From Sedimenticola hydrogenitrophicus (GTDB taxonomy: Bacteria; Pseudomonadota; Gammaproteobacteria; Chromatiales; Chromatiaceae), in the NCBI RefSeq assembly GCF_029017505.1, contig NZ_JAQGEI010000008.1:62001-126000 (forward strand): 64,000 nucleotides of DNA, read 5' to 3'. The position numbers and the translations under genes are program-made. This document shows positions 1-64,000 of this stretch, piece after piece. Each line of letters opens with the position of its first letter. Within the stretch, counting starts at the first letter, position 1. The notes below the pieces were generated by a model. That model was not told the origin of the DNA. It did not search any database and worked only from the letters and a program-made list of their open reading frames with translations.

Positions 1-1869
1 AAGCTGATCTATCGGGACAGCTTCAACAGCTCGGACCGGGTGATCGTCAACGCCAATCTGTTTGAAAGCTATGTGCCGATTTACAACAGTGTTGGCCGCG
101 TACTTGGCGCCTTCGAACTCTATACCGATGTAAACAGCGCGCTGGCGGAACTGGATCGGCAGAGTATCCGAATGATCTTCGGCGTGGTGCTGTTGCTTGG
201 TGCCTCCTATGCGGTGCTGTTCGGGCTCTTCTATAACACCGACAAGGCGTTGAAAATAGAAGAGGCCAACCGCGAAAGACACCTGGCAATGGTCCAGGAG
301 GTCAAGGACCAGCTGGAAGTCAGGGTGCGGGAACGCACCCGCGAACTGGAGAATGCACGGACCTTTCTACAGTCGATCATCGATGGCATTGCCGATCCGG
401 TGATGGTGATCGGTCGTGACCTGCGGGTGACGGAGATGAACCGGGCCGCCAGGGCGCTGGTCCCCGAAGACAATACGGAGGAGTATGTCCACTGTTACCA
501 GATCAGCCATCGGCGTAGCACCCCCTGCGAGGGCGAGGACCACCCCTGTTCCTTTGTCCAGGTACTGGATAAGGGGGATACCGTCAAACTGATGCACATC
601 CACTACAACAGTGAAAATGAAGCGCGTTACGTCGAGGTGGTTTCAACCCCGTTGCGCGACTCGGAACATCAGATTGTCGGGGTCATCGAAGTGAGTCACG
701 ATGTCTCCGAAGTGGTGATAGCCCGGGACCACCTGAAAGAGAGTGAGGCGCGTATCCGCGCGGTCATGGATACGGTCGAGGATGCCATACTGACCATCGA
801 CCAGCAGGGCATCATCTGCGACAGCAACCGGTCTGCCGAAAAGATGTTTGATTACACCAGGGATCAATTGATCTCGATGGACGCGATACAGCTATTCACG
901 CCGCCCGGCAAGGCGGGCCCGCCGGCGGCCAGCGTTCAGTGCATCATCGGACCGCTGGTCTCCCACGGGGTACGCGAGAGCAGTGTATGGAGTGCCAAGG
1001 GAGACGAGCTTCCGGTTGATCTCTGGGTAGGCACGCTCTCATTCCAGGGCAGCAAACGCTATATCGCCGTATTTCACGACATCAGGGAGCGAAAACAGGC
1101 CGAGCACGAGCTGGAGGCCACCCGCCAGCAATATTTCCACCAGGAGAAGATGGCCGCCATCGGCCAGCTGGCGGCGGGTATCCTCCATGAGGTGGGAAAT
1201 CCAATCGCGGCGATCTCCGGTTCCCTGCAGACGATTCAGTCGGTCTACCACGAAGTGCCGTGCAGTGGGGAGCACTGCCCGGTGGGCAAGGATGTGATAT
1301 TGCATCTGGGGCTGATCGAGGAGCAGGTCAATCGGCTGGCCGGCATCACCCGGGAGATTGCCGATTTTGCCTCGCCTCGTCCCGGCGAACGGGAATTGCT
1401 GGATTTCAACAGCCTGATCAAGGGTACGGCGAATCTGTTGCGCTACGACAATCGGTTCCGTCATGTCGACCTGCAGCTGGATCTCGACGGCGGGTTGCCG
1501 GCCATGGAGGGAGTGGCGGACCAGTTGATCCAGGTGATAATGAATCTGCTGATCAATGCCGTGGATGCCTGTGAGATGGGCGAGGTCAAGGAGCCGGTCA
1601 TCCGCATACAGACGGCTTTCGAAGAGGGGCGGATTCACCTGCAGGTGATGGACAATGGCTGTGGCATGGACGAAGGGACCCTGGCGCGGGCCATGGACGC
1701 CTTCTACACCACCAAGCCAGCCGGCAAGGGGACTGGGCTGGGGTTGTCACTGTGCAGTGCCATCGTGAGTAAACATCAGGGTTTTATCACCCTGGAGAGC
1801 CACCTTGGCCAGGGCACCTGCATCCATCTCTATCTGCCGGTAGAGCCGATTGAATCCGCTGTGGAGTAG
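1..1869 (+). CDS. Membrane-bound PAS sensor histidine kinase (5'-truncated by the window edge)
   Basis: The reading frame is open from base 1, so the true start lies left of the window; 622 residues are visible. The first 55 or so look like the end of an extracytoplasmic sensor region, followed by a transmembrane helix (about residues 56-78), a charged coiled coil, two PAS domains (about 120-235 and 250-365), a HisKA domain with the H-box HEVGNP (phospho-His codon at 1186-1188) and an HATPase domain with DNGCGMD and GTGLGLSL. The first PAS carries a Cys/His-rich stretch (HCYQISH, PCEGEDHPC), and the segment after the H-box has two further cysteines (PCSGEHC). The gene ends 2 bp before the sigma-54 response regulator, which is its expected phosphotransfer partner. 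The ligand is unknown; the cysteines suggest redox or metal sensing, which is inference. Confidence 0.93.
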   Translation, partial: KLIYRDSFNSSDRVIVNANLFESYVPIYNSVGRVLGAFELYTDVNSALAELDRQSIRMIFGVVLLLGASYAVLFGLFYNTDKALKIEEANRERHLAMVQEVKDQLEVRVRERTRELENARTFLQSIIDGIADPVMVIGRDLRVTEMNRAARALVPEDNTEEYVHCYQISHRRSTPCEGEDHPCSFVQVLDKGDTVKLMHIHYNSENEARYVEVVSTPLRDSEHQIVGVIEVSHDVSEVVIARDHLKESEARIRAVMDTVEDAILTIDQQGIICDSNRSAEKMFDYTRDQLISMDAIQLFTPPGKAGPPAASVQCIIGPLVSHGVRESSVWSAKGDELPVDLWVGTLSFQGSKRYIAVFHDIRERKQAEHELEATRQQYFHQEKMAAIGQLAAGILHEVGNPIAAISGSLQTIQSVYHEVPCSGEHCPVGKDVILHLGLIEEQVNRLAGITREIADFASPRPGERELLDFNSLIKGTANLLRYDNRFRHVDLQLDLDGGLPAMEGVADQLIQVIMNLLINAVDACEMGEVKEPVIRIQTAFEEGRIHLQVMDNGCGMDEGTLARAMDAFYTTKPAGKGTGLGLSLCSAIVSKHQGFITLESHLGQGTCIHLYLPVEPIESAVE

Positions 1870-1871
1870 GT

Positions 1872-3245
1872 ATGGCAAATCTGAATGTACTGGTTGTCGA
1901 TGACGAGACCGCTATCCGGCAGGTGCTGGCTTCCCAGATCAAGAAGGCTGGGCACCAGGTCTCCCATGTGGGTGATGGTAATGCCGCGCTGGAACGGCTC
2001 AACAGCGAACAGTTCGACGTCTGTGTCTGTGACATTCGGTTGCCCGATATCGATGGCATTGAGGTGCTGCGGCAGGCGCGGAAATCGGGTATCGATACGG
2101 TTTTTCTGATGCTGACCGCTTTTGCCTCGGTCAATACCGCGATCACCGCCATGAAGCTTGGTGCCTACGACTACCTGATGAAGCCGATGCGTAACGAGGA
2201 CGTGATCCACCGGCTGGTACAGATCGGCGACCTGTTGGGCCTGCGCGAGGAAAACCTGCGGCTGAAGCAGATGATCAAGAGCCAGACGCCGCGTGGTTTC
2301 GTCAGTCGTGCGCCATCCATGGTGCAGATCGAACGCATGATCGAAAAGGTGGCACGTACCTCGGGAACGGTATTGATCACCGGCGAGAGTGGCACCGGCA
2401 AGACATTCATCGCCCGGCGCATTCATGACATGAGTGGGCGGGCGGAACGCAGTTTTGTGTCGGTCAACTGTGGAGCGATCCCGGACAACCTGATGGAAAG
2501 CGAGTTCTTTGGCCACGCCAAGGGCGCCTTTACCGGTGCCGAACGGGCCAAAAAAGGGCTGTTTCTCGAGGCCGATGGCGGCACCCTGTTTCTGGATGAA
2601 ATCTCCGAACTGCCCCTGGGCCTGCAGGTAAAACTGTTGCATGCCCTGGATGAAAAGGAGATTCGCGCGGTCGGCACCGAGGTGAGCCGCAAGGTGGACG
2701 TTCGCATCCTGGCGGCCACCAACCGGAATATCGAGTCGATGGTGGCGGGTGGTACCTTTCGCGAGGATCTCTACTACCGGCTGAACGTGCTGAATCTGAT
2801 CCTCCCGCCACTGCGCAAGCGCCAGGAAGACCTGCCTGACCTGATACGTTATTTTCTCACCCGGGAGGCGGAGCGCCTGGAGCTGGAGCCGGAGTTCACC
2901 CTATCGGCGGAGGCGGAGCGGATACTGGTGCACCACGATTGGCTGGGTAACCTGAGGGAGTTGCAGAACACGATCGCACGCACCCTGATCCTGGCGGAGG
3001 ACACGGAGATCCAGGTCAATGACCTGCCGCCGAAGACACTGCATCAGGCGGCGGCGGATGAGCGCCTCGGCATCACCATCAGCTCCACCGACGGTCCCCT
3101 CAAGGAGCGGGTGCGGCAGTTTGAGGCGGATGTGATCCAGCAGGTGATCGACGAGGTGAGTGGGGATCGCCAGGAAGCGGCCAAAAAACTGGGTATCGGA
3201 CTCTCAACCCTCTACCGCAAGCTGGAGGAGGATGAGCAGGGATGA
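1872..3245 (+). CDS. NtrC-family sigma-54-dependent response regulator
   Basis: This 457-residue protein has the full three-domain NtrC layout. The receiver has acidic residues D10/D11, phospho-acceptor D54 (CDIRLPD) and the YDYLMKP lysine. The AAA+ domain has Walker A GESGTGKT, the sigma-54 contact loop GAFTGA and Walker B GGTLFLDEIS. A C-terminal Fis-type helix-turn-helix follows (RQEAAKKLGIGLSTLYRKL). It should be phosphorylated by the kinase immediately upstream and activate RNA polymerase holding RpoN. Three sequences matching sigma-54 promoters lie within the next 6.2 kb, ahead of the Sel1/propeller operon and of both hemerythrin genes, so these are its probable targets. Family assignment is secure; target assignment is inferred from position. 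Confidence 0.95.
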   Translation: MANLNVLVVDDETAIRQVLASQIKKAGHQVSHVGDGNAALERLNSEQFDVCVCDIRLPDIDGIEVLRQARKSGIDTVFLMLTAFASVNTAITAMKLGAYDYLMKPMRNEDVIHRLVQIGDLLGLREENLRLKQMIKSQTPRGFVSRAPSMVQIERMIEKVARTSGTVLITGESGTGKTFIARRIHDMSGRAERSFVSVNCGAIPDNLMESEFFGHAKGAFTGAERAKKGLFLEADGGTLFLDEISELPLGLQVKLLHALDEKEIRAVGTEVSRKVDVRILAATNRNIESMVAGGTFREDLYYRLNVLNLILPPLRKRQEDLPDLIRYFLTREAERLELEPEFTLSAEAERILVHHDWLGNLRELQNTIARTLILAEDTEIQVNDLPPKTLHQAAADERLGITISSTDGPLKERVRQFEADVIQQVIDEVSGDRQEAAKKLGIGLSTLYRKLEEDEQG

Positions 3246-3251
3246 TTTCAA

Positions 3252-3268
3252 CGGCATGTTTATTGCTT
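3252..3268 (+). promoter_or_regulatory. Sigma-54 (-24/-12) promoter of the Sel1/propeller operon
   Basis: The sequence GGCATGTTTATTGC has GG at 3253-3254 and GC at 3265-3266 separated by exactly 10 bases, matching TGGCACG-N4-TTGC with two deviations. It lies 7 bp after the stop codon of the sigma-54 activator gene and about 38 bp before the ATG at 3304. A transcription start near 3277 would give a short leader. The match is seen directly; promoter activity is inferred. Confidence 0.72.
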
Positions 3269-3303
3269 TGACTGTCGGGTGAGCCCCTACCGAGTAACCG
3301 ACC

Positions 3304-3825
3304 ATGAAACGACTTTTATTGCTACTTGTCTGTCTCAGTACTCCGCTACTGGCCGACAGCCAATCCGATTACGAAACCGGGTTCGCTGCCTTTCGCAACG
3401 AGGATCTGGTTACCGCCCTGCAGTATCTCGGGCAGGCTTCGGATCAGGGGCATGTGCGTGCCCAGGTACTGCTGGCCTACATCCTGGACAAGGCCGAGGA
3501 GAACGAGCAGGCATTGGCACTCTACCGCAAGGCGGCAGCGACGGGCGATGCCGAGGCGCAGATGGGACTGGCGATGATGCTGGCGGCGGGTGAGGGGGTG
3601 GAAGTGGACAATGCCAGCGCGTTTTCCCTGCTGCTGAAGAGTGCCGACCAGGGTCACGTGCCCGCCATGCTGCAGCTCTACCAGGCATTGGACAAAGGCA
3701 CCATGGGGCAGCGGGTGGATCGGGCCGAGGCGCGTAACTGGCTGGAAAAGGCCGCCGCCGCCGGTGATGCCGAAGCGAAAAAACTGCTCGCGACAGACCA
3801 TAAACCATCAACAGCCGGGGAATAA
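3304..3825 (+). CDS. Secreted Sel1-repeat (TPR-like) protein
   Basis: This 173-residue protein begins with a short signal peptide (MKRLLLLLVCLSTPLLA) and then carries about four Sel1-like repeats of roughly 36 residues, marked by phrases such as ALQYLGQASDQGHVRAQ, ALYRKAAATGDAEAQMGLA and WLEKAAAAGDAEAKKLLA. Sel1 repeats form helical scaffolds for protein contacts, often in the periplasm. The gene is the first behind a sigma-54 promoter, and its last base overlaps the ATG of the propeller lipoprotein, so the two are translationally coupled. A role as periplasmic adaptor for the propeller proteins is inferred from context only. Confidence 0.85.
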   Translation: MKRLLLLLVCLSTPLLADSQSDYETGFAAFRNEDLVTALQYLGQASDQGHVRAQVLLAYILDKAEENEQALALYRKAAATGDAEAQMGLAMMLAAGEGVEVDNASAFSLLLKSADQGHVPAMLQLYQALDKGTMGQRVDRAEARNWLEKAAAAGDAEAKKLLATDHKPSTAGE

Positions 3826-4976
3826 TGAAAAAACTGCTGATTCTTCTACCGCTGCTGCTTGCAGCCTGCGGCGATACACCACCGCCGGAAGCCGCCAAGC
3901 CGGCAACCGCTACCGCGGCGGCCGAAACGCCGATTGCCAAGCCGGCCGCCAAGCCGGCCGCCAAGCCAGTCGCCAAGCCGGCAATACTTGACCTGTTCAA
4001 TGTCGGTGACACAGTCTATGTGCGGGCACTGGCGATAGAGCCCCAGGCCAACGCACTGTGGGTGGGCACCTCTGTGGGTGTGCACGAGGTGGATCTGGAT
4101 ACGCTGCAGATCCGCCAGACCCTGACCCGCACGGATGGCCTGGCTAACGAGTATGTCTTCGCCATCGGTATCGACAAGCAGGGCAACAAATGGTTTGGCA
4201 CCAATGGCGGCGGTGCTTCCCGCTACCGGGATGGCGAGTGGCAGACCTTTTTCCCCATGCACGGGCTTGCCGACTACTGGGTCTACTCCTTTATCTCCCA
4301 GGAGGACGGCACGCTCTGGATCGGGACCTGGGCCGGGGCCAACCGGGTGAACCCCCTCAGCGGACAGTTCCAGACCTACGTCAAGGAGCTGATCAACGAG
4401 TGGGTCTACGGCCTGGCGGTGGATTCCAGTGACCGGGTCTGGTTCGGCACCGAGGGCGGTGTCAGCCGCTTTGACGGCAAGCAGTGGACCTCCTGGTCCC
4501 ATGCCGATGGGCTGGGGGCAGGAAATGGCAGCAGCCTGCCGCCCAGCCGCAATACCGGCCTGGGCACCCGCTCCCGCCATGACCTGGGGGTATTGAGCGG
4601 GGGGCAGGCCACGTATAATCCAAGTTATGTCTTCTCCATCCATGTCGCCCAGGATGATCAGGTATGGGCGGGGACCTGGGGCGGTGGCGTGAGCCGGTTT
4701 GACGGCGAGAAATGGCATAATCTGACCACGCGTGACGGGCTGGCCGGCGACATCGTCTACAACGTACTGCAGGATAGTGAAGGTGTATTCTGGTTCGGCA
4801 CCAATGGCGGTGTATCCCGCTACGATGGCAAAAACTGGCAGACCATCGGGCTGGCGGACGGGTTGCCGGACAGCAATGTTTATACCCTGGTGGAGAGCCC
4901 GTCAGGAGATATCTGGGCCGGTACCCGGGCCGCTGTGGTGCGCATTGGTATCCAACCCCCCAAGAGTAAAGAGTGA
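3825..4976 (+). CDS. Two-component-regulator propeller (Reg_prop) lipoprotein
   Basis: This 383-residue protein has a lipoprotein signal with lipobox LLLAAC (acylated Cys about residue 15), a Pro/Ala/Lys linker made of KPAAKPAAKPVAKPA-type repeats, then about seven beta-propeller blades. The blade signatures are WVGTSVGVHEVD, WFGTNGGGASRY, WIGTWAGANRV, WFGTEGGVSRFDG, WAGTWGGGVSRFDG and WFGTNGGVSRYDG. Reg_prop blades usually form the periplasmic sensor of Bacteroidetes hybrid two-component systems. Here they are a stand-alone envelope lipoprotein two genes after a kinase/regulator pair. It overlaps the Sel1 gene by one base and is 3 bp from a second propeller gene. Ligand and partner are unknown. 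Confidence 0.88.
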   Translation: MKKLLILLPLLLAACGDTPPPEAAKPATATAAAETPIAKPAAKPAAKPVAKPAILDLFNVGDTVYVRALAIEPQANALWVGTSVGVHEVDLDTLQIRQTLTRTDGLANEYVFAIGIDKQGNKWFGTNGGGASRYRDGEWQTFFPMHGLADYWVYSFISQEDGTLWIGTWAGANRVNPLSGQFQTYVKELINEWVYGLAVDSSDRVWFGTEGGVSRFDGKQWTSWSHADGLGAGNGSSLPPSRNTGLGTRSRHDLGVLSGGQATYNPSYVFSIHVAQDDQVWAGTWGGGVSRFDGEKWHNLTTRDGLAGDIVYNVLQDSEGVFWFGTNGGVSRYDGKNWQTIGLADGLPDSNVYTLVESPSGDIWAGTRAAVVRIGIQPPKSKE

Positions 4977-4979
4977 TCC

Positions 4980-6179
4980 ATGAAGGCAATGATTCGAAAA
5001 GGGCTGATTGCCCTGGTACTGACGGTGGCAAGTTCAGGTAGCTTCAGCCAGAGCAGCACGCCTGGCGGGGGTGACGCCGCCGCACCGGGCCAGCCGGCAA
5101 CCGTGCCCGCGGACGGCACGGTGCGGAGTGGCTTCAGCCGCGCGGCGAGCGGTGTCCAATTCGCCCATTTCCGGGTGGGTAACCGCAATGTCAAGGCGAT
5201 GCTGGCGGATGGCCCGCTCGTCTGGGTCGGCACCTCCGGGGGGGTGATCCGTTATGACACCCGCAGCGATCAACACCGGCTCTATGATGTACGCTCCGGC
5301 TTGCTCTCCAACGGCATTTTTCACCTGAGTAAACTGGGCGACCGGCTGCTGGTCGGTACCTACGGCGGCGGGTTGTCGATCCTCGATGAGCCGACCGGTA
5401 CCTGGGAGAACTACAACATTCAGGACGGCCTGGCGGATGCCTTTATCTATGACGTGCTGACCCTGGACAACGGCGACATCTGGATCGCCACCTGGTCCGG
5501 GGCCAACCGGGTTCGGGGCGGCCGGCTGAAGGACGTCGGCAGCTGGGATACCTACACCGTGGAGAATACCCAGGGCGGTCTGCCGAATGACTGGGTCTAT
5601 GGTCTGGCCAAGGGCAAGAATGGCGAGGTCTGGATGGCCACCGAGGGTGGGCTGGCCCGTTTCAGTGAGGGGGCGTGGAGCAACTGGAAGCACGGGCAGG
5701 GGCTGGGTGCCGCTTATGAGTTGGTCAAAGACCAGATCGACTTTACCCGGGATCCGGCCAAGGAGTCGAGCCATCACGCACGCCAGAAGGCGGAGATGGG
5801 ACTGACCAACGTGGATGTCGCCTACAACCCCAATTACATCGTATCCCTGCTGGTGGACCGGCAGGGCGCGGTATGGGCCGGCACCTGGGGTGGCGGGCTA
5901 TCCCGTTTCGACGGGACCGAGTGGAAGACTTATACCCGGGAGGATGGCCTCCCCTCGAACCATATCTTCATGCTGGGCCATGAGCGGAACGGGCGCATCT
6001 GGGTGGGAACCAGTAACGGGCTGGCGCGCTGGGATGGGGAGAAATTCCGCGTCTTCACCGTGCACGACGGCCTCTACACCAACAATATCTTCTCCATGGC
6101 CAATGCCCCGGACGGCAGCCTGTGGATCGGCGGATTCGGCGGGGTGAGCCGGCTGATCGGGCTCGGTTCGATAGAATGA
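4980..6179 (+). CDS. Secreted two-component-regulator propeller (Reg_prop) protein
   Basis: This 399-residue protein is a paralogue of the preceding lipoprotein. A signal peptide without an obvious lipobox (MKAMIRKGLIALVLTVASSG) precedes blades marked by WVGTSGGVIRYD, LLVGTYGGGLSILD, IWIATWSGANRV, WMATEGGLARFS, WAGTWGGGLSRFDG, IWVGTSNGLARWDG and SLWIGGFGGVSRL. It lies 3 bp after the lipoprotein gene and is the last gene of the operon, since a strong intrinsic terminator follows at 6230-6256. The pair may form a two-propeller complex, one lipid-anchored and one soluble, feeding the neighbouring histidine kinase or reading redox ligands. That function is inference. Confidence 0.86.
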   Translation: MKAMIRKGLIALVLTVASSGSFSQSSTPGGGDAAAPGQPATVPADGTVRSGFSRAASGVQFAHFRVGNRNVKAMLADGPLVWVGTSGGVIRYDTRSDQHRLYDVRSGLLSNGIFHLSKLGDRLLVGTYGGGLSILDEPTGTWENYNIQDGLADAFIYDVLTLDNGDIWIATWSGANRVRGGRLKDVGSWDTYTVENTQGGLPNDWVYGLAKGKNGEVWMATEGGLARFSEGAWSNWKHGQGLGAAYELVKDQIDFTRDPAKESSHHARQKAEMGLTNVDVAYNPNYIVSLLVDRQGAVWAGTWGGGLSRFDGTEWKTYTREDGLPSNHIFMLGHERNGRIWVGTSNGLARWDGEKFRVFTVHDGLYTNNIFSMANAPDGSLWIGGFGGVSRLIGLGSIE

Positions 6180-6229
6180 GCCGTCCGACGGGATTCTCGG
6201 CGAAACGCCTGTCTCATGCGCCGAACAGC

Positions 6230-6256
6230 CAGGGCCTCTACAAGGCCCTGTTTTTT
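6230..6256 (+). terminator. Rho-independent terminator of the propeller operon
   Basis: A perfect 7-bp stem, CAGGGCC (6230-6236) pairing with GGCCCTG (6244-6250), encloses a 7-nt loop and is followed by six T residues (6251-6256). It lies 51 bp after the second propeller stop codon and separates that operon from the sigma-54 promoter of the first hemerythrin gene. Confidence 0.9.
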
Positions 6257-6298
6257 ATATCCTATCGGCGCTGAAGGAGGGGGCAACGCCTGATTGAC

Positions 6299-6316
6299 TT
6301 GGCCCGCAATTTGCGA
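6299..6316 (+). promoter_or_regulatory. Sigma-54 (-24/-12) promoter of the first hemerythrin gene
   Basis: TTGGCCCGCAATTTGCGA has GG at 6301-6302 and GC at 6313-6314 with 10 bases between, close to consensus TTGGCACG-N4-TTGCA. The start codon follows about 30 bp downstream. The promoter begins 43 bp after the terminator of the preceding operon, so this gene has its own transcription start. Confidence 0.8.
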
Positions 6317-6344
6317 AGGTTATTCCAGAGGCTGCAGGGAGTGG

Positions 6345-6830
6345 ATGATGAGAAACCTATTTGATTGGAAGGAGAGCTGGAATATAGGCGTCGGTTGGAT
6401 GGATGATGCCCATCTGCAATTGGCCCACGGGCTGGCCGGCCTGTTCCAGCAGTATACCGAAGAGGGCGCGTCACTTCCCCCTGAGCGGATGGCGGACTAT
6501 TGCGACTGCCTTCTGGAACAGGCCAAGGTGCACTTCCGGGATGAAGAGGAGTGGATGGAATTCCTTAACTATCCCGGGCTTCGTAGCCACTTGCGCGAGC
6601 ACAGCATGTTGCTTGCCGAACTCAAATATTACATCAAGGAGATCAAGTGCGGAGGCAATGGCATCAGCCTGGAGGTGCTGATGGCACTAAAGGGCTGGTT
6701 GGTTACCCATGTGACCGAAAGTGACCGCGAGTTTGTCCACTTTCTGAGACAACATGATCTGTTCGACAGCCGGCTCATGGAAGAGCATCGGTCACCCTGC
6801 GCGGAGTCTCCATTCGCTGAAGGTTCATAA
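6345..6830 (+). CDS. Bacteriohemerythrin (single-domain, O2/redox binding)
   Basis: This 161-residue protein is a hemerythrin-fold four-helix bundle with the di-iron ligand pattern in order: VGWMDDAHLQL, HFRDEEEWME, LRSHLREHSML and WLVTHVTESDREF. It matches the N-x-W-x-x-x-x-G-V-x-x-x-D-x-x-H opening of bacteriohemerythrins. The ATG at 6345 (or the adjacent 6348) is chosen because it follows GCAGGGAG and lies downstream of the sigma-54 promoter; a longer in-frame TTG start would overlap the promoter. Such proteins bind O2 reversibly as carrier, sensor or store. A second copy lies 2.5 kb downstream with the same promoter type, which argues for co-regulation. Confidence 0.92.
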   Translation: MMRNLFDWKESWNIGVGWMDDAHLQLAHGLAGLFQQYTEEGASLPPERMADYCDCLLEQAKVHFRDEEEWMEFLNYPGLRSHLREHSMLLAELKYYIKEIKCGGNGISLEVLMALKGWLVTHVTESDREFVHFLRQHDLFDSRLMEEHRSPCAESPFAEGS

Positions 6831-6837
6831 CATCGGT

Positions 6838-6878
6838 TCCTGAATCTGAGAATCATTCCTGGTTTCTAGACAGGAATG
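6838..6878 (+). promoter_or_regulatory. Shared 17-bp motif plus inverted repeat ahead of the cytochrome operon
   Basis: TCCTGAATCTGAGAATC (6838-6854) recurs with one mismatch at 9902-9918 upstream of the H-NOX gene. Directly adjoining is a perfect 8-bp inverted repeat, CATTCCTG (6854-6861) and CAGGAATG (6871-6878), with a 9-nt centre and no T-run. The pair occupies the 83-bp gap between the hemerythrin stop and the GTG at 6914. An operator or promoter element is inferred; no GG-N10-GC promoter is present in this gap. Confidence 0.4.
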
Positions 6879-6913
6879 AGCCTGTCAGGATTGATTCCAG
6901 ACCGGGAGTTCGC

Positions 6914-7447
6914 GTGACGCCTGCCTCGCTGTTCCATCTGAAGATCGTGCTGCGTATCGCCGCGCTGTTAACCCTCCTCGGTGCATTGGTCATGGTGTCT
7001 GTCGTGCTGGCGGTGGGACAGACCGATCAGCAGGGTTATCTGCAGTCGCTGAGCCGATTGCAGATCAGTCAGGAACGCCTGATACCGCTGGTGTTGGCCG
7101 CCGGTCTCTTCCTGTTGACGGTTTCCGCCTTTGTTACCTGGTTGATCGCCCTCTACAGCAGCTTTCGCATTGCCGGACCACTCTACCGGCTCACCCGTAA
7201 TCTGGAACAGGAACTGGAACAGGACAGTCTGGAGCGGCCCATGCCGATACGCAGGGAAGATCAATTGCAAACCCATGGACGGTTGCTGAGGGAGGCGGTG
7301 GCAGCGCTCAACGAACATTACCAAGACCTGGGCCGGCAACTCATGGCAATGGAGAGGGATCTGGCGGGCGGCACAATGGAGCCAGACGAGGTCCTGCGGC
7401 AGTACCGGGAACAACTGCACAGACTGCATGGTGAAGTGCGTTATTAA
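6914..7447 (+). CDS. Two-helix membrane protein with HAMP-like segment
   Basis: This 177-residue protein has two transmembrane helices (about residues 12-34 and 56-80) bracketing a short periplasmic loop of about 20 residues. A HAMP-like linker (SFRIAGPLYRLTRNLEQEL) and a coiled coil follow. There is no kinase, methyl-accepting or cyclase domain. The start is GTG at 6914, preceded by GGGAG. It lies 15 bp before a heptaheme cytochrome gene, and a second small two-helix protein follows that cytochrome, so the three look like one operon. It may anchor or transduce a signal from the cytochrome across the membrane. Function is not established. Confidence 0.75.
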   Translation: MTPASLFHLKIVLRIAALLTLLGALVMVSVVLAVGQTDQQGYLQSLSRLQISQERLIPLVLAAGLFLLTVSAFVTWLIALYSSFRIAGPLYRLTRNLEQELEQDSLERPMPIRREDQLQTHGRLLREAVAALNEHYQDLGRQLMAMERDLAGGTMEPDEVLRQYREQLHRLHGEVRY

Positions 7448-7462
7448 AAAACAAAACAAAAA

Positions 7463-8263
7463 ATGGGCGAATCAGGGATGAAGCCAGGCAGGGTAGGCGC
7501 GATTCTGGTCTCACTGGTGGTGGGGGCGGGTTTGGTTCTGGTAGCGCATGTCGGTACCGGTGAGCGGGGGTTGCCGCATCCGGAAAAGGCCGACTGCGGG
7601 GGGTGCCACCTTGCCGGTGCCGCCGTGAATAAACAAAATGCCGCTCAATTGATCCGCAGCCAGGAGGAGCTCTGTGTGGAGTGCCATGAATCGGCCATGC
7701 GGGTCAGTCATCCCAGTGGTTTCCCGGTAAGCCGGGAGCTGCTGGCGGGGTTCCCCCTCGACTGGAAAGGGGATCTTACCTGCAGCAGTTGCCATGTGGT
7801 CCACGAAAAACCCCGCAACCGCCTGCGAAGCCGTGAGACCGGCCGTGACTTTTGCCTCTCCTGCCACGTCCGGGACTTTTTCGAGCGGATGAAGGACGGT
7901 GCCGAATCGCTGCTCGATTCGGGGCATTTCGCGGCGGATCAGCGCCCCGGGGTAGAGCTGGATGCCTATTCCCTCAAATGCATGGAGTGTCACGCCGAGC
8001 AGGCATCACTGCCCGGACTGAGCGTCAGGTTGACCGGCAATGTGGCCCGTCACATGGGCAGTTCGGTCAATCACCCGGTGGGTGTCTCCTATCGCCGGGC
8101 CGAGCAGTTCGGGGGCTATCTCCCCGGTACCCTGTTGCCCGCTGCGTTACTGTTGCCCCAGGGCAAGCTGGCCTGTGTCTCCTGTCATCTCGGCTACAGC
8201 GAATCCCATGGCGAGTTGATTGTGGAGTCCGGAAGGCTCTGTTTCGAGTGTCACGATCTATGA
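7463..8263 (+). CDS. Heptaheme c-type cytochrome, membrane-anchored or periplasmic
   Basis: This 266-residue protein has an N-terminal hydrophobic segment (about residues 10-28, signal or anchor) and seven haem-c attachment motifs in order: CGGCH, CVECH, CSSCH, CLSCH, CMECH, CVSCH and CFECH, the last at the extreme C-terminus. The spacing resembles doubled-CXXCH and NrfB/OmcA-type multihaem proteins, but I cannot name a family. Electron transfer in the periplasm is expected. Its stop overlaps the start of the next gene (ATGA at 8260-8263), giving translational coupling. The start at 7463 has no good ribosome site, and ATG 7478 is an alternative. Haem ligation is read from motifs; electron partners are unknown. 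Confidence 0.88.
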   Translation: MGESGMKPGRVGAILVSLVVGAGLVLVAHVGTGERGLPHPEKADCGGCHLAGAAVNKQNAAQLIRSQEELCVECHESAMRVSHPSGFPVSRELLAGFPLDWKGDLTCSSCHVVHEKPRNRLRSRETGRDFCLSCHVRDFFERMKDGAESLLDSGHFAADQRPGVELDAYSLKCMECHAEQASLPGLSVRLTGNVARHMGSSVNHPVGVSYRRAEQFGGYLPGTLLPAALLLPQGKLACVSCHLGYSESHGELIVESGRLCFECHDL

Positions 8264-8838
8264 CCAACCCCGCACGCTACCGGCAGCGCCGGATCAAGTA
8301 CCTCGATTACCGGATCCAGTTCTGGTTGATTGCCGCGCTGGTGCTGCTGGAGGTTGCCATCACCCTGTTGGGCACCGGTTACCTCTACCTGGTGTTTGAT
8401 CAACGACTGGAACAGCAATTCTACTCGGTGCACAGGGCGGCCGACGGCCTCTATGTTGACCTCTTTACCCAGGTTGGCTATGTGCTGGCGGGGATGACAT
8501 TCACCAATCTGCTGGCGCTGTTTGTGGCCGATCATCTGTGGCGGGGCCATGTGGGTTCGGTAACCCGGGAGCTGGAGCGGGGATTGCGGCTCACCCGAGA
8601 TATTGACCTGCGCGCCCACGCGGTTGAGCGTGACGCCCATCAAATCCTGGATCGCCTGGCGTCGTGGCGAAACAGTGAGCGGCAGCGGATGGAAAAAATC
8701 TGGTCCGGACTGGCCCCGCTCATGAATGAACCGGACTATCCGCTTGATCGGAGACTGCTGCGCCAACAGATTCAACAGCTGGCGCAGCAGTTACCCGTGG
8801 GGCCGCGGCCTGATCAGGATTCGGCGGTCGGTAGCTGA
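8260..8838 (+). CDS. Two-helix membrane protein coupled to the heptaheme cytochrome
   Basis: This 192-residue protein starts at the ATG that overlaps the cytochrome stop codon. It has two transmembrane helices (about residues 18-42 and 68-92) separated by a short periplasmic loop, then a coiled-coil or HAMP-like cytoplasmic region (VTRELERGLRLTRDIDLRAHAVERD) and a Gln-rich C-terminus (LRQQIQQLAQQLP). Its topology matches that of the 6914-7447 product, though the sequences are only weakly alike. The layout of membrane protein, multihaem cytochrome, membrane protein suggests a complex that senses or relays redox state. No enzymatic domain is visible. Confidence 0.72.
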   Translation: MTNPARYRQRRIKYLDYRIQFWLIAALVLLEVAITLLGTGYLYLVFDQRLEQQFYSVHRAADGLYVDLFTQVGYVLAGMTFTNLLALFVADHLWRGHVGSVTRELERGLRLTRDIDLRAHAVERDAHQILDRLASWRNSERQRMEKIWSGLAPLMNEPDYPLDRRLLRQQIQQLAQQLPVGPRPDQDSAVGS

Positions 8839-8964
8839 TATCGACGGCCGAGGGCAGTGGCCGCCAATCCAGGCTATCGGTTGCGCCACGCTGTCCGTGC
8901 AAGGCTGCCGCATGCTGTCCGAGTCACGGCGGCAACGGAAGCCAAGACAGCCAGGATGCGTGTG

Positions 8965-9210
8965 CTACTTCTCCCCGAGGAGGGCGATGGCCTGGGCCAG
9001 GGTATCGACCGACTGCTGGTGTTGGCCTGACTGGTGCAGCTTTTCACCCTCATCCCGAAGCTGGCGTACTTGTGAAACCTGTTCATCGGTCAGGCCGTGC
9101 TCCTGTTCCAGGGCCTGGTCGATCTGTTTGATGTCCTTCGGGCACTGAGACGCGAACGCGGGTGCGCTGGCCAGCAGGGCGATGGCGGGTAGCAGGTAAC
9201 GGATTTTCAT
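8965..9210 (-). CDS. Small secreted helical protein
   Basis: This 81-residue protein has a clear signal peptide ending AFA-SQC (MKIRYLLPAIALLASAPAFA), then about 60 residues predicted as two or three helices with Gln/Glu/His-rich heptads (LRDEGEKLHQSGQHQQSVDTL). The start at 9210 is chosen for its AGGAGA ribosome site; longer forms lack a signal peptide at their N-terminus. The gene is convergent with the cytochrome operon and divergent from the second hemerythrin. I do not recognise the family. Confidence 0.68.
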   Translation of the reverse strand: MKIRYLLPAIALLASAPAFASQCPKDIKQIDQALEQEHGLTDEQVSQVRQLRDEGEKLHQSGQHQQSVDTLAQAIALLGEK

Positions 9211-9320
9211 TGGGTTCTCCTTGCGAATGGTTGATCTGTACCACACTACTGCAAACATCCGCCGTTGCCCCTTTATTCCATGCCCCGGCGTTTTTTTTCA
9301 GCTGAATGGATAATATTTAA

Positions 9321-9338
9321 CTGGCCTGCATCTTGCTC
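9321..9338 (+). promoter_or_regulatory. Sigma-54 (-24/-12) promoter of the second hemerythrin gene
   Basis: CTGGCCTGCATCTTGCTC has GG at 9323-9324 and GC at 9335-9336 separated by 10 bases, with the TTGC of the -12 element intact. The ATG follows 36 bp downstream, the same geometry as at the first hemerythrin gene. The upstream 60 bp are AT-rich with an eight-T run. Confidence 0.8.
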
Positions 9339-9371
9339 CGGATTAGACATAAAACCTTCGGAGTGTCAATC

Positions 9372-9854
9372 ATGAAAGGCCACCTGAACTGGAACAAGAA
9401 CTGGAACCTGGGTGTTGTGGAAATGGATGAGGCCCATCAGTCCATTGCCGCCAAGCTGGATCGGCTGTTTTGTCTTTGTCGGGATCACCAGGGGCGCCTG
9501 ACCCACCGGACGTCGCTGACGCGAATTTCCGAGCACCTCTTTTTTGAGCTTTGGGAGCACCTCCACAAGGAGGAGGAGCTGATGGTGGAAACGGGATATC
9601 CCCATGAAAAAGAGCATCTTATGGAACATTATCGGTTGCTTGAAGTGTTTCGGCACTTCCTGCGCGAAGTGCGCTGTGAGCGGGAGCATTTTGACCTTGG
9701 GGTGCTGCGCTCTCTCAGGAGCTGGTTTATCAACCACCTCGACGACGATGACCGGGAGCTCTCACAGCATATCCTTAACTACCGTCGGCAGCTTGGGAAG
9801 AAGCGGCAGGGGGAGAAAACCCCTCCGCTCCTCGGGGACTTCCGTACCCATTAA
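9372..9854 (+). CDS. Bacteriohemerythrin (second copy)
   Basis: This 160-residue hemerythrin-fold protein has the ligand blocks LGVVEMDEAHQSI, HLHKEEELM, HEKEHLMEH and WFINHLDDDDRELSQH. The first copy shares its organisation and the NWNLGV/SWNIGV opening, so the two are divergent paralogues. The start ATG at 9372 has a GGAG ribosome site 10 bp upstream; the longer in-frame ATT/TTG region would overlap the promoter. It is followed by the H-NOX gene, placing an O2-binding protein next to a gas sensor. O2 binding is known for the family and inferred here. Confidence 0.92.
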   Translation: MKGHLNWNKNWNLGVVEMDEAHQSIAAKLDRLFCLCRDHQGRLTHRTSLTRISEHLFFELWEHLHKEEELMVETGYPHEKEHLMEHYRLLEVFRHFLREVRCEREHFDLGVLRSLRSWFINHLDDDDRELSQHILNYRRQLGKKRQGEKTPPLLGDFRTH

Positions 9855-9901
9855 GCGTGTCAATGCGACGGTCTGAATGGACCTATCCCGCTCCGGGGTT
9901 A

Positions 9902-9938
9902 TCCTGAATTTGAGAATCCGCTCGCACAATTTCTCAAA
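9902..9938 (+). promoter_or_regulatory. Shared 17-bp motif and TTTGAGAA/TTCTCAAA inverted repeat upstream of H-NOX
   Basis: TCCTGAATTTGAGAATC (9902-9918) matches 16 of 17 bases at 6838-6854 upstream of the cytochrome operon. Overlapping it is a perfect 8-bp inverted repeat, TTTGAGAA (9909-9916) and TTCTCAAA (9931-9938), with a 14-bp spacer. It sits 52-88 bp before the H-NOX ATG. A dimeric-regulator operator is the likely reading, but the regulator is not identified. Confidence 0.42.
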
Positions 9939-9989
9939 AACCGGAGTGAACCCGGGTGCGGGGGCGTGTAAGCCAAGGGGAGTGAGCCT

Positions 9990-10544
9990 ATGTACGGTTT
10001 AGTCAATCAGGCGATTCGTGACATGGTTGTGGAGCGGTTTGGGGCGGAGGCCTGGGCTGATATCCGCGCCCTCACGGGGGCGGAGGAGCTGTTTCTTACC
10101 ATGCAACAGTATCCCGACGAGCTGACTTTCAGCCTGGTGGAGGCGGTATGCAAGCTGCAGGGTACCGAGGCCGATGCCGTGCTGCAGGCCTTCGGTGAAT
10201 ATTGGATCGAGTATGTCGCCAAGAACTACCGGGAACTGTTTGCTATAGCGGGTGGAGATTTTGTCACTTTTGTAAAGAACCTGAATAGTCTGCATACCCG
10301 TGTCGCGCAGATGATGCCGGAGCTCCAGGCGCCCGGATTCTCGATTAGTGATGAGCAGGAGGGTCGCTTTGTGCTGCATTACCATTCGCGGAGGAATGGG
10401 ATGCAAGCGATGATTCCTGGGCTGTTTCAAGGGCTGGGCAGGCGTTTCGCAACCAGGGTCTCCCTCACTTATCTTGAAGGCAAGGCAGAGGGCCTGGATC
10501 ATGATTGTTTTCAGGTTGAATACAGTAGACATGAGGGCAATTGA
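9990..10544 (+). CDS. hnoX: H-NOX haem nitric-oxide sensor
   Basis: This 184-residue stand-alone H-NOX domain has the family's landmarks at canonical numbering: proximal haem ligand H102 (NSLHTRV) and the propionate-binding Y-x-S-x-R motif at Y131, S133, R135 (YHSRR). Position 140 is Ala, not the distal Tyr that stabilises O2 in O2-binding H-NOX proteins, so NO selectivity is expected. The ATG follows a GGGGAG ribosome site. The gene is 34 bp upstream of a diguanylate cyclase carrying an H-NOX-associated domain. NO binding probably changes contact with that partner and hence c-di-GMP output; this is known for H-NOX/cyclase pairs and inferred here. Confidence 0.95.
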   Translation: MYGLVNQAIRDMVVERFGAEAWADIRALTGAEELFLTMQQYPDELTFSLVEAVCKLQGTEADAVLQAFGEYWIEYVAKNYRELFAIAGGDFVTFVKNLNSLHTRVAQMMPELQAPGFSISDEQEGRFVLHYHSRRNGMQAMIPGLFQGLGRRFATRVSLTYLEGKAEGLDHDCFQVEYSRHEGN

Positions 10545-10578
10545 GACATAATCATCGCGCATTCAGGTACGTTGCAAA

Positions 10579-12222
10579 ATGCCCGTGCTCAAACTTGACG
10601 GACAGTGGCGGGAGATCTCTCTTCCCTATCGCTCGCTCTGCTCCGTATTTCCGTTTTTCCTCGCATTCGATCGGCAGGGAAGGATCCGCTCTGCCGGCCC
10701 CAGCCTGGTGAAGTTGTGCGGTGCGCTGAAGCCGGGCAGTGACTTCGAAACACAGTTTGAACTGGTGACACCGTCGATCGGGTTCGGTTTCGACCGCATC
10801 ATGGGGCAGTTGTTTACCACGTTTTTCATCAGGATACTCGGCACCGAAAATCTCCTGCGTGGCCAGATGCTGCCCCGCTCCGATGATGAGTCTGAACTGC
10901 TGCTGTTTCTCGGCACCCCGGTGGTGCGGGAGATGAGTGATATTTCCCGCTGGGGACTCTCATTGAAGGATTTTGCCATCCATGATTCAGTCATAGATCT
11001 GCTGCTGGTTCTACAGGCGAAAAACAATACCATTCGGGATATCAAACGTATCCATGACTTGCTTGAGCGGGAAGTCGAGACCCGCCGCAAGGTGGAGCAG
11101 GCGCTGCACGAACTGAATGAGCAACTGGAACAGCGGGTGGTGGAGCGGACCCGCGAACTGAAGCGGTCGAATCAACGGCTGGGGAAGAGTCTGACGCTGC
11201 TTGAAGAGAACAACCGGGAGTTGCGTGTACTCAATAAGATGGGCGAGATGCTGCAGGGATGTGGGTCGCTGGAAGAGAGTCTGGATGTCATCAGTTACTC
11301 TCTCGGTCGCCTGCTTCCCCACGCCAGTGGGTTTCTCCAATTACACGCCGATGCAACGGGTCAGCCGGAATTGTCCATAACCTGGGGGGGACTCTCCCAG
11401 CAGCGGGCGCTGCAGGAAGTAGCCGCTGATTGCCAGGCATTGCAGACCGGTGAGGCCGTTCTCTACCGCAGTGGCGGGGATCTGCCCCGCTGTTCTCATC
11501 TGCAGGGCGCTCCGGAATGTGATTCCGTGTGCATGCCGCTGCTGGCGAATGGCCGGTGTTTCGGACTGCTGTCACTGCAGTGCTTCGATCATGATCGGGA
11601 TCGGGATCGGGAACCTGGTAGTGACCTGGGTTTTCAGGCCCGGCTCCAGTTGATCTACACGGCCGGTGAGCATATCTCCCTGGCACTGGCCAACCTTCGG
11701 CTTCAGGAAACCCTGCGTCAACAGGCGGTGCAGGATTCTCTGACCGGACTGTATAATCGCCGCTACATGAGCGCCACCCTTGACCGGGAAATCCAGCGTG
11801 CCGATCGCGAAGACTCCACCGTGGGGCTGGTGATTCTGGATATTGATCACTTCAAGCGGATCAATGATCAGCATGGCCACGAGACCGGTGACCGGGTTCT
11901 CAAGTGCCTGGGTGTTTTTCTGAAACAGCGCATTCGCGGTGATGATGTGGCCTGCCGCTTCGGCGGCGAAGAGTTTGTACTGATCCTGCCGGGGGTGGGT
12001 CTGGATGACCTGATACGACGGGCGGAGCGTCTCTGTTACGAGATCGCGCAAGGCGAGTTCGGGTTGGGGGTGGACGGGGTGCCGGCCCTGACCGTATCCA
12101 TGGGCGTTGGACTATATCCTGCTCATGCCGATGCCCAGGATGATCTGCTCATATGCGCCGATGCGGCACTTTATCGCGCCAAGTCCGCCGGCAGGAATCG
12201 GGTGGTATGCTACCAGGCGTAG
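10579..12222 (+). CDS. HNOBA-GAF-GGDEF diguanylate cyclase, H-NOX partner
   Basis: This 547-residue protein has no membrane helix. Residues about 10-180 match the H-NOX-associated (HNOBA) domain (SVFPFFLAFDRQGRI, LKDFAIHDSVIDLLLVLQ). A coiled coil (about 170-220) and a GAF-like region (about 220-380) follow. The GGDEF domain has SLTGLYNRRYM, DIDHFKRINDQHGH and the active-site FGGEEF. An RxxD inhibitory site (RGDD) sits five residues before GGEEF, so product feedback is expected. The enzyme should make c-di-GMP under control of the upstream H-NOX protein. The opposing phosphodiesterase may be the convergent GGDEF-EAL gene at 12297-15620. Confidence 0.95.
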   Translation: MPVLKLDGQWREISLPYRSLCSVFPFFLAFDRQGRIRSAGPSLVKLCGALKPGSDFETQFELVTPSIGFGFDRIMGQLFTTFFIRILGTENLLRGQMLPRSDDESELLLFLGTPVVREMSDISRWGLSLKDFAIHDSVIDLLLVLQAKNNTIRDIKRIHDLLEREVETRRKVEQALHELNEQLEQRVVERTRELKRSNQRLGKSLTLLEENNRELRVLNKMGEMLQGCGSLEESLDVISYSLGRLLPHASGFLQLHADATGQPELSITWGGLSQQRALQEVAADCQALQTGEAVLYRSGGDLPRCSHLQGAPECDSVCMPLLANGRCFGLLSLQCFDHDRDRDREPGSDLGFQARLQLIYTAGEHISLALANLRLQETLRQQAVQDSLTGLYNRRYMSATLDREIQRADREDSTVGLVILDIDHFKRINDQHGHETGDRVLKCLGVFLKQRIRGDDVACRFGGEEFVLILPGVGLDDLIRRAERLCYEIAQGEFGLGVDGVPALTVSMGVGLYPAHADAQDDLLICADAALYRAKSAGRNRVVCYQA

Positions 12223-12296
12223 TGCCGTTACCCGCGTCCGCCCATGCCTTCTTTTTCCCGAGTGATGGTTACTGCCCGCCGATTGCTTTGGTGGTT

Positions 12297-15200
12297 TTAG
12301 CGCATCACATTGGGCTGCGCATCTTGCCCCGGGTAGGGCTCTCGCCAACAGATCCGGTTTGTCCAGCTCAAGCGGTTTTGCGCATTGCGTTCCAGCAGTT
12401 CCGTCATCCCATCCACGGGTAGGGGTTTGCTGAAAAGAAAGCCCTGGATCATGTCGCAACCGAGCGCTCTGAGCATTTCGAACTGCGCCCAGTTCTCCAC
12501 TCCCTCCGCGATGACCAGTTTCCCGAGATTTTTACCTAACTGGTTGATCGATTCGGTAATTGCGAGATCCGCGTGATCCCGCTGGATCGAATGGATGAAG
12601 GAGCGGTCGATCTTCAGCATGTGGATGGGGAACCGTTTGAGATAGGAGAGCGACGAGTAGCCGGTACCGAAATCATCAATCGACAGTACCACGCCAAGAT
12701 CATTCAACTCGGAAACACGTTGTGAGGCATTGAACGCCTCATCCATGATGGCGCCTTCGGTGAGTTCTATATCCAATTGCCGGGGATTGATGCCGGTGGC
12801 TTCCAGGCAGTCGCGTACCGTCTTGACGATATTGCCGTTACGGAACTGGATCGGAGACAGGTTCACCGCGACGCGCAGGTCCCCAAACCCCTGCTTTGCC
12901 CAGGTCGCGATCTGCTCACAGGCGGTTTTCAGTATCCATTCGCCGAGGGGGATGATCAGACCGCTCTGTTCGGCGAAGGGAATGAACTCCCCCGGACTTA
13001 TCATGCGGCCGCTGACGCTGTCGCGCCATCTCAGCAGTGCCTCGGCGCCAATGATCGTGCCATCGAGTACCGAGACCTGGGGCTGGTAATGAAGCGTGAA
13101 TTCCCGCTCCTCGATGGCGCGCCTGAGATTGTTCTCCATGGCCAGTTGCCGTGAAGAGTCGTGACTCATCTCCTCGGTAAAAAATTCATATTGGTTTGGG
13201 CCGCGTTTTTTCGCCTTGATCAGAGCGGTACCGGCATTGTTGATCAGCTCCGATTCACTGCTGCTGTCCTCCGGGAACAGGGTGATGCCAATGTTCGATG
13301 TCAGCTTCATCTTCTGGCCCTGAATGGTCAGTGTTTCACCGATCGTCGAAATGATCTTTTCACTGAAACGTTGCAAATCCTCACTTCCCCGGACCTGATC
13401 CAGTACCAGAACAAACTCATCATCCCTGAGACGTGCGAGGGTGCTTTCCGGGGGCTGTATCGATTCCAACCGCTGGCTCAGTTGTTTGATCACCTCATCA
13501 CCGGCATCGAAACCGAACGTGTCATTGATCCGTTTGAACAGGTAGAGATCGATGTGGAGTATGCCGGTGGAGTGTTCAGTCACCTTTGATCTTACGCAGG
13601 CACGACGCAGACGGTCGATCAGCAGCAGGCGATTTGGCAGACCGGTCAGACGGTCATAGTGCATCATTCTTTCCAGCGAGTGGGCGGAATTGCGCAGCTC
13701 GCTGACATCGGTAAAGATATAGATGTAATGTCGGATGTTGCCATGGTTATTGCGCACACAGGTGATACTGCCCTGTTGCGGGTAAATGGTGCCGTCCTTC
13801 CTGCGGTTCAGAATCTCGCCCTGCCAGTGCCCGGATGTGGTCAGGCAGCTCCACAGGTTCTGGTAGAACATGCGCTCCTGACGCCCTGAGCTCAACATGC
13901 GCAGGTTGTTGCCGACGGCCTCCCCGCGACTGTAGCCGGTGATCTGGCTGAACGCCGGATTAACCGAACAGATGTTGCCATCCGGATCGGTGACGGCGAT
14001 CCCCTCCGCACTGCTTTGAAACACCTCGTCGGCAAGGTCCAGTTGCCTTTCCGCCCGTTCACGGGCTTCGATCTCCTGTTCCATGGCATGGATGGTTTCC
14101 ATCAACTGGCTCTGTTTCTTCCACAGGCTGCGGCTGGCCAGGCGGCGGGCTATCTGCGCCTGCGCCAATACGCCACAGCCACCGGCCAGCAGCGGCGTGA
14201 TGAAAATCAACAAAAGCATCAGGTTCGAGATGAAGTGGCGTAGCGTGGGGTCATTCCAGATCGAGGGGCTGTAGACAGCGATTCCCCAACCCTGGGTGGT
14301 TTGGTCAAGCGCGGGGTGCGGTACCAGAGTCAGCGCACGGTGAGAGAGGAAGGTGTCATTCTCGCGGCGGGTTATCCGGCTGGAAAAACCGCCATTGAGG
14401 GCGGTTTGTGTCAGCAGTTTGATCAGGCTGGGCGCGCTGGAAAGTGCGGAGTTCGGCGCGCTCAGGACAGTGCCGCGTGGGGTAATCAACAGTACCGTTC
14501 CCGTCTGCCCGTTGTGGTGTCGAAGCAGCCGTTCCGCCAGGCTGGCGCCGCGCAGTTCCAGCATCAGGATTCCCAGGCTGTTTCCCTCCGCGTCCGCCAC
14601 CCTGGTGCCCAGGCGCAGTGCGAGATTGTGCCCCCGGTTGCTTGAATCTTTCGGGGAGAACAGCCGTACCCCGGCGGATGGGAGTGGTTGCGACTCACCG
14701 ACGGACAGCGGGGAGGGCGCTATGTCGAGCTGCCGGGTCTCTGGCGGATCTACCTGCAGACAGAATTCCGGGTTGCCGTCGATCCGATAATAACAGATTC
14801 GGGAATAGCGCTTCCCGATACTGAGAAGGCCGTCAAAATCACTCAGGAGCCGGAACTCCCTGTGCTCATCGATGAGACCGGTCAGGCGCGGATGCTGGCT
14901 CAGGGTCACCAGTGTGGCAGCCGCCTCCTGTATCAGCGTATTGATATCCTGACCGACATGGTCCAGGAGTCCCAGGTTGGTCTGGACCTGGTCGCTACGA
15001 CGCTGTTCCAGCTCCGAGGCGAGCATCAACAGGCCGAGACCACCCACCAACACAAACAGCGGTATGAACAGGCGCAGGAAGCGCCGTAGGGTGGAGTCCC
15101 GCAGCGGCTTATCGTCTTCCCCGGAGGCTGCATATTGCCGCAGCAGGAGATAGAGCAAGGGGGTGGCCGCCAGGCAGATGAGCGTCGCGTCCAATAGGGG

Positions 15201-15620
15201 TTGAAGCTTGATGCTCTCAACGTTAACTAACTGAAAAATCAGCATGATGGCACTTTCTATCGAGAAGATGCCGATGCCGAATATGGCCACCACTATGCCC
15301 AGCGAGAGATCATTTCTCCGGCCATGCACCGACCAGTCCACGGCATCACGCACACTCTTCAGGGCGGGTGTCAGACCCCAGATGGTCACCTCCTGGTCAC
15401 CGCGCAACGGGGCCAGGGACCAGGAGTAGATGAGTGGTGAGGAGAAGAGGGTCAGCAGTGAGGCATCGGTCAGTACCTCAAGCCAGCCCGATGTATAGAA
15501 CTCAAAGTTTGGGCGCAGGCTCATAATGGCCCATTCGGTAAGAAACAGGACCAGGAGTGTGCGCGAAAGCGCACGGTAAACCGGCCGGCTGGTTGTCACG
15601 GAAGCGGAGAGTCTGGCCAC
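12297..15620 (-). CDS. Membrane PAS-GGDEF-EAL protein, probable c-di-GMP phosphodiesterase
   Basis: This 1107-residue protein has about five hydrophobic helices in the first 215 residues, a large extracytoplasmic Cache-like sensor region (about 215-460), another helix near 465-488, then PAS (about 530-650), GGDEF and EAL domains. The GGDEF motif is degenerate (LRDDEF), so cyclase activity is doubtful. The EAL domain keeps EALLRW, NLSPIQF, ELTEG, DDFGTGYSSL, KIDRSF and EGVE, so it should hydrolyse c-di-GMP. The start is GTG at 15620, weakly supported by AGGT 13 bp upstream. A decayed fragment of a close paralogue, including the same upstream region, lies at 19012-19440. Confidence 0.92.
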   Translation of the reverse strand: MARLSASVTTSRPVYRALSRTLLVLFLTEWAIMSLRPNFEFYTSGWLEVLTDASLLTLFSSPLIYSWSLAPLRGDQEVTIWGLTPALKSVRDAVDWSVHGRRNDLSLGIVVAIFGIGIFSIESAIMLIFQLVNVESIKLQPLLDATLICLAATPLLYLLLRQYAASGEDDKPLRDSTLRRFLRLFIPLFVLVGGLGLLMLASELEQRRSDQVQTNLGLLDHVGQDINTLIQEAAATLVTLSQHPRLTGLIDEHREFRLLSDFDGLLSIGKRYSRICYYRIDGNPEFCLQVDPPETRQLDIAPSPLSVGESQPLPSAGVRLFSPKDSSNRGHNLALRLGTRVADAEGNSLGILMLELRGASLAERLLRHHNGQTGTVLLITPRGTVLSAPNSALSSAPSLIKLLTQTALNGGFSSRITRRENDTFLSHRALTLVPHPALDQTTQGWGIAVYSPSIWNDPTLRHFISNLMLLLIFITPLLAGGCGVLAQAQIARRLASRSLWKKQSQLMETIHAMEQEIEARERAERQLDLADEVFQSSAEGIAVTDPDGNICSVNPAFSQITGYSRGEAVGNNLRMLSSGRQERMFYQNLWSCLTTSGHWQGEILNRRKDGTIYPQQGSITCVRNNHGNIRHYIYIFTDVSELRNSAHSLERMMHYDRLTGLPNRLLLIDRLRRACVRSKVTEHSTGILHIDLYLFKRINDTFGFDAGDEVIKQLSQRLESIQPPESTLARLRDDEFVLVLDQVRGSEDLQRFSEKIISTIGETLTIQGQKMKLTSNIGITLFPEDSSSESELINNAGTALIKAKKRGPNQYEFFTEEMSHDSSRQLAMENNLRRAIEEREFTLHYQPQVSVLDGTIIGAEALLRWRDSVSGRMISPGEFIPFAEQSGLIIPLGEWILKTACEQIATWAKQGFGDLRVAVNLSPIQFRNGNIVKTVRDCLEATGINPRQLDIELTEGAIMDEAFNASQRVSELNDLGVVLSIDDFGTGYSSLSYLKRFPIHMLKIDRSFIHSIQRDHADLAITESINQLGKNLGKLVIAEGVENWAQFEMLRALGCDMIQGFLFSKPLPVDGMTELLERNAQNRLSWTNRICWREPYPGQDAQPNVMR

Positions 15621-15730
15621 AATTCTTATTACCTGAAACCTCTGGCATCACCTCCCTGGATGCAAAAAATACCCCATATGGAGTGCGGTGTCGCAAGTCT
15701 CATACCAATTGTGCAGGCCCCCGGTTTGCA

Positions 15731-16765
15731 CTAGAGCGCCGAGAAATCGAACAGCAGCACATCGGTCACGCTTTTGTGCTCGGCGTACCCCTCGTTGAAG
15801 ATGCCGATCTGGCCTTTGATGGTCGTCCCCGGTTTGAAGACCACATCATCGCCATGGCCGGTATCCAGTTTGCGCTTGAGCTCCAGCTGCCAGTGGCCAT
15901 CCCGCCATACCCCCTTGGCCGCCACGTCACCGATGCTGCCGCTGGGGCCGTCCGTGAACGCGATACCGGGAAGCCGGTCTTCCTGGCGCTGGTTCCGGTT
16001 GGGCCGGGTGTTTTCAAACCCGGCCAGTCCGGCGTCCGGGGATTTCTGGATGTAGACCGTCGCGCCGCCGGGGGTCTTGTACTCGGCGGCATTCTCCAGC
16101 CGGCTCAGGGTGATCTTGTGCCACATGTCGGTGGCGTAGTCCCGCAGATTACTGCGCCCGGCCGACCACAACCAGACATCCACGTCGTAATCGGCATCCG
16201 CGATCATGCAGCTATTGAAGTCCCCGGCCATGTCGAAGCGCAGCGCGAACATGTCATCGCGGTCCTTGCCGCGCTGATACTTGTTACGTTTCCACTCCCA
16301 GGGCTTGTACTCCACATCGGCCTTGGCATCGGGCCAGCGCGCGGCGAAATATACCGCGTCGCCGGCAACCCCCGCCTGAACCTCGATAGTCAGGGTGCCG
16401 GTGCGGTTATTGTCGTCACCCTCCATCGCCGGCTTGACCTGCAGCTGGTGCCAGTTATTCCCCCAGTCGGAGAGATCCCCATCGACAGCAGGTGCCGCCG
16501 ACAGGGCACTGACCACCACCGTTTCCCCGGCCAGGGAAGCGGGAGCGGTCAGGCCCATGGTGGCGACGGTGGCGACCAGAAGTGTTGTCCTAAGGACCCG
16601 CGCAAGAATAAGTTCCTGCATTCGGCCGCCCCTGGACCACGCCCGCGGCGTTGCACTTCTTGGCAAGGGAACGGCCATTGCCGGCGAAGCGCGCCTTGCG
16701 GACATGGCCCAGGGACGCCCTCGGTGCCACGGAATTATTCTTGCGCAGGCCCTAAGTCGCTGCAT
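15731..16765 (-). CDS. Ethylbenzene-dehydrogenase-type haem-binding periplasmic protein, with in-frame MITE in its signal region
   Basis: The 344-codon frame has an EB_dh/CBM9-like domain (about residues 80-340; VDGDLSDWGNNWHQL, YFAARWPDAKAD, WLWSAGRSNLRDY), the type that binds b haem in DMSO-reductase-family gamma subunits. The ATG at 16765 has a strong AAGGGG site 10 bp after the cupredoxin stop, so the two form an operon. After five codons (MQRLR) the frame enters a 159-bp MITE (16594-16752), and with the 3-bp duplication it gains exactly 54 codons. Without it, the N-terminus reads MQRLRTTLLVATVATMGLTA, a normal signal peptide. The MITE copy also carries an ATG (16621) preceded by AGGGG that could start a shorter signal peptide. 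The true start is therefore uncertain. Confidence 0.85.
   Translation of the reverse strand: MQRLRACARIIPWHRGRPWAMSARRASPAMAVPLPRSATPRAWSRGGRMQELILARVLRTTLLVATVATMGLTAPASLAGETVVVSALSAAPAVDGDLSDWGNNWHQLQVKPAMEGDDNNRTGTLTIEVQAGVAGDAVYFAARWPDAKADVEYKPWEWKRNKYQRGKDRDDMFALRFDMAGDFNSCMIADADYDVDVWLWSAGRSNLRDYATDMWHKITLSRLENAAEYKTPGGATVYIQKSPDAGLAGFENTRPNRNQRQEDRLPGIAFTDGPSGSIGDVAAKGVWRDGHWQLELKRKLDTGHGDDVVFKPGTTIKGQIGIFNEGYAEHKSVTDVLLFDFSAL
16594..16752. mobile_element. MITE family A, copy 1 (in-frame inside the EB_dh gene)
   Basis: This 159-bp, almost wholly palindromic element has ends matching GGGCCCGCGCAAGAATAA (one mismatch at the left end, one at the right) and is flanked by a TAA direct repeat (16591-16593 and 16753-16755). 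It encodes no protein of its own. Related copies are at 42348, 61547, 47889 (truncated) and 63979 (cut by the window end). A 2-4 bp T-N-A target is typical of some IS5-family groups, so mobilisation by such a transposase is a guess. Confidence 0.88.
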
Positions 16766-16775
16766 GACGTGCCCC

Positions 16776-17231
16776 TTAGTTAACCACGATCAGGTCATCC
16801 ATGCCTTCTTCGCGATGGTTGTCGATGGTGCAGTAGACCGGGAACTCGCCCTTGTTGTGCGCGACAAAATAGAGATCCAGCTGGCCGCCGGGGAGGATCT
16901 CGAAGGCGTTGAAGTAATCGGCCTTGATCTCGGCCTGGCCATTGACCTGGGCCTTGCGGGTGGCGATGTTCTTAAAGAATTCGGGGGCGGTGAAGTAGTG
17001 CTTCTTCTCGCCGATGTTTTTCATCTCCAGCTTGTAGGTCTGGCCTGCCTGCAGTGTCAGGTTGGCGTCGTAGGAGAACTCATCGATGTTGACGGTGACG
17101 GTCTTCATCGCATCCCAGTCGGCGTTCTTGACCATCTCCTGGTACTCTTTCGCCGACTCGGCGACCGCTGTCAGGCTGGCGCCGGAAATCACCAGGGCCA
17201 CGGCCAGTTTAGTCAATCTCTTGTTCATCAT
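16776..17231 (-). CDS. Periplasmic cupredoxin-domain protein
   Basis: This 151-residue protein has a signal peptide (MNKRLTKLAVALVISGASLTAVA), then about 125 residues of cupredoxin beta-sandwich. Candidate type-1 copper ligands are His in EKKHYF, then Cys, His and Met in VYCTIDNHREEGM. The fold resembles the plastocyanin/EfeO-type Cupredoxin_1 family. A GGGAGC ribosome site precedes the ATGATG start. It lies 10 bp upstream of the EB_dh-type haem protein and 60 bp downstream of a haem chemoreceptor. A shuttle between a haem protein and another redox enzyme is a reasonable inference. Confidence 0.87.
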   Translation of the reverse strand: MMNKRLTKLAVALVISGASLTAVAESAKEYQEMVKNADWDAMKTVTVNIDEFSYDANLTLQAGQTYKLEMKNIGEKKHYFTAPEFFKNIATRKAQVNGQAEIKADYFNAFEILPGGQLDLYFVAHNKGEFPVYCTIDNHREEGMDDLIVVN

Positions 17232-17291
17232 TTGCTCCCAAAGGTAAAGGTTTGATCACTGCTTGGTGGCCTGGCTTGCAGCCGGACCCGT

Positions 17292-18947
17292 TCATAGTCG
17301 AAACTGACCCACCAGCCGTTCCAGCTGATCGACCAGTCGAGCCAGCTCGGCGCTGCGCTCGTAGGCCGACTCGGCCTGTCCGGTGGTGACCTCGGCTTCC
17401 CGGCTGATGCTGACCACCGCCTGGTTGATCTCCTCGGTCACCCGCGAATTCTCCTCCATCGCCTGGGCGATGACGGTGTTGATCTGCACAATCTGGTGCG
17501 CCGCACTGGTGATACTCACCAGCGACTCACCGGAGCGATCGGCCTTGGTCATGCTGGCGTCGGCCTCCTGCAGACACTCCTGCATGAGCACGCCGACGGC
17601 GCCGCTATTACCCTGCAGCCGCTCGATAAAACCCTGTATATCAATGGTGGATTTGCGCGTCCGTCCCGCCAGGTTCCGCACCTCGTCGGCCACCACGGCA
17701 AAGCCACGGCCATGCTCGCCGGCCCGCGCCGCCTCGATACTGGCATTGAGCGCCAGCAGGTTGGTCTGGTCGGCGATGCCCTGAATCATGGTCAGGATGC
17801 TGCCGATATGATCCACGTCCCCGCCCAGGTTCGACATGGCGGTGTTGGCGGTCGCGATCTTCTCCTTGAGGTGATGAATCGCCTGAATGGTCTGATCCAC
17901 ATCGCTCCGCCCCGTCTCGGCGATGCTATCCACCCGGCGGGCCTCCTCCATGGCGCGCTCGGCGCTGGTGGTCACCTCCTCCACCGTGGCGGCCATTTCG
18001 GTCATCGAGAAAACCGCCCGCTCGATCTGATTGCGCTGCTGTTCGGTGGCGGCCTGGGTATCGGAGGAGATCGACTTGACCTGGTCGGCCAGGGTGTTGA
18101 GCGAGGCGGCCCAGCCGGCCACCTCGCTGATGGTCTGGCGGATCTTGCTGACAAAGGTATTGAAACCACTGGCCAGTTGGGCCACTTCGTCACGGCCTCT
18201 GACCGGCAGCGACACGGTGAGGTCACCCTCGCCGGTGGCAATGTTCTGCATCTGCTGGGCGGCGCCAAGGATCGGCAGGGAGATGCGCCGTATCAGCACG
18301 CCCATCATGCCAATCACCACCAGGGTGATCAGCCCGATTCCCACCGCCAGGGCAATCCAGGTATGCCGAATCTCCTCATGTACCGGTGCCAGCGAGGTGG
18401 TCAGTTTAATCACTCCGCGCACTGTGTGGTCGGAGCCGTGACAGTTATGGCACTCCGCGCGGTTCTCAACCGGGGTGAGGAAGGTCAGCAGGGGTTCGCC
18501 GTCTGGGCCCGTCTCCTGGTAGCTCTGGGTTTGCAGGGTCTCCAGCGCCGCCTTGAAGCTGGGATGCTCCTTGTCCAGGATGTCCACCCGCTGCTCCTGG
18601 TCCCGGGGGATGAACTCCTCTTCACCAATGCGGCGGTTGACCACGTCGATGGTGGCATTCTGCTGGAAGGCCTCGTAGCCGTCACGGTGCAGAATGCGGA
18701 AATCGGTAACGCCATCCACCTTTTTCAGATTTTTGGCCAGCTCCAGGGCGATATCGGCATAACCGGCCAGCATGATGGTCTGCACGCTCTGGCTGGTGGT
18801 CTCCGTAAGGTGTAACAGCTGCCGTTGGTTCTGCGCCAGAATGCTGCGCTCCTGCTCCTGGGTGAAATAGAAGGCGATGGCGGACATCGCCAGCAGCAGG
18901 CAGGAGACCACACTGGCGAGGATCTTGTAACCGATATGCCTATTCAT
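17292..18947 (-). CDS. Methyl-accepting chemotaxis protein with periplasmic c-haem sensor domain
   Basis: This 551-residue receptor has transmembrane helices at about 8-28 and 196-219. The periplasmic region between them contains one covalent haem motif, CHNCH (166-170), in a Tll0287/DUF3365-like setting ([19 protein letters not shown]). HAMP (about 220-275) and a full MCP signalling domain follow, with the hairpin tip [22 protein letters not shown] region and flanking coiled coil. C-haem chemoreceptors are known in Geobacter as redox or gas sensors. The downstream cupredoxin and EB_dh-type protein are on the same strand, 60 bp away, so the receptor may sense the redox state of that pathway. 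Confidence 0.93.
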
Positions 18948-19011
18948 AAGCGAAAGCTATCCGGCGAGGAGTCGATTCGGCCGCTAAAGCAGGTGCCCGG
19001 GGCCATATTCC

Positions 19012-19345
19012 TCACCCTCTCATCTGCCGTTACCGGTGTGTCCAGACGCGGATTGATGTTACGGCCACGGTTGATCATGGCTGGCACGGAAAAACGCCGC
19101 GCCTGAGGGCGGAATTGAGGCTTTTTACCCATCGGGTAATCACAGATTCGGGAATAGCGTTTCCCGATAATGGGAAACGCCATGAAATACCTGGCATGCT
19201 GATGGTTGATGGTGCCGGGGAAGCCCGGCTGGTGGTTTCGAGTGGGCAGTATTGTGCCGATACTCTGTGTCAGGGCCGGCAGGGTACCGAAAAGAGCGCT
19301 GTAGACCGGCCGCTCCGCTGTCCCCAAAGTACAAAGTCTCATCAC
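19012..19345 (-). pseudogene. Decayed fragment of a GGDEF-EAL paralogue (N-terminal remnant)
   Basis: Read on the minus strand from a GTG at 19345, the translation shows blocks matching the intact protein encoded at 12297-15620: RPVYSALFGTL against RPVYRALSRTL, IIGKRYSRICDYPMGKKPQF against SIGKRYSRICYYRIDGNPEF, and INRGRNINPRLDTPVTA against SNRGHNLALRLGTRVAD. About 200 residues between the first two blocks are missing, and nothing of the PAS, GGDEF or EAL domains remains. The roughly 95 bp upstream (to about 19440) also matches the intact gene's upstream region (15621-15715). This is a deletion relic of a duplicated gene, not a functional reading frame. Confidence 0.78.
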
Positions 19346-19594
19346 AATTTTTGCCACCCGAAATCCGGCATCACCTCCCTGGACGCATCAAATACCCTCT
19401 ATTCAGCATTGTTAAGCAGGTTTCATACCAGTGGTTGTGACTGTCTCCTGGGCAAGGGTCCAGGGGGCCGCAGGGCGCCGCACCGCGGCCGCAGGTTTGT
19501 AATGGCCGTCCATCAAGGCATAATGATGGGCTGAAGCCGGTTCCTGGCCGGGCGGGACGAGTCCCCGGCCCATGAGGTTTGAAATCATCCCGAT

Positions 19595-22147
19595 ATGCCG
19601 TTGCCCCTGAAAAGACCCCACAAGCTCTCGCTGTCCCGGCGCATTCCGATGCCGCTGATGTCGGTCATGATCGGCCTGTTCTGCGGCCTGCTGGTGTGGG
19701 CGCTGCTGGACCAGGTACAGCCCCAGGCGCTGCGGAGCATTTTTAACCAAGAGCTGGAGACCCGGCTCGACCAGCAGGCGCGCGAAACCCTGATCCGCTT
19801 CGACAATTACGTGCTGGCCCACACCTCGACTGCCCGGTTGCTGGCCAATCACCGTCAACTGGCCAACTACCTGGAGCCGGTCTACTGGTTCAAGGGGGAT
19901 ACGGATCGGCCTAAACAGTATCGTTCCACCCCCCCCTGGCTGCCGCGATCGACGCTGTGGCAGTCGCTGGTGCGGCCGAGTCATATCCTGCTGCTGGACA
20001 ACGATGGTGGTATCCGTGAGATCTATCAGCTCGGGGAGCGGCCGCTGCCGGCCGAACTGGCCGGGGCCACTGAACTGCTGCTCAGCGAGCAGCGGGTCCA
20101 GGCCAACCTCACCACCCTGGGAGACCTTCCCTATCTGCTGATCTCGGAAACCGCCGAAGATGCCACCGGCACCGAGATGGGTTTTCTGATGCTGGTGGCG
20201 CCGATCGATGCGCAGTTCCTGGCGGCATCCCAGCAGGGGGTATCCCCCAACGGCGTGCTGGTGGGGATTCTGGAGGCGGACGAGCAGCGTTTTCTCGCCA
20301 GCAGCGACCAGTTCCGGCTGCCCCCGCAGCAGCGGTTGTCGGCGGCGGAGAGCGATTTTCTGGTGACCGCGCAATCCTTCTCCGAATATGAGGGGTCGAC
20401 CCTCAATCTGCAGTTCGCCACCCTGGTGCCACGCTCCGTGGTGGAGGCGATGCGGGATCGGGTGGCCGGCTTGGAGCGGCGTCAGCGGCTGGTGGCCGCC
20501 TTTACCTTCGTCAGTGTGTTCACCCTGGTCTTTTTCCTGTTATCGGCACGGTTAAACAAGATCCTGCAGCGTGTCTCGCGCTTTTCGCAACGGGCGCTGG
20601 GCTCCAAACAGCCGGTGATCGAGCGTGGCAATCAACTGTTTGTACTGGAGGACTGGATACACCAGTTCATCCAGCTGGTGCGGGATACCCGGGAGGAGAT
20701 GCGCCAGCAGCACGAGACCGAAATGCACGAGTCGGAGATGCTCAAGCAGGCGATCATGGAGACCGCCCTGGATTCGATCATCACCATCGACCGTCAGGGG
20801 GTGATCATCGAATACAATCCCACGGCGGAACAGACCTTCGGTCACTGTCGGGAGGAGGCCCTGGGCAAGGTGTTCGCGGAGCTGATCTTCAACGGCGAGA
20901 GTCGTCCCCGGTTCATTCTGCTGCTGGCGGACGTGCTCAGTTCGCGGGATCGGCTTCCCGATGAGATGCGCCATGAACTGACCGCGGTGAAGCGCGACGG
21001 TGCGGTGTTCCCGGTGGAGTTGGCGATCAAGCCGATCCGGTTGAAGAACCGTCTCGCCTTTACCATCTATATGCACGATATCTCTAACCGCCGGCGCATC
21101 GAGCTGGAGATCCGCAGTCTCGCCAAGTTCGCTTCCGAAAGTCCCAGCCCGATCCTGCGCGTGAACCGGCGCGGGGTGATCCTCTACGCCAACGGGGCCA
21201 GCGACCAGTTGCTCTCCTACTGGGGTTGCGAGCGCGCCCAGACCCTGCCGCTTTACTGGCGCCACCGGGTGACGGATATCCTGGGCAGCGGCGAGGACTG
21301 GCAGACCCAGGTGATCGGCGCCACCTGGGTCTATTCGCTGCTGCTCACCCCGGTGGTCGATCTGGGCTATGTCAATATCTACGGACGGGATATCACCGCG
21401 GAACGGGAAGCGGAACGCCAGGCAAGGGAGCATCAGCAGGAGCTGATCCATGTGTCACGCCTCAGTACCATGGGGGAGATGGCGACCGGGCTGGCCCACG
21501 AACTGAATCAGCCGCTCTCGGCCATCGCCAACTATGCCAACGGCTCGGTGCGCCGGTTGCAGGCGAGTGACCGGGGGGCGGAGGATATCCTCTACGCCCT
21601 GGGGCAGATTACCGCGCAGGCGGACCGCGCCGGGGAGATCATCAAACGGTTGCGTGCCCTGGTGGGGAAACAGACCCCGGTGCGGCGGATCGCCGACATC
21701 AACGAGGTGGCGCGCGAGGTGTGCAGCTTTGTCGAGTTTGCCGCGCGCAAGGCGGGGGTGGTAATCGAGCAGGAGTTCAGTCTCGGCACCCTGCCGGTGA
21801 AGATCGATGTGGTGCAGATCGAGCAGGTATTGCTCAATCTGATCCGAAATGCCCTTGATGCGCTGCTGGAGATACCGGAAGATGAGCGTAGTCTGGTGAT
21901 ACAGACCAGTTGCCGGGAGGGCGAGTGGGTGCTGATCCGGGTGCTGGACTCCGGAGCGGGGATCCGGGATGCGGATATGGACCGCTTGTTTGAGCCCTTC
22001 TATACCACCAAGGAGAGCGGCATGGGTATGGGGTTGGTGATCAGCCGGACTATTATCGAAGACCACAACGGCACAATCACGGCCGAGCAACGGGCGGAGG
22101 GAGGAACCTGTTTTTCCATCCTGCTGCCCAGTACTCTGTCAAGGTGA
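19595..22147 (+). CDS. FixL-like membrane PAS sensor histidine kinase
   Basis: This 850-residue protein has a transmembrane helix at about 24-46, a roughly 250-residue extracytoplasmic sensor region, a second helix at about 297-316, then two PAS domains (about 385-500 and 505-615). HisKA follows with LAHELNQPLSAIANY, and HATPase with LLNLIRNALDAL and GMGMGLVISRTI. This NtrB/FixL-type kinase lies 32 bp upstream of a FixJ-type regulator. The PAS domains lack an obvious FixL haem-pocket histidine, so O2 sensing is not supported. The ATG at 19595 has no strong ribosome site; internal starts near the first helix are possible. Confidence 0.93.
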   Translation: MPLPLKRPHKLSLSRRIPMPLMSVMIGLFCGLLVWALLDQVQPQALRSIFNQELETRLDQQARETLIRFDNYVLAHTSTARLLANHRQLANYLEPVYWFKGDTDRPKQYRSTPPWLPRSTLWQSLVRPSHILLLDNDGGIREIYQLGERPLPAELAGATELLLSEQRVQANLTTLGDLPYLLISETAEDATGTEMGFLMLVAPIDAQFLAASQQGVSPNGVLVGILEADEQRFLASSDQFRLPPQQRLSAAESDFLVTAQSFSEYEGSTLNLQFATLVPRSVVEAMRDRVAGLERRQRLVAAFTFVSVFTLVFFLLSARLNKILQRVSRFSQRALGSKQPVIERGNQLFVLEDWIHQFIQLVRDTREEMRQQHETEMHESEMLKQAIMETALDSIITIDRQGVIIEYNPTAEQTFGHCREEALGKVFAELIFNGESRPRFILLLADVLSSRDRLPDEMRHELTAVKRDGAVFPVELAIKPIRLKNRLAFTIYMHDISNRRRIELEIRSLAKFASESPSPILRVNRRGVILYANGASDQLLSYWGCERAQTLPLYWRHRVTDILGSGEDWQTQVIGATWVYSLLLTPVVDLGYVNIYGRDITAEREAERQAREHQQELIHVSRLSTMGEMATGLAHELNQPLSAIANYANGSVRRLQASDRGAEDILYALGQITAQADRAGEIIKRLRALVGKQTPVRRIADINEVAREVCSFVEFAARKAGVVIEQEFSLGTLPVKIDVVQIEQVLLNLIRNALDALLEIPEDERSLVIQTSCREGEWVLIRVLDSGAGIRDADMDRLFEPFYTTKESGMGMGLVISRTIIEDHNGTITAEQRAEGGTCFSILLPSTLSR

Positions 22148-22179
22148 TATTGACGGAGTACCAGCAAACAGGAACAGAG

Positions 22180-22803
22180 ATGAACAGTACTAATGCCACC
22201 GTATTTGTAGTTGATGATGACTCGGCGATGCGTAATTCGTTGAAGTGGCTGATCGAGACGGTGGGGATGAAAGTGGAAACCTTCGCCTCGGCGGAAGAGT
22301 TCATCAAGTCCTACTATCCCGGGCGCGCCGGCTGTCTGCTGCTGGACGTGCGCATGCCGGGGATGAGCGGGCTGGAGCTGCAGGAGTATTTTGTCCGGCA
22401 GAGCATCCATATTCCGGTCATCATCATCACCGGGCATGGGGATGTGCCGATGTCGGTGCGGGCGATGAAAGCCGGAGCGGTGGACTTCATTGAAAAACCG
22501 TTCAATGATGAACTGCTGCTGGAGAGTATCCGCAACGCCATGGTGATCGACCAGGATCAACGCTCGCTGCAGGCGGAGCGGGCGGAGATCGCCGCCCGGC
22601 TGGCCCAGCTGACGCCGCGCGAGCATGAGGTGATGGAGATGGTCACCAACGGCAAGGCCAACAAGGAGATCGCCAGCGCCCTGGGGGTCAGCGCCAAGAC
22701 CGTGGAGGCGCACCGTGCCCGGGTGATGGAGAAGATGGAGGCGACCTCGCTGGCCGGCCTGGTGAAGATGGTGATCGCGGCCAATCTCTACGGCGACCAT
22801 TGA
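22180..22803 (+). CDS. FixJ/NarL-type response regulator
   Basis: This 207-residue protein has a receiver domain with VDDDSAMRN, phospho-acceptor in LLLDVRMPGMSG, T in ITGHGD and K in FIEKPF. A LuxR-type helix-turn-helix follows (LTPREHEVMEMVTNG, KEIASALGVSAKTVEAHRARV). The ATG at 22180 is preferred because an AGGAACAG site precedes it and the receiver starts at once; a longer in-frame start would overlap the kinase gene. It pairs with the upstream FixL-like kinase. Targets are not evident; the nearest downstream gene is convergent and separated by a palindromic repeat. Confidence 0.94.
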   Translation: MNSTNATVFVVDDDSAMRNSLKWLIETVGMKVETFASAEEFIKSYYPGRAGCLLLDVRMPGMSGLELQEYFVRQSIHIPVIIITGHGDVPMSVRAMKAGAVDFIEKPFNDELLLESIRNAMVIDQDQRSLQAERAEIAARLAQLTPREHEVMEMVTNGKANKEIASALGVSAKTVEAHRARVMEKMEATSLAGLVKMVIAANLYGDH

Positions 22804-22873
22804 GCGCTGGGTTACGCGGCGCCCGGGCGCTGCGCAATTCGACCTGCAATCTTTCCGTAGCCGTTTACTTATC

Positions 22874-22991
22874 CCAATCCGGTTAATAAGGAACCACGGA
22901 TGGACACGGATTTACACAGATAGCAGATCAGAATTCTGAATCCGTGTTTATCTGTGTGAATCCGTGGTTCTCAAGGGTACGTCCGGATTGG
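22874..22991. repeat. Palindromic intergenic repeat (ACCACGGAT type)
   Basis: GAACCACGGA (22891-22900) pairs perfectly with TCCGTGGTTC (22961-22970). The arms continue inward imperfectly (ACACAGATA with TATCTGTGT), and an outer CCAATCCGG/CCGGATTGG pair (22874-22882, 22983-22991) extends the hairpin. It lies between two convergent genes and could end transcription in both directions. No protein is encoded. Confidence 0.8.
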
Positions 22992-23020
22992 ATGGGAAAT
23001 CTGGAACGGTTTTACACCCG

Positions 23021-23659
23021 CTACTTTTTCACCGGGACGTTGGGTGAGGTCGGTATCAGGGCCACTTCGTCACCGGCCTCGATGCGGGTGAACGGCTCGC
23101 AAAACTGCTTGTTCACCGTCACCTGGAAACTCCCCGCCTGGAACAGGTGGGCCTGGTCCGGATTGCGCCGGCGCAGCCACTCGCACAGGCTGGTGACGTC
23201 GCTGACCGAGGGGGGAATCTCCACCTCTTCGGCCTCTTTCTGCAGCTGCTTCACCAGGTAGGTGAAGTAGAGCAGGCGGATGCGTCGCGGACCCTCGCCA
23301 GCGACCGTCCCGCCCGGCTGGTAGCCGGCCTTTTGCAGGCTCTCCTGGTAGGCCCGCCAGTTCTGCTCCTGGTTGACCCCCAGTTCGTAGAGGGTGTCCC
23401 AGGAGTAGATACTGCTGTCATGTCCGTCATCGAAGGTGAGGCGGATCGCATACTGCCCCTGGGGCTCGATGCCGGTAATATTGACCGACTCCTTGCCGGT
23501 AACCGGGCTCGCCAGGGCGTGCCCCTCCCCGGCCTTGGCGAACACCCGCAGGTATTCGCAGGGCAGCCGGAAGCTGGCGCCGTCGGAAAACTCGATGGCC
23601 AGCAGCCGGGACTTGCTGTGCAGGTTGATGGCGGTGGGGGTCGGATGCTTGTCGCTCAT
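23021..23659 (-). CDS. DUF971 domain fused to a MoaD/ThiS-like domain lacking the C-terminal Gly-Gly
   Basis: This 212-residue protein has an N-terminal DUF971 (gamma-butyrobetaine hydroxylase N-terminal-like, about 10-105; LLAIEFSDGASFRLPCEYLRVF, YSWDTLYELG). A ubiquitin-like MoaD domain follows (about 125-207; RIRLLYFTYLVKQLQKEAEEV, VNKQFCEPFTRIEAGDEVALIPTSP). True MoaD proteins end in Gly-Gly, the site of adenylation and thiocarboxylation; this one ends NVPVKK, so sulfur carriage through that chemistry looks impossible. The ATG at 23659 begins the DUF971 homology. It lies 80 bp downstream of a radical SAM gene on the same strand. A regulatory or scaffold role is inference. Confidence 0.82.
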   Translation of the reverse strand: MSDKHPTPTAINLHSKSRLLAIEFSDGASFRLPCEYLRVFAKAGEGHALASPVTGKESVNITGIEPQGQYAIRLTFDDGHDSSIYSWDTLYELGVNQEQNWRAYQESLQKAGYQPGGTVAGEGPRRIRLLYFTYLVKQLQKEAEEVEIPPSVSDVTSLCEWLRRRNPDQAHLFQAGSFQVTVNKQFCEPFTRIEAGDEVALIPTSPNVPVKK

Positions 23660-23739
23660 GGTACTACTCTGTCGGAAATTGCTGGCTGAAATCACTGGCG
23701 GGCATGGTGGCACGTGCCGGGGTCCGGTTCAATCGCCCC

Positions 23740-24348
23740 TCAACCGACCTCGTCCAGCACGCGGCGCCGGAACTTGACGCCGCGTGCCTCGGCCAGTTCA
23801 CGGCACGCGGCGATATCCACCCCCTCCAGGCCGTCGATGGCGGTGGCGGTGACGTCGGCGATGTAGTGTGGCGCCTCGGCGACAAAATCGAGCATCTGCT
23901 CGAAGGAGCCGGCCAGCGCCGGCTGGCAGTGGCGGTCATACACCTCGGCACTCTGCGCATTCAGGGAGATGGAGAGGGCATCGACGCACTCGGCCATCTC
24001 CGGCAATACGTTGCGCTTGTTGGCCAGGTTGGCCAGCCCGTCGGTATTGACCCGGACCCGGCCGCCGTGGGCCTTGATGTACTTCGCCACCTCCAGCAGC
24101 ACTTTCAGGCGCAGGGTCGGCTCGCCATAGCCGCAGAACACTACCTCCTGGTAGGCGGCGGGGTCATCGATGGCGGCGATGATCTCCTGGCTGGAGGGGC
24201 GGTGGTCCAGGGTCAGGTCATACTCGTGCACCTGCAGTATGCCCTGGGTCTTGGGGCAGAAGGTGCACTCCAGGGTGCAGCGATCGGTGATATTCAGATA
24301 GAGGCTGTCGCCGATGACATAGCTGAGCTGTTGATTGTCCACGGGCAC
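23740..24348 (-). CDS. Radical SAM protein (TatD-linked type)
   Basis: This 202-residue protein has the radical SAM cluster motif as CTLECTFC (CX3CX2C, about residues 24-31), followed by the SAM-binding GYGEPTLR glycine-rich stretch and SISLNAQSAEVYDRHC. The short length, lacking a C-terminal auxiliary-cluster domain, fits the family usually annotated as TatD-associated radical SAM proteins, though tatD here is 17 kb away. The start is GTG at 24348. It probably forms a two-gene unit with the DUF971-MoaD-like gene downstream. The substrate is unknown. Confidence 0.85.
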   Translation of the reverse strand: MPVDNQQLSYVIGDSLYLNITDRCTLECTFCPKTQGILQVHEYDLTLDHRPSSQEIIAAIDDPAAYQEVVFCGYGEPTLRLKVLLEVAKYIKAHGGRVRVNTDGLANLANKRNVLPEMAECVDALSISLNAQSAEVYDRHCQPALAGSFEQMLDFVAEAPHYIADVTATAIDGLEGVDIAACRELAEARGVKFRRRVLDEVG

Positions 24349-24419
24349 TCGGGTTGTTGCGAAAAACAGGGATTCTACACTACCCCACGACCGGTAAGAA
24401 GGGAGGTACGCCTGTTAGA

Positions 24420-25844
24420 CTAGGTTTTCCGGGAGAGTTCATTACAGAGCCGTTGGGTCAAACTCTTGAAATGGTTAAAACCTTGAATATCAAGCGGTAT
24501 ATCGTCGGCCCTGTCGGCGTAGAGGATGCCGATTGGACGGTTCTTGATAACCAGGGAACTCATGAAAAAGCCCCTGGTGTCGAGGGTTGTCTGCAGCGCC
24601 TTATCCATCAGGGGGAGCAGCTTTTCACGATTGCTCTGGTGCAGCCAGATAGACTGGTTTTTCCTCAGTAGCAGGGTCAGCAGATGCCGTTCGACCAGGG
24701 GATGGTGGAACTCTCTCAGGGGCGAGGCGGGCTCCGCCCCGACGATGAATTTGACCTTGAGTGCCTTGCGATCCGGGGTGAGCATGGCGAACATCGCCCG
24801 TTCGACCCCGGCGGTCCGGCGCAACTCACGGAAGATGCGGGACAGGCGCTCCTGCAGCGGGCTGGCGCCGGACGTGGGCGGCGCCAGGGGTTTTTCCGGG
24901 CGTTTCGCCGGGGCTGCCGGTTTCGGGGCGGCGGCGGGGGCGCTCGCGGCGGCCTGCCCGGATGGTCCCGCGGGTGGGGGTGACAGCAAGGCGTAGACGG
25001 TCAACGGTAGCGGCAGTCCGCTCAGGTTTCTCGCCACACCCGCGGCCAGGCTGTGGATATAGGCGCGCCCCGGGTCGGGTTCCAGCCGATTGAAGGTGGC
25101 GGCCAGCTCGATCAAATCACCGCTCTGTTCGCTGTGCCAGTCGTGACTTGTCTCCCTGGCCAGGGCCGAGGCCAGCATCACGGCCAGGGAGCGGGCTTGA
25201 AAGGCGCCGACCGGCTGCAGCGCCTGGGCGGTCAGGGGCGGCAGATGCCACTGTTCGGCCAGCTGCAGGCTGAGGTGCCGAAGGCTGAAGCCGAACACCT
25301 GCTCTTCGGCGTCGGTCTGCGGCATGCCGCGCCTGATCAGCGCGGTTAGCTGTCCCATCTGCCGGTCGGCGTATGTCCAGAGCAGCATCTCGGCCAATTC
25401 GTGCAGGAGGGCGGCGATGGCCATCTCTTCGGGATTGCCGAGGCGCAGGTCGTGTCCCCAGCTGTAGGCGTACCAGGCGGCGTGCCCGGCCCGGGAATAG
25501 CAATCATAGAGGGCGGCACGCGCCCCTGCCGACAGCTGTTTGTGGAGGTCCGGCAGTGCCCGGTCGGCCTGGGATGTGGGTTCGATGCCGAGCAGGGCGA
25601 TGGCATGTGCCAGGTTGCTGACCGGTTCCCTGGGCGGTTGTGGCAGGGCGTTGAACAGGCGGAAAATGGCCAGGGTAAATCCCGGGTCCCGGGAGAGGAT
25701 GCGCTGCAGATCGGCGTGGGTGGTATTGGGGCTGTCCAGCAGTTGCATGACCCGCTGCCGCGTCAGTGCCATTGCCGGTAGCGCCAGCGGACCCAGCCGC
25801 TCAACCCAGCCGTTCAGTGTGTTGTCCGTGGATACAGCTTCCAT
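24420..25844 (-). CDS. HDOD-domain signalling protein with C-terminal GAF-like domain
   Basis: This 474-residue soluble protein has an HDOD domain over about residues 10-250 (LPAMALTRQRVMQLLDSPNTT, ILSRDPGFTLAIFRLFNA, HAIALLGIEP, IAALLHELAEMLLW). A Pro/Ala linker (about 285-315) leads to a GAF-like domain (about 320-470; RELRRTAGVERAMFAML, SSLVIKNRPIGILYADR). HDOD proteins lack the catalytic HD pair and act as scaffolds in signalling, often in c-di-GMP or chemotaxis circuits. It is divergent from the hydrolase gene at 26273, with a MITE in the intergenic space. The ligand of the GAF-like part is unknown. Confidence 0.87.
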   Translation of the reverse strand: MEAVSTDNTLNGWVERLGPLALPAMALTRQRVMQLLDSPNTTHADLQRILSRDPGFTLAIFRLFNALPQPPREPVSNLAHAIALLGIEPTSQADRALPDLHKQLSAGARAALYDCYSRAGHAAWYAYSWGHDLRLGNPEEMAIAALLHELAEMLLWTYADRQMGQLTALIRRGMPQTDAEEQVFGFSLRHLSLQLAEQWHLPPLTAQALQPVGAFQARSLAVMLASALARETSHDWHSEQSGDLIELAATFNRLEPDPGRAYIHSLAAGVARNLSGLPLPLTVYALLSPPPAGPSGQAAASAPAAAPKPAAPAKRPEKPLAPPTSGASPLQERLSRIFRELRRTAGVERAMFAMLTPDRKALKVKFIVGAEPASPLREFHHPLVERHLLTLLLRKNQSIWLHQSNREKLLPLMDKALQTTLDTRGFFMSSLVIKNRPIGILYADRADDIPLDIQGFNHFKSLTQRLCNELSRKT

Positions 25845-25936
25845 AAGCGCCTGTCGGGAAATCGGTTGTCTGTGCCGGCGGATGCACCGGGGGCGGAGTC
25901 AGATTGAGTCGATATAGTGAACCACAACGCTCAATA

Positions 25937-26143
25937 GTAACTACTCACCCGGTCTGTAAGTGATTGGCCTGCCTTGCCGGCCTCACACGATGGCTTATCT
26001 CCTCGAATCCGGCCCCTTTTTCAGCGCCTGCCCAAACTCGCTTCGCTCAAACAATGGCAGGCTTGAATCTGAAAAAAGGGCCGGATTCGAGGCGCCATCA
26101 AGATCGGCCAACAAGGCAGGCCAATCACCCCGTGAGTAGTTAC
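25937..26143. mobile_element. MITE family B, copy 1 (8-bp target duplication)
   Basis: This 207-bp imperfect palindrome has terminal inverted repeats GTAACTACTCAC and a perfect 8-bp direct repeat GCTCAATA on both sides (25929-25936 and 26144-26151). Internal arms GATTGGCCTGCCTTG and CGAATCCGGCCC flank a small central loop. Terminal GTAA with an 8-bp duplication is the pattern of IS66-family elements, so an IS66-type transposase in trans is the likely mover (inference). It fills most of the gap between the HDOD and hydrolase genes. Confidence 0.9.
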
Positions 26144-26272
26144 GCTCAATATTCAAATCAATATGCCGCCGACCCATCCACGTCCCTTCAGGAAATTCGC
26201 TCCCCGGGAGCCCGGCCTGCTGCTAAACTGCCGTCGGAACGACCCGGGTGCAACAAGGGATGCCGAATTGAG

Positions 26273-26920
26273 ATGAGTAACACGCGTGGCGAGGGCGATT
26301 GTAGCAGGATTTTACTGGTACATGGGATCTGGATGACCGGGATCGAATTGGCGTGGCTGGGGCGTCGCCTGTCCGCTAATGGATTCGCAGTGGACCGCTT
26401 CCGCTACCGCTCCCTGCGGCAGACCCCGGCCGAGGGGGCGGAGCGGCTGAACCGGTTTATCCGCCAGCGCGGTTACGACTGCCTGCACCTGGTGGCCCAC
26501 AGCCTGGGGGGGCTGGTGCTGCTCAACCTGTTCGACCGCTATCCTGATCAGCCCCCCGGACGGGTGGTGCTGCTCGGGGCGCCGGTGCAGGGCAGCGTGG
26601 TGGCGCGCCGCCTGGCGCACCACCCCTGGGGACGGCATCTGATCGGACGCGCCGGCGAGCGCGGGCTGGTGGAAGGGGCGCCGCCCTGGAACGGGGGGCG
26701 GGAGCTGGGGGTGGTCGCCGGCACCAGTGGGCTCGGCATTGGCCGCCTGCTGGGCGGCATTGACGATGTGAGTGACGGCACGGTCATGGTGAAAGAGACC
26801 GTTATTCCCGCCGCCTCGGACCGGCGACTGCACGCGACCGGTCATATGAGCATGCTGTTTTCCGCCGCGGTGGCGGCGGATGTGGCTGAATTCCTGCGTC
26901 ATGGCCGTTTTCCCGGATAG
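26273..26920 (+). CDS. Alpha/beta hydrolase (lipase-like)
   Basis: This 215-residue protein shows the alpha/beta-hydrolase signatures: oxyanion-hole stretch LLVHGIWMTG near residue 15, nucleophile elbow HSLGG (serine about 73), an acidic candidate in the ISxVSDGTVMVKET region, and a C-terminal catalytic histidine in LHATGHMSMLF. The length fits the small PGAP1/lipase-class esterases. The ATG at 26273 is used because the frame upstream runs back through the MITE and lacks homology. Its stop TAG (26918-26920) lies inside the 11-bp target duplication of the next MITE. Substrate unknown. Confidence 0.86.
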   Translation: MSNTRGEGDCSRILLVHGIWMTGIELAWLGRRLSANGFAVDRFRYRSLRQTPAEGAERLNRFIRQRGYDCLHLVAHSLGGLVLLNLFDRYPDQPPGRVVLLGAPVQGSVVARRLAHHPWGRHLIGRAGERGLVEGAPPWNGGRELGVVAGTSGLGIGRLLGGIDDVSDGTVMVKETVIPAASDRRLHATGHMSMLFSAAVAADVAEFLRHGRFPG

Positions 26921-26924
26921 AGGT

Positions 26925-27170
26925 GAATGGCACTTAACTTAAGGCGAATTGCAGGATTTTCGTCATTCCGGCGCAGGCCGGACAAAAGCGCGAAGCGCGT
27001 TGAACGACTGAAAGTCGGCCGAAGGGTGAGCGAAGCGAATAATCCAGGAATACCGCCGCCATTAAGCAGTCTGGATGCCATCCTTAGGTCCGTAAACGGT
27101 GCATCCCTGCACCACTCCTCCGGCCTGCGCCGGGATGACGGTGGTTCTTGGCTTAAGTTAAGTGCCATTC
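26925..27170. mobile_element. MITE family C (11-bp target duplication) at the hydrolase stop codon
   Basis: This 246-bp element begins GAATGGCACTTAACTTAAG and ends with the reverse complement. It is flanked by CGGATAGAGGT (26914-26924 and 27171-27181), an 11-bp direct repeat containing the hydrolase stop codon. The interior contains CGTCATTCCGGCGCAGGCCGG-type palindromic arms. An 11-13 bp duplication and AATG-start ends recall the IS4 group, but no transposase is present in the window. Part of its core recurs at 46228-46288. Confidence 0.83.
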
Positions 27171-27284
27171 CGGATAGAGGTCGAGTTCTTTATGGGCGTT
27201 TGTGGGAGAAATCACCGCCCTGTTATTTCTGCCTGCCCCGGGTGATGGTAAACTCCCGCCTGACCGAATATTGAGAGGAGTGTT

Positions 27285-28031
27285 ATGGCTGGACACAGTA
27301 AATGGGCCAACATCAAGCACAAGAAGGCGGCCAACGACAAGAAACGGGGCAAGATATGGACCAAGCTGCTGCGTGAAGTGACCGTTGCCGCCAAGGCGGG
27401 TGGTGGTGAGTTGGAGACCAATCCGCGGCTGCGCCTGGCGGTGGACAAGGCCAACGGCGCCAATGTGCCGCGCGATACCATCGAGCGGGCGGTCAAGCGC
27501 GGCGCCGGTGGCGAGGATACAGATAATTACGACGAGCTGCGCTATGAAGGGTACGGCCCGGGCGGGGCGGCGGTCATTGTCGACTGCATGACCGACAACC
27601 GTAACCGTACCGCTTCGGAAGTGCGCCACGCCTTCACCAAACACGGCGGCAACCTCGGCACCGACGGCTCGGTGGCCTACATGTTCAACAAGCAGGGGAT
27701 CATCAGTTTTGCCCCCGGTGCCGATGAGGACGCCATCATGGAGGCGGCGCTCGAAGCCGGTGCGGAGGATGTGGTGACCAATGACGACGGCTCCATCGAC
27801 ATCATGACCACCCCGGAGGCGTTTTCCGCAGTGAATGATGCCATCGTGGCGAGCGGACTGACGCCGGACAACGCCGAGGTGACCTTCAGCGCCTCCACCC
27901 TGGCGGAGCTGGACCAGGAGGCGGCGGAGAAGCTGATGAAGCTGGTCGATCACCTGGAAGATTTGGATGATGTGCAGGATGTCTATACCAACGCCGATAT
28001 CTCGGACGAGATAATGGCCACCATGGAGTGA
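27285..28031 (+). CDS. yebC: YebC/PmpR-family protein
   Basis: This 248-residue YebC family member has the hallmark N-terminus [21 protein letters not shown] and the conserved [26 protein letters not shown] and [14 protein letters not shown] blocks. Family members act as transcriptional regulators or, as recent work shows, as factors that help ribosomes through polyproline stretches. A GAGGAG ribosome site precedes the ATG. It heads the conserved yebC-ruvC-ruvA-ruvB cluster. Length and domains are normal. Confidence 0.97.
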
Positions 28032-28140
28032 GCCATGGAGTGAGAGGGATTGTCCCTCCGGCGGCCGCGAACGCGGCCGCTGACAACTACCGGAAGCGCC
28101 TATCAAAAGCACAAATCACAGTACCGCGCAGAGCGGGGCG

Positions 28141-28659
28141 TTGGGCCGCAAACGGCGCATCCTGGGGATAGACCCCGGTTCCCGCATCACCGGCTATGGC
28201 ATCATCGAGAGTGACGGTATCAGAAGCGCCCATGTGGCCAGCGGCTGTATCCGCATCGCCCATGAACAGTTTCCCGAGCGTCTGGGTGAGATCTATCGTC
28301 GGCTGAGCGACCTGGTGGCCACTTATCAGCCGGCGGAGATGGCCATTGAACAGGTCTTTATGGCCAAGAATGCCGCCTCGGCACTCAAGCTCGGACAGGC
28401 GCGCGGGGCCGCCATCTGCGCCTGTGTGGTGGCCGGGCTGCCGGTATTTGAATACGCCCCCCGGGCGATCAAGCAGGCGGTGGTGGGCTCCGGCGGGGCG
28501 GACAAGGATCAGGTGCAACACATGATAAAACATATCCTGCAGCTCGACGGGCCGCTGACGGCGGATCAGTCGGATGCCCTGGCGGTGGCCATCAGTCACG
28601 CCCATGCCAACAGCACGCTGCAGTTGATCGGCCGCTCCAAACGGGGAGGGTGGCGATGA
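28141..28659 (+). CDS. ruvC: Holliday junction resolvase RuvC
   Basis: This 172-residue crossover-junction endonuclease cleaves Holliday junctions bound by RuvAB. The catalytic acidic residues are visible in ILGIDPGS, MAIEQVF and DQSDALAVAI. No ATG is available in the upstream frame, so TTG at 28141 (after GAGCGGGG) is the likely start, giving the usual short leader before RILGIDPG. The stop overlaps the ruvA start, giving translational coupling. Confidence 0.95.
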   Translation: MGRKRRILGIDPGSRITGYGIIESDGIRSAHVASGCIRIAHEQFPERLGEIYRRLSDLVATYQPAEMAIEQVFMAKNAASALKLGQARGAAICACVVAGLPVFEYAPRAIKQAVVGSGGADKDQVQHMIKHILQLDGPLTADQSDALAVAISHAHANSTLQLIGRSKRGGWR

Positions 28660-29264
28660 TCGGCCGGCTGCGTGGTGCACTGGTCTACAAACAGCCGCCG
28701 TTTCTGATGGTGGACGTGAGTGGGGTGGGCTATGAGCTGGAGGCGCCCATGTCTACCTTCTACGATCTGCCGCCGCAGGGGGAGCCGGTAACCCTGTTCA
28801 CCCACCTGGCGATCCGCGACGATGCCCATGTGCTGTACGGCTTTGCCAGCGAATCCGAGCGCACCCTGTTCCGCAGCCTGCTGAAGGTGAGCGGGGTCGG
28901 GGCCAAGATGGCGCTGGCCATACTCTCGGGGATGAGCGCCGATGAGTTCGCCCTCTGTATCCAGCGCGACGATACCGCCGCCCTGGTGCGCCTGCCGGGG
29001 ATCGGCAAGAAGACGGCCGAACGGCTGATCGTCGAGATGCGCGACCGCCTGGACCGGATCGCAACCACCGGGGCGGTGGCGCTGTCCCGGGCGCGTCCCG
29101 CCGGCGGCGCGGTGGAGACCCCGGTGTCGGATGCCATCGGCGCCCTGATCGCCCTGGGGTATAAACCCAACGACGCCAGCCGTATGATACGTTCGGTGGA
29201 GTGCGAGGCACTCTCCAGCGAAGAGATCATCCGATTGGCCCTGCGAGCGGTGGTGACAAAATAG
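28656..29264 (+). CDS. ruvA: Holliday junction branch migration protein RuvA
   Basis: This 202-residue protein binds four-way junctions as a tetramer and loads RuvB. The OB-fold N-terminus ([17 protein letters not shown]), two helix-hairpin-helix motifs ([16 protein letters not shown] and [17 protein letters not shown]) and the C-terminal domain III ([21 protein letters not shown]) are intact. The ATG at 28656 overlaps the ruvC TGA; a GTG two codons earlier is less likely. ruvB follows after 2 bp. Confidence 0.97.
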
Positions 29265-29266
29265 CC

Positions 29267-30307
29267 ATGAATGAGAATGCCCGGATTATCAGCGCCGAGG
29301 CGGGCGCGGACGACGCCGCCCTGGACCGCGCCATCCGCCCCCGGTTACTGGCCGATTATGTCGGCCAGCCGGTGGTCCGGGAGCAGATGGAGATTTTCAT
29401 TCAGGCTGCCCGGGCGCGTCAGGAAGCGCTGGACCATGTGCTGATATTTGGCCCGCCGGGGCTGGGGAAGACCACTCTGGCCCATATCATCGCCAACGAG
29501 ATGGGGGTCAATCTGCGCCAGACCTCGGGACCGGTTTTGGAAAAACCGGGCGACCTGGCGGCCCTGCTGACCAATCTGGAACCCCACGACGTGCTGTTCG
29601 TGGATGAGATCCACCGCCTCAGCCCGGTGGTGGAGGAGGTACTCTATCCGGCACTGGAGGATTATCAGCTGGATATCATGATCGGCGAGGGGCCGGCCGC
29701 CCGCTCGATCAAACTTGAGCTGCCGCCGTTCACCCTGGTGGGCGCCACCACCCGTGCCGGGTTGCTGACCTCGCCGCTACGCGATCGATTTGGTATTGTG
29801 CAGCGGCTGGAGTTCTACTCCACTGCCGATCTGACCCATATCGTCGGCCGCTCGGCGGGGATACTGAATATAGAGACCGATGCCGCCGGTGCCGCCGAGA
29901 TCGCCCGGCGCTCCCGGGGGACGCCGCGCATCGCCAACCGGCTGCTGCGCCGGGTGCGGGATTTTGCCCAGGTGAAGGCACAGGGCAAGGTGACCAGCGC
30001 GGTGGCCGACGACGCCCTGAGCATGTTGAAGGTGGACGGCAACGGCTTCGATATCATGGATCGCAAGCTGCTGAACGCCATCATCAGCAAATTCGACGGC
30101 GGCCCGGTCGGGGTGGACAGCCTGGCGGCGGCCATCGGCGAGGAGCGCGGCACCATCGAGGACGTGCTGGAGCCCTACCTGATCCAGCAGGGCTTCATGA
30201 TGCGCACGCCACGGGGCCGGGTGGCAACCAATGCCGCCTATCTCCATTTCGGTCTCCAACCGAGGGACGACGCGGCCGCTCCGGGCGAATTGGGCACGCT
30301 GTTTTGA
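29267..30307 (+). CDS. ruvB: Holliday junction DNA helicase RuvB
   Basis: This 346-residue AAA+ motor drives branch migration with RuvA. Walker [12 protein letters not shown], Walker [10 protein letters not shown], sensor 1 GATTRAGLL, the arginine-finger region and the C-terminal winged helix ([17 protein letters not shown]) are visible. The ATG at 29267 is the conserved start (MNENARIIS); a longer in-frame start would lie inside ruvA. It is followed by 70 bp and then the tol-pal cluster. Confidence 0.97.
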
Positions 30308-30377
30308 GCATGCCCGGCGTCCCGGCGAGCGATGTATACCCGCCGCATGGCCGGGAGTTTCGGTATTTGGTTAAATT

Positions 30378-30791
30378 GTGACAGGCGTGAAGGAATTTCT
30401 CTGGCCGGTTAGGGTCTACTACGAAGACACGGATTCGGGTGGTGTGGTTTACTATGCCAACTACCTGAAATATATGGAGCGGGGTCGCACCGAATGGCTG
30501 CGCAGCCTGGGTTTTGAACAGGATGCGCTGCGCGAAAAAGAGGGCGTCCTGTTCGCGGTGCGCCAAGTCGGTATCGAGTACCGGTCACCCGCCCGTTTCA
30601 ACGATGCGCTACAGGTAAGTGTGCAACTTTTTTCCAGGGGAAAGGCGAGTTTGGTGTTCCGGCAGGAGATCCGATCGGCAGTCGACGGCAGGGTGCTGTG
30701 TGATGGTGAGATCAAGGTCGCCTGCGTTGACGCGCGCAGCTTTCGTCCGACCCCTATCCCCCAAGTCCTTCTATCGGTGATCTCAGGATAA
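30378..30791 (+). CDS. ybgC: Tol-Pal-associated acyl-CoA thioesterase YbgC
   Basis: This 137-residue hot-dog-fold thioesterase has the family motif YYEDTDSGGVVYYANYLKYMERGRTE containing the catalytic Asp. It hydrolyses acyl-CoA or acyl-ACP and is encoded at the head of tol-pal operons, where it is linked to phospholipid metabolism at the inner membrane. The start is GTG at 30378; a GTG three codons later is possible. The stop overlaps the tolQ ATG (TAATG). Confidence 0.95.
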   Translation: MTGVKEFLWPVRVYYEDTDSGGVVYYANYLKYMERGRTEWLRSLGFEQDALREKEGVLFAVRQVGIEYRSPARFNDALQVSVQLFSRGKASLVFRQEIRSAVDGRVLCDGEIKVACVDARSFRPTPIPQVLLSVISG

Positions 30792-31465
30792 TGGCAACAG
30801 ATCTCTCTTTTCTCTCCCTGGTGGCGGGTGCCAGTCCGCTGGTGCAGCTGGTGATGGCGGCGCTGCTGCTCGCCTCGCTCATCTCCTGGACCATGATATT
30901 CGACCGTTCCCGGGTGCTGAAGCGCGCCCGGCGGGCCGCGGAGGCGTTTGAACGGCGCTTCTGGTCCGGTGGGGATCTCGGCGAGCTGTACCGGGAGCTG
31001 GACCGGGAGGACGCCCTGGCCACCGGCATGGCGACCATCTTCCATGCCGGTTTTCGCGAGTTTGCTCGGCTGAAAAAGAATCCCGAAATCGAGCCGATGG
31101 CGGTGGTGGAGGGGGCACGCCGCACCATGCACGTGGCGATGAACCGGGAGATGGATGGCCTGGAGAATAATCTGACATTTCTCGCCACGGTCGGCTCCAC
31201 CAGCCCCTATGTCGGCCTGTTCGGCACCGTCTGGGGCATCATGAACTCGTTCCATGCCTTGGGCAATGTCAAGCAGGCGACCCTCTCCCTGGTGGCGCCC
31301 GGTATTGCCGAGGCGCTGATCGCCACCGCCATGGGCCTGTTCGCCGCGATTCCGGCGGTGGTCGCCTACAACCGTTACTCCAATGATGTGGAGCGGCTGA
31401 ACGGACGCTACGAGGATTTCCTCGATGAGTTCACCACCATTCTGCAGCGCCAGGCCCATGTTTGA
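30791..31465 (+). CDS. tolQ: Tol-Pal proton-channel subunit TolQ
   Basis: This 224-residue inner-membrane protein of the MotA/TolQ/ExbB family has a first helix at about 17-38 and two further helices (about 130-155 and 165-190). The conserved GSTSPYVGLFGTVWGIMNSF and GIAEALIATAMGLFAAIPAV segments are visible. With TolR it uses proton motive force to energise TolA and keep the outer membrane attached at the division site. It overlaps ybgC by one base, and tolR follows after 33 bp. Confidence 0.97.
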   Translation: MATDLSFLSLVAGASPLVQLVMAALLLASLISWTMIFDRSRVLKRARRAAEAFERRFWSGGDLGELYRELDREDALATGMATIFHAGFREFARLKKNPEIEPMAVVEGARRTMHVAMNREMDGLENNLTFLATVGSTSPYVGLFGTVWGIMNSFHALGNVKQATLSLVAPGIAEALIATAMGLFAAIPAVVAYNRYSNDVERLNGRYEDFLDEFTTILQRQAHV

Positions 31466-31498
31466 TTCTGATCGCGCTCGCGGAAGGGGGGACGGGCG

Positions 31499-31924
31499 AT
31501 GAGCCGGCAGAAAAAGAGCCGCCGGCCCATGGCGGAGATCAACGTGGTCCCCTATATCGACGTGATGCTGGTACTGCTGGTGATCTTCATGATCACCGCC
31601 CCGCTGCTGACCCAGGGGGTCAAGGTGGATCTGCCCCAGGCGGAGTCGGAGCCGCTGCCGGCCGAGGTGGATGACCCGGTGGTGGTGTCGGTGAACAGCC
31701 AGGGCGAGATGTTCATCGATGTCGGCGAGGCCAAGGAGCAGCCGGTGGACCCGGAAACCCTGGTCACCCGCATCGCCGCCATCATCAGCTACAAGCCGAA
31801 GACCCCGATCATGGTCAAGGGCGACCGCAACGTCGACTATGGCCGGGTGGTGGAGGCGATGGTACTGATACAGCAGGCCGGTGTGCCCAATGTCGGCCTG
31901 ATCACCGAGAATCCGGAGCGATAA
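31499..31924 (+). CDS. tolR: Tol-Pal proton-channel subunit TolR
   Basis: This 141-residue ExbD/TolR family protein has one transmembrane helix (about 20-40) with the essential Asp in VVPYIDVMLVLLVIFMITAP. The rest is a periplasmic domain (DPVVVSVNSQGEMFIDVG, ITENPER end). It partners TolQ in the proton channel that drives TolA. A GGGG-type ribosome site precedes the ATG. Confidence 0.97.
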   Translation: MSRQKKSRRPMAEINVVPYIDVMLVLLVIFMITAPLLTQGVKVDLPQAESEPLPAEVDDPVVVSVNSQGEMFIDVGEAKEQPVDPETLVTRIAAIISYKPKTPIMVKGDRNVDYGRVVEAMVLIQQAGVPNVGLITENPER

Positions 31925-31931
31925 CCCAGGT

Positions 31932-32939
31932 ATGCTGCAGATTCTCAAGCGCAATCCGTTGGCGGCGGTGATCGCCCTGCTGATGCATCTGGCGATACTC
32001 CTGTTCATGGTGGTGGGGGTCGACTGGCTGGAGAAACCGGTGCAGCCCCCGTCCACCGTGCAGGTGGTACAGGCGCGGGTGATCGACGAAACCAAGGTGC
32101 GTGAGCAGGTGCAGCGGCTACAGCAGGATGAAGCGCGCCAGGCGGAGGCCAAGCGGGCCGCGCGGGAACAGGAAGAGCAGCGGCTGGCGGAGCTGAAGCG
32201 CCAGCAGGCACAGGAGCGGCAGCATCTGGCGGAACTGGAGAAGCAGCGGCAGGCCGAGGATCGCAAACGCGAGGTGGCGAAAAAGCAGCGGCTGGAAGAG
32301 GAGCAGCGGAAGAAAACCGCGGAACAGAAGCGTCTGCAGGCCGAGAAGGAGCATAAGGCCGCCGAGCTTAAACGCCAGGCGGAAGCGCAGGCGCGCAAGG
32401 AGGCGGAAGCCAAGCGGGTAGCGGAGCAGAAGAAGCGCCAGGAGGCGGAAGCCAAGCGGGTAGCGGAACAGAAAAAACGCCAGGAGGCGGAAGCTAAAAA
32501 GGCGGCGGAAGAGCAGCGACGCCAGGCCGAGGCGGAGAAGCAGCGCAAGGCCGAAGAGGCCCGACTCAAGGCCGAGGCGGAGAAGAAACGCCAGGCGGAG
32601 GCGGCGCAGAAGGCGCGGGAGACGGAGTTGCTGGCGGCCATGGAGGCGGAGCACAATGCACGGGAAAGGGATCGCTACATCCTCCAGATATCGCAGAAGG
32701 TGGTGCGCGCCTGGCTGCGTCCCGCCGGTTTCAGTGAGGGCCTCAAGTGCACCCTGCGGGTGCGCCTGGCCCCGGGCGGCAGCGTGCTCGCGGTGAGCGT
32801 GATCCGCGGCAGCGGCAACGGCGCCTTTGACCGCTCGGCCGAGGCGGCGGTACTCAAGGCGGATCCGCTGCCGGTTCCCACCGGGACGTTGTTTGAGCAG
32901 TTCCGGGACATCAACTTTGAATTTGATCCGAACAAGTAA
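31932..32939 (+). CDS. tolA: TolA, envelope-spanning Tol-Pal protein
   Basis: This 335-residue protein has an N-terminal transmembrane helix (about 13-33), a long Ala/Lys/Glu/Gln-rich helical domain II (about 50-240) and a C-terminal domain III (about 245-335; [35 protein letters not shown]) that contacts Pal/TolB. Domain II includes tandem copies of a 14-residue [14 protein letters not shown]-like unit (32406-32485), a likely source of length change by slippage. The gene overlaps tolB by one base. Confidence 0.96.
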
Positions 32940-34276
32940 TGACTATGATGAAAAGATTTCTGAGTTTAATCCTGCTGCTGTGCTGGGCTGTCAACGCCGG
33001 CGCGGCACCCCTCACCATCGAGATCACCGAGGGCGCCGAAGGGGCGCTGCCGATTGCTGTGGTGCCGTTCGCCTGGGCCGGTCCCGGCGCCGGACCTGGC
33101 GCCGCCGATGTCGGCGGTGCGATCGCCGAGATCGTACGCAACGACTTGCAACGCAGCGGTCGTTTCTCCGCCCTGCCGGTGAAGGATATGCTGGCCCGCC
33201 CGCAGTCGGATAGCGATGTGGAGTTCCGCGACTGGAAGGTGCTCGGCATGGACAACCTGGTGGTGGGCCAGGTGCGGCCAAACGGCCAGGGCGGCTACCT
33301 GGTGCGCTTCCAGCTGTTCGATGTGTTCAAGGGCGAGCAGTTGGCCGGCTACAACTTCCCCACCACCAGCCGCGACCTGCGCTCCACCGCGCACCGCATC
33401 GCCGATATCATCTACGAGAAGCTCACCGGGCAGCCCGGCGCCTTCGATACGCGCATCGCCTACGTGGTCTCCAGCAACAAGGCGGACGGTTCCCAGGAGG
33501 TGTCGCTGAAGGTGGCGGATGCCGACGGCTTCGACCCCCAGACCATAGTCACCTCGTCCGAACCGCTGATGTCCCCCGCCTGGGCGCCGGACGGGCGGCG
33601 TCTCGCCTATGTATCGTTCGAGCAGAAAAAGGCCTCCATCTACGTCCAGGAGGTGTTCACCGGCCAGCGCCAGAAGGTCGCCTCGTTCAAGGGGATCAAC
33701 GGCGCGCCGGCCTGGTCGCCGGATGGCCGCAAGCTGGCGCTGACCCTCTCCCGGGACGGCAATCCGGAAATCTATGTGTTGAACATCAACACCAATGCCC
33801 TGACCCGTCTGACCAACCACTACGCCATCGATACGGAGCCGGCCTGGTCACCGGATGGGCGCTTCATCATCTTCACCTCGGATCGCGGGGGGAAGCCCCA
33901 GATCTACCGGGTTCCCGCCTTCGGTGGCAAGGTCAGCCGGGTCACCTTTGAAGGGGACTATAACGCCCGCGCCTCCTACGCCCCGGATGGCGCGTCCGTC
34001 GCCCTGGTGACCCGGCAGGGAGGTGACTTCCGCGTGGCGGTGCTGAATCTGGCCAACAGCGCCCTGCAGGTGCTGAGCGAGGGACGGCTGGACGAGTCCC
34101 CCAGTTTTGCCCCGAACGGCAGCATGATAATTTACGCCACCAAGATCAACGGCAAGGGAGAACTCGCCGCGGTCTCGGTGGATGGCCGCATCCGCCAACG
34201 GCTGGCCCTCCAGGAGGGGGATGTCCGTGAGCCGGTCTGGTCACCCTATACCAAAACCAACAGGAGAAACCCATGA
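32939..34276 (+). CDS. tolB: Tol-Pal periplasmic beta-propeller TolB
   Basis: This 445-residue protein has a signal peptide (about 1-23, ending NAGA-AP), an N-terminal alpha/beta domain that signals to TolA, and a six-bladed propeller with repeats such as [45 protein letters not shown] and [15 protein letters not shown]. It binds Pal at the outer membrane. The start overlaps the tolA stop, and its stop overlaps the pal ATG. Length is normal for the family. Confidence 0.97.
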
Positions 34277-34809
34277 AACTGAAAGCGCTCAAGTTTGCCC
34301 CCTTACTGGCTCTATCGCTGCTGCTGGCCGGTTGTGCCGGTATGACGGGCAGCGAACAGGCCCAAGACGGAGCCCCCATTACCGAAGGGGGGCAGGATGG
34401 CTCAGCCGATGGTGCCCAGACTTCCGGTGCACAGGAGGGTGGTGCCTGGAGCGGCAGCCCGCTGGAGAATCCCGACAGCCTGCTCTACACCAAGACCATC
34501 TATTTCGATTACGATGTGGACGAGGTGCGCGCCGATTACCGTGATGTGGTGGCCGCCCATGGCGACTACCTGGCCGCCAATCCGGCCGTGACCGTCACCA
34601 TTGAGGGACACGCCGACGAGCGCGGTTCCCGGGAGTACAACATCGCCCTGGGCGAACGTCGCGCCAACGGCGTCAAGCGGCTGCTGATGGCGCAGGGAGC
34701 GGCGGAAAACCAGATCATCACCATCAGCTATGGCGAGGAGCGACCCGCCGCCATGGGCTCCGGCGAGACCTCCTGGGAACTCAACCGGCGCGCTGAATTC
34801 GTCTATTGA
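34273..34809 (+). CDS. pal: Peptidoglycan-associated lipoprotein Pal
   Basis: This 178-residue lipoprotein has lipobox LLAGC (acylated Cys about residue 18), a Gly/Ala/Gln-rich linker and an OmpA-like peptidoglycan-binding domain ([44 protein letters not shown]). It anchors the outer membrane to peptidoglycan. A strong AGGAGA site precedes the ATG, which overlaps the tolB stop. Confidence 0.97.
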
Positions 34810-34829
34810 TGATGCCTATTGGGAGAAAA

Positions 34830-35735
34830 ATGGTGACCAGAACCCCGTTCGGCCTGTTGGTCGCGCTGTTTCTGATCGGTGTCATGCAACCGGCACTGGC
34901 ACAACAGCGGGCAGAGAAACTGACCCCGCAGCAGGCCCAGGCACGGCAAATAGAGCTGCTGGAGCGCAAACTGGCGGCGATGGCGGATCTGGTCCTGCGG
35001 GTGGATGCCCTGCAACGTGAGGTGCAGCAGCTGCGTGGCGAGATCGAGGTGCAGAATCACGCCATGGATGCCCTCAAGAAGCGGCAGCGCGATCTCTACC
35101 TGGATGTGGATCAGCGGATCAACCAGCTGGCCCACGGCAGCGCCCCGACGACCGGGATGGCGCCGCCGGCCGCGACACCTCCGGACGCCGGGGCGGTGGT
35201 AGCGGCCGAGACGCCACCCGGCGCACCGGGGACCGATGCCGAATCGGGGAGCGCGCCGCCGCCGGCGGCCGAACCTCCTCCTGTCGCCACAGCCGACACG
35301 GGCGAGGTGCCTGCCCCGCAACCGGCACTGGCCGCCCCGATCGATACGGTCGCCGAAGAGCGGGATTACAAGGCGGCATTCAGTCTGCTGATGCAGCGTC
35401 GCTATGACGAGGCGCGCAGTGCCTTTCAGGCGTTTCTCGCCCGTTACGGTGCCGGCGGCTATGCCGATAATGCCCAGTACTGGCTGGCCGAGGCGAGCTA
35501 TGTGACCCGGGACTTCGATGTGGCCCTGGAGGGGTTTCAGAAGGTGGTCAATGAGTATCCCAACAGCAGCAAGGTGCCGGATGCGATGCTGAAGAGCAGC
35601 TTTATCCATTACGAGAAACAGCAGTGGAGCGAGGCGCGTGATATCCTGCAGCGCCTGGTGACGCTCTATCCCAGCTCCACCGCCAGCCGCCTGGCCACGC
35701 AGCGCCTCGACCGCATGCAGGCGGAGGGACACTGA
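34830..35735 (+). CDS. cpoB: Cell division coordinator CpoB (YbgF)
   Basis: This 301-residue periplasmic protein has a signal peptide (VTRTPFGLLVALFLIGVMQPALA), an N-terminal coiled coil for trimerisation (about 30-95), a Pro/Ala-rich linker (about 110-175) and C-terminal TPR repeats (YKAAFSLLMQRRYDEARSAF, YPNSSKVPDAMLKSSF, LYPSSTASRLATQRL). CpoB couples TolA activity to PBP1B during constriction. The ATG at 34830 is preferred because GGGAG lies 5 bp upstream and it gives a clean signal peptide; 34809, overlapping the pal stop, is the alternative. Confidence 0.93.
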   Translation: MVTRTPFGLLVALFLIGVMQPALAQQRAEKLTPQQAQARQIELLERKLAAMADLVLRVDALQREVQQLRGEIEVQNHAMDALKKRQRDLYLDVDQRINQLAHGSAPTTGMAPPAATPPDAGAVVAAETPPGAPGTDAESGSAPPPAAEPPPVATADTGEVPAPQPALAAPIDTVAEERDYKAAFSLLMQRRYDEARSAFQAFLARYGAGGYADNAQYWLAEASYVTRDFDVALEGFQKVVNEYPNSSKVPDAMLKSSFIHYEKQQWSEARDILQRLVTLYPSSTASRLATQRLDRMQAEGH

Positions 35736-35777
35736 ACGATTTATACTGGTTAGATCACGCTTGGCGGACGGCTTTAC

Positions 35778-36419
35778 ATGGCGCAACTGCGCATCACCGA
35801 GATTTTCTATTCCCTGCAGGGTGAGTCGAACAGCGTGGGTCTTCCCACGGTGTTCGTGCGCCTGACCGGCTGTCCCCTGCGCTGTGGTTACTGTGACACC
35901 AGCTACGCCTTCAAGGGGGGCGAATGGCTGACGCTTGAGCAGGTGCTGGAACAGGTGGCCGCCTATGCGCCCCATTATGTGACCGTGACCGGGGGCGAGC
36001 CGCTGGCCCAGGCGGCATGCCTGGAGCTGCTTACGGCGCTCTGCGATGCCGGTTACCGGGTATCGCTGGAGACCAGCGGTGCGCTGGATATCGCCCGGGT
36101 CGATCCCCGGGTGGTGAACGTGATGGACCTGAAGACCCCGGGTTCCGGCGAGGCGGAAAAGAACCTGTTCAGCAATATCGAGTGGCTGAAACCGGAGGAT
36201 CAGGTCAAGTTCGTCATCTGTGATGCGGGCGATTATGCCTGGGCCTGCGAACAGCTGCGCAGTTGGGATCTCGACAACCGCTGCGAGGTGCTGTTCTCGC
36301 CGGCACTCGGCCTGCAGGACGCCACGCAACTGGCGGAGTGGATCCTGCGGGACCGGTTGAACGTGCGTTTCCAGATCCAGCTGCACAAATACCTGTGGGG
36401 CGATGTTGCCGGTAAATAA
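35778..36419 (+). CDS. queE: 7-carboxy-7-deazaguanine synthase QueE
   Basis: This 213-residue radical SAM enzyme converts carboxytetrahydropterin to 7-carboxy-7-deazaguanine in queuosine precursor synthesis. The cluster motif is CPLRCGYC (CX3CX2C), with FYSLQGES at the N-terminus and VTGGEPLAQ binding SAM. The last codons and the TAA stop fall inside the 8-bp target duplication of a MITE (from 36415), so the insertion left the reading frame intact. queC lies on the far side of the element. Confidence 0.96.
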   Translation: MAQLRITEIFYSLQGESNSVGLPTVFVRLTGCPLRCGYCDTSYAFKGGEWLTLEQVLEQVAAYAPHYVTVTGGEPLAQAACLELLTALCDAGYRVSLETSGALDIARVDPRVVNVMDLKTPGSGEAEKNLFSNIEWLKPEDQVKFVICDAGDYAWACEQLRSWDLDNRCEVLFSPALGLQDATQLAEWILRDRLNVRFQIQLHKYLWGDVAGK

Positions 36420-36422
36420 TCC

Positions 36423-36629
36423 GTAACTACTCATGGGGTGATTGGCCTGCCTTGTTGGCCGATCTTGGTGGCGCCTCGAATCCGGCCCCTTTTTCAGATT
36501 GAAGCCTGCCCTTGTTTGAGCGAAGCGAGTTTGGGCAGGCGCTGAAAAAGGGGCCGGATTCGAGGAGACAAGCCATCGTGTGAGGCCGGCAAGACAGGCC
36601 AATCACTTACAGACCGAGTGAGTTGTTAC
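36423..36629. mobile_element. MITE family B, copy 2 (at the queE stop codon)
   Basis: This 207-bp element is the same length as copy 1 but in the opposite orientation. Ends match GTAACTACTCA with small differences, and a perfect 8-bp direct repeat AATAATCC (36415-36422 and 36630-36637) flanks it. The left duplication contains the queE stop codon. The palindromic element separates queE from queC, so it may end or stabilise the upstream transcript. Confidence 0.9.
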
Positions 36630-36677
36630 AATAATCCCAACCTGACGCATTCCAGCTTGACCGATTGAAGTGACGTG

Positions 36678-37346
36678 ATGAAAAAAGCGGTAATCCTACT
36701 CTCCGGCGGGCTCGATTCCGCCACCGCCCTGGCCATCGCCCGCGCGCAGGGTTATGCCTGCCATGCCTTGAGCCTGGCCTATGGTCAACGCCATGCCGTG
36801 GAGCTGGAGGCGGCCGGGCGTGTGGCCGATGCCCTGGGGGTGGTGGAACACAAGGTGATCCCCATTGCCCTGGACTCCTTCGGTGGCTCGGCCCTGACCG
36901 ACCGTGCGATCGCGGTGCCGGAGACGGAGGGCGAGGGCATCCCGGTCACCTATGTGCCGGCCCGCAACACGATCTTTCTCTCCCTGGCCCTGGGCTGGGC
37001 CGAGGTGCTGGGCGCCCGCGACCTGTTTCTCGGGGTCAATGCGGTGGACTACTCGGGCTATCCCGATTGCCGCCCCGCGTTCATCGAGGCGTTTGAAAAA
37101 CTGGCCAACCTGGCCACCAAGGCCGGTGTGGAGGGGCAGCCGTTCCGGATTCATGCCCCGCTGATTGACATGACAAAAGCGGAAATCATCCAGACCGGCA
37201 GCCGACTGGGCGTGGATTATGGCCTCACCATCTCCTGCTATCAGGCGGATGCCGCCGGTGTCGCCTGTGGCCGCTGCGACTCCTGCCGGTTGCGCGCCCA
37301 GGGTTTTCGCGAGGCCGGGGTGGCCGACCCGACGCCTTACCAATAA
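36678..37346 (+). CDS. queC: 7-cyano-7-deazaguanine synthase QueC
   Basis: This 222-residue PP-loop ATPase makes preQ0 from 7-carboxy-7-deazaguanine and ammonia. The P-loop SGGLDSAT, the [14 protein letters not shown] region and the C-terminal zinc-binding cysteines ([19 protein letters not shown]) are intact. ATG at 36678 is preferred over the GTG just before it. The natural queE-queC pairing is interrupted only by the MITE. Confidence 0.96.
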
Positions 37347-37480
37347 ACCCGGCCCTATTGCTATAAACCCCAGTAGATCATCTTTCACTTATAGGCTAAT
37401 CTTGCCCCTCCGGCCGTCGCCGGCCTAATAAAATGACAGGCATCCCAAGATGCCGACACCGAGGTTTGAGGAGGTACATC

Positions 37481-38743
37481 ATGGCTTTCGAGTCCTTTTT
37501 TGCGGCCCAGTCGTTCCTGCTGTGGGCGACATTCATCATCGCCCTGATCATGGGCGTGGTGGTCAACAAGACCAACTTCTGCACCATGGGCGCGGTTTCC
37601 GACGCGGTCAACATGGGCGATACGGGCCGCATGCGCGCCTGGTTCCTGGCCATTGCCGTGGCCATGGTCGGCGTTGCCGTGCTCGAATACCTGGGGTTGC
37701 TCAACCCGGGCGGCTCTTTCCCCCCTTACCGGGCGAATCAGCTGATCTGGGCCGAGAACATCCTCGGCGGCCTGACGTTCGGCATCGGCATGACCCTGGC
37801 CTCCGGTTGCGGCAACAAGACCCTGGTCCGCATCGGCGGCGGCAACCTGAAATCGGTCGTGGTGTTGCTGATTATCGGTGTGATCGCCTTCTTCATGGTC
37901 AATCCCTTCCCGGGCTCGGACCAGACCCTGATGTCGGTGCTGTTCTATGACTGGATCCGTCCCCTCTCGGTGACGCTCAGCACACCCCAGGATCTGGGCT
38001 CGGTGGTGATGGGTAAGGACGCCGCCGGCGCACGCCTGGGGATCGGCCTGGGGCTGGGCCTGCTGTTGCTGGTCTATGTCTTCAAGTCGGCCGATTTCCG
38101 CGGCAACTTCGACAATATCCTGGGGGGGCTGATCGTGGGGCTGGCGGTGCTGGCAGCCTGGTACGTCAGCGCCAACGTGAAGATCGATCTGGACGGTGAG
38201 CTGCATTCCCTCAGTGGCTATGTGCAGCAGTGGGATTTCCTGGCCGACTCCGCCGCAGGTAAACCCGCCGACAGCCGTCCGTTGAGTACCCAGTCCTTCA
38301 CCTTCATCAATCCCATGGGGCAGACCCTGGGTTACGCCGCCGCCGGCTTCAAGTCCAATCTGCTGACCTTCGGGGTCATGGCGCTGTTGGGGGTGATGGC
38401 CGGCTCGCTGCTCTGGTCCCTGATCAGCCGCAGTTTCCGCATCGAGTGGTTCGTCGACTTCAAGGATTTCACCACCCATGTCATCGGCGCCATCCTGATG
38501 GGCTTTGGCGGCGTACTGGCCATGGGTTGCACCATCGGCCAGGGCATCACCGGGACCTCCACCCTGGCGATCGGCTCGTTCCTGGCGCTGGGCTCCATTA
38601 TCCTGGGCAGTGCCCTGACCATGAAGGTGCAGTATTACAAGCTGGTGTATGAGGATGAGGCCAGCTTCCTCAAGGCGCTGCTGACCGGCCTGGTGGACCT
38701 TAAACTGCTGCCGGAGCGCCTGCGCAAGCTGGAAGCCGTCTGA
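37481..38743 (+). CDS. YeeE/YedE-family transporter (probable thiosulfate or sulfur-compound permease)
   Basis: This 420-residue membrane protein has about ten transmembrane helices. Cysteines implicated in thiosulfate passage in characterised YeeE (TsuA) proteins are present in NKTNFCTMG, LASGCGNKT and AMGCTIGQG. A 70-residue loop (about 240-290) is an insertion between helices. An excellent GAGGAGG ribosome site precedes the ATG at 37481. The sulfur-oxidising setting (soxYZ, DsrC-like) supports a sulfur substrate, but no partner TusA-like gene is adjacent, so the substrate is inferred. Confidence 0.9.
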   Translation: MAFESFFAAQSFLLWATFIIALIMGVVVNKTNFCTMGAVSDAVNMGDTGRMRAWFLAIAVAMVGVAVLEYLGLLNPGGSFPPYRANQLIWAENILGGLTFGIGMTLASGCGNKTLVRIGGGNLKSVVVLLIIGVIAFFMVNPFPGSDQTLMSVLFYDWIRPLSVTLSTPQDLGSVVMGKDAAGARLGIGLGLGLLLLVYVFKSADFRGNFDNILGGLIVGLAVLAAWYVSANVKIDLDGELHSLSGYVQQWDFLADSAAGKPADSRPLSTQSFTFINPMGQTLGYAAAGFKSNLLTFGVMALLGVMAGSLLWSLISRSFRIEWFVDFKDFTTHVIGAILMGFGGVLAMGCTIGQGITGTSTLAIGSFLALGSIILGSALTMKVQYYKLVYEDEASFLKALLTGLVDLKLLPERLRKLEAV

Positions 38744-38749
38744 GCCGGG

Positions 38750-38780
38750 CATTACCCGTTGACTGGTTCAACGGGTAATG
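38750..38780. promoter_or_regulatory. Perfect 13-bp palindrome overlapping the tRNA-Lys promoter
   Basis: CATTACCCGTTGA (38750-38762) and TCAACGGGTAATG (38768-38780) are perfect inverted repeats with a 5-nt loop. The left arm covers the first bases of the -35 box and the right arm ends at the -10 box. There is no T-run, so it is either the 3' hairpin of the YeeE transcript or an operator controlling the tRNA. Confidence 0.6.
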
Positions 38781-38786
38781 TATAAT
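38759..38786 (+). promoter_or_regulatory. Sigma-70 promoter of tRNA-Lys
   Basis: TTGACT (38759-38764) and TATAAT (38781-38786) are 16 bp apart. The mature tRNA begins 15 bp after the -10 box, so transcription starts within a few bases of the 5' end. Confidence 0.8.
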
Positions 38787-38800
38787 CCCGCGCTTTGTTG

Positions 38801-38876
38801 GGGCCGTTAGCTCAGTCGGTAGAGCAGTGGATTTTTAATCCATTGGTCGTAGGTTCGAATCCTACACGGCCCACCA
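38801..38876 (+). tRNA. tRNA-Lys (anticodon TTT)
   Basis: This 76-nt tRNA has a seven-base acceptor stem (GGGCCGT with ACGGCCC), D arm, an anticodon stem GTGGA/TCCAT enclosing loop TTTTTAA (anticodon TTT), T arm GTAGG-TTCGAAT-CCTAC and an encoded CCA end. An intrinsic terminator follows at 38890. Confidence 0.97.
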
Positions 38877-39224
38877 TTCTCATTCGAAGCCCGGACCCCG
38901 CGTCCGGGTTTTTTTGTTTCCGACAACGCGATTCAAGCCTACGACTTCAAACAGCCAGGTTCGACAGCGGAGCTGCATGAGGGCGCGCAGCGACCGAATC
39001 ATCCTACACGGCCCACCATTCTCATTCGAAGCCCGGACCCCGCGTCCGGGTTTTTTTGTTTCCGACAACGCGATTCGAACCTGCGACTTCAAACAGCCAG
39101 GTTCGACAGCGGAGCTGCGTGAGGGCGCGCAGCGACCGAATCATCCCGCCCACCACTCTTATTCGAAACCCGGACCCCGCGTCCGGGTTTTTTGTTTCCG
39201 AAAACGCAATTCGAACCTGCGACG
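38869..39224 (+). repeat. Three tandem copies of a ~140-bp unit carrying the tRNA-Lys 3' end and terminator
   Basis: The tRNA-Lys 3' end GCCCACCA (38869-38876) and the following ~120 bp are repeated from 39011 (offset 142) and again, diverged, from 39148 (offset 137). Each unit holds CCCGGAC-CCCGC-GTCCGGG plus a T-run and then a stretch including CAGCGGAGCTGC. The second copy keeps CCTACACGGCCCACCA. The third ends at the fnr stop codon. No protein is encoded; the frames crossing it are not genes. Confidence 0.88.
38890..38915 (+). terminator. Rho-independent terminator of tRNA-Lys
   Basis: Stem CCCGGAC (38890-38896) pairs with GTCCGGG (38902-38908) around loop CCCGC and is followed by seven T residues (38909-38915). 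Equivalent hairpins occur at 39032-39057 and 39169-39193 in the tandem copies. Confidence 0.9.
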
Positions 39225-39968
39225 TCAAACCCAGAGAGCGGAGAGCAACACCTCTTCGTTACCCTGGATCTCGATCTCCCGGGAGCGGTTACGGATAATC
39301 CCCGCCTCCTGCAGCCTGGAGAGGGCCCGGCTGAGGGATTCCGGCCGCAGACCGAGATGGATGGCGATATCACCCTTGGTCATGGGCAGGGTGACGGTTC
39401 TTCTGCCGTCGCTGGTCATGATGCCCTTGCGTTGGTAGAGATCGTTCAGGAACAGCAGAAAGCGCCGGTCCGCGCTGAGATAGCGTCCCTGCACGATGGT
39501 CCGGTTGGTGTAGCGGATGCGTTTGCCCAGCAGTTCCAGTATTTCATGCTGGAGCTCGGGGATCTGGCTGCAGAGCGTCTCGATCTGTTGAAACGGCAGT
39601 TCGCAGATCCAGGTGTTCTCCAGTGCCACGGCATCATTCTGATATTGGACATCACCCACCGCCTCGATGCCGATCAGTTCACCGCTGAAATAGAAACCGT
39701 GGATCACCGGTGTGCCGTCATCCAGGGAGGATTCGAGTTTCACCGAGCCGGACTGGATGGCGAAGATGGACTTGAACGGGTCTTCCATCCGGAAGATGGT
39801 TTCACCGGGTTTGTAGGGACCGCGTTTACGGATGATGCCGGTGATACTGTCGGTCTGGCTCCTATCCAGGTTGGTGCCGATACACTTCCTGGGCAGCGAG
39901 CAGGAGTTGCAGTCCCGATCGTTGTTGATCAGATGCAGACCACAGGTGCCGCTTTTTTTTTGTGCCAT
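39225..39968 (-). CDS. fnr: FNR-type anaerobic transcription regulator
   Basis: This 247-residue Crp/Fnr protein has the four iron-sulfur ligands at exactly the E. coli numbering: C20, C23, C29 and C122 (DCNSCSLPRKC; WICELP), with an extra C9. The cAMP-type fold follows, then a helix-turn-helix with E210, S213, R214 (PESLSRALS), which predicts recognition of TTGAT-N4-ATCAA. It should be an O2-labile [4Fe-4S] switch. The C-terminus abuts the last tandem repeat of the tRNA-Lys region. No clear FNR box was found near the hemerythrin genes. Confidence 0.95.
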   Translation of the reverse strand: MAQKKSGTCGLHLINNDRDCNSCSLPRKCIGTNLDRSQTDSITGIIRKRGPYKPGETIFRMEDPFKSIFAIQSGSVKLESSLDDGTPVIHGFYFSGELIGIEAVGDVQYQNDAVALENTWICELPFQQIETLCSQIPELQHEILELLGKRIRYTNRTIVQGRYLSADRRFLLFLNDLYQRKGIMTSDGRRTVTLPMTKGDIAIHLGLRPESLSRALSRLQEAGIIRNRSREIEIQGNEEVLLSALWV

Positions 39969-40157
39969 CCATCGCTCCGGGGTGATCTTGTCGCCGATGG
40001 TATTGCCATCCTGCTGTGTGTTTAAGCATAGCGGATGCCCGGGTGATTACACCCTCTTTATCCATCAGGTATTTGCGCCGGTCGAGTGGGTGTCGTGGCA
40101 GGGTTGGATCGCGTAACGAGCGTCACCCCAACACAGGGTTTAGGGCTTGCACATGAA

Positions 40158-40613
40158 TTATCGCAGCGCCAGCATCGCCTGTTGGGCGGACGGCGTTTTC
40201 ATCGGACCGAACCCCGCCAGGTTGTCCAGCTGACTGTTGACCTGGTCCAGCTCCTTTTCCGCCTGCCGTGAGCGTTGCCGTTTCACTGCGGCGTAGATAA
40301 GGCCGCCGGGCATGGCCGCGACAATGAGGGCGTCGGTAGCGGTAAAACTGTTCTTCTGGATCGTATCGCTGAGATCTTCCTGACGCTGTTTCAACTGTTG
40401 GCTGAGGGCCTGGATGTCCTTGATCAGCTGTTGCCGGTCGATCACCGTCAATGAGTAGATGAGTCCATTGCCGGCCGCTTCCAGGCTTCGGTTTGCCATC
40501 CATGCAGCGCTGCCGTCGTCCAGCTGGGTGGCCAGCACCGCCGGCGACAGGAAGCAGATCAGCAGGCTGAGCCGAGCAAGCCGGATGGGGTGTTGGCCGT
40601 GGGGTGCGTACAT
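40158..40613 (-). CDS. Secreted or membrane coiled-coil protein of unknown function
   Basis: This 151-residue protein starts at ATG 40613 and has a signal peptide (SLLICFLSPAVLA, about 15-28). A coiled coil rich in Gln follows (about 60-90; IQALSQQLKQRQEDLSDTIQ), then a short hydrophobic segment (ALIVAAMPGGLIYAAV, about 95-110) and a second charged helix (RQRSRQAEKELDQVNSQLDNL). The layout, two coils around one membrane-like helix, resembles small envelope proteins of unknown role. A longer reading from 40646 is less likely. I do not recognise a family. Confidence 0.65.
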   Translation of the reverse strand: MYAPHGQHPIRLARLSLLICFLSPAVLATQLDDGSAAWMANRSLEAAGNGLIYSLTVIDRQQLIKDIQALSQQLKQRQEDLSDTIQKNSFTATDALIVAAMPGGLIYAAVKRQRSRQAEKELDQVNSQLDNLAGFGPMKTPSAQQAMLALR

Positions 40614-40879
40614 GTTGATACCCTCATGAACGGGATATCCTTGCACAGCGACATTTCCAGGAAAATGAAATACGGATATCGGTTTTCGGTAGCTTGTAAG
40701 CTAGCCGCTCTCCGGGTGGCGGTACGTGAACTGCATCAATGTGGATGGGGATTATTCATTTTCTGTGACAGGGGCGGCGGGTGTGCCGTGCATGGTGCCG
40801 TATTTTGTGGGATAGGGTTCACGCTCCGGCGACAGTGGCAGGCAGGCGCCGGGATCGCGGGATTTAAATCCAGTGGGGT

Positions 40880-41020
40880 CTACTGCTCGGTATGCTTTTC
40901 AGCCGGGTCCTGGCATGATTTGTTATCCTCGCGGCGGCTGCGATTTTTTGTCCCGATGAGAAAAGCGGAGATCAGCACGAACAGGGCCAGGGCGGCGAAT
41001 GTCAGGTTGTCGAAGATCAT
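40880..41020 (-). CDS. Small single-helix membrane protein
   Basis: This 46-residue frame begins MIFDNLTFAALALFVLISAF, one transmembrane helix, and continues with a charged tail (NRSRREDNKSCQDPAEKHTEQ). A GAGG site lies 11 bp upstream. Size and topology recall CcoQ-type or other small membrane proteins, but there is no oxidase gene nearby, so no function is claimed. The region around it (40614-41169) otherwise holds no supported gene. Confidence 0.45.
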   Translation of the reverse strand: MIFDNLTFAALALFVLISAFLIGTKNRSRREDNKSCQDPAEKHTEQ

Positions 41021-41169
41021 GGTGGATTGCCTCAGGATTGCTGCTTAAGAGGATGATTAAATACTAATATATATGACGGGCATAATCCCGCTTTGTTGAA
41101 TTCAATTATTTTATGCTGCCCAAGAATATTTGATGGAGCCTGTCATCGACAGGGAAGGAGTTTCTATTG

Positions 41170-41517
41170 ATGGTGCGATATTTATTTCTCGGCTTGCTGC
41201 TGGCCGCGTTGCCGCTGCAGGCACAGCAGAGACCCCAGGTGCTGGGCTACGGGGTGAAGGGCTGCGATCACTATAACCTGGTGTTCGAGGGTTGGGAGAA
41301 CGGGCAAGGCGACCACATAGCGGAGTATATCCACTATCGCGACTGGCTGACCGGACTGGTGACCGGGCTTTCACTGGCCACCGGGAGTGATGTGCTGAAA
41401 GGGGTCGAGATCAAGGGGGCCATGCGCCGGATTCAGGTCTATTGCGATGAACATCCGACGGATGATTTCTTCACCGCCTCCATGGATCTGATCCGCATAC
41501 TCAGTGGACTGAAGTAG
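41170..41517 (+). CDS. Small periplasmic protein with a likely disulfide (HdeA-like size)
   Basis: This 115-residue protein has a signal peptide (VRYLFLGLLLAALPLQA), then a roughly 95-residue mature domain with two cysteines (KGCDHY and QVYCDEHP) and a conserved-looking core YIHYRDWLTGLVTGLSLATG. Size and Cys placement recall HdeA/HdeB acid-stress chaperones, but I do not assert homology. ATG 41170 follows GAAGGAG. The gene converges on tatD with a 17-bp overlap. Confidence 0.72.
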   Translation: MVRYLFLGLLLAALPLQAQQRPQVLGYGVKGCDHYNLVFEGWENGQGDHIAEYIHYRDWLTGLVTGLSLATGSDVLKGVEIKGAMRRIQVYCDEHPTDDFFTASMDLIRILSGLK

Positions 41518-42280
41518 CCGGCAGATTGAATAATGAGCGGGCGTTGGCGCTGGTCTGCTGCGCCAGCTGTTCCGCCGCAATCCCCTTCAGGTTGCCTATG
41601 GCGAGCAGCACTTCGGGCAGATAGGCCGGTTCGTTGCGCTCCCCTCGATGTGGCGCGGCGGGCTGATCGGGGGAGTCGGTCTCCAGCAGCAACGAGCCGA
41701 CCGGCAGCCAGGCGATCAGGCCGTGCAGGCGGTGGGCGTTGGCATAGGTGGCCGGTCCCCCGAAGCCCATCATAAAGCCCATGTCGATCAGCCGCTCGGC
41801 CTGCTGCCGGCTGCCGGAAAAACTGTGCAGGACGCCCTTGATCCCGGGGAAACGGCGGAGTGTCAGGATCACCTGCTCAACCGCCTTGCGGGCGTGCACA
41901 ATCACCGGCAGGTGGTGATTCCGGGCCAATTCGAGCTGCGCCTCAAAGAACTGCTGCTGCCGCTTCCGGTCGGGGTCCGGGATATGGAAATCCAGTCCGC
42001 ATTCGCCGACGGCTACCGCATCGCCCTGCTCCAGCCAGCCGGCCAGTGCGCTCAGCTCCCGCTCGCTGTGCCGCGGCATGAACATCGGGTGCAGGCCGTA
42101 GGCCGGGCGCAGCTGGGGATGCTGTTGACAGAGCTGACGTAGCGCCGCCCAGCCCGAGGCCTGGATCGCCGGTACGATCAAGGTGCCGACCCCGGCCTTT
42201 GCGGCCCGCGCCAGCACCTGTTCAAAGTCGGGAGTGAAGCTGGGATCATCCAGATGGGTATGGGTATCGATGAGTTCCAT
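41501..42280 (-). CDS. tatD: TatD-family metal-dependent deoxyribonuclease
   Basis: This 259-residue TIM-barrel hydrolase has metal ligands in [30 protein letters not shown] and LLLETDSPD, the standard TatD set. The ATG at 42280 begins MELIDTHTH; a longer frame adds a non-homologous leader. TatD proteins act as 3'-5' exonucleases in DNA repair or protein quality control. The 3' end overlaps the convergent small periplasmic gene by 17 bp. Confidence 0.94.
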
Positions 42281-42347
42281 GCCAGGTAGTATAAACAACC
42301 GCGGGATCGCGTGGCAGCGGCTGTGCAAGCGGCACGGACATGCTAAG

Positions 42348-42505
42348 GGCCCGCGCAAGAATAAGTTCCTGTATTCGGTCGCCCCTGGACCCCGCTGGCG
42401 GCGTTACGCTTTTTGGCAAGGGAACAGCCATTGCCTGCAAAGCGTGCCTTGCCAGCGGGGCCCAGGAACGCCCTCGGTACTACGGAATTATTCTTGCGCG
42501 GGCCC
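42348..42505. mobile_element. MITE family A, copy 2
   Basis: This 158-bp palindromic element has perfect ends GGGCCCGCGCAAGAATAA and reverse complement, flanked by TAA (42345-42347 and 42506-42508). It sits between the divergent tatD and xthA genes, so it is the best-preserved intergenic copy. Where copy 1 has an ATG, this copy reads ATA (on the minus strand), supporting a later mutation in copy 1. Confidence 0.92.
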
Positions 42506-42575
42506 TAAGGTTTGGTGGCGACGGGTCAACGGCTGCCGCTATACTCTGTCGACTGACTGGCAAGCGAGGGTGGTT

Positions 42576-43391
42576 ATGAAGGTTGTCTCGTTTAATACCA
42601 ACGGCATCCGTGTCCGCGAACATCAGCTGGCGAGACTGAAGGAGCGTTATGATCCGGATGTCATCGGCATCCAGGAGACCAAGGTGCAGGATGCTGAATT
42701 CCCCCTCGGGATGATCGAGTCCCTGGGCTATCACGCACACTTTTATGGCCAGAAAGGACATTATGGGGTGGCACTGCTCTCCAAGCAGGAGCCGCTGGTG
42801 ATCCAGAAGGGTTATCCGTTCGATACACCGGACGCGCAGCGTCGCATCATCTGCGGCGAATACGCCACCGCCTCCGGTCGGTCGATCAAGGTGATCAATG
42901 GTTATTTTCCCCAGGGCGAGAGCCGGGATCACCTGGTCAAGTTTCCCGCCAAGCGCCAGTTCTACGCCGACCTGATGCGCTATCTGCGGGAGACGTTCTC
43001 GGCGGATGAACCGGTGCTGGTGATCGGTGACATGAACATTGCCCCGCTCGACCGGGATGTCGGTATCGGCGAGGACAACGCGAAACGCTGGCTGAAGAGC
43101 GGCAAGTGCAGTTTCCTGCCCGAGGAGCGGGCGTGGATGGAGGGCCTGTTGGGGTGGGGTCTGTCAGACACCTATCGCGCGCTTTATCCCGAGACCGCCG
43201 ACCGTTTCAGCTGGTTTGATTATCGCAGCCGCGGTTTTGACCGGGAGCCGAAACGGGGCTTGCGCATCGACCTTATCCTGGCCAGCCCGATGCTGCAAAA
43301 CTGCTGCACGGACGCAGGAATCGCCTATGATATAAGGGAAATGGAGAAACCTTCCGATCACTGTCCGGTGTGGGCTGAATTTTCGATCTGA
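42576..43391 (+). CDS. xthA: Exodeoxyribonuclease III
   Basis: This 271-residue AP endonuclease/3'-5' exonuclease of the EEP fold acts in base-excision repair. Motifs [39 protein letters not shown] and SDHCPVW are all present. The ATG at 42576 is the conserved start ([10 protein letters not shown]); the frame continues upstream through the MITE but without homology. The next gene follows after 6 bp. Confidence 0.96.
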
Positions 43392-43397
43392 TACGCT

Positions 43398-43766
43398 ATG
43401 GAATCACAGACGCTGTTTCTTAACGACTGGGAAAATGGAGGAGTTGAGGTGATCAAGCGCGCCTTCAATCTCACTGACAGCCGTCTGACCGGAATCAACC
43501 TGCTGCTGGCCTCCTACTCGCGTGATGCCTTCTGCGGCGAGGCGTTTGTACTGTTCCGCCAGGGCAGGGCACTCTATGAGGTGAATGCCAGCCACGACTC
43601 CAGCGACTGTATGGATGGTCAGTGGGAACCGGAGGAGACGCTACTGATGGCGCTGGAGTTCCGGCTGGAGAAGGGACGCCTGGGGTTGCGCACCGACGGC
43701 AAAAACCTGTTCGCCGACGAACTCCGCTTTCTGCTGGCGGAACTGAAAGCGAACGGCTTCAGTTGA
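43398..43766 (+). CDS. Conserved-looking hypothetical protein
   Basis: This 122-residue soluble acidic protein has no signal peptide or membrane helix. It is only 6 bp after xthA, so it is probably co-transcribed. The sequence shows mixed alpha/beta character (GINLLLASYSRDAFCGEAFVLF, FRLEKGRLGLRTDGKNLFADEL). I do not recognise the family. Its end overlaps the convergent PAP2 gene by 8 bp. Confidence 0.7.
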   Translation: MESQTLFLNDWENGGVEVIKRAFNLTDSRLTGINLLLASYSRDAFCGEAFVLFRQGRALYEVNASHDSSDCMDGQWEPEETLLMALEFRLEKGRLGLRTDGKNLFADELRFLLAELKANGFS

Positions 43767-44490
43767 AACCCAGCCGCTGAAACAAGCGTGTCACCCGACG
43801 CTCAAACCAGCCCAGCAGCCGCCGGTGCAGCGGCGTGGCGAACAGCCAGCTCAGGGTGATCAGGCCGAGACTCACCGCACCGACTATCTCGTCCGTGACC
43901 CAGTGCGCACCACTCATCAGGCGGGGCAGGGTGAACAGCACCATAAACAGCAGCGCCAGCAGGCCGTGGACTCGCGGCAGGTAGGCGAGGGCGAATCCGG
44001 CGCACAACAGCAACACCAGCCCGTGGTCACCGGGAAAACTGTCGGATGAGAAGTCCTTGGTGGCGATGTCGGGCACCAGTTGGGTCAGGCGCAACGCCTC
44101 GGGAAAGTGGGCGGTGGCGCTTGGCCGCTCGATCGGCAGCTCCTTGCTGATGGCCAGCGTCAGCAGCAGGGTGATAAACATCATCAAACCCACGGCGATA
44201 TAGTGTGGCAGGCGTTTCCGGTCGCGCAGCAGTGCCTGGTGGGCAAACAGCAACAGCATGGCCAGCGCGGCGGCCAGATCGAAGGCCCGGTGGTTGGCGA
44301 TCGCCCAGAGACGCCGCCACCCCTCACCCCAGTTCAGGGAACGGTTCATCGCCCAGAACAGCTGCTCATCCAGGGCCAGCCAGAGCGCGCGGGTGGGCTC
44401 GATCAGCCAGCTGAACAGCAACAGCAGTGCCAGCAGGTTGGCCAGCATCAGCGGGGTCTTGTGCCATCCGGCATCCATCTTGTTATGCAA
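43759..44490 (-). CDS. PAP2-family membrane phosphatase/phosphotransferase
   Basis: This 243-residue protein has about six transmembrane helices and the three PAP2 active-site motifs in order: KELPIERPS (KX6RP type), SFPGDHG (PSGH type, with Gly-Asp in place of Ser-Gly) and the SGAHWVTDEIVG block carrying His and Asp. Family members dephosphorylate undecaprenyl pyrophosphate, phosphatidate or lipid A, or transfer phosphate to lipid A (LpxT). The exact substrate cannot be assigned. Confidence 0.86.
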   Translation of the reverse strand: MHNKMDAGWHKTPLMLANLLALLLLFSWLIEPTRALWLALDEQLFWAMNRSLNWGEGWRRLWAIANHRAFDLAAALAMLLLFAHQALLRDRKRLPHYIAVGLMMFITLLLTLAISKELPIERPSATAHFPEALRLTQLVPDIATKDFSSDSFPGDHGLVLLLCAGFALAYLPRVHGLLALLFMVLFTLPRLMSGAHWVTDEIVGAVSLGLITLSWLFATPLHRRLLGWFERRVTRLFQRLGFN

Positions 44491-44502
44491 GTCTAGTGCT
44501 CC

Positions 44503-44637
44503 GTCAATGTGATAGTTGCGAGTTCAGTGAGTTTGTCAGCGTTCATGGCAAGGCGCGCCTCGCCGGCAATGGTCGGTTCTCTTGGCAAGAGGCGCAACGC
44601 CGTCCATGGGCGCCGAATCCGTAATTATCATATTGAC
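44503..44637. repeat. Palindromic element related to MITE family A
   Basis: Ends GTCAATGTGATAGTTGCG (44503-44520) and the complement of CGTAATTATCATATTGAC (44620-44637) match at 15 of 18 bases, making a 135-bp inverted-repeat element. Its core (GGCAAGGCGCGCCTCGCC, CTTGGCAAGAGGCGCAACGC) resembles the core of family A but its ends differ. It lies between the mtaB stop and the PAP2 start. Confidence 0.6.
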
Positions 44638-44643
44638 AAAGAA

Positions 44644-45930
44644 CTACTGTACAAGGGTTGCGGTCAGGGCGTCGCCCGCATCGGCAAGCCGTTGCAGCTG
44701 CGCCTCAACGATACGGTTCTCCAGGTTGTCGCCGGGCGATTGCGCGATGTTTACCCGCAGAAAGTTGGGCGTATAGCCGCTCCAACCGGCGGTGGTGTCC
44801 GTTGGCGCGCTCTCCACCAGGACCGGAAAGCGGCGTCCCACAAAACGTTCCAGGGTCTCCCGGTTCAGTTGTTCGCCGAGCTGGTGGAGCGTTTCGCTGC
44901 GCTGGCGTATCAGCTCCCGCGGCACCGGGTTGGGGAGTTCCGCGGCCCGGGTGCCGGGGCGCGGTGAGTAGGCGAAGATATGCAGATGGCCGAAACCGAT
45001 CCGCTCGACAAGTGCCAGGGTCTGTTGCCACTCCCGGTTGTTTTCGCCGGGGAAGCCGACGATGATGTCGGTGGTCAGGTTGAGGTCTGGCACCCGTTGG
45101 CGGGCCTGTTCGGCCAGCCGCTGGAACTCGCCGCTCTTGCAGCGTCTGGCCATGCGTTTCAGTACCGAATCGGACCCGCTCTGGATCGGCAGGTGCAGGT
45201 GGGGCATCAACCGGGGATTTGCGAACAGGTCCCAGAAGTTTTCCGGCAGATCCCAGGGTTCCACCGCCCCCAGCCGCAGGCGCGGGATGCGGGTGCGCTC
45301 CAGCACCGCCCGGATCAGCTGATAGAGGTCGCTGCCGTTATCGCTGCCGTAACCGCCGATATGCACGCCCGTCAGCACCACCTCGTGGATTCCCTGCCTT
45401 ACCTGCTCGTTGATCTCCGCCACCACTTGATCAACGGGCACCGAGCGCTCTGCGCCCCGGGCCACGGTGACGATGCAGAAGGTACACTGGTAGCGGCAGC
45501 CATCCTGGATCTTGACGAAGGCGCGCTGCCGCCCGTGGCCGAGCAGACCGGATTCGCCCGGCGCCGTGGCCTGCTGCGGCATGGCGTGCAGATCCAGTTC
45601 CCGGCTGGTGATCTCCACCAGGCGCTCCTTGTCCCGGTTGTCCACCACCAGGTCCACCCCGAGGCTCTGGGTGCTCTCTGCCGGGTCCAGCGTGGCGTAA
45701 CAGCCACTGACCACCAGCTTGGCGCGGGGGTTGCGGCGCCGCGCGCGGCTCAGCAGCTTGCGCGATTTGCGTACCGCCTCGCCCGTCACTGCGCAGGTAT
45801 TGACCACCACCAGATCGGCGTCAGCCAGTCTGGGGGTGATCTGGTGGCCGCGGGTTTCGAAATCGCGGGACCAGCTCTCCAGCTCCGCTTCGTTGAGACG
45901 ACAGCCCAGGGTTTTCAGGTGTATGCGCAT
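44644..45930 (-). CDS. mtaB: tRNA (N6-threonylcarbamoyladenosine(37)-C2)-methylthiotransferase MtaB
   Basis: This 428-residue radical SAM methylthiotransferase modifies t6A37 to ms2t6A in tRNAs reading ANN codons. The UPF0004 domain has cysteines in GCRLNEAE, NTCAVTGEA and SGCYATL. The radical SAM motif is CRYQCTFC, and a C-terminal TRAM-like domain follows (FVGRRFPVLVES, YTPNFLRV). The start MRIHLKTLGCRLN at 45930 is the family's normal start; the frame extends upstream only as non-homologous sequence. This MtaB assignment, rather than MiaB or RimO, rests on the CRLN motif and is fairly sure. Confidence 0.93.
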   Translation of the reverse strand: MRIHLKTLGCRLNEAELESWSRDFETRGHQITPRLADADLVVVNTCAVTGEAVRKSRKLLSRARRRNPRAKLVVSGCYATLDPAESTQSLGVDLVVDNRDKERLVEITSRELDLHAMPQQATAPGESGLLGHGRQRAFVKIQDGCRYQCTFCIVTVARGAERSVPVDQVVAEINEQVRQGIHEVVLTGVHIGGYGSDNGSDLYQLIRAVLERTRIPRLRLGAVEPWDLPENFWDLFANPRLMPHLHLPIQSGSDSVLKRMARRCKSGEFQRLAEQARQRVPDLNLTTDIIVGFPGENNREWQQTLALVERIGFGHLHIFAYSPRPGTRAAELPNPVPRELIRQRSETLHQLGEQLNRETLERFVGRRFPVLVESAPTDTTAGWSGYTPNFLRVNIAQSPGDNLENRIVEAQLQRLADAGDALTATLVQ

Positions 45931-46130
45931 CGGTGTGTTCGGTATTACTGTGCAGAATCCGGGCAAGTTTACGGTTGTCTGCGGGGGATGCAAGCGATCG
46001 GCGACATTTATCTCATTGGGCAGAGGCTCACAGGATGAGCCGGTACCGAGTTCTAATTCTACTTCGTCATATTCTGGTGCAGTGCGGAGAGCTTCCGGGT
46101 GAAAGGATTCCAAGACACGCCGTTAACCCT

Positions 46131-46340
46131 TTCATGCTACGCATCCTGCTTCACATGAAAGTCCGGCCCACCCATCCATGGGTGGGCGTTCGCTGCTGCG
46201 CAGCTCACCCCTGGGGGCTCGACGGCGGCATGGCATCCTCGGCTCCGTAAACAGTACATCCCTGTACCACTTCTCCTGCCGCCGACGGTCTTGAAATCCT
46301 CCCACCCGAAAGCCCTGAAAATGCCGATCCGAATCAATTT
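46131..46340. repeat. Intergenic repeat sharing a core with MITE family C; region otherwise empty
   Basis: Between the mtaB start (45930) and the rmuC start (46467) there is no supported gene. The block 46228-46288 (TGGCATCCT, CTCCGTAAACAGTACATCC, CCACTTCTCC) closely matches 27074-27132 inside MITE C. Nested palindromes (CCCACCCATCCATGGGTGGG at 46168-46187; GACGGCGGC/GCCGCCGAC) form a folded element whose ends I could not fix. Confidence 0.55.
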
Positions 46341-46466
46341 GACAATGTAGTACTAAGCTATGGGAATGGTCCATGTTATTGATGTAACATACTGTTGGTA
46401 TTTGAAAAAGTGACGGTCAGCCGCGCTCCCGGGGAGTCGCGGCACAACCGCAAGGGATGTGTGACA

Positions 46467-47888
46467 ATGGATCCGCTGATACAACAAGTGATGTATTACC
46501 GTGATGCCATCCTGCTGCTCGGGGCGCTGCTGCTCCTGCTGCTGGGCGGGGGGCTGTGGCGACGGCAAGCGGCACTCTCCGCGCGACTGGAGGGGCAGGG
46601 GCTGCGCACCCAGGCCGATGCCGAGCGTCTTGAAGCGCTGGTGCGCGAGCAGGGGCGCCAGCTCACCCAGCTGTTGCTGGACGACCGGGATCGGCAAGGG
46701 GAAGTGGCCCATCGGCTGCAACAGCAGCTGCAGCGCCAGACGGCCCACTCCCACCAGGCCCTGGAGCGGCGGCTGGGGGAGTTGCAGCAGGCGCTGCTTC
46801 AGGACAGCGGTCACCTCAAGGTCAAACTGACGGAACGCTTCGAGCAGTTGCAGCAGCGTCTCGCCCAGTCCCTCGCCGAGGGCCGGATCGCCCAGCAGGA
46901 GGGGTTGGCGCAGGGGCTTGAAGGACTCGGGCGCCAGCTGATGGAGGGACTTTCCCGCACCACCGAGTCGCTGAACGCCCAGGTTGCCCGGCTGACCGAA
47001 AGCACCGATCAGCGGCTGAAGGAGATCGGCGGCCTGGTTGAAAAACGCCTCAGCGAGGGCTTCGAGAAGAGCAACGAGACCTTCAACCGGGTGCTGCAGC
47101 ACCTCTCCCGGATCGACGAGGCGCAGAAGCGGATCACCGAGCTCTCATCCAACGTGGTCAGCCTGCAGGAGGTGCTGGCCGACAAGCGCTCGCGCGGGGC
47201 CTTCGGCGAAGTGCAGCTGAACGCACTGGTGGCCAACCTGATGCCGGAGAACAGCTATGCGCTGCAATATACCCTCGGCAACCAGACCCGGGTGGACTGC
47301 ATGCTGTTTCTGCCCGAGCCCAGCGGTCATATCGCCATCGATGCGAAATTTCCCCTGGAGAGTTATCGGCGCATGACCGACATCCAGGCCCCGGACGCGG
47401 AGCGGAACCGCGCCGCCAGCCAGTTCCGCCAGGATATCCGCAAACATATCGACGACATCGCTGACAAGTATATCCTCCCCGGGGAGACCGCCGACGGGGC
47501 GGTGATGTTTATCCCCGCCGAGGCGGTCTTTGCCGAGATCCACGGCCACTACCCCGATCTGGTGGAGGCGGCTTGCCGGCGGCGCGTCTGGCTGGTCTCC
47601 CCCACCACCCTGATGGCGATACTGACCACCGCGCGGGCCGTGCTCAAGGATGCCGATACCCGTGAACAGCTGCACCTGATCCAGCACCATCTGCACCTGC
47701 TGTCCAAGGATTTCGGCCGTTTCCGCGGACGCATGGACAAGCTCGCGGTGCATATCCGCCAGGCCCATGACGACGTGAAGGATGTGAGTATCTCGGCCCA
47801 GAAGATCAGCAAGCGCTTCGGCCAGATCGAGCGGGTCGAGCTGGCCGACCTGCCCGTGCCGGAGGGCCTGGAAGAGGCTGACGGCTAA
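46467..47888 (+). CDS. rmuC: RmuC-family DNA recombination protein
   Basis: This 473-residue protein has an N-terminal transmembrane helix (about 13-30), a long coiled coil (about 35-235, Gln/Arg/Leu-rich) and the conserved RmuC endonuclease-like domain (about 250-440; RGAFGEVQLNALVANLMPE, GHIAIDAKFPLESYRRM, VMFIPAEAVFAEI, SPTTLMAIL). RmuC limits recombination at short inverted repeats, which is apt in a palindrome-rich genome. The start follows AAGGGA. Its TAA stop (47886-47888) is the target site of a truncated family A MITE. Confidence 0.94.
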   Translation: MDPLIQQVMYYRDAILLLGALLLLLLGGGLWRRQAALSARLEGQGLRTQADAERLEALVREQGRQLTQLLLDDRDRQGEVAHRLQQQLQRQTAHSHQALERRLGELQQALLQDSGHLKVKLTERFEQLQQRLAQSLAEGRIAQQEGLAQGLEGLGRQLMEGLSRTTESLNAQVARLTESTDQRLKEIGGLVEKRLSEGFEKSNETFNRVLQHLSRIDEAQKRITELSSNVVSLQEVLADKRSRGAFGEVQLNALVANLMPENSYALQYTLGNQTRVDCMLFLPEPSGHIAIDAKFPLESYRRMTDIQAPDAERNRAASQFRQDIRKHIDDIADKYILPGETADGAVMFIPAEAVFAEIHGHYPDLVEAACRRRVWLVSPTTLMAILTTARAVLKDADTREQLHLIQHHLHLLSKDFGRFRGRMDKLAVHIRQAHDDVKDVSISAQKISKRFGQIERVELADLPVPEGLEEADG

Positions 47889-47947
47889 GGACCCGCGCAA
47901 GAACAAGCTCCTGTATTCGGTCGCCCCTGGACCCCCGCTGTCGGCGC
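47889..47947. mobile_element. MITE family A, truncated copy 4 at the rmuC stop codon
   Basis: The first 59 bp match family A copies 1 and 2 (GGACCCGCGCAAGAA start, CCTGTATTCGGTCGCCCCTGG), immediately after the rmuC TAA, which serves as the target-site TAA. The rest of the element and its right end are absent; unrelated sequence with short CTCCATCCCTGGAG palindromes follows to 48014. Confidence 0.8.
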
Positions 47948-48014
47948 TGTCGACTCCATCCCTGGAGTCCACCCTCCGGGCCGGCCTGCGGCCGTCCAGA
48001 TCCGCTCCCGGTGG

Positions 48015-48443
48015 TCAGCACTGTTCCCAGGGCAGTCCCTGGAATCGCCAGCCGTTGAGGGTGCTGCGCTGGTGGTGATCGTTGAGTTCTCCCTCAAACC
48101 CCTCGTCGACATGGAATACCCGATGGAAGTCTGCGTGCAACAGCGCCTTGCCGGCCTCCAGGGAACGCTTGCCGCTACGGCAGATCAGAATGACCGGTGA
48201 GCAACCTTCATCCTCACTGCAGACCGCCCCGCCCAGTACCAGTTTGCGGATGTCGGTGACGAAGTGGGGGTTGACGGTCCAGTCGGGTTCATCAATCCAG
48301 GGTACGTGGACCGCCCCCTTGGCATGACCGACAAACAGATACTCCATGCTGGAGCGGATATCCACCAGGATCGCCCGGGGGTCGTCTTCCAGCATCTGGT
48401 AAGCCTGTTTCGGGTTCAGCGGAATCGGTTCAGCGTCACTCAT
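48015..48443 (-). CDS. Rhodanese-domain sulfurtransferase-like protein
   Basis: This 142-residue protein is a single rhodanese domain with the active-site cysteine in ILICRSGKRS and the upstream ILVDIRSSMEYLFVGHAKGAVHVPW stretch. Rhodaneses transfer sulfane sulfur, often as accessory proteins in sulfur oxidisers. The ATG at 48443 begins MSDAEPIPLNP, preceded by an AGAGA-type site; a longer frame upstream lacks homology. It is divergent from the acyltransferase gene. Confidence 0.88.
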   Translation of the reverse strand: MSDAEPIPLNPKQAYQMLEDDPRAILVDIRSSMEYLFVGHAKGAVHVPWIDEPDWTVNPHFVTDIRKLVLGGAVCSEDEGCSPVILICRSGKRSLEAGKALLHADFHRVFHVDEGFEGELNDHHQRSTLNGWRFQGLPWEQC

Positions 48444-48525
48444 CTCTCTACTCCTGGTTTGATTTCGGTATGCCTGGGGCCGGGGGTATAATACCGGCAA
48501 TCCAGGCTTTTTATAAATATGTCTT

Positions 48526-49428
48526 ATGCGCGACAAGATTATACTTGCCATTTTAGCCCTTTTTTCCCGTTTGCCGCTCGCCATGGCACAGGGGTTGGGG
48601 GGAGTGATCGGCCGTGTTGCCTACTGGATTCCCAACAAGGAGCGGCAGATAGCCGGGATCAACCTCGCTACCTGCCTTCCCGAGCTGGCGCCGGCACAGC
48701 GCCAGGCGTTGCTCCGGGAGAGCCTGATCGAGGCCGCCAAGGGCCTGGTGGAGATGCCCGTGGTCTGGGCATCGCCCCCCAGTCGCTGGATCGAGCGGAT
48801 GCAGGCCGGTGCGGGGGCCGGGCTGCTAGAGGCGGCCCTGCACCAGGGAAAGGGGGTGATTGCCGTCGGTCCCCATCTCGGCAACTGGGAAGTCGGGTTG
48901 CACTATCTCACGTCACTGGCCAAGGTGACGGCGATCTACCGGCCGCCCCGGCAGGCGGGGCTGGACGACCTGCTCAAACAGGGCAGAAGCAAGGGTGGCG
49001 CCACCCTGGTGCCGGCCACCCCTCAAGGCGTGAAAGCGCTGTATGGCGCGCTCAACCGGGGGGAGATGATGGCGTTGCTGGCGGACCAGCAGCCGAAAGC
49101 CGCAGGGCGCCAGGGCGGTGTCTATGCCCCCTTTTTCGGCCACCCGGCGCTGACCATGGTGCTGATCGGGCGTCTGGCGCGCAAGACCGGTGCGCCGGTG
49201 CTGTTCTGGTTCGCCGAGCGGTTGCCGCGGGCCGCCGGTTACCGGATGCACTGGTTCGAAGCGCCGGCCGAGATCTACAGCGCCGACCCGGAGATTACCG
49301 CCGCGGCGCTCAACCGGGGCCTGGAGGCCTGTATCCGCAAGGCGCCCGCGCAGTATCTCTGGAGCTATAAGCGCTTCGCCAGCCAGCCGGACGGGGTGAT
49401 TTCCCCGTATTCCAAAGCGGTCTCGTAA
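48526..49428 (+). CDS. LpxL/HtrB-family lysophospholipid (lipid A) acyltransferase
   Basis: This 300-residue membrane-anchored acyltransferase has an N-terminal helix (about 4-22), the catalytic HxxxxE motif in GPHLGNWEVGLHY and the conserved YRPPRQ, ADQQPKA and GVYAPFFGHPA blocks. It matches the Lip_A_acyltransferase family that adds secondary acyl chains to lipid A. The exact member (LpxL or LpxM) is not decided. The ribosome site at 48526 is weak. Confidence 0.88.
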   Translation: MRDKIILAILALFSRLPLAMAQGLGGVIGRVAYWIPNKERQIAGINLATCLPELAPAQRQALLRESLIEAAKGLVEMPVVWASPPSRWIERMQAGAGAGLLEAALHQGKGVIAVGPHLGNWEVGLHYLTSLAKVTAIYRPPRQAGLDDLLKQGRSKGGATLVPATPQGVKALYGALNRGEMMALLADQQPKAAGRQGGVYAPFFGHPALTMVLIGRLARKTGAPVLFWFAERLPRAAGYRMHWFEAPAEIYSADPEITAAALNRGLEACIRKAPAQYLWSYKRFASQPDGVISPYSKAVS

Positions 49429-49582
49429 ACCCGTGTCGCGCCGGCGAGGTGGCTGTCGGCAACCGGTGGCACACCGTTCCCGGCCGGTATATGAATGCCG
49501 GGGTAATCCCCGGCTCCGCCGGGACTCGTCAGGTCTGACCTATCCATGGACCGCGCGTCTCTGTATGACAAACGGCAATTGA

Positions 49583-49663
49583 ACTCTCGCCAAGACGCCA
49601 AGAGCGCAAAGTTTAAAGGCAGAAATCGGTTTTCTTTGGCGTGCTTGGCGTCTTGGCGAGAGT
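49583..49663. repeat. Perfect 20-bp inverted repeat element in a gene-free stretch
   Basis: ACTCTCGCCAAGACGCCAAG (49583-49602) and its exact reverse complement (49644-49663) enclose a 41-bp centre that itself has CAAAG/CTTTG arms, so the 81-bp unit folds into one hairpin. It lies in the 530-bp gap between the acyltransferase stop (49428) and the von Willebrand factor A gene (49960). I see no gene or clear terminator elsewhere in that gap. Confidence 0.85.
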
Positions 49664-49959
49664 AATAACCCTTTACCAATACGGGACCGGGAAGGCGTCG
49701 CGGGAACAAAAGGTTGTTCGGCCGCCATGGGTGGCCTGGGGGTATCGCGGGGGTGTTGCGGCACCTTTGATACGCTCATCCAATAAGCCCCCGGCTTTGC
49801 CAGTGGTAGTTAACGGCCGAAATCCGGTTGCCTTCAATAGGATGACTTCCTTTTTTTATCAATATCCTAAAGTGTTGTTTCCGGCTTGCCGTTAACAGGA
49901 CAGTGCTGGTTGACGTTACGGCAGGCGGACGGTTGCCGTCCAGAGGTGAGAGACCATTG

Positions 49960-51795
49960 ATGGTGAAGAGAAAAGGTGTGCAAATCGGGTTGCTGCGGCT
50001 GGTTGCCGGGCTGCTGCTGGTCGCCGCCTGCAGTGCACAGGCGGCGCCGGCCTCGGCCGAGAAGGCGGATGCCCGGGTGCTGATCGATATCTCGGGCAGC
50101 ATGAAGCAAAACGATCCGCAAAACCTGCGCCGGCCGGCCCTGCGCATGCTGGTGGGGCTGCTGCCCGAGGATGCCAGGGCCGGGGTCTGGACTTTCGGTC
50201 AATACGTCAACATGCTCATCCCGCTTGGCCAGGTCGATACCGCCTGGAAAGAGAAGGCGCGGGCCGAGGCGGACCAGATTGCCTCCCCCGGGCAGTTCAC
50301 CAATATTGAGGATGTCATCAAACGTTCCATCGCCGATTGGGAAGGACCGCCCGGGCCGTATCAGCGTCATCTGATCCTGCTCACCGACGGCATGGTCGAC
50401 ATCAGCAAGAATCCAAAACAGAACGTCGCTTCACGCCAGCGAATACTCGAGCAGCTGCTCCCGCAACTGCAGGCCCGCGCCGCCCAGGTGCATACCATCG
50501 CACTCTCCGCACGGGCCGACCACGAGCTGATGCAGACCCTCTCCCGGGAGACCGGCGGCTGGTACGAGCAGGTCGGTGACGCCGAACAGCTGCAGCGGGT
50601 GTTCCTGCGCATTTTCGAAAAGGTGGGGCGCCCGGATACCGTGCCGCTGAAAGACAACAAGTTCCTGGTCGACAGCAGCATCCAGGAGGTGACCCTGCTG
50701 GTGTTTCGCAAGGAGGAAGCTGAACCGACCCGTGTCATCACGCCCTCCGGGGCGCAGTTTGACGCCAAGAGCGCGCCATCGAATGTCAGCTGGCATCGGG
50801 ATATCGGCTATGACCTGTTGACCGTCTCCCACCCGGAGACCGGTGAGTGGCGTATCCAGGCCGCGATGGACCCGGATAACCGGGTCATCGTGGTGACGGA
50901 CCTGAAAATGCGCAGCAGCCAATTGCCCAGTCGCTTTGTCCTGGGTGAGGTGCTGCCGGTGACGGTCTTGTTCACCAACCAGGGAAAACAGATCATCCGC
51001 CAGGATTTTCTCGACGTGGTGAATCTGCAGAGCGGCCACACGGATAGCAACGGTAGCGGTGAACCGCGGCCGCTATTCGATAATGGCCAGGATGGGGACG
51101 AGACGGCGGGAGACGGCGAGTTCACGCTCCAGGTCGGCCCGGGCCTGGCCGCCGGCCAGGTTGAACTGGTGATCCTGGCCCAGGGTAAAACCTTCCAGCG
51201 TGAACAGCGTCAGACCTTCGAGCTGGCCGATCCGGTAAGCCTGCAGGTTGAGACGGGCCAGGAGGGCGCGGAGTTGCGGGTGCAGGTGCAGCCGGACGGC
51301 GAACTGGTGGACCTGGAGACACTGGAGTTCAAGGCGAACCTGGTTTCACAGTCGGGTGAAGAGCAGCCGGTGATGCTGCTGCCCGGTGTGGAAGCGGGGG
51401 TGCGGGAGGCGCGGATCGCCACACAGGAGCTGCAGGGTGACTGGAGCCTGTCGGTTTCGGTCAGCGGAAAAACCCATGCCGGCTCTGAGCTCGACCTGAC
51501 ACTCGACACCGTGGCGGTGCGGGGCACGGCGACTCCCCCCCCGGCGCCGGCCAAACCGGTTGTCGAACCGCCGGCCGAGCAGGAGGCGCCGGTGTCGCGG
51601 ACCCCCGTGCCGCACCAGCCCAAGCCGCAAGAAGAAGCGTTTACGTTTCAGGTGGCGGTATTCGGGGTTATCAACCTGGTACTGATCATCCTGGTCGGGG
51701 TTGCCGTATGGATCGTGCGGCGAGGTAAAAAAGAGGCTGAGTTTCAGTTGGTTGAGGAGGATGATCAGGCGGTTGCGGAGGAATCGGCTCAATGA
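49960..51795 (+). CDS. von Willebrand factor A-domain membrane protein
   Basis: This 611-residue protein has a signal segment (about 8-30, ending ACSAQA). A VWA domain follows (about 38-200) with MIDAS motif DISGSMK and LLTDGMVDI, then beta-rich regions, and a C-terminal transmembrane helix (about 575-597) before a short basic-acidic tail. The ATG at 49960 follows a GAGGTGAG site. VWA membrane proteins often take part in metal-dependent adhesion, protein assembly or chaperone complexes. It overlaps the next gene (ATGA at 51792-51795), so the two are likely to function together. Partner not identified. Confidence 0.83.
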   Translation: MVKRKGVQIGLLRLVAGLLLVAACSAQAAPASAEKADARVLIDISGSMKQNDPQNLRRPALRMLVGLLPEDARAGVWTFGQYVNMLIPLGQVDTAWKEKARAEADQIASPGQFTNIEDVIKRSIADWEGPPGPYQRHLILLTDGMVDISKNPKQNVASRQRILEQLLPQLQARAAQVHTIALSARADHELMQTLSRETGGWYEQVGDAEQLQRVFLRIFEKVGRPDTVPLKDNKFLVDSSIQEVTLLVFRKEEAEPTRVITPSGAQFDAKSAPSNVSWHRDIGYDLLTVSHPETGEWRIQAAMDPDNRVIVVTDLKMRSSQLPSRFVLGEVLPVTVLFTNQGKQIIRQDFLDVVNLQSGHTDSNGSGEPRPLFDNGQDGDETAGDGEFTLQVGPGLAAGQVELVILAQGKTFQREQRQTFELADPVSLQVETGQEGAELRVQVQPDGELVDLETLEFKANLVSQSGEEQPVMLLPGVEAGVREARIATQELQGDWSLSVSVSGKTHAGSELDLTLDTVAVRGTATPPPAPAKPVVEPPAEQEAPVSRTPVPHQPKPQEEAFTFQVAVFGVINLVLIILVGVAVWIVRRGKKEAEFQLVEEDDQAVAEESAQ

Positions 51796-52730
51796 TCGAG
51801 GTGAGTAAACTGCTGTTGCTGGTAATGGGCGAGCTGCTCCTGTTGAGCGTTCTCTATGCCGTCGGCATGAATTTTCTCGCCCTCACCAAACGTCGGCGCG
51901 ATCGCGCGGCGATCAGGAATCTCATTGCCAGAATCAGGGAGGACAGCGGTCGGCGTGAGTCGGAGACACGCAAGCTCCTGGAGGCGCGGTTTGGACTCTC
52001 CGGGGACAACCTGGAGGAGACCACCCGCAAGATTGCCCGGGGAGAGAAGGCATTCTACCAGGCCCTGATCGATGTGTATCTGAGACGCAATACAGAGGCC
52101 GCTCAGAACCTGTGTGTCGATTACGAGGGCTCGGTCGATGCCTACCGGACGCTTGAAATCCCTAAGCGGGCGGAACCGGCCGAGGGTGATGACGAGCTGG
52201 ATGATCACACCGAGGAACTGATTCTGCTGAAGGCGGAAAATCAGCGTCTGGCGGATGAACTGCAACTGACCATGGACACCATGGGGAACATGCTGAGTGA
52301 ATACACCCGGATGTTTGCCTCCGGTGTGGATGCCAGCCTGGACAGGGAAAAGATGCAGGAGATAGGCGCGTCCGAGGAGGGCGCCGATGCGGTGCAGACG
52401 GCCGTCGTCGCCGATGAACAGCTGCTGGATGAGCTGCTCCAGCAGGCATCCGCGGATGAGGGCGAGGCGCCGGATAGCGGCGACACTGCGGACGACGCGG
52501 ATGAGCTGAAGGCGCTGGATGAAGCGCTGGGAATGCTGGAGCTTTCGCAGGAGGATCTGGCGGCGGAGGCGCCTGCCGAGACAAGCGATCTGGATGAAAC
52601 GGTGGTGTTAGCGCCCAAACCGGACGCTGCCGCGTCAGGTGAGGAGGAGGCGGCGACGGCGACCGATCAGGATGATGAAGTGATCAACCTGGACGATGTG
52701 CTGGATGATCCGGATACCCGGAGTTCCTGA
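51792..52730 (+). CDS. Membrane-anchored coiled-coil protein with acidic C-terminus
   Basis: This 312-residue protein has an N-terminal helix (about 5-28), a basic segment, a coiled coil (about 150-185; EELILLKAENQRLADELQLTM) and an Asp/Glu/Ala-rich tail (about 215-312; LDDVLDDPDTRSS end). It is translationally coupled to the VWA gene upstream. The acidic tail and coiled coil suggest a scaffolding role. I do not recognise the family. The gene converges on soxZ. Confidence 0.72.
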   Translation: MIEVSKLLLLVMGELLLLSVLYAVGMNFLALTKRRRDRAAIRNLIARIREDSGRRESETRKLLEARFGLSGDNLEETTRKIARGEKAFYQALIDVYLRRNTEAAQNLCVDYEGSVDAYRTLEIPKRAEPAEGDDELDDHTEELILLKAENQRLADELQLTMDTMGNMLSEYTRMFASGVDASLDREKMQEIGASEEGADAVQTAVVADEQLLDELLQQASADEGEAPDSGDTADDADELKALDEALGMLELSQEDLAAEAPAETSDLDETVVLAPKPDAAASGEEEAATATDQDDEVINLDDVLDDPDTRSS

Positions 52731-52827
52731 CTTTTCGGTCCAAAAAACAACCCCGACTTACCCGTCCGTCGTGCCGGCGAGGGGTTGCCGGTGCAAACCT
52801 CCCTGTAAGCCCCGGCACCGTCTCGGA

Positions 52828-53142
52828 TCAGCCGACCTTAACCGTCGCGGAATCACTGTTACCCTTGTTGTCCATCCAGGTCAGGGTCAGATCATCACCC
52901 TCGCGGCCGCCCTTGAATTTGAAGGAGATATAGGGGTTTTTGGAAATGCCGCCGCTCCACTGGGCGTTGATCACCTCTTTACCGGCCGCGGAGCAGGTGA
53001 TCTCCTGAATAAAATGGGCCGGAATGGTTTCACCCTTACTGTCCTTGCGGTTACCTGTCTCCATGGGGTGGGTCATCAGTGCCTTGACGGTGACCACGTC
53101 ATCTTTCAGTTTGGCGCGTATTTTGATGGAGTTCTCTGCCAT
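52828..53142 (-). CDS. soxZ: Thiosulfate oxidation carrier protein SoxZ
   Basis: This 104-residue SoxZ subunit of the SoxYZ carrier has the family blocks KIRAKLKDDVVTVKALMTHPMETG, ITCSAAGKEV, SGGISKNPYISFKFKGG and LTLTWMDNKG. SoxYZ holds pathway intermediates on SoxY's C-terminal cysteine in the periplasm; SoxZ lacks a signal peptide and is exported with SoxY. It lies 79 bp downstream of soxY. soxA, soxX and soxB are not in the window. Confidence 0.96.
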   Translation of the reverse strand: MAENSIKIRAKLKDDVVTVKALMTHPMETGNRKDSKGETIPAHFIQEITCSAAGKEVINAQWSGGISKNPYISFKFKGGREGDDLTLTWMDNKGNSDSATVKVG

Positions 53143-53221
53143 TGTTCAGTCCTCATGAATTTGTGCTGACCCGGGCCGTTCTGATCCGGGGCCCGGGTGA
53201 TCTCACCGGCGGGACGGGTGC

Positions 53222-53698
53222 TTACCCGCCACAGCCACCGATGGTGACCTTCACCTCTTTACTCGTCCGGTAGAGTTTGCCGCCGGATTTGACCACGGCG
53301 ATGACATCGCCGCTCTTGCCCATTTTGATGCGCGAGGAGACGAAGCCCTCGGCACCGTCCAGCAGGTTGAAATTGGCAATCAGCGGAACCGGGTTGTTGG
53401 CGGCGATAATGGCGATCGACTCAACGTCGGGCAGCGTGGTGGATACCGTGACCGGCACCACCGCGCCATTCTCGGCGATATCGGGTGCCTTGATATTGAT
53501 TTCGCCGCTCTCCTCCGCGTTGTCCGCACCCATTAGCGAATGCAGCGCGCCGGGTATATCCTTGGCGGTAAAGGCCTCTTTTGGCCAGGCGGCCAGCACG
53601 GCCTTTGGGGTCAACAGGCCCGCACCGATTGCGATGCCGATCGCACTGCCGGCAATCGTGCCTCGCAGTAACATGCGTCGTTTCAAATCTGTGTTCAT
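53222..53698 (-). CDS. soxY: Thiosulfate oxidation carrier protein SoxY
   Basis: This 158-residue protein has a twin-arginine signal (KRRMLLRGT, about 6-14) and ends with the swinging-arm motif IGGCGG, where the Cys carries sulfur adducts. The ATG at 53698 is placed so that the Tat motif is N-terminal; a longer in-frame start adds six residues. It is paired with soxZ downstream. The 450 bp upstream (53699-54150) has no gene. Confidence 0.96.
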   Translation of the reverse strand: MNTDLKRRMLLRGTIAGSAIGIAIGAGLLTPKAVLAAWPKEAFTAKDIPGALHSLMGADNAEESGEINIKAPDIAENGAVVPVTVSTTLPDVESIAIIAANNPVPLIANFNLLDGAEGFVSSRIKMGKSGDVIAVVKSGGKLYRTSKEVKVTIGGCGG

Positions 53699-53939
53699 TT
53701 CTATCTCCTGTCTCAACAGAGGGATGGTGTTTGTCTGTCGTTAAGAGGCGGTATACGTCTGGTTTTCAGACCGGGTTTCCGGGTTCAATGGGGGTGCGGA
53801 TCGGGGTGTGACCCGGCATGCGGGAATTATTCGTGCGGCACCTGTTGTGTGACATCCAGTGGAGTGTCGCGGTTGTGTCTCAATCGGCTGCTTGATCCAT
53901 GCCTCCGTGCGGGGCATTTTCATAAGCAAGGGATATGAA

Positions 53940-53958
53940 CACATAAACGGTTTATGTG
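53940..53958. promoter_or_regulatory. Short perfect palindrome in the soxY upstream region
   Basis: CACATAAA-CGG-TTTATGTG is an 8-bp perfect inverted repeat with a 3-bp centre, in a gene-free region (53699-54150) otherwise without clear features. It lies about 240 bp upstream of soxY on that gene's strand and is a candidate operator or transcript hairpin. No T-run follows in either direction. Confidence 0.4.
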
Positions 53959-54150
53959 CTGCGGAACCACTCCTGATCGACCTCGATTGAAAGGTCTGTG
54001 TGTATTACCTCCGATAATGTCCATGGCCAGCGGGTCGACGGATTATGATTATTATTTGCTCGTGCGTTCCGTCAGGCTGGTGCCGTAGGGCAGAGCCAAG
54101 CATAACCCATGCATTCACAATGGAAAAGAGGGTTATTACTAACTCGGTAT

Positions 54151-55638
54151 CTATCTGTCGCGCGCCTCAAGATCCTGTTTCTCCGTACGGATCTGCTTCA
54201 GCCGGGCCGCCATTCGGGCGCTTTCATAGTAGTCCAGCTTCCTGTCCTTCAGTGCAATTTCCAGTTGCATGACCGCCGAATTCAGTGCCCCGGTATGGTA
54301 GTAATACTCGGCCAGGTATTGGTGTCCCTGGGTCTTATCCCCGGCATCGCCGGATGCCTGGGCCAGCAGTTTGTAGAGCAGGGTGTCGTCGGGTCGTCCG
54401 TCGAGTTGCCGCTCCAGTATCGGTTTCACCTCCCGCGGCCTGCCCAGGTCCAGTAACGCCTGGGCATAGTAGATCGACAGCGGGTAGTTTCCCGGATGTT
54501 CGCTCAGCCCCCGTTTCAGCGTCTCCACGCCCAGCGCCGCCTGTCCTGAGAGTTTCTCAAGTTCCGCCTTGGCTGCGACATATTCGATCTGGTCCGGGTG
54601 CTTTTGCAGCAGTCCGGTAAGCAGCTCATCCGCCTGGGCATAGCGCCGGGCGGCGGTCAGGGAGAGGGCATAACCGTAACGATGCGCCGCTTCGTTGCGG
54701 TATCTTCCATCGGCCAGGGCCTTGCTGTAGAACGCAATGCCTTCGGCCGCATTGTTGAACGCCATCACCCGTAGTCGTTCCCGGGCAAGGTGGTAGGCGA
54801 GCGAGTCACGGCGCTGTTGATAGGGGAAGTCGCCGGCCCGGCCATAGGCATCCGCGATGCGATTGCTGGTGACCGGATGGGTGCGGAGAAATTCCGGCAG
54901 CTTGCCGTTGTCATAGAGCCGCGAGGCCTTGCCCATGCGCGAGAAGAACACCGGCATGGCCGTTGGGTCAAATCCGGCCGCCGCCAGGGTCTTTATGCCG
55001 ATGCTGTCGGCCTCCTCTTCATGGGAGCGGGTAAAGTTGATCTCCCGCTGCATCATCCCGGCCTGGATTCCGGTGGCCGCGGCGACCGCGGCATCGGCGT
55101 TGTCGGTGGCGGCGCCAATGATCACCGCGGCAATCGCCACCGCCGCCGCGGGCAGCGACATACGGTTTACCGCGTCGTAGGTCCTTACCAGATGCTTCTG
55201 ACTGACATGGGCCACCTCGTGTGCGACCACCGAGGCAAGTTCACTCTCGGATTCGGTGGTGGTGATCAGTCCGGCATAGACGCCGATATAGCCCCCAGGC
55301 CCGGCAAATGCATTGATCTGCGGGCTGTTGATCAGGAAGAACTCGAAATTGCCGACGGCATCCTCGTTGGCGCTGGTCAGCCGCGCTCCCAATGACTGGA
55401 TGTAGGCGGACAGCAGCGGGTCCTGGATCACCGGCAGGGAGTTGCGGATACTGCGCATGAAGGCGCGTCCCAGGCGGCGCTCCTCGGCCGGGGTCAGCAC
55501 ATTGCCCGAGGGGCTGCCTATATCCGGCAGGGCAAGCTCTTCCGCGGCGCGGGCTGCAGGCGCGGGAACGAGCAGCAGGCATAACCAGACGGTCAATAAC
55601 GTCGCTGCCAGTGATATTTTCTGCCGTGTCGCGAACAT
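54151..55638 (-). CDS. bepA: Periplasmic M48 metalloprotease/chaperone BepA-like
   Basis: This 495-residue protein has a signal peptide (about 1-31, ending ARA-AE), an M48 zinc protease domain with HEVAH in VVAHEVAHVSQKH and the third ligand in SHEEEADSIG, the loop GPGGYIGVYAGL, and a C-terminal TPR region (about 300-490). This is the BepA (YfgC) layout; BepA assists or removes outer-membrane proteins such as LptD at the BAM complex. The ATG at 55638 starts the signal peptide and follows AAGG. Confidence 0.92.
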   Translation of the reverse strand: MFATRQKISLAATLLTVWLCLLLVPAPAARAAEELALPDIGSPSGNVLTPAEERRLGRAFMRSIRNSLPVIQDPLLSAYIQSLGARLTSANEDAVGNFEFFLINSPQINAFAGPGGYIGVYAGLITTTESESELASVVAHEVAHVSQKHLVRTYDAVNRMSLPAAAVAIAAVIIGAATDNADAAVAAATGIQAGMMQREINFTRSHEEEADSIGIKTLAAAGFDPTAMPVFFSRMGKASRLYDNGKLPEFLRTHPVTSNRIADAYGRAGDFPYQQRRDSLAYHLARERLRVMAFNNAAEGIAFYSKALADGRYRNEAAHRYGYALSLTAARRYAQADELLTGLLQKHPDQIEYVAAKAELEKLSGQAALGVETLKRGLSEHPGNYPLSIYYAQALLDLGRPREVKPILERQLDGRPDDTLLYKLLAQASGDAGDKTQGHQYLAEYYYHTGALNSAVMQLEIALKDRKLDYYESARMAARLKQIRTEKQDLEARDR

Positions 55639-55828
55639 GCCTTGAAAGACAATGGCTGTGGACAATAGTTCAGCCGACACTGTGCGGTGTGGTACGGTTG
55701 GATGCACGCTACTCCCTGTTATCGGGTCAAGTTTCGCTCTTCTGACAGACTCCCAGGCAATATAACAGGATTCGGCGGCTAGGGGCGCAGGCCGGGCGAT
55801 GCCTCCGACGCCGGGGGGGCGTGGCGGT

Positions 55829-56383
55829 TTAACTGAAGAGGTCCTTGACCACGCGGGTGAGCTGTTTCAGCAGCGCCGGTGCATCGCTGTCCATCACCTG
55901 GTCGATCACCCAGCGGTTGACCTGACTCTCCCCCATGGCCTGCTGGATCTCGTAACCGAGGTGGCGCAGGAAGGGGTAGGTGGGGCCCTCATCGGTATAG
56001 CCGAACTCCGCATACTCGCTGGCGCGCAGATTGAAGGTTTCTATGAAGGGGGAACGGTAGTCGCCCTCTCCCAGCATGGAGCGGCTGTTCTCTTCGTAAT
56101 GATCCGCCAGTTTCAGCACCAGCGCGGTGACCAGCTCGCGGCGCTGATCATCGGAGATCGACTCAAACAGCATCCGCTCGACCGCCAGGGCCTGGAAGAT
56201 CAGATATTCCGCCACCACCGCCAGACGCTGGGTATCGTCGCGATAGGCAAACTGCTTGCTGTGCAGGTTGACCGCCTTGTCGACGCCCAGGCGCCAGGCA
56301 CTGAAGGCGATGGCACCGCCGATCTCTGCAAGGGTGCGCTCCGAATCCTCTTTATGCCACTGGCTCTTTAGCCTCAAGGCCAT
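55829..56383 (-). CDS. Hypothetical soluble helical protein
   Basis: This 184-residue protein has no signal peptide and is predicted mostly helical (WRLGVDKAVNLHSKQFAYRDD, LAVVAEYLIFQALAVERMLF, VNRWVIDQVMDSDAPALLKQLTRVV). The ATG at 56383 is preceded by GACAGGGG; an ATGATGATG start 45 bp upstream has no ribosome site. I do not recognise a domain. It is a single gene between bepA and the phosphorylase gene, separated from the latter by about 250 bp with no obvious feature. Confidence 0.72.
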   Translation of the reverse strand: MALRLKSQWHKEDSERTLAEIGGAIAFSAWRLGVDKAVNLHSKQFAYRDDTQRLAVVAEYLIFQALAVERMLFESISDDQRRELVTALVLKLADHYEENSRSMLGEGDYRSPFIETFNLRASEYAEFGYTDEGPTYPFLRHLGYEIQQAMGESQVNRWVIDQVMDSDAPALLKQLTRVVKDLFS

Positions 56384-56636
56384 GCCGATACCCCTGTCGG
56401 GCGTGCCGTATAAGCACGCCATCATCAAATATTAGTTCGGATTAATATAGCACAAAGTCATCGCCGTGGGTGACTCAGGGCATGGTATGTCGAGCCTCCA
56501 ATCACTAACATCTATCGTTAAGCGGAGACATGCAATGGGATAGCGCTCCAGGGCAACCCGTGTGCCCCGCGATGATTAATGGTTGAGGCCGCTCGTCGCG
56601 AGCGGACTTCGTCGTGTTGGTATAAGGAATCACCAC

Positions 56637-59150
56637 ATGCAGATGGGTCATTATCTACCCCGCGGCCTACCGGAAGCGTTGCACGGCCTCGCCAGCCTGG
56701 CCCTGGATCTGCGCTGGAGTTGGAACCATGGCGCGGACGACCTGTGGCGCGCGGTGGACCCCGACCTGTGGCGGGCGACGGCAAATCCCTGGTTGATACT
56801 CGAATCCGTGTCCGATCGGCGTCTGGACGAGTTGGCACATGACCAAACCTTTCTCCAGGCGTTACAGCGGCAACTCACCGCCCGTGAGGAACATTTCCAG
56901 GCGGAGGCCTGGTTCACGTCCCGCTACGGCGCCACCTTCAGCGGCCAGATCGCCTATTTCAGCATGGAGTTCGGCCTCAGTGAGTCACTGCCGATCTATT
57001 CCGGGGGGCTGGGGGTGTTGGCGGGCGATTATCTGAAAACCGCCTGCGATCTGGATGTGCCGCTGGTCGGCATCGGCCTGCTTTACCAGCAGGGGTATTT
57101 CCGTCAGGCGTTGGACGCCCAGGGCGGGCAGATCGAGTTCTATCCCTACAACGATCCGACCATGCTGCCGGTGGTGCCGTTGCGTGGTGACGATGGTGAA
57201 TGGGTCCATGTTCGGATCGAATTGCCGGGCCGGACACTGAGTCTGCGTAGCTGGCGCGCACAGGTCGGGCGCCGCACCCTGCTGCTGCTCGACAGCAATA
57301 CGCTGCTCAATGGGCCGGGCGATCGCGGAATAACCAGTGAGCTATACGGCGGCGGGCCGGAGTTGCGCCTGCAACAGGAGATGGTATTGGGGATCGGCGG
57401 CTGGCGCCTGTTGGCGCAGCTCGGAATCGATTGTCCGGTCTGCCATCTCAACGAGGGGCACGCCGCGCTGGCGATCCTGGAACGTGCCCGCCACTTTATG
57501 CGGCGCACAGGCGAATCCTTCCAAGTGGCCCTGTGCGCCACGCGGGCGGGTAATCTGTTCACCACGCACACCCCGGTAGTCGCGGGTTTTGACCGTTTTC
57601 CCCCACGGCTGTTTGCCCGATACTTTAAGGACTACGCTACACAGCTGGGGGTACCGATGGAGGAGCTCCTGGCGCTGGGGCGACGCCACGCCGGCGATGC
57701 CGGTGAAGCGTTCAACATGGCCTACCTGGCGGTACGCGGGGCGGCAGCCGTCAACGGGGTCAGCCGTCTGCACGGAGAGGTGAGTCGGGGTATCCTGCAA
57801 TCCCTGTTTCCCCGCTGGCCACGCCATGAGGTGCCGGTGGGTCATGTCAGCAATGGCGTGCACATGCCGAGCTGGGACTCGGCGGCGGCGGATGCATTAT
57901 GGACCAGGGCCTGCGGCAAGGCGCGCTGGCGCGGCACCCTGCAGACGCTCGATGCGGCACTGCGACAACTGGAAGATGAGGAGTTGTGGCGCTTTCGTAT
58001 GGAGGGGCGCCAGCGGCTGGTCGCCTTTCTGAGGGAACGGCTGGTGCGCCAGCTGCGGGTGCGTGGTGCCTCCGGTGAACAGGCAGGCGAAGGTGCCGGA
58101 GCGCTGGAGCCGGATGTCCTGACACTGGGATTTGCCCGCCGCTTCGCCGAGTACAAGCGTACCAACCTGTTGTTGCAGGACCCGGAGCGCCTGCTGCGCC
58201 TGCTCAGTCACCGTGACCGGCCGGTCCAACTGGTGATCGCGGGCAAGGCTCATCCGCAGGATATGGAAGGCAAACGGCTGTTGCGTCAGTGGCAGGATTT
58301 TTTCGGGCGTTCCGAGTTACGCGGACGGGTGGCCTTCGTGGAAGACTACGATCTGGTGGTTGCCGGGCAGCTGGTTCAGGGCGTGGATGTCTGGATCAAT
58401 ACACCGCGCCGGCCCTGGGAGGCCAGCGGTACGAGCGGCATGAAAGTGCTGGTCAACGGGGGGATCAATTTGTCGGAACTGGACGGTTGGTGGGCGGAGG
58501 CATACACCCCGGAGGTGGGCTGGGCGCTGGGCGACAGCCGCGAACACGATGACGTTGCCGGCTGGGACCGGGCGGAGGCGGAGCAGCTCTACCAGCTACT
58601 GGAACAGGAGGTGGTTCCCTGTTTTTACCGGCGTGATGAATCGGGGGTGCCGCGGGAATGGGTCGGCCGTATGCGTGAAAGCATGGTGCAGCTGACCATG
58701 CAATATTCCAGCAACCGGATGTTGCGGGAATACGTGGAGATGCACTACATCCCGCTGGCCGAAGCCTACCGGCGGCGCACAGTCGAGGTGGCCAATGAGC
58801 TGCACCAGTGGTACGGCCAGCTGCAGCAGCACTGGGCGCGAATGCATTTTGGCAATGTCGTATCGAACCGGACCGAGAGCGGCTACTGTTTTGAGGTCCA
58901 GGTTTATCTCGACGACATGCCGCCGCAGGCGGTGTCGGTGGAGCTGTATGCCGATCCGGCGCCGGGCCGCCAGCCGGTCAAACAGGCGTTGCAACGCGGC
59001 GAATCGCTGGCCGTGACCGCCACGGCCTATATCTATCGCGGCAGCGTGCCGGCCGACCGGCCGGTCGAGGCCTACACCGCCCGCATTGTGCCGCTGCATG
59101 CCGAGGCGCGGGTGCCGCTCGAGGCCAATTTCATCTCGTGGTACCGCTAA
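56637..59150 (+). CDS. Alpha-glucan (glycogen/maltodextrin) phosphorylase
   Basis: This 837-residue phosphorylase is of the short alpha-glucan phosphorylase type: MQMGHYLPRGLPEALHGLASLALDLRW at the N-terminus, YFSMEFGLSESLPIYSGGLGVLAGD, PVCHLNEGHAA, FTTHTPVVAGFDRF, GFARRFAEYKR, GKAHPQD and the PLP-lysine context SGTSGMKVLVNGG. It releases glucose-1-phosphate from alpha-1,4-glucans. The ATG at 56637 has an AAGGA site, and a longer frame to 56583 lacks homology. No glycogen-synthesis genes are nearby. Confidence 0.93.
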   Translation: MQMGHYLPRGLPEALHGLASLALDLRWSWNHGADDLWRAVDPDLWRATANPWLILESVSDRRLDELAHDQTFLQALQRQLTAREEHFQAEAWFTSRYGATFSGQIAYFSMEFGLSESLPIYSGGLGVLAGDYLKTACDLDVPLVGIGLLYQQGYFRQALDAQGGQIEFYPYNDPTMLPVVPLRGDDGEWVHVRIELPGRTLSLRSWRAQVGRRTLLLLDSNTLLNGPGDRGITSELYGGGPELRLQQEMVLGIGGWRLLAQLGIDCPVCHLNEGHAALAILERARHFMRRTGESFQVALCATRAGNLFTTHTPVVAGFDRFPPRLFARYFKDYATQLGVPMEELLALGRRHAGDAGEAFNMAYLAVRGAAAVNGVSRLHGEVSRGILQSLFPRWPRHEVPVGHVSNGVHMPSWDSAAADALWTRACGKARWRGTLQTLDAALRQLEDEELWRFRMEGRQRLVAFLRERLVRQLRVRGASGEQAGEGAGALEPDVLTLGFARRFAEYKRTNLLLQDPERLLRLLSHRDRPVQLVIAGKAHPQDMEGKRLLRQWQDFFGRSELRGRVAFVEDYDLVVAGQLVQGVDVWINTPRRPWEASGTSGMKVLVNGGINLSELDGWWAEAYTPEVGWALGDSREHDDVAGWDRAEAEQLYQLLEQEVVPCFYRRDESGVPREWVGRMRESMVQLTMQYSSNRMLREYVEMHYIPLAEAYRRRTVEVANELHQWYGQLQQHWARMHFGNVVSNRTESGYCFEVQVYLDDMPPQAVSVELYADPAPGRQPVKQALQRGESLAVTATAYIYRGSVPADRPVEAYTARIVPLHAEARVPLEANFISWYR

Positions 59151-59227
59151 GGGCTCGCCGGGATTTACCGGTGTGATACGATGCGGTCGATTACCCACAA
59201 TCCTATTTTCCGCTGCAGGAAACAGTG

Positions 59228-60700
59228 ATGTCGGATGAGCGAAGCACGGTATTGACCTATGCGATTCGCGGCCCGGTGGTGCTGAAATACCTGGGGCAAT
59301 TGGCACTGCTGCTGGCGCTATTGACGCTGGTCCCCATGGTCGTGGCCCTGGTCGCGGGAGATGACGCGATGCTGTGGCGCTATGGCCTGCTGTGCACCGC
59401 GCTGTTTCTGCTGGGCGGCCTGTTTGCGCGGTTGCCGGCACCGCCGCACATCCAGGGCAACGAGGCCCTCACGGTCACAGCGCTGGCGTTTCTCGGTGCC
59501 TCCCTGCTGATGTCCTGGCCGATCATGGGATCGGGGGTGCCGTTCGTGGACGCCCTGTTCGAGACGGTGTCCGGTGTCACCACGACGGGACTGTCCACCC
59601 TGACCCACATTGAGATGCGCTCCACCACGCTGCTGTTCACCCGTGCCTGGATGCAGTGGTATGGTGGCCTGGGCTTCGTCGTCCTCTCGGTCGCGTTGCT
59701 CATGGGGCATCAGGCCGCGGCCCGGCGGCTCTCTGATCCGGCAGGCAGCGGCGAGACGCTCGTGGCCACCGCGCGCACCCATGCGCGTCATAGTCTCATG
59801 GTCTACGTGTCGCTGACCCTGGTTGGCTTGGCACTGGTCTGGGCGCTGACCGGTACCGGCTTCCAGGCACTACTGCAGGTGTTGTCGGCCGTCTCCACGG
59901 GCGGCTTTTCCAATTATCCGGACAGCCTGGCCGGACTGGCATCCCGTCCGGCCGCTGTGGCGGTGATGTTGATCGCTTTTCTGGGCGCGGTCTCGCTGCC
60001 CCTGTACTGGCGGGCGGCGCACGCCGGCCGGCGCGCTGGCCTGGGTGTATTGCTGAGCGACGTGGAGTTGCGCGGCCTGCTGGCCGCCGCTCTTGTGATT
60101 GGCATGTTGCTGAGCGGACTGGGTTGGCTCCAGGGGCGGGAGCTGTCGTGGTACCACGGCTTTATGATGGGCGTCTCGGCCCAGACGACCACCGGTTTCA
60201 GCACCATGAGCATCACCGGGATGGACGCCGCCTCAAAGGTGGTGATGATCGTTTCAATGCTGCTGGGGGGGAGTGTCGGTTCTTCAGCCGGCGGGTTTAA
60301 ATTGCTGCGCCTTCTCATCCTGTTGCGCCTGCTGCAATTGATGATTCGCCGAACCGGAATGCCGCCGCATGCGGTGGCCGAACCCTATCTTGCCGGACGC
60401 AAGCTGGAGTCCGATGATGTGCTGCGAGCCCTGCAGTTGATCATTCTTTTTATCGGTTTGGTAGTGGTCTCCTGGCTACCGTTCGTGGTGATGGGCTATG
60501 ATCCCCTCGATGCCCTGTTCGAGGTGGTATCCGCCAGCGGCACGGTGGGATTGAGCAGTGGCATCACCCGCCCCGGACTGGAACCCCTGCTCAAGGGCGT
60601 GCTCTGTATTGACATGCTGGCCGGACGCCTGGAAATCATCGCCTTACTGGTGGTCCTGTATCCGCGCAACTGGTTTGGCCGACGCAAGGAGGTGCAATGA
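59228..60700 (+). CDS. trkH: TrkH-family potassium uptake channel subunit
   Basis: This 490-residue membrane protein has about ten transmembrane helices and the four P-loop filters of TrkH, such as SGVTTTGLSTL, STGGFSNYPDS, QTTTGFSTMS and SASGTVGLSSG, with GGSVGSSAGGFKLLRLL connecting. It forms the K+ pathway gated by the TrkA-type protein encoded next, which overlaps it by 4 bp. The ATG at 59228 is used in preference to the GTG just upstream. Confidence 0.94.
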   Translation: MSDERSTVLTYAIRGPVVLKYLGQLALLLALLTLVPMVVALVAGDDAMLWRYGLLCTALFLLGGLFARLPAPPHIQGNEALTVTALAFLGASLLMSWPIMGSGVPFVDALFETVSGVTTTGLSTLTHIEMRSTTLLFTRAWMQWYGGLGFVVLSVALLMGHQAAARRLSDPAGSGETLVATARTHARHSLMVYVSLTLVGLALVWALTGTGFQALLQVLSAVSTGGFSNYPDSLAGLASRPAAVAVMLIAFLGAVSLPLYWRAAHAGRRAGLGVLLSDVELRGLLAAALVIGMLLSGLGWLQGRELSWYHGFMMGVSAQTTTGFSTMSITGMDAASKVVMIVSMLLGGSVGSSAGGFKLLRLLILLRLLQLMIRRTGMPPHAVAEPYLAGRKLESDDVLRALQLIILFIGLVVVSWLPFVVMGYDPLDALFEVVSASGTVGLSSGITRPGLEPLLKGVLCIDMLAGRLEIIALLVVLYPRNWFGRRKEVQ

Positions 60701-61362
60701 GAGCGGTATTTATCGGCGCTGGCGAACTCACCAGCCTGACCGCCCGGCAACTACTCGACGCTGGCTACGAGGTGGTGATTGTCGAGAAAGAGAAGTCACG
60801 TATCGAGGAGCTGAGTAGCGATCTTGAGGCGGGATTTATCCATGGAGATGGGAGTAAACCGGCCATTTTGCGGGAGGCCGACCCGGCATCGACCGATTTC
60901 CTGTTCTGTCTTACCGGCGACGACCAGCACAATATCATCACCAGCCTTGTGGGACGCTCGCTGGGGTACAAGCGTGTTATCACCAGGATTGAAGATCCCT
61001 CCTATGAGCACATCTGTATCGAACTGGGGCTGACCGACGTGATTGTCCCGGACTCTACCATCGCCCGCTATCTGGCGGATATGTGCGCCGGACAGAACGC
61101 GCTGGAGGTGTCGGCGGTGGTCAAGGGCGAGGCGAGAATCTTCTCATTCGTCGTGCATGAGCGGGATCAAGACACCGTCGATCAACTGAATCTGCCGCAC
61201 GGCAGCCGGGTCATATTCATGTATCGCAACGAGCACCTGATCCTGCCGGATGCCGACAGCAGACTGCAGAAAGGGGATGAGGTGGTAATCATCTCCCATA
61301 GCAAGGTGCTGGCGGAGCTGGAAGCGCGCTGGGGGCCGAAGGCGGAGGGCGAGGACGAGTGA
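60697..61362 (+). CDS. trkA: TrkA-family potassium-uptake regulatory protein (RCK domain)
   Basis: This 221-residue protein has a TrkA-N (RCK) domain with nucleotide-binding FIGAGELTSLTARQLL and acidic VEKEKSRIEEL, IHGDGSKPAILREA and a TrkA-C domain (about 135-215). It is about half the length of E. coli TrkA, which has two such units, so it probably works as a multimer (like KtrA). ATGA overlap with trkH indicates coupling. Confidence 0.92.
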   Translation: MRAVFIGAGELTSLTARQLLDAGYEVVIVEKEKSRIEELSSDLEAGFIHGDGSKPAILREADPASTDFLFCLTGDDQHNIITSLVGRSLGYKRVITRIEDPSYEHICIELGLTDVIVPDSTIARYLADMCAGQNALEVSAVVKGEARIFSFVVHERDQDTVDQLNLPHGSRVIFMYRNEHLILPDADSRLQKGDEVVIISHSKVLAELEARWGPKAEGEDE

Positions 61363-61547
61363 TGCCCGGCCCGCGGGATAGTTTGGGCTGCATCTGGGCA
61401 GTGGATTTCCGCTACGGCGATCAGGATGAAGCTATGAGTGCCGTCCGCCAGCGACAGATGGTCAAGCGCCGGAAAAACACGGCAGTGATGACAGGAATCG
61501 CTCTGCTATCATCACTACCGTTGGCATCACTGCCGTTGGCAGCTTAG
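61359..61547 (+). CDS. Short hypothetical reading frame interrupted by a MITE
   Basis: This 62-codon frame overlaps the trkA-like stop and ends at a TAG formed at the MITE junction (TTA target plus the first G). It has a basic middle and a hydrophobic end (GIALLSSLPLASLPLAA). It could be a truncated gene or chance; codon use gives no clear support. Treat as doubtful. Confidence 0.25.
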   Translation: MMPGPRDSLGCIWAVDFRYGDQDEAMSAVRQRQMVKRRKNTAVMTGIALLSSLPLASLPLAA

Positions 61548-61705
61548 GGTTCGCGCAAGAATAATTCCGTAGTACCGAGGGCGTCACTGGGCCCCGCCGT
61601 CAAGGCACGCTTTGCAGGCAATGGCTGTTCCCTTGCCAAAAAGCGTAACGCCGACGGCGGGGTCCAGTGGCGACCGAATACCGGAACTTATTCTTGCGCG
61701 AGCCC
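61547..61705. mobile_element. MITE family A, copy 3 (at the stop codon of the DsrC-like gene)
   Basis: This 159-bp element is in the opposite orientation to copies 1 and 2. Its ends read GGGTTCGCGCAAGAATAA and GAGCCC-type, flanked by TTA on both sides (61544-61546 and 61706-61708). The right TTA is the TAA stop codon of the minus-strand DsrC-like gene. It is palindromic along nearly all its length and may form a hairpin at that transcript's 3' end. Confidence 0.9.
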
Positions 61706-62050
61706 TTAGTACCCGCCCTTGCGCTTGGTTTCCGGCAGGCCGGCGATCTTGCCCGCCTGTTTGGCCGGGCCCATCGGAAAGTGTTCATACAGGGTCTTGG
61801 CATCCACCTTGTCCAGCTCGGTCCACACCGATTTGAAGTGTTTGACCATGTTGCGCTCATTGGGCTGATTGCCGTTATTGTTGAAGTACTCGTCGCGCAG
61901 AAAGTTGATCACTTCCCAGGCCTTGTCCGACAGGTTAATGCCTTCCGCTTCAGCAATAACGCCTGCCAGATCCGTGCTCCAGTCTTCGTGATTCACCAGA
62001 TAGCCGTTGTCAGTGGCCTCTATGGTGTTGCCGTTCAGTTCGTAGGACAT
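61706..62050 (-). CDS. DsrC/TusE-family protein lacking both C-terminal cysteines (RspA-like)
   Basis: This 114-residue protein follows the DsrC/TusE pattern throughout (GYLVNHEDWSTDLAGVIAEAEGI, LSDKAWEVINFLRDEYFNNNGNQPN). Its C-terminus reads GPAKQAGKIAGLPETKRKGGY. The usual CysB position (KQACK in DsrC) is Gly, and the penultimate CysA is absent. DsrC passes sulfur through these cysteines; homologues lacking both have been called RspA and are thought regulatory. An excellent GGAGG site precedes the ATG. The stop codon is part of a MITE target site. Confidence 0.93.
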   Translation of the reverse strand: MSYELNGNTIEATDNGYLVNHEDWSTDLAGVIAEAEGINLSDKAWEVINFLRDEYFNNNGNQPNERNMVKHFKSVWTELDKVDAKTLYEHFPMGPAKQAGKIAGLPETKRKGGY

Positions 62051-62171
62051 TGCTTACCTCCGGTATTGTTATAGCGCCATCCCCAGTCACCTCAGGTCGG
62101 GTGGTGTCACGGGAATCTTGATGGCGGTCAATTAAGGATATTAACGAAAACTTATATGTTATAGGGGCTGC

Positions 62172-62197
62172 CGTAAAAAATAAAATAGTTTTTTACG
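62172..62197. promoter_or_regulatory. A/T-rich palindrome upstream of the DsrC-like gene
   Basis: CGTAAAAAA (62172-62180) and TTTTTTACG (62189-62197) are perfect 9-bp inverted repeats. The region 62120-62200 is markedly AT-rich compared with its surroundings and precedes the DsrC-like gene on the minus strand. It could be a bidirectional terminator of the downstream-facing Cas6-like gene or an operator. No function is proven. Confidence 0.4.
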
Positions 62198-62218
62198 AAG
62201 GGTTTGGGTACTGATCAA

Positions 62219-62326
62219 GTAACTACTCACGGGGTGATTGGCTTGCCTTGTTGGCCTCACACGATGGCTGGACCAAGATCGGCCAACAAGGCAGGCCAAT
62301 CACTTACGGACCGGGTGAGTAGTTAC
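62219..62326. mobile_element. MITE family B, copy 3, internally deleted
   Basis: This 108-bp element keeps both ends (GTAACTACTCAC and GTGAGTAGTTAC) but lacks the central part present in copies 1 and 2. The flanks CTGATCAA (62211-62218) and CTGGTCAA (62327-62334) form an 8-bp target duplication with one mismatch. The right duplication contains the stop codon of the Cas6-like gene. The one mismatch suggests an older insertion. Confidence 0.86.
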
Positions 62327-62330
62327 CTGG

Positions 62331-62993
62331 TCAAAAGGATTTTTGCGGCAGGAACAGGCCGCATCCCAGCGTGCGGTGCAGTCCCAGTCCCTGTTCCTGC
62401 AGGGTGATGGCATCTTCATAGGAGAGTTCGGCCACCATCAGGCTGCGGGTGTGGATCGGGCCGTCCGGACTTTCCAGGGTGTGCGCCTTGCCGCACAGGA
62501 TCTTCTTGAAGCGCAGCCCCATCCCCTGCAGTTCATCCACCGCCCAGGCGATGAACTGCTCTTCCGCTATCCCCGGATCGGCGGCGATATGGCGCGCATA
62601 GAGAAAACGGGTCATGGCCAACGGTTTCTGGCGCGGCTGCTGGATCTCCATCGGATGGCCGGCGATGTCGAGGGTGTTTCCCGCCAGTTTTCCCGCCTCG
62701 GCGGCCAGCTCCACCGGCAGTCTGAGAATGAGCGGCGTCCGCTTGGAGAGGTGCAGCAGCGCACCCTGGTCTTCGGGCCGTTCCCAGCCGTTACCGGATT
62801 CGGCACAGTGAATCAGGTGCAGTCCCACCCGCGGCTCCTGCAAAAACCAGGGAAGATGCTGCTGAATCGCCTGGGCGAGCGGCCAGGCATGGTCGACCGG
62901 CAGCGTCGGGCAGCCGATGCGGAACTGCAGATCGATCACCGCTTCGGGGACGCTGAAGCCCTCGTCGTTGCTCTCTTCTTCCCAATACATCAT
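62331..62993 (-). CDS. Orphan Cas6/Cmx6-like protein
   Basis: This 220-residue protein resembles the type I-MYXAN Cas6/Cmx6 family: LQFRIGCPTLPVDHAWPLAQAIQQHL near the N-terminus, a middle region with LPVELAAEAGKLAGNTLDI, and a C-terminal glycine-rich RNA-binding-like loop LQEQGLGLHRTLGCGLFLP. Cas6 proteins cut CRISPR repeat RNA. No CRISPR repeats and no other cas gene occur in the window, so processing of another RNA, or a domesticated role, is possible. The start follows GGGAG, 7 bp after the stop of the 226-residue gene. The assignment rests on remembered motif similarity. Confidence 0.72.
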   Translation of the reverse strand: MMYWEEESNDEGFSVPEAVIDLQFRIGCPTLPVDHAWPLAQAIQQHLPWFLQEPRVGLHLIHCAESGNGWERPEDQGALLHLSKRTPLILRLPVELAAEAGKLAGNTLDIAGHPMEIQQPRQKPLAMTRFLYARHIAADPGIAEEQFIAWAVDELQGMGLRFKKILCGKAHTLESPDGPIHTRSLMVAELSYEDAITLQEQGLGLHRTLGCGLFLPQKSF

Positions 62994-63003
62994 CGTCTCC
63001 CGA

Positions 63004-63681
63004 TCAGTCCGGGATCAACGCCCGCAGGGCGTCCCGGTCAAACCACCAGCGGTCGTTCACCAGAACTTCCAGGACCTTTGCCAGGCGCGGCAGAAATTTA
63101 TCCGGCTGATCCAACTCCAGTTGGTGCACCCAAAAATTGAAGATCTCCTGCTCCTCCACCTGACTGTGGCGGCGCGCCACCTGTCCCAGCAGCTGATTGG
63201 TAAAGAACAGCAGGTTCTCCCGGCTCTGTTCGTCGGCCCGCAGGTCGACGATGTAGTTGGCCACGGCCGCCGCGACCGCGGCCCCGTCGGAGCGGTCGGG
63301 GGTTTCGTCAATCAGGTGCTGCAACATGGCGACCGTCAGCTCCGGGTCGATGGGGAAGGTGACGCCCAGCCAGATACCGTGCGCCAGAGCGACGATCGAG
63401 TCGGGTTGCTCGGACTGAAACAGGATGTCGCAGGCCTCGACGGCATGTTGCCAGAGCCGGGCATCCAGGGCGCGCTCAAACAGGCTATGGGCCAGCGCCG
63501 CTGCCTCGTCAAACCGGTTCAGCTCCAGCAGGGCATAGCCGCTGTCCAGTTCCAGTTGCAGCCGCTCGGCCTGCGGGGCGTTGCTGTCCAGATCGGCCAG
63601 CCGCTGCTGCAGGTCGGCCAGTCGCAGTTCTATCTTCTGGATGGACGGTACCGCATCCTCGGCGGAGTCGTTATCACCCAT
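63004..63681 (-). CDS. Unknown helical protein in operon with the Cas6-like gene
   Basis: This 225-residue soluble, acidic protein appears nearly all helical, with TPR-like phrases (LELDSGYALLELNRFDEAAAL, HSLFERALDARLWQHAVEA). The ATG at 63681 starts MGDNDSAED; upstream in-frame starts are possible but lack a clear ribosome site. It ends 10 bp before the Cas6-like gene and starts 57 bp after the small gene at 63738-63914. I do not recognise a family. Confidence 0.78.
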   Translation of the reverse strand: MGDNDSAEDAVPSIQKIELRLADLQQRLADLDSNAPQAERLQLELDSGYALLELNRFDEAAALAHSLFERALDARLWQHAVEACDILFQSEQPDSIVALAHGIWLGVTFPIDPELTVAMLQHLIDETPDRSDGAAVAAAVANYIVDLRADEQSRENLLFFTNQLLGQVARRHSQVEEQEIFNFWVHQLELDQPDKFLPRLAKVLEVLVNDRWWFDRDALRALIPD

Positions 63682-63737
63682 GATGGTCTCGGTCTGCAGG
63701 TATTTCACGCGATAGGTTTCCTTAAAGTAGGGACGGC

Positions 63738-63914
63738 TTAGGTAAAGGCGGCTTCCAGGCGATCCTCCCAATCCTCAGGCGTGTCACTGAACGGGGGTTT
63801 GACATCGATGCGGAAAAACATCTCCGACTGGCGGCGGATCCTGATCACCTCGATCAGCTCCGCAAAAGAGTCCACCTCGGGACTTTGTATCAGGACCTCA
63901 CTCAACAGGAGCAT
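63738..63914 (-). CDS. Small conserved-looking acidic protein (58 aa)
   Basis: This 58-residue frame begins MLLLSEVLIQSPEVDSFAEL and ends WEDRLEAAFT, with a GAGGTACC site 6 bp before the ATG. No signal peptide is evident. Its position suggests it is the first visible gene of a unit reading toward the 226-residue gene and the Cas6-like gene. Function unknown. Confidence 0.65.
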   Translation of the reverse strand: MLLLSEVLIQSPEVDSFAELIEVIRIRRQSEMFFRIDVKPPFSDTPEDWEDRLEAAFT

Positions 63915-63978
63915 GGGGGTACCTCTATATCAGTAGGGTGACAGGGCGTATCATGCGGTCCGAATCCGGGGCCTAAAA

Positions 63979-64000
63979 GGGCCCGCGCAAGATAAGTTCC
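63979..64000. mobile_element. MITE family A, copy 5 (cut by the window end)
   Basis: The last 22 bases read GGGCCCGCGCAAG-ATAAGTTCC, matching the left end of family A with one base deleted. The flank is AAA rather than TAA. The rest lies outside the window. Confidence 0.75.

Follow-up and report, generated by a model that had tools for sequence, protein, structure and literature searches.

The 64,000-nucleotide stretch of DNA analyzed here (the window) carries an EB_dh gene whose signal-peptide region is interrupted by a MITE, and the question raised by this locus is whether such a gene can still give rise to its exported protein and, if so, from which start codon.

Insertion of a MITE in the EB_dh signal peptide

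The locus is arranged as follows, in window coordinates:

15731..16765, minus strand: EB_dh gene (ethylbenzene dehydrogenase-like, haem-binding family, PF09459), 344 codons, with the MITE in its signal-peptide region
16529..16591, minus strand: hydrophobic core and probable cleavage region RTTLLVATVATMGLTAPASLA, residues 59-79, cleavage site assigned by eye
16591..16593: target-site duplication, copy 1, TAA (plus strand)
16594..16752, minus strand: MITE, 159 bp, one long imperfect hairpin; 54 in-frame codons together with the duplication
16619..16621, minus strand: in-frame ATG at residue 49, within the element, a trait of the subfamily
16629..16633, minus strand: AGGGG ahead of the internal ATG (7 nt before 16621-16619), buried in the hairpin
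16753..16755: target-site duplication, copy 2, TAA (plus strand)
16763..16765, minus strand: original start codon ATG, the same start as in the orthologue L071
16772..16777, minus strand: original ribosome site AAGGGG, 6 nt before the ATG at 16765, overlapping the cupredoxin stop
16776..17231, minus strand: cupredoxin-like gene upstream of EB_dh (match below the Pfam cut-off); the L071 orthologue is in the same order
17292..18947, minus strand: methyl-accepting chemotaxis protein (MCP), class 40H sensor, in the same order in L071

In a Pfam profile search the 344-residue product matched PF09459 at 72.6 bits (cut-off, 33.3). TIGR03477 gave a weak match of 27.5 bits, under its cut-off of 169.85, and a PDB sequence search with the product returned no solved relative up to E 0.1. 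Binding of haem b is predicted from family membership.

The MITE was found to lie in frame inside the signal-peptide region, as the preliminary description had proposed; it follows codon 4 and precedes the hydrophobic core. This is supported by terminal inverted repeats (TIRs) of 18 bp that are alike at 16 of 18 positions (GGGCCTGCGCAAGAATAA / GGACCCGCGCAAGAATAA), by the TAA duplication, and by the intact frame. Excision of the element and one TAA copy, which had been said to restore a signal peptide, indeed gives the N terminus MQRLRTTLLVATVATMGLTAPASLAGE, with a basic n-region, a hydrophobic core, and small residues ahead of the cleavage site, as judged from sequence and hydropathy. The element and the duplication (159 + 3 = 162 bp) add 54 stop-free codons to the frame 16765-15731 (minus strand).

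Ancestral form of the gene

An EB_dh orthologue was identified in Motiliproteus sp. SC1-56 (L071), the single confirmed hit in GTDB contigs by a pattern search whose reach is limited to close relatives. There, MCP, cupredoxin, and EB_dh genes are in the same order, 209 of 290 aligned EB_dh residues are identical to those of the window product, and the start is uninterrupted (MKRLNASLLVAAVASTPLIAPAALAE; N terminus, MKRLNASLLVAAVAS). The distant homologues L032-L034 likewise have a short signal peptide, while L035 runs off its contig. Since the starts of L071 and of the distant homologues are short and uninterrupted, the extension is derived. The short ancestral signal peptide suggested earlier was thereby confirmed, and the 54-residue extension that had been named as contrary evidence, if carried by orthologues, was absent from L071 and from L032-L034.

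A long EB_dh match was present in 4 of 92 other genomes, and no relative carrying the insertion was found among these 92 genomes or the GTDB contigs. Eight other genomes of the same genus gave no EB_dh match (22 of 105 candidates scored for G001); two of them, G001 and G003, match via the element only, and the other six gave no match of any kind. A plasmid search detected no EB_dh relatives. The conservation of the MCP with its 40H sensor, the cupredoxin, and EB_dh as a set, both here (15731-18947) and in Motiliproteus, was noted separately; the set is perhaps a transferred periplasmic redox-sensing unit.

The element family and its subfamilies

The genome to which the window belongs (G000; 5.13 Mb, 116 contigs) was searched together with the congeneric G001 and G003. 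The element search in G000 gave 147 first-look candidates, 40 of which were scored, and 41 matches. TIR-like ends with at most two mismatches numbered 165 in G000 (80 + 85), compared to 0 + 0 for a reversed control pattern; the exact inner TIR 10-mers occurred at the same spacing in 21 copies, and the family is not a product of chance. The copy set consisted of 137 distinct near-complete copies (73 from G000, 63 from G001, and 1 from G003), taken from the fetched part of these genomes' copies after partial hits and hits close to locus ends had been dropped. Exactly 159 bp was the length of 110 of the 137, so that the 54 stop-free codons, correctly counted in the preliminary description, are a property of the family and not peculiar to the EB_dh site. 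Perfect TTA/TTA or TAA/TAA duplications flanked 95 copies, and at these 95 sites the target was C-TTA-R, with C before in 68% and G or A after in 83%.

The full-length element forms a single hairpin (-109.6 kcal/mol; fold z-score, -6.3) and has room for no more than 53 codons in any one frame, hence no transposase of its own. Being short, with TIRs, a target duplication, dispersed high copy number, no transposase, and empty sites, it is a bacterial MITE. An autonomous partner, which might carry an IS5-like transposase, was not found in a limited search of the genome for DDE_Tnp_1 (one match in G000) and of the fetched loci for TIR pairs. The only pair more than 300 bp apart, at L110, was rejected as an autonomous element; its two element ends surround an adenylate kinase-like sequence. 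Rfam returned only a sub-threshold miRNA match.

Further copies of the family were located in the window:

42347..42505, minus strand: 159-bp copy, lying upstream of a gene that by eye resembles exonuclease III
61547..61705, plus strand: 159-bp copy
63979: copy truncated by the window end

In addition, 52 bp at 47884-47935 resemble one MITE end and are perhaps a truncated copy. The inner core of the element (positions 54-107; window 16646-16699) was found at 81-89% identity in other genera among the best matches (L064-L070). The ends of these repeats differ from those of the element, and the core may thus be common to a wider family; a plasmid search with the element detected the core alone, in one Azotobacter plasmid. 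At two sites common to G000 and G001, a 159-bp copy in the former is matched by a 211-bp copy in the latter (L009:1502-1660 versus L207:1387-1597, and L023:1503-1661 versus L213:1516-1726), the flanks being the same in both cases. Each pair differs by 52 gap columns and 2 substitutions, a pattern that suggests conversion between copies.

In the EB_dh frame, the family consensus has one stop, TAG. Among 44 copies of exactly 159 bp, this codon was TAG in 33, CAG in 9, and TGG in 2, and 11 of the 44 were stop-free. The window copy forms a clade with L002 on contig C11 (support, 100/99), defined by 16 common changes from the consensus that include TAG to TGG and the A-to-G change making the internal ATG. 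Both traits therefore came with the subfamily, and the EB_dh frame is open because the element and duplication amount to 162 bp and the subfamily lacks the frame-closing TAG. The ATG had been described as confined to this copy, which holds among the full copies in the window but not in the wider set, where the G was present in 3 of 47 aligned copies (the window copy, L002, and L027, the last outside the clade). Its origin by a base change in the window copy, also proposed earlier, was rejected because the sister copy L002 has the ATG too.

Recurrence in signal peptides

The frames collected opened at a start codon, passed through a copy without meeting a stop, and had 60 or more codons beyond the copy or 100 or more ahead of it. 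Events were picked from the resulting 59 by eye, from start-codon position and hydropathy; Pfam was applied to 28, and the other 31 were judged by eye only. Fourteen in-frame intragenic events were recognized among the 137 copies from the three congeneric genomes, and 11 of these were in signal peptides. The 14 events, with the evidence for each signal-peptide case, are the following:

EB_dh (L001): signal peptide; relative without insert
LptA (L012): signal peptide; relative without insert
Cytochrome cd1-like (L013 and L036): signal peptide; relative without insert
M16 peptidase (L121 and L203): signal peptide; relative without insert
MscK-like (L118): signal peptide, GTG start; relative without insert
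Protein of unknown family (L196): signal peptide, no Pfam match; relative without insert
TlpA/ResA-like (L098): signal peptide, 210-bp copy; relative without insert
Ankyrin lipoprotein (L198): signal peptide; N-terminal pattern
Multihaem cytochrome (L057): signal peptide, GTG start; N-terminal pattern
L015/L177 protein: signal peptide, GTG start (L015), no Pfam match; N-terminal pattern
L191 protein: signal peptide, 144-bp copy, no Pfam match; N-terminal pattern
2Fe-2S ferredoxin (L128:1463-1969): not a signal peptide; 54-codon in-frame insert separating the cluster-loop motifs CGEG and CGNC
Kinase with APH-like (below cut-off) and AAA_33 parts (L173:803-2545, G001): insert mid-gene
SLT_2 transglycosylase (L162): insert at the C terminus

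Relatives without the insert were thus available for 7 of the 11 signal-peptide events, and the other 4 rest on the N-terminal pattern. For the TlpA-like protein the empty site is inexact, as the n-region of the sister sequence differs by a few residues. The ferredoxin represents either a dying gene or a striking case of tolerance. In-frame cases in which the gene's own start, judged by eye, apparently lies after the element were rejected (L009, L027, L028, L117, L125, L164, L167, L184, L199, L200, L202, L207, L212, and L215). Pfam was silent for 9 of the 10 frames of one batch and for L184, L121 (+), and L118 (+), a silence that does not disprove a gene.

Signal-peptide-like segments, defined by a crude rule and ORF calling over 275 ORFs, occupied 2235 of 230,280 bases, or about 1%, so that by area the expected number of the 14 events in signal peptides is about 0.14. 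The target is denser there (1.34 per kb, 3 hits, against 0.26 per kb, 53 hits, and, in other N termini, 0.32 per kb, 8 hits), and with this density the expected number becomes about 0.7. About ten further genes for exported proteins in the genus seem to have undergone the same in-frame insertion, and for six of these an orthologue with the empty site is available. Within genes, the element seems to be tolerated in signal peptides, since the n-region is not bound to a set length and the insert is removed on cleavage. That the family is actually fitted for translation, with signal peptides as its haven, is a tentative and rather doubtful extension of this interpretation. With the duplication, the length of the element is a multiple of three, and in either orientation the consensus has two of its three phases open or almost open; the C-TTA-R target corresponds to Leu, Lys, or Arg codons, and the last codons of the element (..ILARAL, ..IILSLAL) extend the hydrophobic core. 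If correct, the haven would imply a cheap spread through exported proteins and an occasional supply of new export leaders.

Selection after insertion

Three signal-peptide insertions (cd1-like, M16, and L015/L177) are common to G000 and G001, and the sequence differences between these genes must therefore postdate insertion. The dN/dS ratios, calculated by the Nei-Gojobori method with our own script, were 0.148 for the cd1-like gene (1500 nt, 43 synonymous and 22 non-synonymous changes), 0.193 for M16, and 0.183 for L015/L177; the coding part downstream of all three has been under purifying selection since insertion. The 3 differences between the cd1-like element copies were all non-synonymous, so the selection is seen on the gene body rather than the leader. 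Leaders gave no sign of selection either in this pair or in the 5 changes private to the EB_dh copy. The latter fall at codon positions 1, 1, 2, 2, and 3, without bias and with low power, and selection on the leader was rejected as an interpretation of them. Slow evolution of the element was also rejected as a sign of leader function, given the generally low divergence of the 13 common insertions, only 3 of which lie in signal peptides (29 of 1908 bases differ among the 12 with a 159-bp copy in G000); the 40-bp flanks diverge alike, but they had been chosen for similarity above 0.7.

For the insertions found in one species, dN/dS was 0.294 (LptA), 0.177 (L196), 0.184 (TlpA-like), and 0.196 (MscK-like), values that cannot date the selection to after insertion. 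Against Motiliproteus, EB_dh gave 0.22, mostly reflecting pre-insertion time, and its neighbours gave similar values of 0.184 and 0.156; post-insertion selection on EB_dh is unmeasurable because no relative with the insertion was found. The insertion-bearing genes seem to stay functional.

Start codon and fate of the EB_dh product

Our preferred reading, which we consider probable, is that the MITE jumped into the EB_dh signal peptide and is read through from the old ATG as a leader of about 79 residues, leaving the mature protein unchanged, and that such events were repeated across the genus. In this mechanism the non-autonomous element, with its TTA/TAA duplication and C-TTA-R target, would have inserted at codon 4-5 with the frame remaining open. 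Ribosomes would initiate at 16765 and translate through it, giving 4 old, 54 new, and about 21 old residues. The original core and cleavage site would be retained, and export and cleavage would then yield an unaltered, presumably periplasmic, protein. The arginine-rich 54-residue insert is unusual for an n-region and counts against this reading.

The preliminary description had left a long leader and a new start side by side. Initiation at the ATG at 16619-16621 would use the AGGGG and place the element-encoded MQELILARV before the old core, and the resulting 31-residue signal peptide, MQELILARVLRTTLLVATVATMGLTAPASLA, does resemble a normal one. The 7-nt spacing is suitable, and the ATG itself (mean unpaired probability, 0.37, ViennaRNA) could serve as a start after the hairpin has been opened by ribosomes. 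The same calculations, however, gave a mean of 0.00 for the AGGGG, which was fully paired. The old start was roughly as accessible with the element as without: its ribosome site was unpaired at 0.33-0.61 with the element (three windows) versus 0.33-0.49 without it, and the start codon at 0.36-0.47 versus 0.47-0.60. The opening probability of a 16-nt site was about 1e-13 for the internal start, about 2e-4 for the old start, and about 3e-5 for the old start in the empty site. Since the old start is accessible and the internal AGGGG is buried, translation from 16765 was put first, and dominance of the internal start is predicted to be unlikely. The internal ATG is, moreover, a subfamily trait and hence was not made at this site. 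Further evidence came from lptA (L012), a gene essential in most Gram-negative bacteria. Neither its element nor the 12 codons that follow contain an in-frame ATG, GTG, or TTG, which leaves read-through as the only evident route. Its product matched TIGR03002 at 144.4 bits (cut-off, 71.7), the LptA part was covered by only one match in G000 among the matches listed, and an exact empty site is present in G001, the sister species (MKSTLKDPHTRRRW versus MKSTL[54]KDPHARCRW with the insert). The long leader was therefore retained as the best reading, and a functional internal start was judged unlikely. Because both starts keep the same core and cleavage region, either would give the same mature protein, and N-terminal mass spectrometry of that protein is blind to the choice.

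The EB_dh gene could also be silent, and inactivation by the insertion, completed or in progress with the open frame as luck, would fit the stop-free state of 11 of the 44 copies counted above and the failure to find a relative with the insertion. It was deemed quite unlikely in view of the intact 344-codon frame, the PF09459 score over the cut-off, and the purifying selection after insertion in the three sister cases. Alternatively, the element may act mainly as RNA, a hairpin between cupredoxin and EB_dh tuning translation or stability of the latter, with the leader a by-product. About 108 kcal/mol of structure is added right after the start, consistent with the z-score of the fold, and small-repeat hairpins with RNA roles are described for NEMIS in the available part of PMC2229807; such a role would have no need of a conserved frame, yet the frame was kept, and we hold it to be decidedly improbable. 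An assembly artefact, conceivable for a high-copy element in a 116-contig draft, is highly implausible, as the duplication is present in the flanks and each of the three sister signal-peptide insertions was recovered from two separate genomes.

Relation to known elements and leaders

In-frame MITEs are known already, and it is the recurrence in signal peptides that looks new. Rickettsia palindromic elements (RPE) were reportedly described by Ogata et al. in 2000. The available portions of PMC10969869 and PMC2229807 depict them as palindromic mobile elements of about 100-150 bp, located, like the present element, in frame inside many genes, and at least one of the interrupted genes, gmk, still yields its product (PMC2229807). 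In the same portions, RPE lie in unrelated metabolic genes (PMC10969869) and have a duplication marked "?" in Table 1 of PMC2229807, whereas the in-frame insertions of the present element are mostly in signal peptides and its duplication is a clear 3-bp TTA/TAA. It was not filed as an RPE, being set apart by description rather than by sequence. RPE are marked by in-frame insertion into conserved genes with the product kept; in genes carrying the present element, in-frame insertion and purifying selection were seen, and the products would presumably be made.

A signal-peptide case in print is YPAL/RU-2 of Yersinia in YPO1552 (Delihas 2007, PMC2759123), which in the part of that paper available concerns one locus and is read as part of a new protein's emergence. 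In the present family, by contrast, an old signal peptide is split with its core kept, in 11 events, several of them in well-known conserved genes. ERIC/RU-1, NEMIS, and QMITE are likewise small repeats whose open frames have been joined to genes, according to the accessible text (PMC2759123, PMC2229807, PMC5896051). The superfamily-protein fusions given there are placed at C-terminal regions (PMC2759123), unlike the mostly N-terminal events found here, and no QMITE appears, from the excerpt of PMC5896051, to affect the 5' end of known-function genes. Inverted repeats of 57 and 68 bp in the coding regions of two P. aeruginosa haem-enzyme genes, read as evolutionary insertions in the available part of PMC4496055, sit in the mature protein rather than the signal peptide and are assigned there to no transposon family. 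Long working export signals are described for autotransporters, well over the usual 17-24 residues (PMC2805444), and for BKC-1, with a 16-residue h-region duplication (PMC8262980); the accessible portions of these papers name no transposon insertion as the source. In a search mainly of journals outside subscription, no published report was found of repeated signal-peptide insertion by a single MITE family, or of such an insertion in lptA.

The family offers a natural repeated experiment on how far a bacterial signal peptide can be lengthened and remain functional, the start and the core being set apart by about 50 to 71 additional residues. The lengthened leaders include that of lptA, and in three genes they have persisted through the divergence of two species while purifying selection acted on the coding part. 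Signal peptides as a segment tolerating in-frame transposon DNA bear on the question of protein-coding palindromes raised since the RPE work. Start-site callers may trim or misplace the element-bearing genes, which calls for caution in annotation.

Other repeats

A second repeat family of 211 bp was observed in the window at 25934-26144 and 36422-36632, as inverted copies that are 95% complementary with the ends GTAACTACTCAC / GTGAGTAGTTAC. A piece ending in GAGTAGTTAC, as in this family, lies directly before the cd1-like start codon in L013 and L036. Tandem 142-bp units were present at 38859-39230, two of them 97% alike and the third partial.
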